Virus record (IMG/VR): IMGVR_UViG_3300031987_000005 | Coordinates: 1 to 35,758 of that record | Length of the DNA: 35,758 nucleotides | Source of the DNA: a virus | Reading direction: 5' to 3' (one strand) | Shown here: piece after piece, positions 1 to 35,758 of the stretch | Layout: each line of letters opens with the position of its first letter | Numbering within the stretch: the stretch's first letter is position 1 | Notes under the pieces: model-generated | The model's input: only the letters and a program-made list of their open reading frames with translations | Databases searched by the model: none | Told to the model about the DNA's origin: nothing | Position numbers and translations under genes: made by a program

Positions 1-58
1 TGATCTACAAAGCTCTCAGACGCGTTCCCCGCGCTTGCGCGGCTAGTTCAACAGCTAA

Positions 59-95
59 TTATACGAACACGTTCGTATATCCCGCGTTCGTATAA
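59..95. repeat. Left-end TTATACGAAC repeats
   Basis: Three copies of a 10-bp word lie here: TTATACGAAC at 59-68, and the opposite orientation GTTCGTATAT at 71-80 and GTTCGTATAA at 86-95. The first two form a near-perfect palindrome with a 2-bp centre. The same word recurs at the right edge of the element (35660-35669), so that reading inward from either end one meets TTATACGAAC. Mu-type transposases bind several sites of mixed orientation at each end, so these are candidate transposase sites. A repressor operator is the alternative. I could not locate the terminal TG/CA or a target duplication. Confidence 0.5.
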
Positions 96-221
96 TTCCA
101 GAATTTTCCAGGGAGGATCAGAAGGGAGTTTGCGAAGAGAAACAAGCACCTAACCCCAATCCACCACGGCTACCGCAGGAGTTATGCGCCCTGTTTTGAG
201 CCACCCCTGCTCACGTTTGTG

Positions 222-236
222 GGCGTATAATTCCGC
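222..236 (+). repeat. Further left-end site, GCGTATAATTCCGC
   Basis: This copy (core at 223-236) closely resembles the right-end site GTTCGTATAACTCCGC at 35660-35675, sharing CGTATAA and TCCGC. It is a candidate internal transposase-binding site, comparable to L2/L3 of Mu. The rest of 1-263 holds no supported gene. Confidence 0.35.
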
Positions 237-263
237 CCGACTCCTTTCCTGTTTTTAACCTTA

Positions 264-794
264 TCAGAAGGTTACCAATGTTTCCCAGCGCTTTTGCGCC
301 CAGGTTGTGTGAAGCCAAATACTCTGAGACACCCGGGATAAAATGGGATGATATGGAATGAATTGGGACGAAGCCAGGAGTGGCGCGGGTCGAGCGATGC
401 GAAAGTGAAGGTTTGAGAGCTGAGGGCATTTTGAGACAAGCGAGGCGAGAAAGGGATTTGTGCCTTCTGTTTTGAGACGACCCCGTTTTGCCTCCCGCCA
501 GTCTTTAAAACCATCATCACCAGTCTTTAAAAACAGTTTACGAACTGCCTTCATCAACTGCCTTACCTGGGCGCGAAGCTTTTCTATTTCGCGCATCATC
601 CCCTGCATTGAGGCGTGACTGTCGTCGCTGCTTTCCTGGTCGCGATCTTCCGAGGCTGAGCCCTTGCTTCCATCCCCGATCACAACGGTACCGCTGTTGC
701 CGATGATAATGTTAACGCTGGGGTCTTTGCCAGACTTACCCGCCCCATCGCCTTCTACCACCTCTCCTATCTGCTTTAGCAGCTCCTCCAGCAT
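264..794 (-). CDS. Small coiled-coil protein downstream of the repressor
   Basis: This 176-residue leftward ORF begins 18 bp after the repressor stop, with a good ribosome site (GGAGAGG) before its ATG, so it is probably co-transcribed with the repressor. Residues 1-65 are acidic and glycine-rich with short beta-prone stretches (NIIIGNSGTVVIGD). Residues 65-92 are a charged amphipathic helix likely to form a coiled coil. After about residue 105 the sequence looks unlike a folded domain. It may be an artefactual extension into the phage end or into flanking DNA, and a 13-bp direct repeat (498-532) lies near that change. I do not recognise the family. A lysogeny-accessory role is inferred from position only. 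Confidence 0.55.
   Translation of the reverse strand: MLEELLKQIGEVVEGDGAGKSGKDPSVNIIIGNSGTVVIGDGSKGSASEDRDQESSDDSHASMQGMMREIEKLRAQVRQLMKAVRKLFLKTGDDGFKDWREAKRGRLKTEGTNPFLASLVSKCPQLSNLHFRIARPAPLLASSQFIPYHPILSRVSQSIWLHTTWAQKRWETLVTF
498..532. repeat. 13-bp direct repeat inside the leftward ORF
   Basis: CCAGTCTTTAAAA occurs at 498-510 and again at 520-532, 22 bp apart. It encodes the two similar stretches of the protein around residues 88-98. It may reflect a local tandem duplication that altered the 3' part of the gene. Confidence 0.5.
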
Positions 795-812
795 TACACC
801 TCTCCATCTTTT

Positions 813-1289
813 TTATCGAAATGCAGCCAACTCTATGACGTTGTCCAGGCTGGCCTGATCCATCGGCTTATCCTGCTTTAAATAAAACTCGCAAACCAAG
901 CGAACAATCTTGACGCGAGCCCCTGCAGAAAGCTCAGGCCTGCGCCTCTCCAAAACAGACAGAACCTTAGTGGCAATCTCCTCCAGTGCATCGACATCAG
1001 GATTCGCATAGGCGGGCTCTGGAGCCCCTATATCTGGAGATCCCTTGCCGCTCGCCAACCACTCAAGCCTGACCCCTGCTGCATCAGAAAGCGATATCAA
1101 GTGCGGCCTGGTTGGTTCGCCGCCAGAGAAGTACCTGCGGATGCCGCTCTGTGAAATTCCAGCCTTTTTGGCAAGCGCTGAAACGCTACCCACTCTCTTG
1201 GCGCAAAAGTTCATTCTCTCAATAAAGCTACTTTCAAGTTCTATAGAGGAAGTTGAAAGAGTGCTTTCATCTTTGCTTTCCGCTTTCAT
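813..1289 (-). CDS. Phage repressor (XRE-type HTH)
   Basis: This is a 158-residue leftward protein. Residues about 22-82 form a helix-turn-helix domain, with the recognition unit near 35-57 (SVSALAKKAGISQSGIRRYF), followed by a typical repressor stretch (VRLEWLASGKG). There is no Ser/Lys LexA-type peptidase domain. The C-terminal half (about 95-158) is helical and may mediate oligomerisation. It is transcribed away from ner across a shared control region with repeated operator-like words, the standard arrangement for the c repressor of transposable phages. The expected role is keeping the early promoter off in the lysogen. The ATG at 1289 has only a weak purine-rich ribosome site. Confidence 0.85.
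   Translation of the reverse strand: MKAESKDESTLSTSSIELESSFIERMNFCAKRVGSVSALAKKAGISQSGIRRYFSGGEPTRPHLISLSDAAGVRLEWLASGKGSPDIGAPEPAYANPDVDALEEIATKVLSVLERRRPELSAGARVKIVRLVCEFYLKQDKPMDQASLDNVIELAAFR
1234..1247. promoter_or_regulatory. Possible third operator inside the repressor start region
   Basis: AAGTTCTATAGAGG resembles the AAGCTCTATARCGCT words at 1362-1376 and 1386-1400. It lies within the first codons of the leftward repressor gene, a position that would suit repressor autoregulation. Based on sequence similarity alone. Confidence 0.3.
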
Positions 1290-1361
1290 CTTCTTTTAAC
1301 CCCGTGTTTTAAAAGGGAAAGATCACAAGCAGCCACCCCGAAAGCGCAAAAGAGAACTTTA

Positions 1362-1400
1362 AAGCTCTATAACGCTTGACTGACTAAGCTCTATAGCGCT
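1362..1400. promoter_or_regulatory. Twin operator repeats of the early/lysogeny switch
   Basis: AAGCTCTATAACGCT (1362-1376) and AAGCTCTATAGCGCT (1386-1400) differ by one base and are spaced 24 bp apart in the same orientation. The second copy sits between the -35 and -10 of the rightward early promoter. The arrangement predicts that repressor and/or Ner binds here to occlude RNA polymerase. Confidence 0.6.
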
Positions 1401-1405
1401 ATTGT
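1376..1405 (+). promoter_or_regulatory. Early rightward promoter (sigma70-like)
   Basis: A -35 box TTGACT (1376-1381) and a -10 box TATTGT (1400-1405) are separated by 18 bp, about 45 bp before the ner ATG. The operator repeats overlap both boxes. This is the best candidate for the phage early promoter driving ner and the transposition genes. Confidence 0.55.
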
Positions 1406-1448
1406 TACGCCATGGAATAAAACAAACCGCAAAGAAAGGTGTTTACTC

Positions 1449-1760
1449 ATGACTGAAAACAAAGCGTCAAAAAAAGCCAGCCTCACGGACTGGCATCGCG
1501 CCGATATCGTCGCCGCACTGCGCAAGGCTGGATGGAGCCTGCGCCAGCTGGCGACTCATCACGGCTACGCCCAGCCAACCACACTATCCACCGCCCTGAA
1601 CCGCCCATGGCCCAAAGGTGAAAAGTTGATTGCAGACGCCATCGGGCAGAAGCCGGAAACCATCTGGCCGACCCGATACGCCGAGCGCAACGCAAAGGAT
1701 ACCACCTTGCAAGGTGTAAATAACCAGCGGCCAGAAACCGGAGCCTCAAAAGCAGCATAA
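1449..1760 (+). CDS. ner: Ner-like DNA-binding protein
   Basis: This 103-residue protein belongs to the Ner/Nlp (SfsB) winged-HTH family. The core at residues 14-78 carries the family pattern, including DWHRADIVAALRKAGWSLRQ, the HTH with PTTLSTALNRPWPKGE, and IGQKPETIWPTRY. Ner negatively regulates early transcription in Mu by binding between the repressor and early promoters. Here it is the first rightward gene after the divergent promoter region. The ATG at 1449 follows an AAAGGTG ribosome site. The tail after about residue 80 is low-complexity and probably disordered. Confidence 0.9.
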   Translation: MTENKASKKASLTDWHRADIVAALRKAGWSLRQLATHHGYAQPTTLSTALNRPWPKGEKLIADAIGQKPETIWPTRYAERNAKDTTLQGVNNQRPETGASKAA

Positions 1761-1867
1761 CGCACCTCCTCGTGTGTTGATCTGAATTCAGCTTAGGCAG
1801 CAGATCGCACACACAGCCAGGGCAATAACGGTTGAATTTTGGACAAGGCAAGAGAGAGGCATTTCAA

Positions 1868-2353
1868 ATGCGCCGCCGCAACTGGAAACGAGCAAACCCA
1901 ACATCACTCAGGCATGCCATGGAGCTGTGCCTGGAGTACGGCCGGGAAAAGAAAAACCTGTCTGTAGAGCGGGTGGCCGATCTGATGGGCATGCCCAGCA
2001 AGTGGACCCTCTATAAGTGGCTGGAGAACGGCCGTATGCCGGCCACGCTGATTCGCCCCTTTGAGCATGCCTGCGGGGCCACCTTCGTAACCCAATACAT
2101 TGGCGCTTCTGCGCAAAAGCTGGTGATTGATATCCCCGCCGGCCAGCCTGCCGACCAGGACGACCTGCTAACCCTGCAGACCGCCCTGAACGATGCAGTC
2201 AGCCTGCTGGCTCAGTTCTACAAGGGCAGCCTGGAAAGCGAGGAAGTGATGGGCGGCATCACCTCGGCCATGGGCCAGCTGGCCGGGCATCGTTGCAACG
2301 TGGAAAAAGCCCACACCCCAGAGCTGGCCCTGTTCCCGGGAGGTGATGCATGA
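1868..2353 (+). CDS. Early-region HTH protein
   Basis: This 162-residue protein was started at the ATG at 1868, because AGAGAGAGG lies 8 bp upstream. The frame is open from a TTG at 1832, but that start lacks such a site. Residues about 25-60 look like a helix-turn-helix (LSVERVADLMGMPSKWTLYK, then WLENGRMPATLIRPFEHACG). The C-terminal half is helical. Proteins of this shape sit between ner and the transposase in many Mu-like prophages of Pseudomonas-type hosts, but I know of no assigned function. Its stop overlaps the next start (ATGA). Confidence 0.75.
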   Translation: MRRRNWKRANPTSLRHAMELCLEYGREKKNLSVERVADLMGMPSKWTLYKWLENGRMPATLIRPFEHACGATFVTQYIGASAQKLVIDIPAGQPADQDDLLTLQTALNDAVSLLAQFYKGSLESEEVMGGITSAMGQLAGHRCNVEKAHTPELALFPGGDA

Positions 2354-2709
2354 CTGCTTCAGACTGGCTCATTGTTGATCTGCTTATTTACATCGTCCCC
2401 CTTTCAATCCTGCTGCTTACCAGCTTCGTCGCGTGGCGGCGGCAAGGTAAGCGCGGCCATAACGATTATGGAGACGATTCCAAACTGGGTGATTGCCCGA
2501 TCTGCAAGCGCCCCCTTCCCAAAAATCCCGAGCAACGTCATGCAGACCATCCAAGTAATAAAGATGGCGGCATTGCTCGTGACTCGGAGATTGATCGCCA
2601 GATTTTTGATCAGGTTCATGGGGGCTCCTCTTCGTTGGTTGGTTCGGTTGGCGCCTCTAACCATAGCGGAGCCGTGAGCCCCCGCCAATTCAAGGGAGGT
2701 GAGGCATGA
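2350..2709 (+). CDS. Small membrane-anchored protein with a Cys pair
   Basis: This is a 119-residue ORF with 4-nt overlaps at both ends (ATGA with the upstream HTH gene and with the transposase), which supports translational coupling. Residues 5-28 form one transmembrane segment, followed by a basic stop-transfer (WRRQGKRG). A CPIC motif with later histidines (HADH) could bind metal. The C-terminal third is Ser/Gly-rich and probably disordered. Its base composition is less GC-rich than that of its neighbours. A plausible leftward ORF (2404-2619) occupies the same DNA, so the coding strand is not fully settled. Confidence 0.6.
   Translation: MTASDWLIVDLLIYIVPLSILLLTSFVAWRRQGKRGHNDYGDDSKLGDCPICKRPLPKNPEQRHADHPSNKDGGIARDSEIDRQIFDQVHGGSSSLVGSVGASNHSGAVSPRQFKGGEA
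2404..2619 (-). CDS. Possible antisense two-TM small protein
   Basis: This leftward 71-residue ORF starts at an ATG preceded 5 bp upstream by GAGGAG, a better ribosome site than most shadow ORFs have. It would encode two hydrophobic helices (near residues 15-34 and 44-59) and a charged C-terminus (PPPRDEAGKQQD). It lies wholly inside the rightward ORF 2350-2709. It could be a holin-like or regulatory antisense gene, or chance. The rightward frame is favoured by its overlaps with both neighbours. Confidence 0.25.
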   Translation of the reverse strand: MNLIKNLAINLRVTSNAAIFITWMVCMTLLGIFGKGALADRAITQFGIVSIIVMAALTLPPPRDEAGKQQD

Positions 2710-4673
2710 GCCAGGAATGGTTTACCCCAAAGGAGCTGGTGGGGCTGACCGGCATGCCCGGCACCGTCCAGGGCGTTCACGTTCGCGCCAAGCGTGATGA
2801 CTGGGAAAGCCGCAAGCGCCAGGGCCGTGGCGGTGGCCGGGAGTATGCTTTTGCATCCCTGCCCATCGAAACCCAGGCCGCACTGATCAAGCAACAGGCG
2901 CCGAAGAAACCGGCCCGCAAGCCTGCACCCGTAGCCACCAGCACCACCGGCCGTGAAGAGCTGTGGGAGGTTTACGACGCCGCCCCCAACTCCATGAAGG
3001 AACAAGCCGAGCGCCGGTTGTCCATCCTGGAAGCCATCCAGAAACTGAAGGACAACGGGGCCACCAAAACCGAGGCCATCAAGCAGGCCATGGAAACCTA
3101 CCAGGAGTCCCGCGCCACCCTGTACCGCTGGGAAAAGCTGGCCAATTCCGTGGCAAAAGAAGACCGCCTGGCAGCACTGATGCCCGCCTATGTGGGCGGT
3201 CGCCCCGAGGCCGAGTGCGACGAGGCCGCGTGGGACCGGTTCAAGGCGTTCTATCTGACCCCGGAGCGCCGCACCGTGGCGCAGTGCTATGACCTGGTAG
3301 CCCAGATGGCCAAGGAAAACGGCTGGAACTGGCCCGCCCTGCGCACCATTAACCGCAAGGTAAAGCAGATTCCCCGGCACATCCGAGTGCTGGAGCGCGA
3401 AGGCGAGAACGCCATGCTGCGGCTTTACCCCTCCATGCAGCGCACCGTGCGGGATCTGCACGCCCTGTACTGGCTGAACGGTGACGGCTACCAGCACAAC
3501 GTATTCGTGCGCTTGCCCAACGGCGAGATCGGCCGCCCGAAAACGTGGTTCTGGCAAGACATCTACAGCCGCCAGATTGTCGGCTTCCGCACCGACCAGA
3601 GCGAAAACACCGACATGATCCGGCTGGCCCTGGGCGACGTGATCGAGCACTACGGCATCCCCGAGCACATCACCATCGACAACACCCGGGCCGCCGCTAA
3701 CAAGTGGCTGACCGGCGGGGTCTCCAACCGGTACCGCTTCAAGGTGAAAGAGACCGACCCCCTGGGCCTGCTGCCCCAGCTGGGCATTGAAGTGCACTGG
3801 ACCTCAGTGGTTGCCGGCAAGGGCTGGGGCCAAGCCAAACCCGTTGAGCGTGCCTTTGGTGTCGGGGGTATTGGCGAGTATGTCGACAAGCACCCGAAAT
3901 TCTCCGGCGCGTACACCGGCCCCAACCCCATGGCAAAGCCCGACAACTACGGCCAAACGGCGGTGGAGTGGGACGTGTTCATGAAGACCCTGCGCCAGGC
4001 GATCGACCACTGGAACGCGAAAGAGAACCGCCGCACCGAAGTGTGCGCCGGCGTGCGGAGCTTCAACCAGGCCTTCCAGGAAAGCTACCAGCGCAACGCC
4101 GACAAGGTCCGTCGGGCCACCGCTGCCCAGCGCCGCCTGTGGCTGATGCAGGCCGAATCGGTACTGGTACAGCGCGACGCCACCGTGGCGCTCACTGTGG
4201 GCAACGGCCCCAACGGCAAGAACCGCTACGGCTCCGACTTCCTGGTGGACTACGCCGGCCAGCGCGTGGTGGTGCGGTTCGACCCGGACCAGCTGCACGA
4301 GCAAGTGCACATCTACCGCACCGATGGCCGTTACCTGGGCGCTGCCGACTGCTTGCTGGCCGCTGGCTTTGGCGACACCAACGCCGGCCGCGAATGGGGC
4401 CGCGAGAACAAGCGCCGCAGCAAAGCCGCCAAGCTGGCATCGCAGGCTGAAAAACGAATGTCTGCCCTGGAAGCTGCCGAGTATCTGCCGGAGCCGGAAG
4501 AGCAAGAGCTGCCAGAGGTGGACACCAACGTGCGCCGTGGCGACTTCGGCCGAGTGCAGAAGGCTGTGGCGGGCAGCGATATCACCGAGCAGCCCTACCA
4601 GTCACCGGCAGACAAATACGGCTTTAACGACGTGATGGAGAGGCACTTAAAGAAGTTCAAAGGCGAGGCATAA
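2706..4673 (+). CDS. A: MuA-type DDE transposase
   Basis: At 655 residues this is close to MuA (663). The N-terminus (about 1-65) is the winged DNA-binding domain (WFTPKELVGLTGMPGTVQGV), with further end-binding helices about 85-220. The catalytic core carries the DDE triad: D260 in LNGDGYQHNVF, D325 in ITIDNTRAAANKWLTGG and E381 in GWGQAKPVERAFG, each embedded in strongly MuA-like sequence. The C-terminal region (about 480-655) should contain the MuB/ClpX-contacting part. The protein joins the phage ends to target DNA for integration and replicative transposition. Its ATG overlaps the previous stop. The MuB-type gene follows after a 104-bp gap containing a leftward terminator. Confidence 0.97.
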   Translation: MSQEWFTPKELVGLTGMPGTVQGVHVRAKRDDWESRKRQGRGGGREYAFASLPIETQAALIKQQAPKKPARKPAPVATSTTGREELWEVYDAAPNSMKEQAERRLSILEAIQKLKDNGATKTEAIKQAMETYQESRATLYRWEKLANSVAKEDRLAALMPAYVGGRPEAECDEAAWDRFKAFYLTPERRTVAQCYDLVAQMAKENGWNWPALRTINRKVKQIPRHIRVLEREGENAMLRLYPSMQRTVRDLHALYWLNGDGYQHNVFVRLPNGEIGRPKTWFWQDIYSRQIVGFRTDQSENTDMIRLALGDVIEHYGIPEHITIDNTRAAANKWLTGGVSNRYRFKVKETDPLGLLPQLGIEVHWTSVVAGKGWGQAKPVERAFGVGGIGEYVDKHPKFSGAYTGPNPMAKPDNYGQTAVEWDVFMKTLRQAIDHWNAKENRRTEVCAGVRSFNQAFQESYQRNADKVRRATAAQRRLWLMQAESVLVQRDATVALTVGNGPNGKNRYGSDFLVDYAGQRVVVRFDPDQLHEQVHIYRTDGRYLGAADCLLAAGFGDTNAGREWGRENKRRSKAAKLASQAEKRMSALEAAEYLPEPEEQELPEVDTNVRRGDFGRVQKAVAGSDITEQPYQSPADKYGFNDVMERHLKKFKGEA

Positions 4674-4677
4674 AAAA

Positions 4678-4701
4678 GCCTGGGAGTTGCAGCTCCCAGG
4701 C
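4678..4701 (-). terminator. Leftward rho-independent terminator between A and B
   Basis: GCCTGGGAG (4678-4686) and CTCCCAGGC (4693-4701) form a 9-bp stem with a 6-nt loop. On the minus strand it is followed at once by TTTTTTA, the complement of the A-run at 4672-4677. On the plus strand no T-run follows, so it should stop antisense transcription rather than early mRNA. A second GC hairpin (4705-4718) lies next to it. Confidence 0.6.
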
Positions 4702-4727
4702 CCAGGCCCCGAGGGGCCGAATCACTT

Positions 4728-4759
4728 AGCAAAGCAACTCAAGCAAAGCCAAGCAAAGC
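4728..4759. repeat. Three AGCAAAGC repeats before the MuB-type gene
   Basis: AGCAAAGC occurs at 4728-4735, 4742-4749 and 4752-4759, just upstream of the B ribosome site (AGAGGGA). The function is unknown. It could be a protein-binding site or a translation enhancer. Confidence 0.45.
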
Positions 4760-4777
4760 GAGAGGGAAATATACCAC

Positions 4778-5734
4778 ATGACCAGAGAGCAGCGAATAGC
4801 CATGAAAGCAAAGCGTAACGAAGCCCTGGTGGCCCAGGTGCAGGAAATCATCAAGGCTGAAAAGCTCACCCAGGCCGCCGTGTCCAAACTCACCAACGTT
4901 AACGCCGCCCGCCTTAACCAGTGGCTAAAGGGCACTTACGCCGGCGATAACGACAAGATCGAGCAGGCCGTTCAGCGCTGGCTGGACTCACGCGAATCTG
5001 AGGAAGAGCTGAGCGAAAAGCTGCCCTCAGACACCGACTGGGTGCGCACCCCCAGTGCCGCCTCCGTGCTGTCTGCCATGAGCTTTGCGCAAATGGCCGG
5101 CTCTATCAGCGTGGTGTATGGCGGCGCCGGCATAGGCAAAACCACCGCCATCCGCACCTATGCCAACCAGGCCCCCAACGTGTGGGTGGTTACCGCTACC
5201 CCGAGCGTGGCGCGCCCCGGCCCGGTGCTGACCCGCATCGCCCAGAGTCTGAACCTGCGCACCACCGGCGCGCTGCACATGATTGAAAGCAACATCATCG
5301 AGCGCATCCAGGGCACCCGGGGCCTGCTGGTGATCGACGAGGCGCAGCACCTGTGCCACCGCGCCCTGGACTCCATTCGCTCCATCCACGACGCCACCGG
5401 CGTGGGCGTTTGCCTGGCGGGTAACGAGATTGTGTACGCCCAGCTGACCGGCGGCACCCGCGCCATTGGCTTTGCCCAGCTGTTCAGCCGGGTGGCCAAA
5501 CGGGTACGGCTGAGCAAGCCCACCGACGCCGACATTGCCGCGATCCTTGACGCCTGGCAGATCACCGATAAAGACACCCGCAAATTCTGCATGGCCATCG
5601 GCAAGCGCCCCGGTGCCCTGCGAGGCCTGAGCCAGACCCTGCGCCTGGCCAGCCTGTTTGCCAGCAACGTGGGCGAGCCCCTGAGCCTGCCCATCATCCG
5701 CGACGCCTGGGCCGATCTGGGAGGTGACCTATGA
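4778..5734 (+). CDS. B: MuB-type transposition ATPase
   Basis: This is a 318-residue AAA+ protein, near the size of MuB (312). The N-terminal HTH (about 29-52, KLTQAAVSKLTNVNAARLNQ) is followed by the ATPase domain, with Walker A GGAGIGKTT at 115-123 and Walker B LLVIDEAQ at 183-190. The C-terminal domain (about 250-318) resembles the DNA-binding end of MuB. It is expected to coat target DNA, recruit the transposase and provide target immunity. The gene starts at an ATG after AGAGGGA, and its stop overlaps the next start. Confidence 0.95.
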   Translation: MTREQRIAMKAKRNEALVAQVQEIIKAEKLTQAAVSKLTNVNAARLNQWLKGTYAGDNDKIEQAVQRWLDSRESEEELSEKLPSDTDWVRTPSAASVLSAMSFAQMAGSISVVYGGAGIGKTTAIRTYANQAPNVWVVTATPSVARPGPVLTRIAQSLNLRTTGALHMIESNIIERIQGTRGLLVIDEAQHLCHRALDSIRSIHDATGVGVCLAGNEIVYAQLTGGTRAIGFAQLFSRVAKRVRLSKPTDADIAAILDAWQITDKDTRKFCMAIGKRPGALRGLSQTLRLASLFASNVGEPLSLPIIRDAWADLGGDL

Positions 5735-6111
5735 CCCGCATGTACCCAACCGCGTACCTGGAACACCACGCCGACCAGTACGCCAGCGCCATGCTCTACA
5801 AGCATGGCATCACCCTGGACCAATACCTGGCCGATCCGGCCCGGTACCAGGAACTGATTACCCGGCCATTCCCACTGCTGCCCGCCCAAACCCGGGCGCG
5901 GCTGCGGATCATGCAGGACGAACAGCGGGCCGAGGCCCGGGAACTTTTCCGTGAGGAAGTCGAGCGCCAGCTGGAGAAAGAGCTGGACGATTTCCCCCGC
6001 AACAACGTGCGCCCCTTCGAGCCCATGCGCCACCACCGCTTCCCGAAGAAGCGTGGCTTTGCCTGCGGCTTCAAGCGCACCCCGAACACACCACACCCAA
6101 CACGAGGTTGA
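5731..6111 (+). CDS. Early-region protein of unknown function
   Basis: This is a 126-residue protein translationally coupled to the B gene (ATGA overlap). It is largely helical, with a Glu/Arg-rich amphipathic stretch at about residues 55-90 that could be a coiled coil, and a basic C-terminus (MRHHRFPKKRGFACGFKR). No family is recognised. Position and codon use support a real early gene. Confidence 0.75.
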   Translation: MTRMYPTAYLEHHADQYASAMLYKHGITLDQYLADPARYQELITRPFPLLPAQTRARLRIMQDEQRAEARELFREEVERQLEKELDDFPRNNVRPFEPMRHHRFPKKRGFACGFKRTPNTPHPTRG

Positions 6112-6114
6112 ACC

Positions 6115-6732
6115 GTGAGCACTGAAACAAACACCGAGCAATTCCGCCGGAACAGCAAGGGGCACCTGGTGCCCGTGGAACAAATCAAAGATATCGACCG
6201 CCTGCGTGACGACCTGGTGCACAACGTCATTGAAAAGGTCAAAGCGCTGCAGGAGGAAATGACCCGTTTCAAGGCAGACGTTGCCAGCGAAGTGGAAGCC
6301 TTCCTGGAGCTGAGCGCCCGGGAATACGACACCCACTACGGCGGCAAAAAAGGCAACGTGACCCTGGCCAGCTTCGATGGTGAATTCCAGATCAAGCGCG
6401 CCGTGTCGGACCACATCGCCTTTGATGAGCGCCTGCAGGTGGCCAAGGAGCTGATTGATAACTGCATTCACCGCTGGACAGCGGGCAGCCGCAGCGAGGT
6501 GCAGGCGCTGGTTGAGCATGCTTTCCAGACCGACAAGGAAGGCAAGATCAACACCGGCCGCATTCTCGCCCTGCGCAGCCTGAACATTCAGGACGACGAG
6601 TGGCGGAAGGCCATGCAGGCAATCATGGACTCCATCCAGATCACCGGCTCCAAGAGCTACCTGCGCTTTTACCAGCGCTCTGGCTCTGATGGGCCTTACC
6701 GCCAAATCCCGCTCGACGTAGCGGCCCTTTAA
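6115..6732 (+). CDS. DUF3164 family protein
   Basis: This 205-residue protein has the DUF3164 pattern: an N-terminal helical region, then DTHYGGKKGNVTLASFDGEF near residues 72-91, a central helical part ending in RILALRSLNIQDDEWRKAM, and SKSYLRFYQR near the C-terminus. The family is common in the early region of Mu-like phages, but its biochemical function is not established. It starts at a GTG 3 bp after the previous stop. Confidence 0.88.
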   Translation: MSTETNTEQFRRNSKGHLVPVEQIKDIDRLRDDLVHNVIEKVKALQEEMTRFKADVASEVEAFLELSAREYDTHYGGKKGNVTLASFDGEFQIKRAVSDHIAFDERLQVAKELIDNCIHRWTAGSRSEVQALVEHAFQTDKEGKINTGRILALRSLNIQDDEWRKAMQAIMDSIQITGSKSYLRFYQRSGSDGPYRQIPLDVAAL

Positions 6733-6768
6733 CCAACCCGCAAACCCAACCCAAAGAGGTGTTAAACC

Positions 6769-7089
6769 ATGACACGCGAAGAAAAAACCATGACCAAAAG
6801 CAGCCTGATTGATGCCCTGATTGACGGCCATCACAGCCGCCGCGAAAGCCACCAGATCAGCAAAGCTGACATGGAAGCCGTGGTGGATTCCCTGGGCGCA
6901 ATCATCCAGGACCGCCTGGCCGAAGGCTGCGAAGTGCCGCTGCCAGGTGTTGGCAAGCTGGTACCGGTGGAGCGCGCCGGCCGCCCCGGCCGCAACCCGC
7001 AGACCGGCGAAGCAATCACCATCCCGGGCAGCGTGAGCGCCAAGCTGCGGCCCGCCAAAGCGCTGAAGGAGGCTCTGAATCATGACTGA
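6769..7089 (+). CDS. HU/IHF-like DNA-binding protein
   Basis: This 106-residue protein ends in a recognisable HU family half: GCEVPLPGVGKLVPVER followed by GRNPQTGEAITIPGSVSAK and a final helix. The N-terminus carries an extra segment before the first helices. The ATG at 6769 is chosen because AGAGGTG lies 7 bp upstream; an internal ATG at 6790 lacks this. Mu transposition needs host HU and IHF to bend the ends, so a phage-coded copy may supply an architectural factor. That role is inference. Confidence 0.88.
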   Translation: MTREEKTMTKSSLIDALIDGHHSRRESHQISKADMEAVVDSLGAIIQDRLAEGCEVPLPGVGKLVPVERAGRPGRNPQTGEAITIPGSVSAKLRPAKALKEALNHD

Positions 7090-7330
7090 GCATAACCCCG
7101 AGCAGTGGCTGGAAGACGCCGGCCAGGCGGCAACCATCACGATCACCCCAAACCCGGAAGGCATGCAGCTGAGCGTCAAATTCGGCGAGGAGAAGGCGGA
7201 CCTCTCCAATCCAACCATCGTGCAAGGGCTCGCCCTTATTGGGTGCGAGGCAATCCGGGAGGCGATTCGCGAGCGCATGAATGTCACCTCTGAGGAGGTG
7301 GCCCGTTACGACAAGCCAACAACTCACTAA
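7082..7330 (+). CDS. Small protein of unknown function
   Basis: This 82-residue ORF overlaps the end of the HU-like gene by 8 nt. It predicts two beta-strands (ATITITPNPEGMQLSVKF) followed by two helices with an acidic/basic mix. No motif or family is recognised. Tight packing in the early operon supports it. Confidence 0.7.
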   Translation: MTEHNPEQWLEDAGQAATITITPNPEGMQLSVKFGEEKADLSNPTIVQGLALIGCEAIREAIRERMNVTSEEVARYDKPTTH

Positions 7331-7401
7331 GCGAAACGCCCTCCGGGGCGTCTGCCGGGCGTGGTTGCCCGGTACTGATGAGCAGCCAAAGCGAGGAATA
7401 C

Positions 7402-7689
7402 ATGCCCTGTTACAAGACCTACTTGGAAGGCGGCGGCTTCATGTTCCTTTGCGGAGATTTCGGGCCGCATTGTGGGGATGCCAACTGTGGCGACGCTGGA
7501 ACTTACCTATGCGACTACCCGGTAGGCGATGGCAAGACATGCGATATGCCGCTTTGCCACGGCCATGCTTTCGAGGCGGCGCCAGAGGTTCACTACTGCC
7601 CCGGTCACGCATTGAAGTGGCGCGAGTTCAGAGATGGCGGCGGGGTAAAGCGAGAGCTGCAGAACGTTGTTCCCTACAAAGACAGGTAG
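7402..7689 (+). CDS. Cys/His-rich putative zinc protein
   Basis: The ATG at 7402 is chosen because GCGAGGA lies 4 bp upstream; the frame also extends to an ATG at 7378. The 95-residue protein has eight cysteines (about 3, 17, 24, 29, 37, 47, 52, 66) and histidines at 23, 53, 55, 64 and 69. These suggest two structural zinc sites, possibly an AN1-like or ribbon fold. Similar short proteins occur in early regions of related prophages. The role is unknown. Confidence 0.72.
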   Translation: MPCYKTYLEGGGFMFLCGDFGPHCGDANCGDAGTYLCDYPVGDGKTCDMPLCHGHAFEAAPEVHYCPGHALKWREFRDGGGVKRELQNVVPYKDR

Positions 7690-7704
7690 CCAAGCGAGGA
7701 CGTC

Positions 7705-7935
7705 ATGGCCAAAACCACTGCCGAGCGCAAGCGCGCCCAGCGTGAACGAAAGCAACGCCTCGGGATGAGGCGCATGGAGATGGATCTCGCCCGGGGTGAG
7801 CGCGAGCTGATCGCCAGCAATGCCAAGGCCCGGGGCTTTGAGGATCAGACCGAGTACCTGGTGCGCCTGGTGCTGGATGACGCGGCCCGGCTTGAGCGTG
7901 ACCGGTCACGAAATGAAGAAAACGAGCGAAAGTAG
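7705..7935 (+). CDS. Small basic, possibly ribbon-helix-helix protein
   Basis: This is a 76-residue protein with a very basic N-terminus (ERKRAQRERKQR) and a middle segment (ERELIASNAKARGFEDQTEY) that resembles the helices of small ribbon-helix-helix regulators. An AGCGAGGA ribosome site precedes the ATG. A DNA-binding role is inferred from composition only. Confidence 0.68.
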   Translation: MAKTTAERKRAQRERKQRLGMRRMEMDLARGERELIASNAKARGFEDQTEYLVRLVLDDAARLERDRSRNEENERK

Positions 7936-7944
7936 GACGCTGTT

Positions 7945-8649
7945 ATGAATGAGAAGATACTGGAAAAGATCAAGAAATGCCTGCGCCTGGCAAAGTCCAG
8001 CAACGAGAACGAAGCGGCCGCAGCCATGCGCCAGGCTCAAAAGTTGATGAGACTGCATGGCATTGAGCATGGCTACGTGGTTGCAGCGGAGGGTGTGGAG
8101 GCTCACAACGTTTCTGCCGGGTCCAATAAGAAGCCCTCAGCCCACGTGGGAATGCTGGCACACATGGTTTGCCGGGCCTTCGGCGTGGACGTGATCTGGA
8201 GCACCACCCAGCTATTCGGCCAGCGTGAAAGCCGCCTGGAATTCTACGGCATGGACAGTGCCCCAGAGGTTGCGGGCTACGCATTTGAGGTGCTTTTCAG
8301 GCAGCTGAAGAGAGACCGTACACGCTATATGGCGACCCTCAACAAGCGCCTGAAGCGCACCACCAAAACCCGGCGTGGCGACCTGTACGCCCAGGCCTGG
8401 GTGCAAGCAGTAGAAAAGCAGATCACCGCCTATGAGCGCTCCGAAGAGGAGAAAGCTGCGGCTCAGGTCTACCGGAAACAACGCTGGCCCGAAGCTGGAG
8501 AAACTGCCTGCAGGGATAACACCAAAGGCACGCGCCGCCATGATTACGACGCCGCAAGGCAGGGCTACCGGGATGGCGAGAAGGTGGATTTTCACCGTGG
8601 CGTTAATGGCTCCAGGCAGGCAGCGCTTGAGCATGGGGGTCAGGCATGA
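7945..8649 (+). CDS. DUF2786 domain protein
   Basis: This 234-residue protein opens with the DUF2786 signature (MNEKILEKIKKCLRLAKSSN, then NEAAAAMRQAQKLMRLHG), a helical domain seen in many phage and bacterial proteins of unknown activity. The middle part (about 60-150) has the accompanying domain with VCRAFGVDVIW and LEFYGMDSAPEVAGYAFEVL. The C-terminus is basic and Gly/Arg-rich. The gene ends overlapping the gemA start by 4 nt. Confidence 0.85.
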   Translation: MNEKILEKIKKCLRLAKSSNENEAAAAMRQAQKLMRLHGIEHGYVVAAEGVEAHNVSAGSNKKPSAHVGMLAHMVCRAFGVDVIWSTTQLFGQRESRLEFYGMDSAPEVAGYAFEVLFRQLKRDRTRYMATLNKRLKRTTKTRRGDLYAQAWVQAVEKQITAYERSEEEKAAAQVYRKQRWPEAGETACRDNTKGTRRHDYDAARQGYRDGEKVDFHRGVNGSRQAALEHGGQA

Positions 8650-9245
8650 CCCGCGACAACCGCAAGAAAGTCACCGCCCAGATCCACATCGCCCGCAAGC
8701 AGCTGGCGCTGGATGAGGACACCTACCGCCTGGCGATCGCCACCGCAACCGGCGGTAAGCGCTCCTGTTCAGACTGCAGCGTGGCCGAGCTGTACCAGGT
8801 GTTGCAGCACATGAAAGACCGGGGCTTCAAGGCGCGGCCGCGCAAGCGCGTGGCCCAGCACCCCGGTACCCCGCACAACCTGGACCGGGAACCCATGCTG
8901 CAGAAGGTGGAGGCCCTGCTGGCTGAGATGAAGGCCCCCTGGAGCTACGCCGATGCGATCGCCAAGCGCCAGACCGGCATCCAGCGCGTGGCCTGGCTCA
9001 AGAAACCGGAGCACCTGAAGGCCCTGATTGCGGCCCTGGACGTGGAGCTGGAGAAGCGCCGCCTCCTGGAAGCCCTGGAAACCGCCATGAAAGAGCGCGG
9101 CCAAACGCTCGATGACGTTGAAAAGCATGGCTTCAGCCTGCCCAAAAACTGGCGCCGGAACCGCAAGGCTCTGGCCCGGCTTTGTGAGCACTTCATGGAG
9201 CCGATGGCGTGGCTTGAGCTGCACCGGGAGGTCCGAGACCAATGA
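8646..9245 (+). CDS. gemA: GemA-like regulator (Mu gp16 family)
   Basis: This 199-residue protein matches the GemA family: an N-terminal helical domain (AQIHIARKQLALDEDTYRL, then a SCSDCSVAEL segment that selects a helix pair) and a central KAPWSYADAIAKRQTGIQRV region with the LKALIAALDVE helix. In Mu, GemA modulates host gene expression and DNA supercoiling functions. The C-terminal 60 residues are less typical. It is coupled to its neighbours by 4-nt overlaps on both sides. Confidence 0.88.
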   Translation: MTRDNRKKVTAQIHIARKQLALDEDTYRLAIATATGGKRSCSDCSVAELYQVLQHMKDRGFKARPRKRVAQHPGTPHNLDREPMLQKVEALLAEMKAPWSYADAIAKRQTGIQRVAWLKKPEHLKALIAALDVELEKRRLLEALETAMKERGQTLDDVEKHGFSLPKNWRRNRKALARLCEHFMEPMAWLELHREVRDQ

Positions 9246-9757
9246 AGTTAGGCCGTTGCCCCATCTGTCACAGCCACATCCAGCTGGAAGCCCTGATTCA
9301 AGACGACGCCGGCAGCGAACTGTTGGGCCTGCTGTCCACCCTGGGTCGCCCACTGGCCCGGCCGCTGGTGCAGTACCTGGGCCTGTTTCGCCCGGCCAAG
9401 TCAGACCTGAGCAACGCCCGCGCCCTGCGGCTGGCCCAGGAAACCCTGGAACTGGCCGACCGGGACAGCCTGGTGGTTGGCCTGCAGGACACCGTGCGCA
9501 GCCTGCACGAGAAGCGCCACCGGGGCGAAACCAAACCGCTCAAGAACCACAACTACCTCAAGCAGGTGCTGGCTACCGTAGCGCCAGAGGCCAAGAAACC
9601 GGCCGCCGAAGCCGACAGCGACCGGCCGAGATTCGTGGAGAAAAAGCAGGGCGTGGAAGAAACCCAGGAAGAGTCCCGCCGCAAGTGGGAAGAGCAGATG
9701 CGCAAGCTGGGCGTGGACCCCTCAAAGTTCGACACCAACCGAAAAACCGGAGGCTGA
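9242..9757 (+). CDS. Early-region protein with N-terminal CxxC
   Basis: This is a 171-residue protein. It starts with RCPICHSHIQLEALIQDD, a half zinc-ribbon-like CPIC-x-H unit followed by a helical domain (about 20-110) with LGLFRPAKSDLSNARALRLA. The last 60 residues are highly charged and likely disordered. Comparable proteins lie between GemA and Mor in Pseudomonas-type Mu-like phages. Function unknown. Confidence 0.75.
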   Translation: MKLGRCPICHSHIQLEALIQDDAGSELLGLLSTLGRPLARPLVQYLGLFRPAKSDLSNARALRLAQETLELADRDSLVVGLQDTVRSLHEKRHRGETKPLKNHNYLKQVLATVAPEAKKPAAEADSDRPRFVEKKQGVEETQEESRRKWEEQMRKLGVDPSKFDTNRKTGG

Positions 9758-9758
9758 T

Positions 9759-10154
9759 ATGAGCGCGTGGGATATCGAGCACCTACCAATGTCGCTGAAG
9801 GAAATGAGCGACATCATCGGCCTGGAAGCCACCCGCAAGCTGGTTGCCGCCTATGGTGGCACCCGCCTGCGCGTGCCCGTGAAAATGCCCGAGGCTCACC
9901 CCCTAGCCGAGCTGCTGGGGCTTGAGGCAGCCCGGGCGCTGTCCTGCCACTACGGCCTGGAAGAGTTCGATGTGCCTATGGCCAGCTCTGCGATCAAGCG
10001 CGCCCGCAACCGCCGCATGCAGGCCGAGCACCGCGAGGGCGTATCAGCCCGCCGCCTGGCCCGCCGGTACCAGCTGACCGAGCGCCGCGTGTGGGAGATA
10101 CTGGGAGAGGATCTGCCGAGCGATAATCAGGCGGAGTTGTTCGGTGAGCTATAA
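9759..10154 (+). CDS. mor: Mor/C-family transcription activator
   Basis: This 131-residue protein has the family's two-part structure. The N-terminal dimerisation region (about 8-75) includes EMSDIIGLEATRKLVAAYGG and the parallel LAELLGLEAARALSCHYG. The C-terminal HTH (about 92-115) is EGVSARRLARRYQLTERRVW. Mor activates the Mu middle promoter and C the late promoters. Only one such protein is visible here, at the end of the early operon and about 230 bp before the first promoter-like block, so it probably serves both blocks. That last point is inference. Confidence 0.92.
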   Translation: MSAWDIEHLPMSLKEMSDIIGLEATRKLVAAYGGTRLRVPVKMPEAHPLAELLGLEAARALSCHYGLEEFDVPMASSAIKRARNRRMQAEHREGVSARRLARRYQLTERRVWEILGEDLPSDNQAELFGEL

Positions 10155-10350
10155 CCTGGCAAAACTTCCCGCTGATGAGCGGGCCGATATCGAGCGAGAT
10201 AAGCAGCGCTGGCACCAGGCGTTAAGCATCACCCTAAGCCGCCGCCCTGGCCAGATCAGGCAATGGCTAGAAACCATCAACGATGACGAGGAAAAAGAGG
10301 ATTGGCGCCAAAGACTAAACGCACTGCGCCATAAAAGCCCCTTCAGGTAA
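10144..10350 (+). CDS. Small protein overlapping the mor end
   Basis: This 68-residue ORF has a GTG start inside the 3' end of mor (11-nt overlap) and GGCGGAG upstream as a ribosome site. It is charged and helical, with the stretch RRPGQIRQWLETINDDEEKE. No family is recognised. It is the last gene before the 120-bp regulatory gap. Confidence 0.65.
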   Translation: MSYNLAKLPADERADIERDKQRWHQALSITLSRRPGQIRQWLETINDDEEKEDWRQRLNALRHKSPFR

Positions 10351-10446
10351 GGGCGGGATTGCCATGATGCCGCCCCGCAGTTATTCTTTGTCCACTTTCT
10401 ACCCCTGAAAAAACTACCCCTGAACTTCCCCCTGAGTCCTGATATA
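10351..10446 (+). promoter_or_regulatory. Putative Mor-activated promoter block 1
   Basis: A hairpin (GGGCGG 10351-10356 with CCGCCC 10370-10375) is followed by TTATTCTTTGTCC (10381-10393). Then come two direct repeats, CTACCCCTGAA (10399-10409 and 10414-10424), and a possible -10 GATATA at 10441-10446, 25 bp before the endolysin ATG. No good -35 is seen, as expected of an activator-dependent promoter. The same string of elements occurs before the protease gene (17547-17645), which argues for a shared activator. Confidence 0.55.
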
Positions 10447-10470
10447 GCCCCCCGCCGCTAACCTGCGGCC

Positions 10471-10962
10471 ATGAAACGACAGAAGCTATCACCCAACTTT
10501 TACCTGGACGAGTTCACCCGCTCGCAGACCGCCGCGCGCTTTGAGATCAGCATGGCGGTGCCCGAGGGTAGCTCGGTTTTCTCCAACCTCCACCACCTGG
10601 CCCGCCATGGCTTGCAGCCGGCGCGCGATGCCCTGGGGCCGATCTTTATCAGCTCGGGGTACCGGCCGCCCGCACTGAACAGCCGTATCGGCGGCAGCGC
10701 TACCAGCGCCCACGTTCCCGGCCTTGCGGCGGATATCTCCGTGAGCGGCCACACGCCCCACCAGGTGGCCCGCTGGTACGAAGACAGCGCAGTGCCCTTT
10801 GACCAGGTTATTCACGAGTTCGGCCAATGGGTGCATGTGGGCATGGCCGCCCCTGGCGAAGAGCCCCGGCGCCAGCTGCTGACCGCCGTGAAGGTCAGCG
10901 GCCGCACGGTTTACCTGGAAGGCATCCACACAATGGAAGAAGCGCTGCGGAGGGTCGGCTAA
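10471..10962 (+). CDS. M15-type endolysin (D-Ala-D-Ala carboxypeptidase fold)
   Basis: This 163-residue protein has the peptidase M15 zinc signature: SSGYRPPALN at 61-70, H81 and D88 in SAHVPGLAADIS, and H122 in QWVHVGM. These match the HxxxxxxD...H metal ligands of the family. It probably cleaves peptidoglycan cross-links for lysis. There is no signal peptide, so it relies on the holin encoded next. It is the first gene after promoter block 1, and its stop overlaps the holin start (TAATG). Confidence 0.92.
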   Translation: MKRQKLSPNFYLDEFTRSQTAARFEISMAVPEGSSVFSNLHHLARHGLQPARDALGPIFISSGYRPPALNSRIGGSATSAHVPGLAADISVSGHTPHQVARWYEDSAVPFDQVIHEFGQWVHVGMAAPGEEPRRQLLTAVKVSGRTVYLEGIHTMEEALRRVG

Positions 10963-11540
10963 TGGGCTGGAGCTGGGACGGCGTTAAAGAGGTTATCGGC
11001 GAGGCGGCCCCGCTTCTGGGCAGCGCCCTGGGGCCTGCCGGCGGTGCTGCGGGCACCTTGATTGCCAGCGTGCTGGGTGTGGAGGACAGCCCCGAGGCGG
11101 TCCATAAAGCCATCCAGGCAGACCCGCAGGCCCTGGCCAAACTGCAGGCCGCTGAGCGGGAGCATGAGCGCGAACTTCGCCGCATGGTGATTGAGGCTGA
11201 GACCACGCGGCTGACCGAGATCAACAAAACCATGCGGGCCGAGGCCAGCGCCCAAGACGGCTTCGTGCGCCGGTGGCGCCCCACCTTCGGTTACATGGTG
11301 GCGATCACCTGGCTGATCCAGTCGCTGGCGATTGCCTGGGCCATGGTCAGCAAGCCCAGCAACGCCGCTGATTTGATCAATGCCGTGACGGCGCTCACGC
11401 CTATGTGGGGCATCGCCCTGTCCATCCTGGGCATCAATATCAGTGCCCGCAGCCGCGACAAGCGCACCAGTGCGGGTCAGGACGGCCGGGGGCTGCTCGA
11501 CAAACTGGCCGAGGGGCTGGGAGGCAAAGCCCGTGGATGA
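10962..11540 (+). CDS. 3-TM holin
   Basis: This 192-residue protein was started at the ATG overlapping the endolysin stop. It resembles the three-TM gene-transfer-agent holin family. It has a weakly hydrophobic N-terminal segment (about 15-43, GEAAPLLGSALGPAGGAAGT), a charged coiled-coil middle (about 60-100) and two strong membrane helices near 112-135 (after VRRWRPTFGYM) and 145-165. It is expected to permeabilise the inner membrane and release the endolysin. No separate Rz/Rz1 spanin pair is seen. Confidence 0.82.
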   Translation: MGWSWDGVKEVIGEAAPLLGSALGPAGGAAGTLIASVLGVEDSPEAVHKAIQADPQALAKLQAAEREHERELRRMVIEAETTRLTEINKTMRAEASAQDGFVRRWRPTFGYMVAITWLIQSLAIAWAMVSKPSNAADLINAVTALTPMWGIALSILGINISARSRDKRTSAGQDGRGLLDKLAEGLGGKARG

Positions 11541-11754
11541 GTGGGTATACGAAGGCGCACAGGAACTAACCGAGCGCCTGCGCCAGGCCGGGATCGACGA
11601 GGCCCGCCGCGCCCCAACTGAGCAGCCGCTGGAGGTGAACGGCCAGCGGCTTTGCAAGGAATGCGAGGAGCCTTTAAGCCCGGCCCGGCTAAACGCCAAC
11701 CCCAGCGCTGTGCGCTGCGTTGAGTGCCAGACAGATCACGACCGGAGGAAGTAA
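11533..11754 (+). CDS. TraR/DksA-type zinc-finger protein
   Basis: This 73-residue protein starts with GTG, overlapping the holin end by 8 nt. It has a C4 zinc finger (C41, C44, C62, C65; CKECEEPLSPARLNANPSAV then RCVEC) and an acidic N-terminal helix. The size equals that of plasmid TraR, a short DksA homologue that binds the RNA polymerase secondary channel. It occupies the same map position as Mu gp24. A role in tuning host transcription is inferred. Confidence 0.88.
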   Translation: MDEWVYEGAQELTERLRQAGIDEARRAPTEQPLEVNGQRLCKECEEPLSPARLNANPSAVRCVECQTDHDRRK

Positions 11755-12140
11755 TGGATTTGGCGAGCGTGGATTACGGGGCTGCCCGGTTCTGGATGGA
11801 CTTTCTGCAGGTCGCGGGGCTTATCGGCCTGGGCGTTTACCAGCACATGACCAGCAAATCCAAGGCCAACGCCAGCGCCATCAACACCGTGCGTGAAGAT
11901 ATGGATGAACAGCACCGACACCTGGAAGAGCGCGTGGCCCGGTCAGAGCGCCGCCAGGATGTATTCGAGAGCAAGCTGGATGGAGCCCCCACACACCAGG
12001 ATTTATCCCGGGTTTACGGGCGGCTTAACGATGTAGCGGAAGATCTCTCGGGGGTGTCCGGGCAAATGCGGGCGCTCTCGCACCAGTTATCCATGGTCAA
12101 TAACTACCTGCTCAACAACAAGGGAGGCCAAGGCCAGTGA
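11754..12140 (+). CDS. DUF2730 protein (Mu gp25-like)
   Basis: This is a 128-residue protein whose ATG overlaps the previous stop. One membrane helix (about 12-30, ARFWMDFLQVAGLIGLGVYQ) is followed by a long coiled coil (about 45-120). That is the DUF2730 architecture found at this position in Mu-like phages. The topology resembles an inner-membrane spanin subunit, but no lipoprotein partner is visible. Confidence 0.8.
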   Translation: MDLASVDYGAARFWMDFLQVAGLIGLGVYQHMTSKSKANASAINTVREDMDEQHRHLEERVARSERRQDVFESKLDGAPTHQDLSRVYGRLNDVAEDLSGVSGQMRALSHQLSMVNNYLLNNKGGQGQ

Positions 12141-12436
12141 GCTATCAGGACTTTCAAACCAAGGGCCGCCGTCTGGGAATCCTGCGCATTCTCTCGCGCC
12201 GGAATCAGTTCACCTCGAATGAGTACAGCCTGAACGACGAGCTGGCCGGCAACTACGGCCATCACGTCAGCAAGGACCAGCTGCACACAGACCTGGCCTG
12301 GCTGGAAGAACAGGGCCTGCTAATTCTGCAGCAGCCCCGCGCCGGTTGGATTGCGACACTGACCAGCCGTGGCGAGGATGCCGCCGAAGGCCTGGCCAAT
12401 GTGCCAGGCGTTGCGCGCCCCCGGCCGGGAGCGTAA
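12137..12436 (+). CDS. Mu gp26-like winged-HTH protein
   Basis: This 99-residue protein starts at a GTG overlapping the previous gene. It resembles the VpaChn25_0724/gp26 family: a helical region with SLNDELAGNYGHHVSKDQLH, then TDLAWLEEQGLLIL and a beta-wing ending in ATLTSRGEDAAEG. The layout is that of a winged helix, and the function is undefined. It lies directly before the terminase genes, as in Mu. Confidence 0.82.
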   Translation: MSYQDFQTKGRRLGILRILSRRNQFTSNEYSLNDELAGNYGHHVSKDQLHTDLAWLEEQGLLILQQPRAGWIATLTSRGEDAAEGLANVPGVARPRPGA

Positions 12437-12439
12437 GCC

Positions 12440-12988
12440 ATGCCGCCGCGTTCAAAGGTTTTCGACCTTCCGCAAGAGCTGCGGGAGGAGTTGAACCAGC
12501 GCCTGGTCAGCTCCGGCTTCCAGGATTACGAGGGGCTGACCGACTGGCTGGAGGAGCGAGGCTTCAAGGTGTCGCGGTCATCGGTCCATCGTTATGGCCA
12601 GGATCTCCAGGAAGAATTTGAGGAGGCGATGGGTGACGTTCGGAAGACCACCGAGCTGGCCCGCGCCATGGCCACGGACCAGGAAGACCAAAGCGGCCAC
12701 CTGATTGATGCTACGGCCCGAATTGTCCAGGACCAGCTGCTGCGCATTGCCATTGCCATGCGCAAGGCAGAAGACGATCCCGCCAAGGCTGCCAAGCAAC
12801 TGGGCAGCGTGACCCGCGCCCTGGCCGAGATTGGCCGGGTGTCTCTGGGGCAGAAGAAGTGGGCAGCCGAGGTGCGTAAAGAGGTCGTCCAGGAAGCTGC
12901 AGAAGCGGCGGAAACCGTCGCCAGGCAGCAGGGCCTAACCTCCGAAAACGTCAGCCAGATCAAAAACCAGATTCTCGGGATCGCCTGA
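12440..12988 (+). CDS. Small terminase subunit (Mu gp27, DUF3486)
   Basis: This 182-residue protein has the DUF3486 pattern. The N-terminal part resembles an HTH (LPQELREELNQRL and SSGFQDYEGLTDWLEERGFK, then SSVHRYGQDLQ). A long helical C-terminus (about 60-180) follows. In Mu-like phages this protein precedes the large terminase and is taken to be the DNA-recognition subunit of the packaging motor. Its stop overlaps the gp28 start (TGATG). Confidence 0.88.
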   Translation: MPPRSKVFDLPQELREELNQRLVSSGFQDYEGLTDWLEERGFKVSRSSVHRYGQDLQEEFEEAMGDVRKTTELARAMATDQEDQSGHLIDATARIVQDQLLRIAIAMRKAEDDPAKAAKQLGSVTRALAEIGRVSLGQKKWAAEVRKEVVQEAAEAAETVARQQGLTSENVSQIKNQILGIA

Positions 12989-14556
12989 TGAGCATGCAGC
13001 AGAGCGCCATCTCCCAGGCCGTGCAAGTCGGCCTGGAAGACCTGCAGAAGTTCAACTCTGACGAGATCTTGCTGGGGTACCAGAAGCGCTGGATTGCCGA
13101 TGACTCCCCGCTGAAGATCGCCGAGAAATCCCGCCGAACCGGCCTCACATGGGCGGAAGCTGCGGATGCTGCCCTGTGCGCCAGCATGGCCAGAACCGAA
13201 GGCGGCACCAACCATTTCTATGTGGGCTCCAGCAAGGAAATGGCCCGGGAGTTCATCCAGGCCGTGGCTATGTGGGCCAAGGCCTTTGATCGAGCCGCCG
13301 GTGAGATCCAAAGCGAAGTCCTGGAGGATGACGACAAAGACATTCTCACCTTCGTGGTGTACTTCGCCTCTGGCTTCAAAGTGCAGGCGCTCAGCTCCAA
13401 CCCCAGCAACCTGCGGGGCATGCAGGGCAACGTCACCATTGATGAAGCCGCCTTTCACGATCGCCTGGCCGAAGTGCTGAAAGCCGCTCTGGCACTGACC
13501 ATGTGGGGTGCGAAGGTGCGCCTGATCAGCACCCACAACGGCACCGACAACCTGTTTAACGAGCTGATCCAGGACAGCCGTGCGGATAAAAAGCGCTACA
13601 GCGTGCACCGCATCACCCTGGATGACGCCTGTGAAGAGGGCCTGTACCAGCGTATTTGCCAGATCAAGGGTGACGAGTGGAACCAGGAGAAAGAGGACCA
13701 GTGGAAAGCGGACCTGCTGCGGGACACCGCCACCCGGGACGATGCCCTGGAAGAATACTACTGTGTGCCCAAATCCGGCGGCGGTGCCTACCTCTCGCGG
13801 GCCATGATTGAGGCCTGCATGGAAGAGGCCCCGGTGGTGCGCTTTGAGGGCACCACCGAGTTCAACGCCTGGCCGGAGCACCTGCGCCAGGCTGAGGTCC
13901 GCGACTGGTGCGAGACCCATCTGCTGCCACTGCTCAAAGAGCTGGACCCGGAAGAGCGCCACGCCTTCGGGGAAGACTTCGGCCGCAGCGGAGACCTGAC
14001 CGTGATCGCCCCTATGGCGATCGGCCAGCAGCTGCAGCGCCGGGTGCCGTTCCTGGTTGAGCTGCGCAATATGCCGTTCAAACAGCAAGAGCAGATCCTG
14101 TTCTACATCGTGGACCGCCTGCCACGGCTGCAATTCGGCGCGCTGGATGCCCGGGGTAACGGGCAGTACCTGGCTGAGCAGGCCCAGGAAGAGTATGGGT
14201 CTGAGCGCGTGGAAGCGGTCATGCTGTCGCAGTCCTGGTACCTGGACTCCATGCCCCGCTTCAAGGCCGCCTTCGAAGACGGCGGCATTGTGGTGCCGAA
14301 AGATGCCGATGTGCTGGACGACCTCCGGGCCCTGCAGGTGATCAAGGGCATACCCAAGCTGCCGGACGCCAAAACCGGCGCGGACAAAAAACGCCATGGC
14401 GACGCGGCCATAGCACTGGCCCTGGCGTACTACGCCAGCCACATGCAGGCCGAGCTGGAGTATGGCTACGAAGCCATCCGCCGGGGCCCCGAACACAAAC
14501 ACCACCGCCCGGTGCGCGCCACCGCCGGATTCCGTAACCGAGGAGGATTGCTGTAA
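12988..14556 (+). CDS. Large terminase (Mu gp28)
   Basis: This is a 522-residue packaging ATPase-nuclease. The Walker A-like loop is KSRRTGLT (47-54), the variant with arginines seen in Mu gp28. Walker B is VTIDEAAF (149-156), and motif III lies near RLISTHNGTDN. The nuclease half (about 320-480) includes GEDFGRSGDLTVIAP and LDARGNGQYLAEQAQ, with the acidic residues expected of an RNase H-like nuclease. It drives headful packaging starting from the phage end with host DNA attached, as known for Mu. Neighbouring starts and stops overlap. Confidence 0.94.
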   Translation: MSMQQSAISQAVQVGLEDLQKFNSDEILLGYQKRWIADDSPLKIAEKSRRTGLTWAEAADAALCASMARTEGGTNHFYVGSSKEMAREFIQAVAMWAKAFDRAAGEIQSEVLEDDDKDILTFVVYFASGFKVQALSSNPSNLRGMQGNVTIDEAAFHDRLAEVLKAALALTMWGAKVRLISTHNGTDNLFNELIQDSRADKKRYSVHRITLDDACEEGLYQRICQIKGDEWNQEKEDQWKADLLRDTATRDDALEEYYCVPKSGGGAYLSRAMIEACMEEAPVVRFEGTTEFNAWPEHLRQAEVRDWCETHLLPLLKELDPEERHAFGEDFGRSGDLTVIAPMAIGQQLQRRVPFLVELRNMPFKQQEQILFYIVDRLPRLQFGALDARGNGQYLAEQAQEEYGSERVEAVMLSQSWYLDSMPRFKAAFEDGGIVVPKDADVLDDLRALQVIKGIPKLPDAKTGADKKRHGDAAIALALAYYASHMQAELEYGYEAIRRGPEHKHHRPVRATAGFRNRGGLL

Positions 14557-16121
14557 TGGCGGATTCACCCATTGTCGACGCAAGCGGCCGCCCGATCCGC
14601 AAGGCCGAGCTGAAACAAGAGCTGGCCGCCCCATCACTGACCGGCGTGCGCCAGACCTGGCACAACAGCATTGCCGATAACCTGACCCCCGATCGCCTGG
14701 GCATGATCCTGCGGGCCGCCGCCAATAACGATGGCCACGACTACCTGACCCTGGCCGAGGAGATGGAGGAGCGCGAGCCCCATTACGCCTCCGTGCTGGG
14801 CACCCGCAAGCGGGCCGTGAGTGGCTTGGATATTCAGGTAGAGGCGGCATCTGACGACGCGGCCGATGTGCGCCTGGCCGATGCCGTGCGCGACCTGGTG
14901 CGCGATGCCGCCTTTGGCACCCTGGTGGAAGACCTGCTGGACGCCCTGGGCAAGGGCTATTCGGTGGCTGAGATCATGTGGGCTGCCCGTGGCGGCGAAT
15001 GGTGGCCCCGGGAATACGTGTGGCGTGACCCCCGGTTTTTCCGGTTTGACCAGGCCACCGGTCGCCAGCTGCGCCTGATCGATCAGCACAACGTGGCCGA
15101 GGGCATCCCCCTGGCGCCGTTCAAGTTCATCGTTCACAAGCCGCGCCTCAAGTCCGGCCTACCGATGCGCGGCGGCCTGGCGCGTTTGGTGGCTGTGTCG
15201 TACATGGCCAAGAGCTACACCCTGACCGACTGGCTGGCCTTTGCCGAAGTGTTCGGCATGCCGCTACGCCTGGGCCGCTACAACAGCAACGCCAAGCAGG
15301 ACGAAGTGGATATTCTGCGCGCGGCCGTGGCTAACCTGGGCTCAGATGCTGCAGCCATCCTGCCCGAGGGCATGAAAATCGAGTTCCAGGAAATTGCCAA
15401 CACCCAGGGCGGCGCGGATCTGTTCCAGGGCCTGGCCGAATGGGTCGACAAGCAAACCAGTAAAGCGGTGCTGGGTCAGACCATGACCGCTGATGACGGC
15501 TCCAGTCAGTCCCAGGCGACCGTGCACAACGATGTGCGCGAAGACATCCAGCGAGCAGACGCCAAGCACCTGGACCACACGCTGGCGCGTGACCTGGTCA
15601 AGCCGTTCATTGATCTGAATTACGGCGTACAGCGCCGCTACCCGACCATTCGCATCCACATTCCCCAGCCGGAAAACATCCAGCAACTGGTTTCAGCGGT
15701 GAAGGATCTGGTACCGCTGGGCCTGCGTGTGGAAAGCTCGGTGATCTCCGACAAGCTGGGTTTGCCAGACCCGGACAAGGGCGCCCACATTCTGAGCCCA
15801 CCCGCGCAGAATCCATACCCTGAAACTGCCCCTAACCGGGCTTTAAATGCCGCTCAAAACCGGGAATCTGTCGTGGATGAACAGGAGCCGGACTTTGACG
15901 AAATCGCCGAAGCCGAAGACGAGTGGCAGCCCCAGCTGACCCCGCTGCTGGACCCGATCGAACGCCTGGCAAAACAGGTGGCCGATGAAGGCGGTGATGA
16001 AAACGACTTTCTGAACCGCCTGGGTGAGGCCCTGGAAGAGATGGACGAAACCGAACTGGTGCGACGCCTGGCGGCCAGCGCCTTCAAAGCCCGGGGCCTG
16101 GGCGATGCGAGGGACGACTAA
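14556..16121 (+). CDS. Portal protein (Mu gp29, DUF935)
   Basis: This 521-residue protein matches the Mu-type portal family: LTPDRLGMILRAAANNDGHD, EREPHYASVLGTRKRAVSGL, a central FKFIVHKPRLKSGLPMRGGL, and the conserved SKAVLGQTMTADDGSSQSQA stretch near residues 304-323. Twelve copies should form the DNA channel at the capsid vertex. The last 90 residues are acidic. It overlaps gp28 and gp30 by 1 nt each (TAATG). Confidence 0.94.
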   Translation: MADSPIVDASGRPIRKAELKQELAAPSLTGVRQTWHNSIADNLTPDRLGMILRAAANNDGHDYLTLAEEMEEREPHYASVLGTRKRAVSGLDIQVEAASDDAADVRLADAVRDLVRDAAFGTLVEDLLDALGKGYSVAEIMWAARGGEWWPREYVWRDPRFFRFDQATGRQLRLIDQHNVAEGIPLAPFKFIVHKPRLKSGLPMRGGLARLVAVSYMAKSYTLTDWLAFAEVFGMPLRLGRYNSNAKQDEVDILRAAVANLGSDAAAILPEGMKIEFQEIANTQGGADLFQGLAEWVDKQTSKAVLGQTMTADDGSSQSQATVHNDVREDIQRADAKHLDHTLARDLVKPFIDLNYGVQRRYPTIRIHIPQPENIQQLVSAVKDLVPLGLRVESSVISDKLGLPDPDKGAHILSPPAQNPYPETAPNRALNAAQNRESVVDEQEPDFDEIAEAEDEWQPQLTPLLDPIERLAKQVADEGGDENDFLNRLGEALEEMDETELVRRLAASAFKARGLGDARDD

Positions 16122-17371
16122 TGGCCAACTTCAGCGCAGGCCCGGTACCCCGTGACGCCCTGGACTACTTCCGCGACAAGGATCTGCGGGTAGGCTTCGA
16201 TTACCGGGACGTATGGGGCCAGGAACACGCCCACGCTTTTACCGTGGCCAAGGCCATGAAGCTGGACATCCTGGACGACATCCGCGCCGGGCTGGATGAA
16301 GCTCTGGCCGAAGGTAAAACCTTCCGGGACTTTGCTGCCGAGGTGAAGCCCCAGCTGCAGAAAAAGGGCTGGTGGGGCGTAAAGGAACAGATTGACCCGG
16401 AGACCGGCGAGCGTGAGGAGGTTCAGCTGGGCTCACCCCGCCGCCTGAAAACCATTTACCAGTCCAACCTGCGCAGCGCCCGGGCCGCTGGCCAATGGCA
16501 GCGGGCGCAGCGTACCAAGGAAACCCTGCCATTCCTGCTGTATGAGCTGGGGCCCAGTGAGAACCACCGGGATGAGCACGTGAAGTGGGCGGGCACCCTG
16601 CTGCCGGTGGATCACCCCTGGTGGCGGGACCACATGCCACCCAACGGGTACGGCTGCAAGTGTCGGGCGCGTCAGGTCTCGCGCACTGAGGCCGAGCGCA
16701 TGGAGCGTGAAGGCATACAGAACCCCATGGCAGAACTGGAGATCAACCCGGAGACGGGGCTGCCCACCGGCCGCAGGCAACGCCAGGTGATGCCAGTGCG
16801 CCGGGAGCCGCCGCCCACCGAGACGGTCAGTTACACCAACCGCCGCACCGGCGAGATCACCCAGGTGGACAAGGGGTTGCACCCGGCCTGGTCGTCCAAT
16901 CCCGGGCAGGACCGTGTGCGGGTGTTGCGCGGCCAGCTGGCCGACAAGGCCGACACGGTGGATCAGCGCCTGGCGCGTGCCACCGTGCGGGATGTCATGA
17001 CCTCGCCGATCTTGGACGAGTGGGCGGCGAAGCCGGCGGGTGAACTGCCGGCGGGTGTGATTGGCCGCAGGGCCCAGCAGGCCCTGGGCGCGAAAAGCCA
17101 GGTGGTGCGGCTGACACCAGCCGCCGCCCGTGGTGGCCGCTCCGTGGCCGTGGGAGACTACCGGGCGATGCCGGAGATCCTGAGTGCAGGCGAGGCCATC
17201 CGGCAAGGCGATCGCTCCCTGGTTGTGCTGCACCAGCGCGGTAACCAGTGGTGGGCCGCAACGGTCCGGGCTGATGACGAGGCTGAAAAGCTGGCCCTGG
17301 AAGTCCTGGAGCCGGTCAGTGACGAGCAGCTGCAACAGATCCGAAACCGAGGCGAAGCGATCCGCGATTAA
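16121..17371 (+). CDS. Head morphogenesis protein (Mu F/gp30) with C-terminal PBECR-like domain
   Basis: This is a 416-residue protein. Residues about 1-195 carry the Mu F-like minor head domain, ending in the diagnostic DEHVKWAGTLLPVDHPWWRD and PPNGYGCKCRA. The C-terminal part (about 300-416), with VVRLTPAAA, an RAMPEILSAGEAIRQGDRSL stretch and WWAATVRADDEAEKLALEVL, resembles the polyvalent nuclease-like (PBECR/barnase-EndoU-type) domains often fused to Mu F. I infer that from pattern only. The protein is needed for head assembly and may be injected. Confidence 0.9.
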   Translation: MANFSAGPVPRDALDYFRDKDLRVGFDYRDVWGQEHAHAFTVAKAMKLDILDDIRAGLDEALAEGKTFRDFAAEVKPQLQKKGWWGVKEQIDPETGEREEVQLGSPRRLKTIYQSNLRSARAAGQWQRAQRTKETLPFLLYELGPSENHRDEHVKWAGTLLPVDHPWWRDHMPPNGYGCKCRARQVSRTEAERMEREGIQNPMAELEINPETGLPTGRRQRQVMPVRREPPPTETVSYTNRRTGEITQVDKGLHPAWSSNPGQDRVRVLRGQLADKADTVDQRLARATVRDVMTSPILDEWAAKPAGELPAGVIGRRAQQALGAKSQVVRLTPAAARGGRSVAVGDYRAMPEILSAGEAIRQGDRSLVVLHQRGNQWWAATVRADDEAEKLALEVLEPVSDEQLQQIRNRGEAIRD

Positions 17372-17407
17372 CGCCTGAAACCCGCCCAAAATAAAAACGC
17401 CCTCAGA

Positions 17408-17439
17408 AGCCCTAGAAGCCCCTTAAAGGGCTTGGGGCT
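17408..17439. repeat. Long imperfect hairpin after gp30
   Basis: Nested arms AGCCC/GGGCT (408-412 with 435-439 within the 17.4 kb line) and AAGCCC/GGGCTT (17416-17421 with 17428-17433) fold into one hairpin with a 6-nt loop. No T-run follows. It may stabilise the 3' end of the upstream mRNA or act with the weak terminator at 17547. The 281-bp gap 17372-17652 holds no supported gene. Confidence 0.4.
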
Positions 17440-17546
17440 ACCATGGCAGGGGCAGAACCCCAAAAAACGTTTTTAAATGGGTGTTAAATGCCTTTACGGG
17501 CGATTGCCAACCATGGGCGCGTCCGATAATCTGCCTTTGCCAATGA

Positions 17547-17572
17547 CCGCTCCCGAAGCGGCCCTTCTTTTT
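17547..17572 (+). terminator. Weak terminator-like hairpin
   Basis: CCGCT (17547-17551) and AGCGG (17557-17561) form a 5-bp stem followed by CCCTTCTTTTT. It lies just before promoter block 2, so it could insulate the two transcription units. The stem is short, so termination may be partial. Confidence 0.35.
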
Positions 17573-17645
17573 GTGGCACTCTGCCACCCCGAAAACCACC
17601 CCTGAACTCCCTCATGACCACGCAACCGGCGCCCCGCCGATAGTG
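17565..17645 (+). promoter_or_regulatory. Putative Mor-activated promoter block 2
   Basis: TTCTTTTTGTGGCAC (17565 onward) is followed by CCACCCCGAA (17584-17593) and CCACCCCTGAACTCCC (17596-17611), and then by a possible -10 GATAGT (17639-17644) before the protease ATG at 17653. The order, wording and distance to the start codon parallel the block before the endolysin (10381-10446). A shared activator, most simply the Mor-family protein, is inferred. Confidence 0.55.
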
Positions 17646-17652
17646 TGGCCCC

Positions 17653-18726
17653 ATGACTAAGACACTTGTACTTCACACCGGCCACTCCATGGCCGCCGCC
17701 ATCGCCTCCAGCCTCGCATCGGCCGCGAGCGTTGACCTGGACCTGGCCCTGAACACAGAGCCAGCCCCGGGCGAACGCCTGGCGCTGAACGTTGAGCTGC
17801 CCCCTGGCGAGGTGCCGGAGTGGGTGGAGCTGCTACCCGCTGGGGAGGTGCTGACCGGCCGCGATGGCCGGATCTGGCGCAACCCCAACCCCCAGGCCGT
17901 GGTCGATCAGTTCCGCATGCGCGGCATGGATCTGGTTATTGACTGGGAGCACTCCAGCGAGCACCGCGCCCCGAAAGGTGAGTCTGCCCCGGCCGCCGCC
18001 TGGGTGAAAGAGATGGAGGTACGCGAGGGCTCTGTGCGGGGCCGCGTTGAGTGGACCTCCAAGGCTGCCGAGCAGCTGAAAGCGAAAGAATACCGCTACC
18101 TCTCCCCCGTTTTCCTGTTTACCCGTGATGAGCGCCAGATTGTGCGGCTGACCAGCGCGGGCCTGACCAACCAACCCAACCTGGCGCTAAAAGCGCTGAA
18201 CCAGCAAACCCACCAGGAGGAATTCCCCGTGTGGAAAGAACTGCTCAAGCGGCTGGGTCTGCCTGAAGACGCAACAGAGCAGCAGGCATTGACTGCTCTG
18301 AACCGGATTCAGGATGACCTGGACACCGCCAAAAACCGTGAGGCGACCCCCAGCCTCGACAAGTACGTGCCCCGTGCCGACTTCGACCAGGCCCAGACTC
18401 GCGCTGCCAACGCGGAGCAGAAGCTGGCCGACATCGAAGAGAAGCGCCAGACCGACGCGATCGACACCGCCATTAACCAGGCAGTGGACGACGGCAAGAT
18501 CGCGCCGGCCACCGTGGAGTACCACAAGGCCCAGTGCCGCACCGAGGGTGGACTGAAGCGCTTCCAGGACTTTGTGGCCAGCGCCCCGGCGATCACTGGG
18601 GATTCCGGGCTGGATGGTCGCGATGTACCCGGCGACGCCAAGGCCCTTAACGCAGAGACCCGCGAGATTGCCGGCATGTTTGGCAACTCTGAAGAGGATC
18701 TCAAAACCTACGGAGGGCTGGCGTAA
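17653..18726 (+). CDS. I: Prohead protease (Mu gpI) with scaffold region
   Basis: This 357-residue protein has the Mu-like protease domain in its first 180 residues. It includes LLPAGEVLTGRDGRIWRNPN, VIDWEHSSEH (H100 as the likely catalytic histidine) and YLSPVF (S151 as the likely nucleophile), with DERQIVRLTSAGLTNQPNLA closing the domain. The C-terminal part (about 193-357) is a coiled-coil scaffold. An internal in-frame start at 18229 can make that part separately, as with Mu I and Z. It processes the scaffold during prohead maturation. Confidence 0.93.
   Translation: MTKTLVLHTGHSMAAAIASSLASAASVDLDLALNTEPAPGERLALNVELPPGEVPEWVELLPAGEVLTGRDGRIWRNPNPQAVVDQFRMRGMDLVIDWEHSSEHRAPKGESAPAAAWVKEMEVREGSVRGRVEWTSKAAEQLKAKEYRYLSPVFLFTRDERQIVRLTSAGLTNQPNLALKALNQQTHQEEFPVWKELLKRLGLPEDATEQQALTALNRIQDDLDTAKNREATPSLDKYVPRADFDQAQTRAANAEQKLADIEEKRQTDAIDTAINQAVDDGKIAPATVEYHKAQCRTEGGLKRFQDFVASAPAITGDSGLDGRDVPGDAKALNAETREIAGMFGNSEEDLKTYGGLA
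18229..18726 (+). CDS. Z: Nested capsid scaffold (Mu gpZ-like)
   Basis: An in-frame GTG at codon 193 of the protease gene is preceded 8 bp upstream by a perfect AGGAGG (18215-18220). It would give a 165-residue protein starting VWKELLKRLGLPEDATEQQA with a helical, charged coiled-coil middle. In Mu the scaffold Z is likewise made from an internal start in the protease gene. The strong ribosome site inside coding sequence is the main evidence. Confidence 0.8.
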   Translation: MWKELLKRLGLPEDATEQQALTALNRIQDDLDTAKNREATPSLDKYVPRADFDQAQTRAANAEQKLADIEEKRQTDAIDTAINQAVDDGKIAPATVEYHKAQCRTEGGLKRFQDFVASAPAITGDSGLDGRDVPGDAKALNAETREIAGMFGNSEEDLKTYGGLA

Positions 18727-19127
18727 TGGCACTCACCCAAGACCGTATGACCCCGAACCGTGACGGCGAGCTGATCCCGTTCGCCGTTGCCGCCGGCGCG
18801 GAAATCTTCATGGGCGCCCAGGTAGCCGTGAATGCTAACGGCATGCTGGTACCGGGCTCCGAAGCCACCGACCTGACCTACATCGGCCGTGCCGAGGAAC
18901 ACGTGGATAACTCCGCCGGCGCTGATGGTGACGCCTTTGTGCGCGTGCGCCGTGGCCAGGCGTTCCTCTGGAAGAATTCGGCCGCTGACCCCGTGGGTCA
19001 GGATCTGGTCGGTAAACCCTGTTTCATTCTGGACGACGAGACCGTCGCCGGCACCGATGCCACTGGGACTCGCTCCCAATCCGGCACCGTGTTGGCTGTC
19101 GAGTCTGCCGGCGTCTGGGTCGAGTAA
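18726..19127 (+). CDS. Head protein, possible decoration/cement protein
   Basis: This 133-residue protein is beta-rich and lies between the scaffold and the major capsid genes, where Mu-like and other phages often encode a small capsid-associated protein. Residues 20-60 (PFAVAAGAEIFMGAQVAVNA) and the C-terminal strands resemble a trimeric decoration-protein beta-barrel. That is inference, because I cannot place it firmly in a named family. Its ATG overlaps the protease stop (TAATG). Confidence 0.75.
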   Translation: MALTQDRMTPNRDGELIPFAVAAGAEIFMGAQVAVNANGMLVPGSEATDLTYIGRAEEHVDNSAGADGDAFVRVRRGQAFLWKNSAADPVGQDLVGKPCFILDDETVAGTDATGTRSQSGTVLAVESAGVWVE

Positions 19128-19139
19128 AGGAGAGTTGCT

Positions 19140-20060
19140 GTGATCGTAAACAAGAACGCACTTGATGGCGTGTTCTTCAACCTGAAGACCACGTTCAACC
19201 GCGCCCTGAAGGCTGCCGAGCCGGAGTGGCAGGAAATCGCCATGAAGGTCCAATCCACCTCCGGTGAAAACCGCTACAAGTGGATGGAGCGTTTCCCGGC
19301 CATGCGCAAGTGGGTCGGTGAAAAGGTGGTCAAGCAGCTGAAGGGCCAGGGCTACACCCTCATCAACGATGACTTTGAGGCCACCATTGAGGTGGACCGC
19401 AACGACATCGAAGACGACTCCCTGGGCATCTATGGCCCCGAGGCCGAGATGGCCGGATACAGCTCGGCACACCTCCCGGATGAGCTGGTGTTTGACCTGG
19501 TAAACGCGGGCTTCACCGAGCTGGCGTATGACGGCCAGCCGTTCTTCGACACCGACCACCCGGTTGGCACCAAAGACGGCGAGACCGTGAGCGTCAGCAA
19601 TAAGGGCACCGCCGCCCTGAGCCACGCCACCCTGGCCGCTGCGCAGGCCTCGTTTGGCGCGGCCCGCACCACTCTGCGGAAGATGAAGGACGACGAAGAG
19701 CGCCCGCTGAACATCAACCCCAGTGTGCTGCTGGTGCCGCCCGCCCTGGAAGATACCGCTCGGGCGCTGATGAGCGTGGACAAGCTCGAAGACGGCAAGC
19801 CCAACCCGTACAAGAGCGCGGCCAAGGTGGTGGTGTCCTCCCGCCTGACGTCCGACACCGCGTGGTTCCTGCTGGATACCACCAAGCCGGTCAAGCCGTT
19901 CATCTACCAGGAGCGCAAAGCGCCCACGTTCGTCAGCCAGACCGACATGAACAGCGACAACGTGTTCCTGAAAAAGAAATACCTGTACGGCGCGGAAGCC
20001 CGTGGCGCCGCTGGCTTCAGCTTCTGGCAGATGGCCTACGGCTCCACCGGCCAGGGCTGA
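19140..20060 (+). CDS. T: Major capsid protein (Mu gpT)
   Basis: This 306-residue protein has the Mu gpT pattern: FFNLKTTFNRALKAAEPEWQ, YKWMERFPAMRKWVGEK, FEATIEVDRNDIEDDSLGIY, and FFDTDHPVGTKDGETVSVSN. It forms the icosahedral shell with an HK97-type fold. It starts at a GTG after AAGGAGAG. A strong terminator follows at 20085-20111, so the head operon probably ends here. Confidence 0.95.
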   Translation: MIVNKNALDGVFFNLKTTFNRALKAAEPEWQEIAMKVQSTSGENRYKWMERFPAMRKWVGEKVVKQLKGQGYTLINDDFEATIEVDRNDIEDDSLGIYGPEAEMAGYSSAHLPDELVFDLVNAGFTELAYDGQPFFDTDHPVGTKDGETVSVSNKGTAALSHATLAAAQASFGAARTTLRKMKDDEERPLNINPSVLLVPPALEDTARALMSVDKLEDGKPNPYKSAAKVVVSSRLTSDTAWFLLDTTKPVKPFIYQERKAPTFVSQTDMNSDNVFLKKKYLYGAEARGAAGFSFWQMAYGSTGQG

Positions 20061-20084
20061 TAACCAGGCAGAGCGTGACCCAGA

Positions 20085-20111
20085 AATGGCCGGCTGAGGC
20101 CGGCCATTTTT
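20085..20111 (+). terminator. Rho-independent terminator after the capsid gene
   Basis: A 10-bp GC-rich stem (20085-20094 with 20099-20108; TGGCCGGC/GCCGGCCA core) with a TGAG loop is followed by a five-base T-run. It lies 25 bp after the capsid stop. No clear promoter is seen before the next gene, so tail transcription may rely on readthrough. Confidence 0.85.
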
Positions 20112-20142
20112 AAAGCCTAAACCTTTGAGACAGGAGGCCGTG

Positions 20143-20688
20143 ATGGCTGCCACCAACGCGAGCAAGAGCAAGAGCAAGAGCACCAAGCCTGCAGCGCAAA
20201 AGCAGGCGACCAAGCCGCAGGAAGGCGACACCACCCAGGACGAGGTGAAGCCGCAGGAGCCTGCGCACAGCCAGGACCAGGACAAAGCGCAGGACACCAG
20301 CGCACCCCAGGACAACGACAAGCCCCAGGACGACGCCAATAGCCAGGAGCCCGCCAAAGAGCAGGCATCCAACACCGCCCCGGATAACCAGGAGGGCGAC
20401 CAGGCATCACCGGCAGATGACGGGGGCGACAGTGACAACACCAAGGATTCGGAAGAGAAACCGAAGGCGGACAACGGGGAAGAAACGGCCAAAGAGCCCG
20501 AGCCCCGGGAGCCGGAAGTAAAGCGCATTGCCGTGCGCTCTACCACGCCCAGCTTCCGCCGCGCCGGCTTCCAGTTCAGCCGTACCGAGCAGGTTCTGGA
20601 TACCCGCCGGATGACCGACGAGCAGCTGGAAGCCATCCAGAACGAGCCACGCCTGGTCGTGCGCCCGATCGGAGGCCAGGAGGCCTGA
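20143..20688 (+). CDS. Gln/Asp/Lys-rich protein with HI1506-like C-terminus
   Basis: This is a 181-residue protein with AGGAGG before the ATG. Residues 1-125 are low-complexity (SKSKSKS, then repeated PQ-E/D units) and surely disordered. Residues about 126-181 (AVRSTTPSFRRAGFQFSRTE, then DEQLEAIQNEPRLVV) form a small domain like the FluMu HI1506 family, which lies just before gp36 in Mu-like phages. It may be a head-completion or capsid-associated protein. The function is not established. Confidence 0.85.
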   Translation: MAATNASKSKSKSTKPAAQKQATKPQEGDTTQDEVKPQEPAHSQDQDKAQDTSAPQDNDKPQDDANSQEPAKEQASNTAPDNQEGDQASPADDGGDSDNTKDSEEKPKADNGEETAKEPEPREPEVKRIAVRSTTPSFRRAGFQFSRTEQVLDTRRMTDEQLEAIQNEPRLVVRPIGGQEA

Positions 20689-20689
20689 T

Positions 20690-21100
20690 ATGGCTGTGTA
20701 CGCCACGCTCCAGGATCTGCAGACCCGCTTCGGCGAAGACGCTCTGTTGATCGCCGCCGACCGTGACGGCGACAACCAGGTGGATGCCGAAGTGGTCGAG
20801 CAGGCCCTGGAGGATGCAGACGCCGAAATCGACACCTATGTAGGCCAGCAGTACCGGCTGCCCCTGCCGATCGTGCCGCGCATCCTGACCAAGCTGGCCG
20901 TGGATATCGCCTTTGACACCCTCTCGCCGGAAGCCGACACCGCCACCGAGCAACGCCGGACCCGGCGCGAGAAAGCGGTTCAGCTGCTGCGCGCGATCGC
21001 CAAGGGTGACGTGAGCCTGGGCATTGAGCAGTCCGCCCCGGCCAGCATCAAGCCTGAAATCACCTCCCGGCCACGCCGGTGGGGCCGAACCGGAGGCTGA
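20690..21100 (+). CDS. Mu gp36-like head-tail completion protein (DUF1320)
   Basis: This 136-residue protein matches the gp36/DUF1320 family: YATLQDLQTRFGEDALLIAA at the start, EDADAEIDTYVGQQYRLPLP in the middle, and KAVQLLRAIAKGDVSLGI near the end. By position and fold such proteins are thought to be head-tail adaptors. It sits 1 bp after the previous stop. Confidence 0.9.
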   Translation: MAVYATLQDLQTRFGEDALLIAADRDGDNQVDAEVVEQALEDADAEIDTYVGQQYRLPLPIVPRILTKLAVDIAFDTLSPEADTATEQRRTRREKAVQLLRAIAKGDVSLGIEQSAPASIKPEITSRPRRWGRTGG

Positions 21101-21101
21101 T

Positions 21102-21563
21102 GTGAGCATTTCGCTGACCACGGATTTCTCCGGTATCGAGCGCCTGCAGCGGCGGATTGATCGCTTGGCGAATCCCGAGCTTGATCAGTTGGGCGAGCAG
21201 CTGGGCAGCCTGGTGGAAAGCCAGACCCGCCGACGCCTCAGCGCCGACAAGGAGGCCCCGGATGGTACGCCCTGGGCGCCTTGGTCAGACGACTACGCAG
21301 CCAGCCGGAAGGGCGGCAAATCGCTCCTGGAAGGCGAAGGCGATTTGCTTGACAGCATCACCTATGAAGTTGATCGCGGCCAGGTTTCTGTGGGCTCGAA
21401 CCTGGTGTACGCCGCCATTCACCAGCACGGCGGCACGCCGGACATGGCCCCCGGGCCTGCAGGTGTTCCGGCTCGCCCGTACCTGGGCTTTTCCGATAAC
21501 GATCTGGCCGAGATCCAGGCCGAGGCAGACGCCTGGCTGGACCGGCACCTGGAGCAAGCATGA
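21102..21563 (+). CDS. Virion morphogenesis protein (Mu gpG-like)
   Basis: This 153-residue protein was started at the GTG directly after the gp36 stop. It carries the phage virion morphogenesis / tail completion S pattern, with PDGTPWAPWSDDYAASRKGG, LLDSITYEVDRGQVSVGSNL and YAAIHQHGGTPD, and a final ARPYLGFSDNDLAEI. It is expected at the head-tail or tail-completion step. It overlaps the next gene by 4 nt. Confidence 0.9.
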   Translation: MSISLTTDFSGIERLQRRIDRLANPELDQLGEQLGSLVESQTRRRLSADKEAPDGTPWAPWSDDYAASRKGGKSLLEGEGDLLDSITYEVDRGQVSVGSNLVYAAIHQHGGTPDMAPGPAGVPARPYLGFSDNDLAEIQAEADAWLDRHLEQA

Positions 21564-22111
21564 AAACCGGAGACATCAACCAGGTCAGAGACGCCATTGT
21601 GGCGACCATCAAAGAAGCGCTGCCCGCGTTGAAAAGCTGCTCGTCTCACGGTGGCCGATTCGATCTTCAAGAGCTGCAGCGCTGGAGCAAGCAAGCTCCG
21701 GCCGTTCTGGTGGCGGCCGTGCAGATCCCGGCACTGGCAGACAACCGGGCCAACCAGATGCGCGTGCGCTGGGTGGCTTACCTGATGGTGAAGGATGCCC
21801 CGGGCGCCAGCCGCGATGTGGCGGCGCTGGACTACACCGAGGCCCTGATGCGCCTGGTGAAGGGTAACGACTGGGGGCTGAACAGCATGCAGCGCCCGGA
21901 AAACATCGCCGCAGACAACCTCTACAACAGCGGGTCAGACCGCAACGGTATGGCGTTGTGGGCGGTGAGCTGGCAGCAGGCGGTGAACCTGAGCCATGCC
22001 GATATTTCACAGCTGGCCGACTTCGCCATCTACAGCGCCACCCACGAGGTGGGCGATGGTCCGGCTACTGAGACCTACGCAGAAATCCCCACGGGTAACC
22101 AGGAGGCATAA
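21560..22111 (+). CDS. Mu gp37-like protein (DUF1834)
   Basis: This is a 183-residue protein of the gp37/DUF1834 family, placed between gpG and gp38 as in Mu. Features include the N-terminal helix (INQVRDAIVATIKEALPALK), the RVRWVAYLMVKDAPG strand region and the LNSMQRPENIAADNLYNSGS stretch. It is probably a tail terminator or neck protein by position, with no direct functional evidence. Confidence 0.88.
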   Translation: MKTGDINQVRDAIVATIKEALPALKSCSSHGGRFDLQELQRWSKQAPAVLVAAVQIPALADNRANQMRVRWVAYLMVKDAPGASRDVAALDYTEALMRLVKGNDWGLNSMQRPENIAADNLYNSGSDRNGMALWAVSWQQAVNLSHADISQLADFAIYSATHEVGDGPATETYAEIPTGNQEA

Positions 22112-22113
22112 CC

Positions 22114-22311
22114 GTGACCAAGCGATACATCAAACCGGCCAAAAAAGGCCTGGTCGTGCGCCAGCCGAAGAACGGCCAACCCCTGCCCGCTGAGGGCGCG
22201 TGGGTGAACTGGAACGGCCACTGGGCACGCCGCAAGGCAGAAGGCTCGATCGTTGAGGCCAAGGCGCCCGCGAAGGCCAAAGCCACTGTGAAAAAGGAGG
22301 CTGACGCATGA
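22114..22311 (+). CDS. Mu gp38-like protein (DUF2635)
   Basis: This 65-residue protein begins at a GTG after AGGAGG. The DUF2635 core (YIKPAKKGLVVRQPKNGQPL and AEGAWVNWNGHWARRKAEGS) is clear. The tail is Lys/Ala-rich. Its role next to the sheath gene is unknown. It overlaps the sheath start by 4 nt. Confidence 0.88.
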   Translation: MTKRYIKPAKKGLVVRQPKNGQPLPAEGAWVNWNGHWARRKAEGSIVEAKAPAKAKATVKKEADA

Positions 22312-23792
22312 TCAGTTCCACCATGTTTAATAGCATCCCGGCCGGCCTGCGGATTCCGGGCTGGTACATCGAATTCGACAACTCCCTGGCGGGCAATGCC
22401 GTGTTCCAGGGCAAGCTGCTGGTGATCGGCCAGAAGCTGGCAGCCGGCAGCCAGGACGTTGGCTCCCTGGTGCGCGTTACCCGGCCAGATCAGGCTGATG
22501 AATTGTTTGGTCGCGGCTCAATGCTGGCCGAGATGATGCGCGCCATCAAAGAGGTGGATCTGTACACCGAGACCTGGGCGATCCCCCTGGAAGATGGCGC
22601 AACCGCCACCAAGGCAAAGGGCACCATTGAGGTGACGGCCTCGCCCTCCGAGACCCGGCCACTGGCACTGTACGTGGCTGGCCGCCGTGTGTGGGTCAGC
22701 ATGGAAGGCGGCGATGATCCCCAGGTGGTGGCGCAGGCTATTGTGGATGCCGTAAACGCCGATGATCGCATGGCCGTGACCGCCGCCGTGGACGACACCA
22801 CGCCCAGCCTGGTGAACCTGACCTGCCGCTGGGGTGGTGAAACCGGCAACGATATCGACCTGCGCGACAGCGCCCTGGGCGAACAGCGCCCCGGTGGCCT
22901 GAAGTTGACCTACACCCAGCCGACGGGCGGTGCGGTGAACCCGAGCATGGACCCGGTAATTGCTGCCATGGGCAGCGAGTGGTGGAACTGGCTGGCGCTG
23001 CCATACACAGACACCGCAAGCCTTCAGGCCATTGAAGACGAGCTGACTGATCGCTACGGCCCGATGCGCCAGATCGGTGGCCGTGCGTTTGCCGCCTACC
23101 GGGGCAATCACAGCGACACCGGTACCAAGGGCAACGGCCGCAACTCGCCGCACCTGTCCATCATGGGCACGAATATCTCGCCCACGCCCACCTGGTTGTG
23201 GTGCGCGACCGACGCGATCGTGGCCGCCAAGTCCCTGGGCATCGACCCGGCCCGCCCCCTGCAGACCCTCAAACTGCCAGGTGTGATGCCTCCGGTTAAG
23301 GATCTGCAGTGGCAGGACTCTGAGCGCAACCTGCTGCTATTCGATGGTATTGCCACATACACCGTGGCCAGCGACGGCAGCGTGCGCATTGAGCGCCAGA
23401 TCACCACCTACCAGGAAAACGACGCCGGCGTTGCCGATGACAGCTACCTGGACATCAACGTGCCGGAGACCCTGGAGCGCATCCGCTTCGAGCAGATCAG
23501 CCTGTTTGCGCAGCGGTACCCGCGCCACAAGCTCGCTGCCGACGAAGACCGGGAGTACTACGACCCCAGCCAGAAGATCATGACGCCGAAAGTGGCGCGC
23601 ACCGCGCTGTTGAGCCTATACCGGCTGGATCTGATGGGAGCCTATGGCTGGGTTCGGGATTATGAAGGCTACGCGGAAACCTTGCGGGCCAATATCGACC
23701 CGAGCGACCCGAGCCGGCTGAACGTTGTGGACTCGCCAATGCTGATTGGCCAGTACCGCGTGCATGCCCAGCAAACCCAATTCCGGCGCTAA
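22308..23792 (+). CDS. L: Tail sheath protein (Mu gpL)
   Basis: At 494 residues this is essentially the size of Mu gpL (495). The N-terminus (FNSIPAGLRIPGWYIEFDNS, then NAVFQGKLLVIGQ) and the C-terminal LNVVDSPMLIGQYRVHAQQT region match the family. So does the middle part with GRAFAAYRGNHSDTGTKGNG and SPHLSIMGTNISPTPTWLWC. It forms the contractile outer tube, which shows that the virion is a myovirus. Confidence 0.95.
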   Translation: MISSTMFNSIPAGLRIPGWYIEFDNSLAGNAVFQGKLLVIGQKLAAGSQDVGSLVRVTRPDQADELFGRGSMLAEMMRAIKEVDLYTETWAIPLEDGATATKAKGTIEVTASPSETRPLALYVAGRRVWVSMEGGDDPQVVAQAIVDAVNADDRMAVTAAVDDTTPSLVNLTCRWGGETGNDIDLRDSALGEQRPGGLKLTYTQPTGGAVNPSMDPVIAAMGSEWWNWLALPYTDTASLQAIEDELTDRYGPMRQIGGRAFAAYRGNHSDTGTKGNGRNSPHLSIMGTNISPTPTWLWCATDAIVAAKSLGIDPARPLQTLKLPGVMPPVKDLQWQDSERNLLLFDGIATYTVASDGSVRIERQITTYQENDAGVADDSYLDINVPETLERIRFEQISLFAQRYPRHKLAADEDREYYDPSQKIMTPKVARTALLSLYRLDLMGAYGWVRDYEGYAETLRANIDPSDPSRLNVVDSPMLIGQYRVHAQQTQFRR

Positions 23793-23831
23793 GCGCCGGT
23801 TAACCACCGTTTAACAGGAGCGTAAAGACCT

Positions 23832-24188
23832 ATGAGCGGACGCATTACAGGGGTGGCCACCATTCGCGTTGATGGCCAGGAATACCCCACCGAGCGCGGC
23901 GCGACCCTGAACCCCGGCGGCGTTAATCGCACCCCGAAAATGATGGGCAAGCGCGTTTACTACAACGAAGAGCCGGTGGCGCCGACGCTGCAGGCGACTG
24001 TTGCGCACTCCGAGGAGATTGACCTGATCGAGGTCGGGAAGATCACCGGCGCCACGGTGCTTTTTGAATGTGACAACGGACAGGACTACATGCTGACCGG
24101 CGCATTTGTGACCGAGACGCCAGAACTCAACAGCGGTGAAGGCCAGGTGCGCCTGAACATGGCCGCCCGCACGTGTGAAAGGGTGTAA
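23832..24188 (+). CDS. M: Tail tube protein (Mu gpM)
   Basis: This 118-residue protein matches the Mu-type tail tube family in length and pattern: ITGVATIRVDGQEYPTERGA, PKMMGKRVYYNEEPVAPTLQ, and FECDNGQDYMLTGAFVTETP. It polymerises to form the inner DNA conduit below the sheath. The ATG follows an AGGAGCGTAAAG stretch in a 39-bp gap after the sheath gene. Confidence 0.93.
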   Translation: MSGRITGVATIRVDGQEYPTERGATLNPGGVNRTPKMMGKRVYYNEEPVAPTLQATVAHSEEIDLIEVGKITGATVLFECDNGQDYMLTGAFVTETPELNSGEGQVRLNMAARTCERV

Positions 24189-24191
24189 GCG

Positions 24192-24566
24192 ATGACTGAA
24201 CAGAAAGCGCAGAAGATGCCGAAGTGGGCAGTGGACGCGGGCCTGACCCCGGAAGAAATCGAGCGGGTGGAAGACCGTGGCGAGGCCCTGGCGGTGACGC
24301 TGCTGGACCCTCTCACATTCCGCCGGAGCAAGCTTGATGACGAGGAAAAGGCAACCGTGCTGGTGCTGCCCAGGAAGGTTAAGGGCAAGCATCTCAAAAA
24401 GATGGACCAGGCAACGGGTGAGATTGGCAAGGGTCTGGCCCTGGTGGCTGCCCTGGCCGGCGTGCCCGCCAGTGCCATGGACGAACTGGACGCCCGGGAC
24501 ATGGACGTGTGCCTGTCACTGGTGGAGCCTTTTTTGCCCAAGCGCCGCAAGACTGGGCGGCGCTAA
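24192..24566 (+). CDS. Tail assembly chaperone, short form (Mu gp41-like)
   Basis: This is a 124-residue protein of the Mu-type tail assembly chaperone family (LLDPLTFRRSKLDDEEKATV, PRKVKGKHLKKMDQATGEIG, DARDMDVCLSLVEPF). It would coat or escort the tape measure during tail assembly. It stops shortly after a slippery sequence that can send ribosomes into the -1 frame to make the longer fusion. Confidence 0.88.
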   Translation: MTEQKAQKMPKWAVDAGLTPEEIERVEDRGEALAVTLLDPLTFRRSKLDDEEKATVLVLPRKVKGKHLKKMDQATGEIGKGLALVAALAGVPASAMDELDARDMDVCLSLVEPFLPKRRKTGRR

Positions 24567-24694
24567 TACGCACGGTATCGGTGGCGTTCACCGGGTTTAA
24601 CCCGGTGGACCTGCTGGAGATGGAAATGGACGACCTGGTGTGGTGGTACCACCAGGCAGAGCAGCTGGCCGAGGAGATGAAGCGCGATGGCTAA
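24192..24694 (+). CDS. Tail chaperone -1 frameshift fusion product
   Basis: The heptamer T TTT TTG at 24530-24536 is in the exact X XXY YYZ register for a -1 shift. Reading continues from 24536 as AQAPQDWAALIRTVSVAFTG and so on to the stop at 24694. This gives 115 residues of the short form plus 52 new ones (about 167 aa). The downstream frame has no good ribosome site of its own and ends in a typical chaperone tail (DDLVWWYHQAEQLAEEMK). Such frameshifting is conserved in long-tailed phages. The -1 mechanism is inferred from the heptamer. Confidence 0.8.
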
Positions 24695-26378
24695 CATGAC
24701 GACCAGTGTGGTGATGGAGCTGGTGGACCGGGTAACACGCCCGGTTCGGCGCATTACCGCCTCGCTGTCTGGACTGTCTCAGCGCACCGGCTTTGACCGG
24801 CTCTCGTCCTCTGCACGCCGGGTCGGCTCCCGCCTGGGTGAAGTCACCGAGCGCGCCAAAGGCTTGGGCCAGAACCTGCTCTGGATGACCGGCATTACTG
24901 CCGGGGCGGCATACGGCGCTGAGCGCTTTGTGTCAGGGGTAACCGACGTGGGCAATGCCGTCCAGGAGAGCGCCGAACGCGTGAAGGTGGGCACCACCTG
25001 GCTGCAGGAATGGTTCTATGTAGGTAAGCAGTTCGGCGTCGGTAATGACGCCATGGTGGACGGCCTCAAAGAGCTGTCCATGCGGGCTGATGAATTTGTG
25101 ATGACCGCCGGCGGCCCGGCGGCCGAGGCTTTCGAGCGTCTGGGTATTGGCGTTGACGAGTTGCGGGCAACCGGTGGCGACACCGCCGCCATGTTCGACC
25201 TGGTGCGCTCCCGCCTGGGCAACCTGCAAAACGACGCGGCGCGCCAGCGTGTGATGGATGAAATCTTTGGTGGCCAGGCTGCCGAGCAAATGGTGGCCAT
25301 GCTCGGCGCCAGCCGGGAAGAGATCGAAGCGATGAAGCAGGCCGGCCGCGACAAGGGCGCCATCCTGACCCCGGAAGAAATCGAGAACAGCCGGGAATAC
25401 ACCCGCCAGATGGGCGACCTTCGCTCTGTCCTTTTCAGCATCCAGGCGTCTGTGGTGGGTGACTTGCTACCCGCGATCAATGAGTGGATCGGCGGCATGG
25501 GTGAGCTTGGCGAAGCCAACCGTGAGGCTGTATCTGAGCGGATTGTCTCATCGATCAAAGATATTGGCCGAAGCCTCAACTCTGTCTGGGAGATAGTTAA
25601 TGGGGCTGCCGATGCGGTCGGCGGGTTCAGGAACTTGATGTTGATTCTGGCTGGAGTCATGGCGGGGCGCGTGATCCTCGCTATTGGCACAACCGTGTTA
25701 GGGCTTTTCGGGCTGGGTAAGCAACTGCTCTTTCTGGGAATAAAAGCGGTACCGGTTGCGATTGCCGGTATCCGCGCCCTGGGCATGGCGTTTCTCACTA
25801 CGCCGATCGGCTGGATCGTCGCCGGCGTTGCCGCTGTGGCCGGTGCGGCATACCTGATTTACAAAAACTGGGACGGCATCTCGGAGTGGTTCGGCAACCT
25901 CTGGGCCAGCGTTAAAGCCTTCTTTGATCGGGGTATCGGCGATATCACCAAAGATCTGCTGTCATTCAGTCCCGCTGCGCTACTTATGAAAGGCATTGAT
26001 GCCGTATTTGAGCTGTTTGGCGCCCGCCCCTTGTCAGAGATAGGTCAGGAGTGGATCGGCGGCCTATGGAGCGGCATTGAAGGCCAATGGTCTGAGCTGA
26101 CCAGCTGGCTGTCCACCAAGGTCACCGAGCTGACTGATTGGATGCCCGACTGGGCTCAGGAGCGGCTGGGCCTGGGAGGGATGGCCGCGCCTCAACCTAG
26201 CGGCGCACCAGTGGCTAGGGCGGAATCCAGCGCTATGCCAGGACCAGCTAGGGCTGAGGTCGGCGGCGAGTTGCGCATTGTGGTGGATTCCGAAGGGCGG
26301 CCTCGGGTTACCGAGGCTCGCCGACGTGGAGGGATGGATTTCGATGTGGAGTCTGGAATGCTGGGGGTTGCGCCTTAA
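24687..26378 (+). CDS. Tail tape measure protein
   Basis: This is a 563-residue protein after the tail chaperones, in the expected place. The N-terminal 300 residues are helical and include a Mu-type tape-measure stretch (KEELSM-like region near QFGVGNDAMVDGLKELSMRA). Residues about 325-400 are strongly hydrophobic, consistent with a segment that enters the membrane on infection. At roughly 0.15 nm per residue the tail would be about 85 nm. The gene overlaps the chaperone fusion end by 8 nt and meets the convergent gene 26375-27103 with overlapping stop codons. Confidence 0.92.
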   Translation: MANMTTSVVMELVDRVTRPVRRITASLSGLSQRTGFDRLSSSARRVGSRLGEVTERAKGLGQNLLWMTGITAGAAYGAERFVSGVTDVGNAVQESAERVKVGTTWLQEWFYVGKQFGVGNDAMVDGLKELSMRADEFVMTAGGPAAEAFERLGIGVDELRATGGDTAAMFDLVRSRLGNLQNDAARQRVMDEIFGGQAAEQMVAMLGASREEIEAMKQAGRDKGAILTPEEIENSREYTRQMGDLRSVLFSIQASVVGDLLPAINEWIGGMGELGEANREAVSERIVSSIKDIGRSLNSVWEIVNGAADAVGGFRNLMLILAGVMAGRVILAIGTTVLGLFGLGKQLLFLGIKAVPVAIAGIRALGMAFLTTPIGWIVAGVAAVAGAAYLIYKNWDGISEWFGNLWASVKAFFDRGIGDITKDLLSFSPAALLMKGIDAVFELFGARPLSEIGQEWIGGLWSGIEGQWSELTSWLSTKVTELTDWMPDWAQERLGLGGMAAPQPSGAPVARAESSAMPGPARAEVGGELRIVVDSEGRPRVTEARRRGGMDFDVESGMLGVAP

Positions 26379-27103
26379 TGCAAGAGTTCAATGTTGCTAA
26401 AGCGAACGATGAATTCGGGCTCGGTCACAGATCCGTATTCTGTGGCGCTGCCTTCATCGACAAGCTTGCCGGAGAAGGCGACAGCGTCTCCCTCAGAGAG
26501 GCGGGAGACGGTCTTGTAAAGCTCGGAGCCGTGCGGGATCAGGGTATTGCTCTGGATATCGGAAATCGCGTTATTCCAGGTCTCGAATGTGGTGCTGGAG
26601 TTGGCTCGAATCGCGATGATCCCGTTGCCATCCCCATTGGTACCGAGTTCTTCAACGATGCCGACCCAGTTGGAGACGCTGCCACCCGGAGTGAATTCTT
26701 TGGAATCGGCGCGCCGCTGCCTATCGATATCGGATTTAACAAGCTCGTTAGGGGCATCTTCATATTCTTCTGCGGCTTCTTCCATCACCTCAAGAAATCG
26801 CTTTTGATTTTCCGGCATCCGTGCGGCCACCAACTCCTCTGGAGTTTCCGGGGTAGGCGCGGGTTCTTCAGCCTTTTTGGGTGTGCCGGCAGTTGCTTGT
26901 TGGCTGTTTGCAGTTGGTTGCTTGGTGTTGTCCGTAGTCACTCCAAAGGCAACGAAAAATGCGACCACTGCACCAGCGTAGAGCCCGGAAGACTTGAGTC
27001 TGCTTGGGGAGCTTGCCCAGGGCATGGCCCAGCGCGGGTTAATCACGCCAACCACCAGGGCAGCGAGAGAGACCAAAAGCAGAATCAGGAACAGGTTAGC
27101 CAT
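26375..27103 (-). CDS. Leftward membrane protein (candidate moron)
   Basis: This is a 242-residue leftward ORF. The start at 27103 is chosen for the GGAGAG 6 bp upstream. Two membrane helices lie near residues 1-20 (MANLFLILLLVSLAALVVGV) and 38-56. A Pro/Glu/Thr-rich linker and a charged helical part follow. The C-terminal domain (about 135-240), with SNWVGIVEELGTNGDGNG and HGSELYKTVSRLSEGDAVAF, resembles an OB-like beta fold seen in uncharacterised bacterial membrane proteins. It is AT-richer than its neighbours and antisense to the tail operon. These are signs of a cargo (moron) gene, with superinfection exclusion or lysogenic fitness as possible roles. Confidence 0.78.
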   Translation of the reverse strand: MANLFLILLLVSLAALVVGVINPRWAMPWASSPSRLKSSGLYAGAVVAFFVAFGVTTDNTKQPTANSQQATAGTPKKAEEPAPTPETPEELVAARMPENQKRFLEVMEEAAEEYEDAPNELVKSDIDRQRRADSKEFTPGGSVSNWVGIVEELGTNGDGNGIIAIRANSSTTFETWNNAISDIQSNTLIPHGSELYKTVSRLSEGDAVAFSGKLVDEGSATEYGSVTEPEFIVRFSNIELLH

Positions 27104-27147
27104 AACTTTCTCTCCATGTTTTATCAACTGACCCCGGAGCTTAGCAC

Positions 27148-28398
27148 ATGACCTGGCGTGACCGTATCGACCCGGAACTGACTGGCTCCTATCGCGGGGT
27201 GCGCTTCCACGTGGAGCGCTCCGACACCACCGGCGGCCGTCGCTGGCTGATCCACGAGTATCCGCGCCGCAACAAGCCCTACGCCGAAGACATGGGCCGC
27301 AAGGCCAAGGAATGGCGCCTGCAGCTGTTCGTGGCCGGTGACGACTACGACCGCGAGCGGGACGCCCTACTGAAAGCCCTGGACGCCCCGGGCCCGGCCA
27401 CTCTGGTGCATCCGTACCTGGGCAGCTTTTCGGCGGTCGCCAGTGATGTGAAGTTCAGCGAAAGCACCCGCGAAGGCGGCACGTGCACCTTCCAGGTGAC
27501 CTTTTCCGAAGCCGGCCGGGAGGCCTATCCGGCCACCACCGTGGACACCCAGCGGGAGGTGCGAAAGGCGGCGGACGCTTTCGAGAAAGAGTTGGCCCAG
27601 GACTTCGCCGACAAGTGGAGCGTGGAGGGCCTGCTGGGCTGGTCGCTGACGGCCGTTGAGCGCGACCTGGCAGCCGTGGTGCAGGAAGTCAACGAAGTGG
27701 TGGGCGACGTGGCCGACCAGGTGGCGGCCCAGATCCGCGCCCCCATGAACATGGTGGGCATTGTGCTGGGTGGCTATAACCGCCTGCGCAACGCGGTGAT
27801 GCGCCCCATCAATGCCCTGGACCTTTACAGCGGCAACACCATTCTGGGCAAAAGCAACGACGAAGGCGGCGGCCAGGTGCGGCTCACGCCGGGCACACCC
27901 ACCCGTGCGGCCCGCCTCCTGCTTGAGACTGGCACCAGCAGTGACTCGGTAACCCCGCCGGTAGCGGATACCCCGGAGCGCATCCAGCGGGCACAGAACA
28001 CCATGGCGGCCAGGCAGCTCAATGGCCGTGCAGCAACATTGGCCGCCGCCCGCCTGACAGCAGAAACCGACTGGCCCAGCCGCCAGGAAGCGCTGGAAGC
28101 CGGAGACAGCACACTGGCGCTGATCGACCGCCAGATGACGACCGACGAAGCCATTACAGACGCGGTCTATGCCTCGCTGGTGGATCTGCGGGCGAAGGTC
28201 AGCGAAGACCTGCGCACGCGGGCTGTGTCGCTGCCAGGCATGACCACGTACACCCCGCAGGCCACACTGCCCGCGCTGGTGGTGGCTCACAGCTTGTACG
28301 GCGATGCCACCCGGGCCGATGAAATTGTGGTGCGCAACGGTGCCCGCCACCCCGGCGCCTTGCGCGGCGGCATGGAGCTGGAGGTGTTAAGTGAGTGA
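27148..28398 (+). CDS. N: DNA circularisation/tail protein (Mu gpN)
   Basis: This 416-residue protein has the DNA-circulation N-terminal domain: RGVRFHVERSDTTGGRRWLI, HEYPRRNKPYAEDMGRKAKE, and the WRLQLFVAGDDY strand, with HPYLGSFSAVASDVKFSEST closing it. The C-terminal 250 residues are helical. Despite the family name, in Mu-like phages gpN is a tail/baseplate component. It resumes Mu gene order after the leftward gene. Confidence 0.92.
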   Translation: MTWRDRIDPELTGSYRGVRFHVERSDTTGGRRWLIHEYPRRNKPYAEDMGRKAKEWRLQLFVAGDDYDRERDALLKALDAPGPATLVHPYLGSFSAVASDVKFSESTREGGTCTFQVTFSEAGREAYPATTVDTQREVRKAADAFEKELAQDFADKWSVEGLLGWSLTAVERDLAAVVQEVNEVVGDVADQVAAQIRAPMNMVGIVLGGYNRLRNAVMRPINALDLYSGNTILGKSNDEGGGQVRLTPGTPTRAARLLLETGTSSDSVTPPVADTPERIQRAQNTMAARQLNGRAATLAAARLTAETDWPSRQEALEAGDSTLALIDRQMTTDEAITDAVYASLVDLRAKVSEDLRTRAVSLPGMTTYTPQATLPALVVAHSLYGDATRADEIVVRNGARHPGALRGGMELEVLSE

Positions 28399-29455
28399 TC
28401 GGGAGCCGGTAGTACTTCAGATCGGCAGCGACCGCCACCAGGGCTGGCAAGAGGTGCGCATTCGCCTCTCGCTGGAACAGATCGCCGACAGTTTCGACCT
28501 GACCCTGACCGAGCGCTGGGCGGAATCCGGCCAGGTGCGGCCGGTACAGCCAGGCCCCGAGTGCGTGGTGATGGTAGGCGATGAGGTGGTGGTAACAGGC
28601 TACCTGGACGAGGTTCTGCCTGACTACGACGCAACCAGCCACATTATTTCAGCCAGTGGCCGCAGCAAGGCGGCGGACCTGATCGACTGCAGCGGCAAGG
28701 ATACCCCGCTGGCAGGGCTGTCCCTGGTGCAGATTGCCCGCAAGCTGGCAGCGCCTTACGGCATTGAAGTGGTGGACAAGGTGGGCAACAACAAGCCCTT
28801 CCGCGACTTCACCCTGGAAGATGGCCAGCCGGTGGCTGAAGCCCTTGAGCGGGCGGCGCAGATCCGGGGCGCGCGGATTGTCAGCGATGCCCGGGGCCGC
28901 CTGGTGATTGTTCACGCGGTCCAGCGCGAGATCCGCACGCCGCTGGTGCTGGGGGGCAACATCCGCAAGGCCTCCGGCCGCTTTTCCGATCGGGACCGGT
29001 TCAACGTGTACGTGGTTGAGGGCCAGACGCCTGGCGATGACGAATGGAACGGCGCAGACGCGGCCGGGCCAACGGCCACGGCGACAGACCCACGCATTCG
29101 CAAGCCCCGCTCCACGCTGATTGTGAGCGATACCCCGGCCGATGCGGCGGACTGCAAGGCCCGGGCAGAGCTGGAAGCCCGCATGCGCTGGGCTCAGAGC
29201 CGGGGCGTGACTTACACCGTGGGTACCTGGAAGCACGAGCAAGGCGTGTGGCGGCCGGGTGACCTGGTGCCGGTGCGGGACCATTACCTGGGGCTGAATG
29301 CGCGCATGCTGATCAGCGATGTGCAGCTGGTGGAAAGTGAGCAGGGCCGCACGGCTGAACTGCGCATTGCCCCGCCGGAGGCCTTCGAGCCTGTGCCGGT
29401 ACCAGAGCCGGAATCTGACAAATCTAGCGACACGCCAGCTGGCTGGGGGTGGTAA
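28391..29455 (+). CDS. P: Baseplate hub protein (Mu gpP/gp44)
   Basis: This is a 354-residue protein starting at a GTG that overlaps gpN by 8 nt. It has the late-control D-like hub fold: VRIRLSLEQIADSFDLTLTE, VVMVGDEVVVTGYLDEVLPD, SASGRSKAADLIDCSGKDTP, and the C-terminal WRPGDLVPVRDHYLGLNARM. It forms the trimeric hub holding the spike. The last 20 residues are acidic and Pro-rich. Confidence 0.92.
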   Translation: MSDREPVVLQIGSDRHQGWQEVRIRLSLEQIADSFDLTLTERWAESGQVRPVQPGPECVVMVGDEVVVTGYLDEVLPDYDATSHIISASGRSKAADLIDCSGKDTPLAGLSLVQIARKLAAPYGIEVVDKVGNNKPFRDFTLEDGQPVAEALERAAQIRGARIVSDARGRLVIVHAVQREIRTPLVLGGNIRKASGRFSDRDRFNVYVVEGQTPGDDEWNGADAAGPTATATDPRIRKPRSTLIVSDTPADAADCKARAELEARMRWAQSRGVTYTVGTWKHEQGVWRPGDLVPVRDHYLGLNARMLISDVQLVESEQGRTAELRIAPPEAFEPVPVPEPESDKSSDTPAGWGW

Positions 29456-30051
29456 TGAGGGATCAGCGCAGGACTTGGCAAAGACTGCTGGGGCCGATTT
29501 GGCGGCGTATCCGCCTGCTGGTGTCCCGGGGCGTGGTCAATCTGGTGGACGACAGCCTGAAGCTCCAGCGAGTGCAAGTGTCGCTGCTGGGCGATCGGCC
29601 GGCCTGGGCGGAGCGCTTCCAACAATATGGCTACTCCAGTCATCCCCACCCGGGGGCTGAAGCGATCGTTGCGGCCATCGGTGGAGCCAGGGCGCACCTG
29701 GTGGCGTTGTCGGTGGACGATCGGCGGTACCGGCCCAAGGGCCTGCAAGCTGGCGAGGTCTGCCTGTACACCGATGAAGGCGACGAGATCCGTTTTAAGC
29801 GCGGCAAGCTGATCAGCGTGAAGGCGGGCAGCAAGGTGGAAGTGACCGCGCCGCAAGCCGTCTTCAACTGCAGCACCAGCGTGACCCTGAACACGCCCAA
29901 AGTGATCGCCTCTGGCGATATTGAGGCCGCCGGGCAGATACGCGATGGCGTGGGCGCCATGCAGACCATGCGCGACACCTACAACGGCCACAACCATGAC
30001 GAGAACGACAACGGCGGTCCGACAGATCCGCCTAACCAGGGGATGGGTTGA
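29455..30051 (+). CDS. Baseplate spike protein (Mu gp45)
   Basis: This is a 198-residue protein whose ATG overlaps the hub stop (TAATG). It matches the Mu gp45 family: LVSRGVVNLVDDSLKLQRVQ, YGYSSHPHPGAEAIVAAIGG, and the beta-helix repeats RFKRGKLISVKAGSKVEVTA. Near the C-terminus GHNHDEN provides an HxH pair like the iron-binding tip of membrane-piercing phage spikes. The length fits Mu gp45. Confidence 0.93.
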   Translation: MRDQRRTWQRLLGPIWRRIRLLVSRGVVNLVDDSLKLQRVQVSLLGDRPAWAERFQQYGYSSHPHPGAEAIVAAIGGARAHLVALSVDDRRYRPKGLQAGEVCLYTDEGDEIRFKRGKLISVKAGSKVEVTAPQAVFNCSTSVTLNTPKVIASGDIEAAGQIRDGVGAMQTMRDTYNGHNHDENDNGGPTDPPNQGMG

Positions 30052-30494
30052 TGGATATCGCAATGAAGTACGACCCGGCCGAGCAGCGCTTTGACCTGGC
30101 AATGGAAGACGGCGACCTGGCCACCGACGAAGGCCTGCAGACGGCTGTGATTCTTTCTCTGTTCACCGACCGCCGCGCCCTGGAGGAAGACCAACTGCCG
30201 GATGGTACCGGCGACCGCCGGGGCTATTGGGCCGACGCCTGGCGCGATCGGCCGCACGGCTCTCGCCTATGGCTGATTGGCCGCGAAAAGCGGCAAGAGG
30301 ACGTGCTGCGCCGGGCCAAGGAATACGCCGAGGAGGCGCTGGCCTGGCTCATTGAGGACGAAGTGGCCGACACCGTGGAGGTGGACGCCTGGACCGCTGG
30401 CCGGGAGACGCTGGCGCTGCAGGTAGTGATCCGTCGCGGCGGTGAATCGGTGCTGGACCAGAAATACGACTACGTATGGCGAAACGCTGCATAA
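30051..30494 (+). CDS. Baseplate wedge protein (Mu gp46)
   Basis: This 147-residue protein matches the gp46 family: DLAMEDGDLATDEGLQTAVI, then LFTDRRALEEDQLPDGTGDR and RGYWADAW. It is homologous in role to the gp25-like lysozyme-fold wedge proteins. It starts at an ATG overlapping the spike stop by 1 nt. A TTG 3 bp upstream is in frame but less likely. Confidence 0.93.
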   Translation: MDIAMKYDPAEQRFDLAMEDGDLATDEGLQTAVILSLFTDRRALEEDQLPDGTGDRRGYWADAWRDRPHGSRLWLIGREKRQEDVLRRAKEYAEEALAWLIEDEVADTVEVDAWTAGRETLALQVVIRRGGESVLDQKYDYVWRNAA

Positions 30495-30505
30495 CGGAGA
30501 TTTAA

Positions 30506-31558
30506 ATGGGCTATAAACGACCCCCACTGCCGGAGTTGATGGCGCGAATTGACCAGGATCTGCTTTCCCGCTTGCCCAGCAAAAAAGCAGCTCTGGCCGT
30601 GCGCATCACCCAGGCCCTGGCCACCAGCCAGGCCGGTGTAACTCACGGCCTTTATGGGTATCTGCAGTGGCTTGAGCGCCAGCTGTTCCCGGAAACCTGC
30701 GACGACGACCTGCTGCACCTGCACAGCGCCGGTGTGCCGCGCCGGCAGGCGGCCAAGGCCAGCGGTGATGTAACGCTGGAGGGCGCGGACGGTGAGCCGG
30801 TCGTGGCCGGCACCCGCCTGCAGAAGGATGGCATCGAGTATGAAGTGACTGAGGAGGTGCTGGTTTCAGGCGGCACCGCCATCGTGCCGCTTGAGGCCGT
30901 CGAAGCTGGCGCAGCAGGTGATCAGGATGCCGGCGCGGAGCTGCGCCTGGTTTCCCCGGTTCCTGGTATTGCTTCCACCGCCATTGTCGGCGCTGACGGC
31001 ATCAAGGGCGGCGCAGATCTGGAGACATACAACAGCTGGCGCGATCGCATTTTGTTACGCCGAGCCCGGGTGCCGCGTGGCGGCGCCAAAGGCGACTGGG
31101 AAGGCTGGGCGCTGGAAGTGCCGGGTGTTACTCGTGCCTGGGAAGACCCTAAAGGCATGGGCCCCGGTTCTGTGGTGGTTCGTGTCATGGCGGATGACGC
31201 CACCGATGGGCCGCTGCCGTCTCAGCAGCTTCTGGATACTGTTTTTTCTTATATCGAAGAGCGCAAGAACGTCACTGCTCACATCTACGTGGTGGGGCCT
31301 GATACCCAGGCGTTCGTGCCCGAGCTGGCAGTGGCGCCGAATACCGAGGATGTCCGCGCAGCAACCGAGCAGGCGCTGTCGGACCTGGTGGAGCGCGAAG
31401 GCAAGCCCGGCGGCACGCTGCTGCTGAGCCGAATTCGTGCGGCAATCAGTTTGGCGCCAGGTGTTGAGGATTACGACCTGCAATGGCCAACCGCTGATGT
31501 AACTCATAGCGCTGGCGTGCTGCCGCTTTGGGGAGGTGCAACATGGCTTCAGGGCTGA
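30506..31558 (+). CDS. Baseplate J-like wedge protein (Mu gp47)
   Basis: This is a 350-residue baseplate_J family protein. Marks are TSQAGVTHGLYGYLQWLERQ, LHLHSAGVPRRQAAKASGDV, the RARVPRGGAKGDWEGWALEV stretch and VTRAWEDPKGMGPGSVVVRV, with YDLQWPTADVTHSAGVLPLW at the end. It connects the baseplate wedges. A GGAG-type site is weak here. It overlaps the next gene by 16 nt. Confidence 0.94.
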   Translation: MGYKRPPLPELMARIDQDLLSRLPSKKAALAVRITQALATSQAGVTHGLYGYLQWLERQLFPETCDDDLLHLHSAGVPRRQAAKASGDVTLEGADGEPVVAGTRLQKDGIEYEVTEEVLVSGGTAIVPLEAVEAGAAGDQDAGAELRLVSPVPGIASTAIVGADGIKGGADLETYNSWRDRILLRRARVPRGGAKGDWEGWALEVPGVTRAWEDPKGMGPGSVVVRVMADDATDGPLPSQQLLDTVFSYIEERKNVTAHIYVVGPDTQAFVPELAVAPNTEDVRAATEQALSDLVEREGKPGGTLLLSRIRAAISLAPGVEDYDLQWPTADVTHSAGVLPLWGGATWLQG

Positions 31559-32169
31559 CTGCTGACGACTATCGCGGTCTGCTTTTCAGTCTGCTGCCGC
31601 CTGGCATTGTCTGGCCGGTGGACCCTGACAGCAATGTGCAGCGCCTCCTGGATGGCTCTGCCCAGGAGTTCACCCGCGTTGACTCCCGGGCGCAGCAGCT
31701 GTTGAGCGAGGCGGACCCCAGAGAAGCAGATGTGCTGTTCCCCGATTGGGAGGGCAGCTACGGGCTCCCGAGCGAGTGCGCGCCAGCAGAGCAGAGTCTG
31801 GCCGATCGCCGCGTGGCTTTGATTGGTCGGATTGTCGGCCGGGGCGGCCTGCGGCGCCAGGACTACATAGACCTGTGTGCAGGCCTGGGCTACGAAGACG
31901 CCCAGATCATTGAGCACCAAGAGGCCACCGTGGAGCTGGAGAACGGCTTGGGGCCTCGCGGCGCTGAAATCGGAGACCCGATGAGCGGGGAAGACTGGCT
32001 GTGGGCATGGGATGTTCTGCTGCCAGCTGGCGTGGTTCGGGAAGCCGAGATTGGCGCCTCTGAGATTGGCGACCCCTTGCGCAGCTGGGGCGACGAGTTG
32101 GTGGAGTGCGCCCTGCAAGGGGCGGCTCCGTCATGGTTAATTCTAAACGTTGGCTATCAGGAGGCCTGA
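31543..32169 (+). CDS. Tail protein (Mu gp48, DUF2313)
   Basis: This 208-residue protein was started at the ATG with GGGAGGTG upstream, inside the end of gp47. It fits the gp48/DUF2313 family: LTADDYRGLLFSLLPPGIVW, RVDSRAQQLLSEADPREADV, and LPDWEG-type sequence (LFPDWEGSYGLPSECA), with a C-terminal WLILNVGYQEA. In Mu this protein links the baseplate to the tail fibres, so what follows should be fibre or tip genes. Confidence 0.92.
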   Translation: MASGLTADDYRGLLFSLLPPGIVWPVDPDSNVQRLLDGSAQEFTRVDSRAQQLLSEADPREADVLFPDWEGSYGLPSECAPAEQSLADRRVALIGRIVGRGGLRRQDYIDLCAGLGYEDAQIIEHQEATVELENGLGPRGAEIGDPMSGEDWLWAWDVLLPAGVVREAEIGASEIGDPLRSWGDELVECALQGAAPSWLILNVGYQEA

Positions 32170-32171
32170 CG

Positions 32172-32441
32172 ATGGAGAAGGTGGGACAGTTCACCGAGAG
32201 GACGACCGTTGACGGCGAGTGGCGTCCAGGTAATGCGGCTACCAATGTGCGCCCGACGCCCATGAAAGCCGAGTATTTCAATATGCTGCAGCGCGAGCTG
32301 CTGAACGTACTCACCGATGCCGGCATTGAGCCCAGCATTGACGATGAGGCGCAGCTTGCGGCTGCAATCAACGCGATCGCTGCCAGGCGCGCCATCGGCC
32401 GCGTCAGCGGCGTATCAGTAATCACAGTGGAGGAGGCATAA
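32172..32441 (+). CDS. Short tail-fibre-base-like protein
   Basis: This is an 89-residue protein with AGGAGG before its ATG. The central stretch PTPMKAEYFNMLQRELLNVL, then DDEAQLAAAINAIA, resembles the N-terminal virion-anchoring domain of tail fibres. Here it stands alone, without a fibre shaft. It may anchor the diversified tip protein encoded two genes later. That is inference from position and similarity. Confidence 0.72.
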   Translation: MEKVGQFTERTTVDGEWRPGNAATNVRPTPMKAEYFNMLQRELLNVLTDAGIEPSIDDEAQLAAAINAIAARRAIGRVSGVSVITVEEA

Positions 32442-32792
32442 ATGCAGGGTGTACCCCGATATGGTCTGCGCACGCGGGCCGATTATGACTTGATGCAAAG
32501 CCTGGCCGTCCAGGGCGAGATCCGCCCCCAGGGCGTGGCCACGCTCAAACAGCACTGGCAGGGACTTCTGTCCGGTCGATTCACCTACGTCTATGACCGC
32601 GATCTGGCAGACGGCGAAGCGCCGGACGGCGATATGCCGGACTTCCGGGTGCTGGAGGTGGAAGACGATGACACCGGCGAAACCCGGCGCGTGCAAATGA
32701 AGCGCACCGAGAGCCCGCAGGCGGAAATCTTCCGGCTGGGTTACACGGTGCAGGATGTCGAACAAGCAATTACTGATCTGGAGGGTGTCTGA
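32442..32792 (+). CDS. Tail-tip associated protein of unknown function
   Basis: This is a 116-residue protein with GGAGGAGG upstream. The N-terminus is helical (YGLRTRADYDLMQSLAVQGE). An acidic middle (DGEAPDGDMPDFRVLEVEDD) and a C-terminal helix (YTVQDVEQAITDLEGV) follow. It lies between the fibre-base gene and the DGR target and shares a 1-nt overlap with the target. A structural or chaperone role is possible, and no family is recognised. Confidence 0.7.
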   Translation: MQGVPRYGLRTRADYDLMQSLAVQGEIRPQGVATLKQHWQGLLSGRFTYVYDRDLADGEAPDGDMPDFRVLEVEDDDTGETRRVQMKRTESPQAEIFRLGYTVQDVEQAITDLEGV

Positions 32793-33832
32793 TGGTTCAG
32801 CGGTCGTATGCAATCTCCGCCGAAGGTGCGGGCCACTATGAAATGATGGGCTCTATTGAGGCGTCCGGCGCTATGCGCCTCGACTTCCCGGAAGGCGTCC
32901 TGAATATCGGCGGCAACGGCAAGGGCTATGTCCTGGACTCGGTGACCGATTGGGACCCGACCGCTGCAGCCAATCAGGATGGCTCTCTGGATGCGCTGGC
33001 CGTGGGTGACGATGTCTACCTGTATGCAACCCAGAGCGATGATGGCCGCGCCGGGCTGATCGCCAGCACCAACATTACTGTGCCGGGCGGTTACACCAGC
33101 GCCAACTCACGCAAGATCGGCGGCTTTCATTATGGGCGCGTGCGGCCAGTTTCCAGTCGTTACGACACTGCCTATGACCCAGCCGTGCAAATCGTGCCCA
33201 ACTCGGTCTGGGATCTGCAGCACCGCCCTACGTGCGACCCCACCGGGATGGTTGAGGTGGTTCCCGGCAAGCTGTGGGTGGACATCTACCTGAACAGTGA
33301 AGGTAGTGGCACGTGGCCAGAAAACATCCCGGTGAGCCGCTACGGCGTGGCGCCGATTAAGGATGACATCTACTCCCGCTCTGACTTGCACCTGCTGGCC
33401 CGTAACGCCGGCAAACGCCCGCCGACTGTTGAGGAGTTCCTGACGTATTCCGAAGGCGCCCCTCAGGGCAACGACGGCAACAACGACACGGCATGGTCAG
33501 CCACCAGCAACACCGGACCCACCACTGCCGGGGCAGTGGCCAAAGCGGTCTCCATGTTCAACGTGGTGGATGCGGCTGGCAACCTCTGGGACTGGCTGGA
33601 CAATCACCACGACTTGGGCGGCTCCTTTTCCTGGGCCACCTCCGTGGTTAATGTCGGCAAGGATTCTGGTACACCGCGCGGTGCGGTGTACCACGCTGCC
33701 TGGCGTGGGTTCCTCGGTGGCGGCGGCCCGAACGGCGGTGCCCGCTGTGGCTCCCGCTGCCTGTACTCCTACGCGACTCCGTGGAGCGCGGATGGCAGTG
33801 TCGGGCTGCGCTGCGTCTGTGGCGCCCTGTGA
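32792..33832 (+). CDS. DGR target protein with C-terminal lectin-like variable region
   Basis: This is a 346-residue protein. The C-terminal half has the formylglycine-generating-enzyme / C-type-lectin fold used by many DGR targets: KRPPTVEEFLTYSEGAPQGN, NVVDAAGNLWDWLDNHH, then YHAAWRGFLGGGGPNGGARC up to GLRCVC. Residues about 295-344 are the variable region, closely matching the template at 34221-34367. Conserved Cys (319, 323, 341, 343) and Trp (304, 331) frame the changing positions. The N-terminal half is probably a virion-anchoring domain. By place in the tail operon it should be the receptor-binding tip, a role like that of Mtd in BPP-1. Confidence 0.92.
   Translation: MVQRSYAISAEGAGHYEMMGSIEASGAMRLDFPEGVLNIGGNGKGYVLDSVTDWDPTAAANQDGSLDALAVGDDVYLYATQSDDGRAGLIASTNITVPGGYTSANSRKIGGFHYGRVRPVSSRYDTAYDPAVQIVPNSVWDLQHRPTCDPTGMVEVVPGKLWVDIYLNSEGSGTWPENIPVSRYGVAPIKDDIYSRSDLHLLARNAGKRPPTVEEFLTYSEGAPQGNDGNNDTAWSATSNTGPTTAGAVAKAVSMFNVVDAAGNLWDWLDNHHDLGGSFSWATSVVNVGKDSGTPRGAVYHAAWRGFLGGGGPNGGARCGSRCLYSYATPWSADGSVGLRCVCGAL
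33675..33821 (+). repeat. DGR variable region (VR)
   Basis: These 147 bp align without gaps to the template repeat at 34221-34367 (offset 546). They differ at 12 positions, and the template base is A at every one of them. The final 23 bp are adenine-free in the template and identical in both copies, as expected for the homing-initiation part of a VR. Eleven of the 13 adenine-containing codons are changed. Confidence 0.95.
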
Positions 33833-34191
33833 GCCCGACCCCTGAAAGGGCCCCGCGACAGCGGGGCCTGGTCATCGCCAATAAAGCAGAGCGGCTAATA
33901 CTCGATCTGGGGCCTCATATCGACAAAATTCCAAAGCACCAGCGGTACCGCTACGCCCTCCGGCTGGAGGACGGTCTGTGGGAGCTGGTGCGGCGCCTGA
34001 TCGAGGCGGCCATGAGTAACCAAAAAAGCAAGATCTACCGAGCCGATGAGCAGGTTCGGTACCTTCATGCTCTGCTGCGCCATGCAGCAGAGCGCAAGCT
34101 GTTGGGCATCAAGCGAGTAGCGGATGCCAGCAAGCAGCTATCCGAGATCGGCGCCATGATTGGTGCCTGGCGTCAGCGCATAGGCGCCTGA
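33829..34191 (+). CDS. avd: Avd-like DGR accessory protein
   Basis: This is a 120-residue protein started at a GTG overlapping the target's stop (GTGA). No good Shine-Dalgarno is visible, so translational coupling is likely. From about residue 18 it forms four helices (ANKAERLILDLGPHIDKIPK, RYRYALRLEDGLWELVRRLI, RADEQVRYLHALLRHAAERK, ASKQLSEIGAMIGAWRQRIG). This is the basic four-helix bundle of Avd, which binds the RT and template RNA. The size is close to BPP-1 Avd. The true start could lie further in, since the first 15 codons overlap a DNA hairpin. Confidence 0.85.
   Translation: MSPTPERAPRQRGLVIANKAERLILDLGPHIDKIPKHQRYRYALRLEDGLWELVRRLIEAAMSNQKSKIYRADEQVRYLHALLRHAAERKLLGIKRVADASKQLSEIGAMIGAWRQRIGA
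33849..33868. promoter_or_regulatory. Hairpin/cruciform downstream of the VR
   Basis: GGCCCCGC (33849-33856) and GCGGGGCC (33861-33868) form a perfect 8-bp stem with the tetraloop GACA, 27 bp after the VR. DGRs such as that of BPP-1 need a short hairpin/cruciform with a 4-nt loop just downstream of the VR for efficient target recognition. The size and a loop of GRNA form match that. It lies within the start of avd. Confidence 0.6.
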
Positions 34192-34220
34192 CCTGCTTTA
34201 GGGGGTAGGTCGGGTTTCGA

Positions 34221-34367
34221 CGCGCGGTGCGGTGAACCACGCTGCCTGGCGTGGGTTCATCGGTGGCGGCAACCCGAACGACGGTGACCGCTGTGGCTCC
34301 CGCTGCCTGAACTCCAACGCGAATCCGTGGAACGCGAATGGCAATGTCGGGCTGCGCTGCGTCTGTG
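34221..34367 (+). repeat. DGR template repeat (TR)
   Basis: This is a 147-bp repeat matching the VR, with 22 adenines in the coding-equivalent strand. They are concentrated in nine AAY codons plus CAC, ATC and two GAC. AAY codons cannot become stop codons by adenine mutagenesis. Twelve of the 22 adenines are replaced in the VR (4 pyrimidine-C, 3 T and 5 or more G changes by my alignment). The open frame across it is a by-product, since it mirrors the VR reading frame. Confidence 0.95.
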
Positions 34368-34392
34368 ACCACCACAAGGCAACCAGAGAGGG

Positions 34393-34409
34393 CGGCAACG
34401 ATGTTGCCG
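34393..34409 (+). repeat. Hairpin in the TR-RT spacer
   Basis: CGGCAAC (34393-34399) and GTTGCCG (34403-34409) pair over 7 bp with a GAT loop, 25 bp after the TR. It could be a structural element of the template RNA needed for RT-Avd binding or cDNA priming. That is inferred from position only. Confidence 0.45.
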
Positions 34410-34552
34410 TCACCTGAGATCCCATCACAGGGGGTCAGCCGATCTATCCCGGTCCCGCTCCCGGCGGGCCGAACACGATAGCCCGGGCGGCGCGAATAGC
34501 GGCCAGCAAAAGCCCCGCCCGGTCGTCCCTCCTTAAACCGAATGGATACCCG

Positions 34553-35593
34553 ATGGCACGAAAAGCAAACAACCTGATTGAGCAGATTATTGACTGGGAC
34601 AACCTGCTGAGCGCTCACCGCAAGGCGCGGCGCGGAAAGCGTGACCGCCTGGGCGTGGCTGCCTTTGAGGCCAACCTATGGGAAGAGCTGGGCACGCTGC
34701 AAATGGAGCTGCTGTGGGGCACGTATCAGCCTGGCCGCTACCGCTCCTTTGTGGTCTATGAGCCGAAGCGACGCGAGATCCTTGCCGCCCCTTACCGAGA
34801 CCGTGTGGCACAGCACGCAATCTGCAACATCTGCGGGCCGATCTGGGACCAAGCCATGATCTTTGATAACTACGCCTGCCGGCCCGGTAAAGGCACCCAC
34901 GTTGGCGCTGATAGAATCGAAAAGTGGTTGCGCGGCATGGTGGCCACCGGTGACACCTGGGTGCTAAAAATGGATGTCAGCAAGTACTTTTTCTCTATCC
35001 GCCACGACCTGGCCAAGGCTGTCATCCGCGATCGCATCCGCTGCACCGCAACTCTGAGGCTGCTGGATGCAATCATAGACAGCACGGCCGACCCAGCGGA
35101 CCCGGACCCTGTAGGCATCCCTGTGGGTAACCTGACCAGTCAGTGGATTGCTAACCTGGTGGGCAATCGCGTCGACCAGTGGGCCAAGCGAGAGCTGCGC
35201 CTGCGCCGTTATGCGCGGTATATGGATGACATGGTGGTGCTGGTGCGCACGAAAGAAGAGGCTCTGGAGCTTCGCCAGGCGTTCGATGACAAGCTGGCCA
35301 GCATGGGTATGCGGTTCAGCAAGGCCGGCGTGCTGCCGGCTGACCGGGGTGTTAACTTTCTGGGGTATCGTATCTGGCCCCATAAGCGCCTGCTGAGGAA
35401 GGATTCAATCCGGCGCATCAAGCGAGCGATGAGGCGCATGGAGCGGCAGTATGCCAAGGGCCAAATCGGCCCGGACTATGTCCGCCAGCGTATTGCTTCA
35501 TGGGTGGCTCATGCAGGCCATGCGGACAGCGAAAATTTACGGAAGCGGATATTGGGTGGGGTGGTATTTAAGCGCTCAGTAAAGGGTCATTAA
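34553..35593 (+). CDS. DGR reverse transcriptase
   Basis: This 346-residue RT has catalytic motifs with D141 (LKMDVSKYFFSI), the DGR-type motif 4 GIPVGNLTSQ (188-197; SQ in place of the QGxxxSP of retroviral enzymes), and YMDD at 223-226. FLGYRIWPHKR (269 onward) is the typical motif 6/7 region. The C-terminal basic helices form the thumb. It reverse-transcribes the template RNA with errors at adenines. The start at 34553 is chosen as the first ATG in frame; no clear Shine-Dalgarno is present. It is the last phage gene. Confidence 0.96.
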   Translation: MARKANNLIEQIIDWDNLLSAHRKARRGKRDRLGVAAFEANLWEELGTLQMELLWGTYQPGRYRSFVVYEPKRREILAAPYRDRVAQHAICNICGPIWDQAMIFDNYACRPGKGTHVGADRIEKWLRGMVATGDTWVLKMDVSKYFFSIRHDLAKAVIRDRIRCTATLRLLDAIIDSTADPADPDPVGIPVGNLTSQWIANLVGNRVDQWAKRELRLRRYARYMDDMVVLVRTKEEALELRQAFDDKLASMGMRFSKAGVLPADRGVNFLGYRIWPHKRLLRKDSIRRIKRAMRRMERQYAKGQIGPDYVRQRIASWVAHAGHADSENLRKRILGGVVFKRSVKGH

Positions 35594-35659
35594 ACGCCGC
35601 TAAATTCATGTTTCATACCTACTGGCGCGGCGTCTCATTGTGAGCGGCGCGCTACACAG

Positions 35660-35675
35660 GTTCGTATAACTCCGC
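35660..35675. repeat. Right-end copy of the TTATACGAAC site
   Basis: GTTCGTATAACTCCGC contains the reverse complement of TTATACGAAC, so reading inward it matches the left-end copy at 59-68. It is a candidate right-end transposase-binding site that places the phage terminus within a few tens of bp. The exact CA end is not resolved. Confidence 0.45.
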
Positions 35676-35688
35676 TCAAACCCCGGGT

Positions 35689-35728
35689 TTGACAAAGTCT
35701 CTAAATCTTATACTGTATATTTATACAC
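35689..35728 (+). promoter_or_regulatory. LexA-box promoter at the right edge
   Basis: A consensus -35 TTGACA (35689-35694) is followed by a LexA-box-like palindrome, CTGTATATTTATACAC (35713-35728). It differs from CTGTATATATATACAG at only two positions. Candidate -10 elements TATACT (35709-35714) and TGTATA (35714-35719) overlap it. The gene that starts at 35748 should therefore be SOS-induced. Confidence 0.7.
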
Positions 35729-35747
35729 ACCAAGGAGAGCCCCGGAT

Positions 35748-35758
35748 ATGGACATCCG
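35748..35758 (+). CDS. Start of an SOS-controlled gene (cut by the window)
   Basis: The ATG has AAGGAGAG 8 bp upstream and sits 20 bp after the LexA box. Only M-D-I and part of a fourth codon are visible, so the product cannot be named. It is probably host DNA beyond the phage right end. Confidence 0.6.

Follow-up and report, generated by a model that had tools for sequence, protein, structure and literature searches.

Two predicted Mor-activated late promoters, probably yielding leaderless endolysin and protease I mRNAs, in a Mu-like phage

Two similar blocks in a 35,758-nucleotide stretch of viral DNA (IMG/VR record IMGVR_UViG_3300031987_000005, analysed at its full length and called the window below) raise the question of which of their parts direct late transcription, which protein acts on them and where the resulting messages begin. 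The original prediction had placed these blocks at 10351–10446 (block A) and 17547–17645 (block B), and both were observed there, each directly 5' of a late gene. The window represents a Mu-like phage whose relatives include Alteromonadaceae phage B23, 79% identical in part of the late region, and a Marinobacter halodurans prophage (L116). The genes are arranged in the order repressor, Ner-like protein, transposase A and B, GemA, Mor-family activator, a small gene, block A, M15 endolysin, holin-like gene, packaging and head genes, block B and protease I, with the coordinates of the relevant features collected in Table 1. The Mor domain (PF08765) of the activator scored above the curated cut-off of 24.9 bits, which places the protein in the Mor/C family, and a profile of its relatives matched the Mu C and Mor structures (1RR7, 9L0X) with E values of 1e-26 or better. 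The small gene showed a weak, sub-threshold match to DUF3283. Near the right end of the phage, in what is likely the tail-fibre region, a 147-bp direct repeat with 92% identity was observed at 33675–33821 and 34221–34367, and the segment 35700–35758, probably host DNA beside the phage end, carries TATACTGTATATTTATACAC, which resembles a LexA box, before an ATG at 35749.

Table 1. Positions in the window of the two blocks' elements and of the neighbouring genes.
Feature	Position	Strand	Basis
Mor-family late transcription activator gene	9759..10154	+	phrog_836, E 1.5e-35; Pfam Mor PF08765, 44.4 bits
Small gene, 68 aa, between mor and block A	10144..10350	+	ORF kept in close relatives
Block A GC hairpin and T-rich stretch, possible terminator of upstream operon	10351..10389	+	fold -15.4 kcal/mol
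Block A distal repeat CTACCCCTGAA	10399..10409	+	exact repeat of 10414-10424; not constant in relatives
Block A predicted Mor site CCTGAACTTCCCCCTG	10419..10434	+	distance to -10/ATG as in relatives
Block A inverted repeat GCCGC-TAACCT-GCGGC around the -10	10454..10469	+	z -2.77; cross-phage covariation
Block A predicted -10, TAACCT, 24 nt 3' of Mor site	10459..10464	+	alignment with block B and relatives
M15 peptidase endolysin, first of lysis operon; predicted transcription start at ATG	10471..10962	+	PF08291, 67 bits
Block B hairpin and TTCTTTTT, probable terminator of upstream operon	17547..17575	+	terminator pattern 17547-17561
Block B distal repeat CCACCCCGAAA	17584..17594	+	variable in relatives
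Block B predicted Mor site CCTGAACTCCCTCATG, 4/6 symmetric pairs	17601..17616	+	comparison with relatives
Block B predicted -10, TAGTGT, 24 nt 3' of Mor site	17641..17646	+	alignment with block A and relatives
Mu-like protease I, first of head operon; predicted transcription start at ATG	17653..18726	+	PF10123, 205 bits

The two blocks and those of the relatives share one architecture, which comprises a 16-bp dyad (6+4+6, consensus CCTGAA-N4-TTCAGG), 24 nt that are poorly conserved among relatives, a TANNNT -10, 6 nt and ATG; the alignment set behind this consensus was selected on the left half, the A and T of the -10, and the ATG. The dyad centre lies 32 nt 5' of the -10 in both blocks, as in the relatives. 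The pattern CYACCCCTGAACT was detected twice in the window against 0.007 occurrences per simulated window, and the same figures were obtained for the composite CCTGAA-N34-TANNNT-N6-ATG. In a motif-free comparison of 27,958 ATG pairs, the pair 10471/17653 ranked first, with 13 of 14 upstream bases matching at equal offset. The right half-site is poor in the window and worst in block A, where the left half is intact, the right half is degenerate and two of the six symmetric pairs are kept. No -35 with suitable spacing was found at the blocks by consensus scan, and the layout of Mor/C-type promoters, with a dyad near -43.5, a -10 and no -35, was observed at both blocks, the dyad being degenerate here. 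The GATA-type -10 elements proposed originally did not hold under this alignment: GATATA at 10441 in block A is not equivalent to the element of block B and aligns neither with it nor with the relatives, and GATAGT in block B lies two bases off the aligned -10. An AT-rich alpha-CTD patch just 5' of the Mor site was also considered and rejected, A+T rising weakly at -64 to -59, and no third late promoter was found in the window even when one mismatch and some spacing tolerance were allowed.

Conservation of the composite was observed in close and distant phages. Five related phage records have exactly two copies apiece, a 5.3-Mb Marinobacter genome has just two, and the same two genes carry the element in every close relative; B23 and the Marinobacter halodurans prophage have the same promoter pair with identical spacing, B23 differing in its perfect dyads and in a 100-aa holin-like protein, not an M15 endolysin, as its first lysis gene. 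Protein homology, which makes no selection for the promoter, yielded 14 loci whose proteins are at least 70% identical, some of them near-identical, and the composite precedes protease I in every one, as it does in the window. Of 21 dereplicated close-group promoters, 13 have a perfect dyad, and 13 came from a scan that demanded one; the first IMG/VR scan demanded a perfect dyad together with the N6-ATG spacing. In a dyad-only IMG/VR scan (ACCCTGAA-N4-TTCAGGGT, with no downstream condition), ORF starts were located 35–39 nt 3' of the dyad in 18 of 56 cases and at exactly 36 nt in nine; several of the downstream genes are Mu-like protease I or cell-wall hydrolases, and Mor is encoded in 12 of the 20 checked records (dyad-only matches or related). 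L037, L047 and L055 from the pattern scan look like chance matches and were discarded. The dyad mostly lies 9–63 nt past the mor stop in distant Mor-encoding records, and the dyads differ between Mor groups yet occupy the same place, such as CCGGAA-N4-TTCC in L019 and GGTGAA-N4-TTCACC in L158. The spacing is also unchanged while the first lysis gene varies among M15 peptidase, holin-like, DUF5675, GH108 and Tlde1-domain proteins. In L045 (1029–1506), a perfect dyad with the same spacing was observed before a MarR-like HTH gene, with a hairpin that includes the AUG; it was rejected as a Mor promoter 5' of a mor gene, as the ORF matches MarR-like HTH families and the Mor profile marginally, and it perhaps represents a further regulatory tier under Mor control.

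From the motif, its geometry and conservation, the missing Shine–Dalgarno (SD) sequences and the presence of Mor, all read from the sequence, we infer Mor binding, the transcription start and leaderless translation, and blocks A and B are thus interpreted, with good confidence, as two Mor-activated late promoters yielding leaderless endolysin and protease I mRNAs. The Mor-family protein would bind the 16-bp dyad in place of a -35 and would recruit host sigma70 RNA polymerase to the TANNNT -10 located 24 nt downstream; transcription would begin at the A of the ATG or 1–2 nt earlier, the ATG being 6 nt past the -10; and both mRNAs would be translated via a 5'-terminal AUG. The predicted joining of promoter and start codon, with an adjoining hairpin, is the more notable feature.

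The inverted repeat of block A stops one base short of the ATG and is matched in stability by 1 of 200 shuffles, and predicted folding around the -10 is clear at endolysin and weak at protease I (z -1.12). Many such promoters have an inverted repeat that lies on either side of the -10 or overlaps it and reaches as far as the ATG; its arms vary between phages yet stay complementary through compensatory changes. Total stem length reached 196, against 135.7 ± 6.3 when right arms were swapped between phages (0 of 2000 trials reached 196), and stems of at least 5 were present in 22 of 45 promoters against 5.7 expected and in 1 of 37 other window genes, effect sizes to be read with care as the promoter list was partly hand-assembled once some members had already shown the pattern. 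In leadered relatives, as at Mu Plys, PI and Pm, the predicted transcription start falls 3' of the left arm, and the right arm coincides with or adjoins the SD or start codon. The read-through RNA of the leadered relatives and Mu gave a mean folding z of -2.7 (n = 15, several of these promoters being close relatives of one another and the Mu -10 positions having been assigned by us), and that of leaderless starts (n = 15) a mean z of -2.1, against +0.1 ± 1.1 at control starts (n = 79). In Mu (L115, AF083977), inverted repeats were observed at Pm, Plys and PI (712–760, 1945–1990 and 9523–9560), each linking promoter sequence (left arm) to the start region of the first gene (right arm), such as CTGCTCA/TGAGCAG at PI. 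The lysis promoters of L041, L094 and L101 and the protease promoters of L114 and L164 are leadered Mor promoters in which the SD (GGAGG) can pair with CCTCC around the -10, a stretch predicted to be absent from RNA initiated at the promoter itself.

It is tentatively proposed, at somewhat short of even confidence, that the repeat at the -10 of the lysis promoter silences read-through RNA from upstream by keeping it untranslated, and so limits endolysin synthesis to its own late promoter. The repeat might instead act on DNA, as a repressor site or an aid to strand opening, a reading that is rather doubtful yet still a serious competitor: in leaderless promoters both arms lie 5' of the predicted start, so the promoter's own RNA contains neither, which this reading accommodates, but arms that differ in sequence yet pair suit a structure better than protein recognition, and the position of the right arm on or next to the start codon or SD, as found in Mu and the leadered relatives, accords with translational control.

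Regarding the predicted leaderless start, a +1 about 7 nt after the -10 makes the first nucleotide the A of the ATG or its neighbour, and transcription is predicted to start within 0–2 nt of the ATG at both endolysin (10471) and protease I (17653), the fixed 6-nt distance behind this having been overlooked in the original prediction. Both genes have an ATG start and no SD sequence, unlike nearly all other window genes; their anti-SD energies are +1.9 for endolysin, the weakest of 44 genes, and -1.4 for protease I, against medians of -7.7 for other genes in the window and -6.9 in B23. Of 45 dereplicated promoters, 38 have a C immediately before the ATG. Leaderless mRNAs are regarded as uncommon in gammaproteobacteria, and no report of leaderless late mRNAs in Mor/C phages was found in the literature searched, which covered few subscription journals. 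Mor-activated promoters with ordinary leadered mRNAs, either starting further upstream or serving genes that begin at later codons, represent an improbable alternative; Mu and the YPCBV-1 group do have SD leaders 3' of comparable sites, but the conserved A and T of the -10 stand at a fixed 24 nt past the dyad and leave 6 nt to the ATG, neither gene has an SD, conservation of endolysin extends to its very first residues in L019 and L011, and the proteases of close relatives have no other Met nearby. Since the YPCBV-1 relatives and Mu are leadered, the leaderless start is not a necessary part of Mor promoters, and the leaderless and leadered labels need two changes on the Mor tree, in which branches are long and the root is uncertain.

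The original prediction had taken two tandem C-rich repeats as the activator motif, preceded by a GC hairpin and TTCTTT. The repeats are present in both blocks, with exactly two occurrences of CTACCCCTGAA in the window, at 10399 and 10414, and with CCACCCCGAAA at 17584 and CCACCCCTGAA at 17596 in block B, and the proximal copy holds the left half of the predicted Mor-site dyad. As a motif of two direct repeats the proposal is highly unlikely, because the distal and proximal copies are spaced 15 nt apart in block A and 12 nt in block B, and a search 5' of the lysis and protease genes of relatives found the proximal repeat and dyad alone constant in position, the distal copy being poorly conserved, shifted or absent; the distal repeat was ruled out as the main site on these grounds. 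A loose search for CCACCCCTGAA with two mismatches gave no clear window-wide enrichment (21 matches against 14.1, with at least as many in 6 of 100 shuffles). CCACCCC-like matches at 201, 1333 and 33836 were rejected as further sites, being without the composite promoter, and the one at 1333–1343, in the repressor/ner intergenic region, is CCACCCCGAAA, like the distal repeat of block B, with no composite promoter present downstream. The GC hairpins and TTCTTT exist as described, but not as an activator site, for they fold no better than shuffles (z -0.87 in block A and -0.44 in block B); the block A hairpin has a weak T-tract and that of block B fits the terminator pattern. Hairpin and TTCTTT are, on weak evidence, probably the terminator of the preceding operon. 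Terminators are also predicted 5' of Pm, Plys and PI in Mu.

That the sites serve the single Mor-family activator of the phage had been predicted and is supported by the Mor homologue, the Mu Pm-like placement and the recurrence at the same two genes in relatives, binding itself being predicted. The least probable reading, in which the element serves some regulator other than Mor, from the phage or its host, or the blocks are only conserved terminators and spacer DNA, draws on the point that a mor gene adjoins in any Mu-like phage, but the placement is that of Mu Pm, dyads located independently of Mor directly follow mor genes in distant phages, and different Mor groups have different dyads in the same place. 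In Mu, a 16-bp Mor-binding element centred at -43.5 takes the place of the -35 (PMC4390567, PMC4287176), and the dyad centre of the window, at about -44, lies within about one base of that in Mu Pm. The Mor/Pm, C/Plys and PI systems of Mu resemble the window in their lysis and protease I operons, their Mor/C activator, a 16-bp dyad in place of the -35, and an inverted repeat linking the promoter and start region. However, Mu uses a Mor-then-C cascade with Pm and four late promoters, whereas the window has Mor alone and two promoters, and Mu has a different dyad sequence and leaders of about 20 nt with an SD, against predicted leaderless starts here. The original expectation of a motif unlike that of Mu was sustained, as the regions upstream of Mu Pm, Plys and PI are without CCTGAA-N4-TTCAGG, specificity varying from one Mor group to another.

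Other known systems show partial likeness. In Pseudomonas phage DMS3 (Casadabanvirus), the element precedes both protease I and an unannotated ORF that opens the lysis operon, each time at the distance from -10 and ATG seen in the window, with the differences that the dyad core is TTGAACCCCTTC, the -10 hexamers are ACCATT and ACGATG, and Mor is only about 33% identical. The protease I start of DMS3 (L113, DQ631426) looks misannotated, the predicted start at L113 position 11538 (record position 19037) lying 126 nt 5' of the annotated one at 19163, and the unannotated ORF heading the lysis operon, of 115 codons, is at record position 10261 (L113 2762). For T4 gene e, the longer transcripts fold over the translation start, and the late-promoter RNA, without the 5' arm, is well translated while the longer early RNA is repressed about 100-fold (PMC3014915). 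The window is predicted to be alike in the fold of the longer RNA over the start region and in an own-promoter RNA without the 5' arm, and differs in that T4 gene e has a gp55 late promoter and a leadered mRNA, against Mor/sigma70 and a predicted leaderless start here. By this analogy we infer that Mor phages may silence read-through RNA as T4 gene e does, and the repeats at Mu Pm, Plys and PI are possibly a silencing device of that type. Leaderless mRNAs of the lambda cI type are similar in the predicted start at the AUG and the lack of an SD; the present case differs in concerning two activator-dependent late operons conserved over many phages.

It is conceivable, and is advanced here with less than even confidence, that Mor/C phages generally, Mu included, have their activator-dependent promoters inside an RNA hairpin, leaving only RNA initiated at the promoter open to translation, and that in one broad branch the promoter has shifted up to the start codon and constitutes with it a movable leaderless cassette placed before unrelated lysis genes. 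If the interpretation is true, a widespread phage group, including the much-used DMS3, makes key late proteins from leaderless mRNAs; the exact transcription and translation starts, corrected gene starts and a missed DMS3 ORF would be revealed; the composite would be a very specific marker for Mor-controlled operons; and the hairpin would represent a T4-lysozyme-like safety catch on endolysin genes, apparently in Mu itself.
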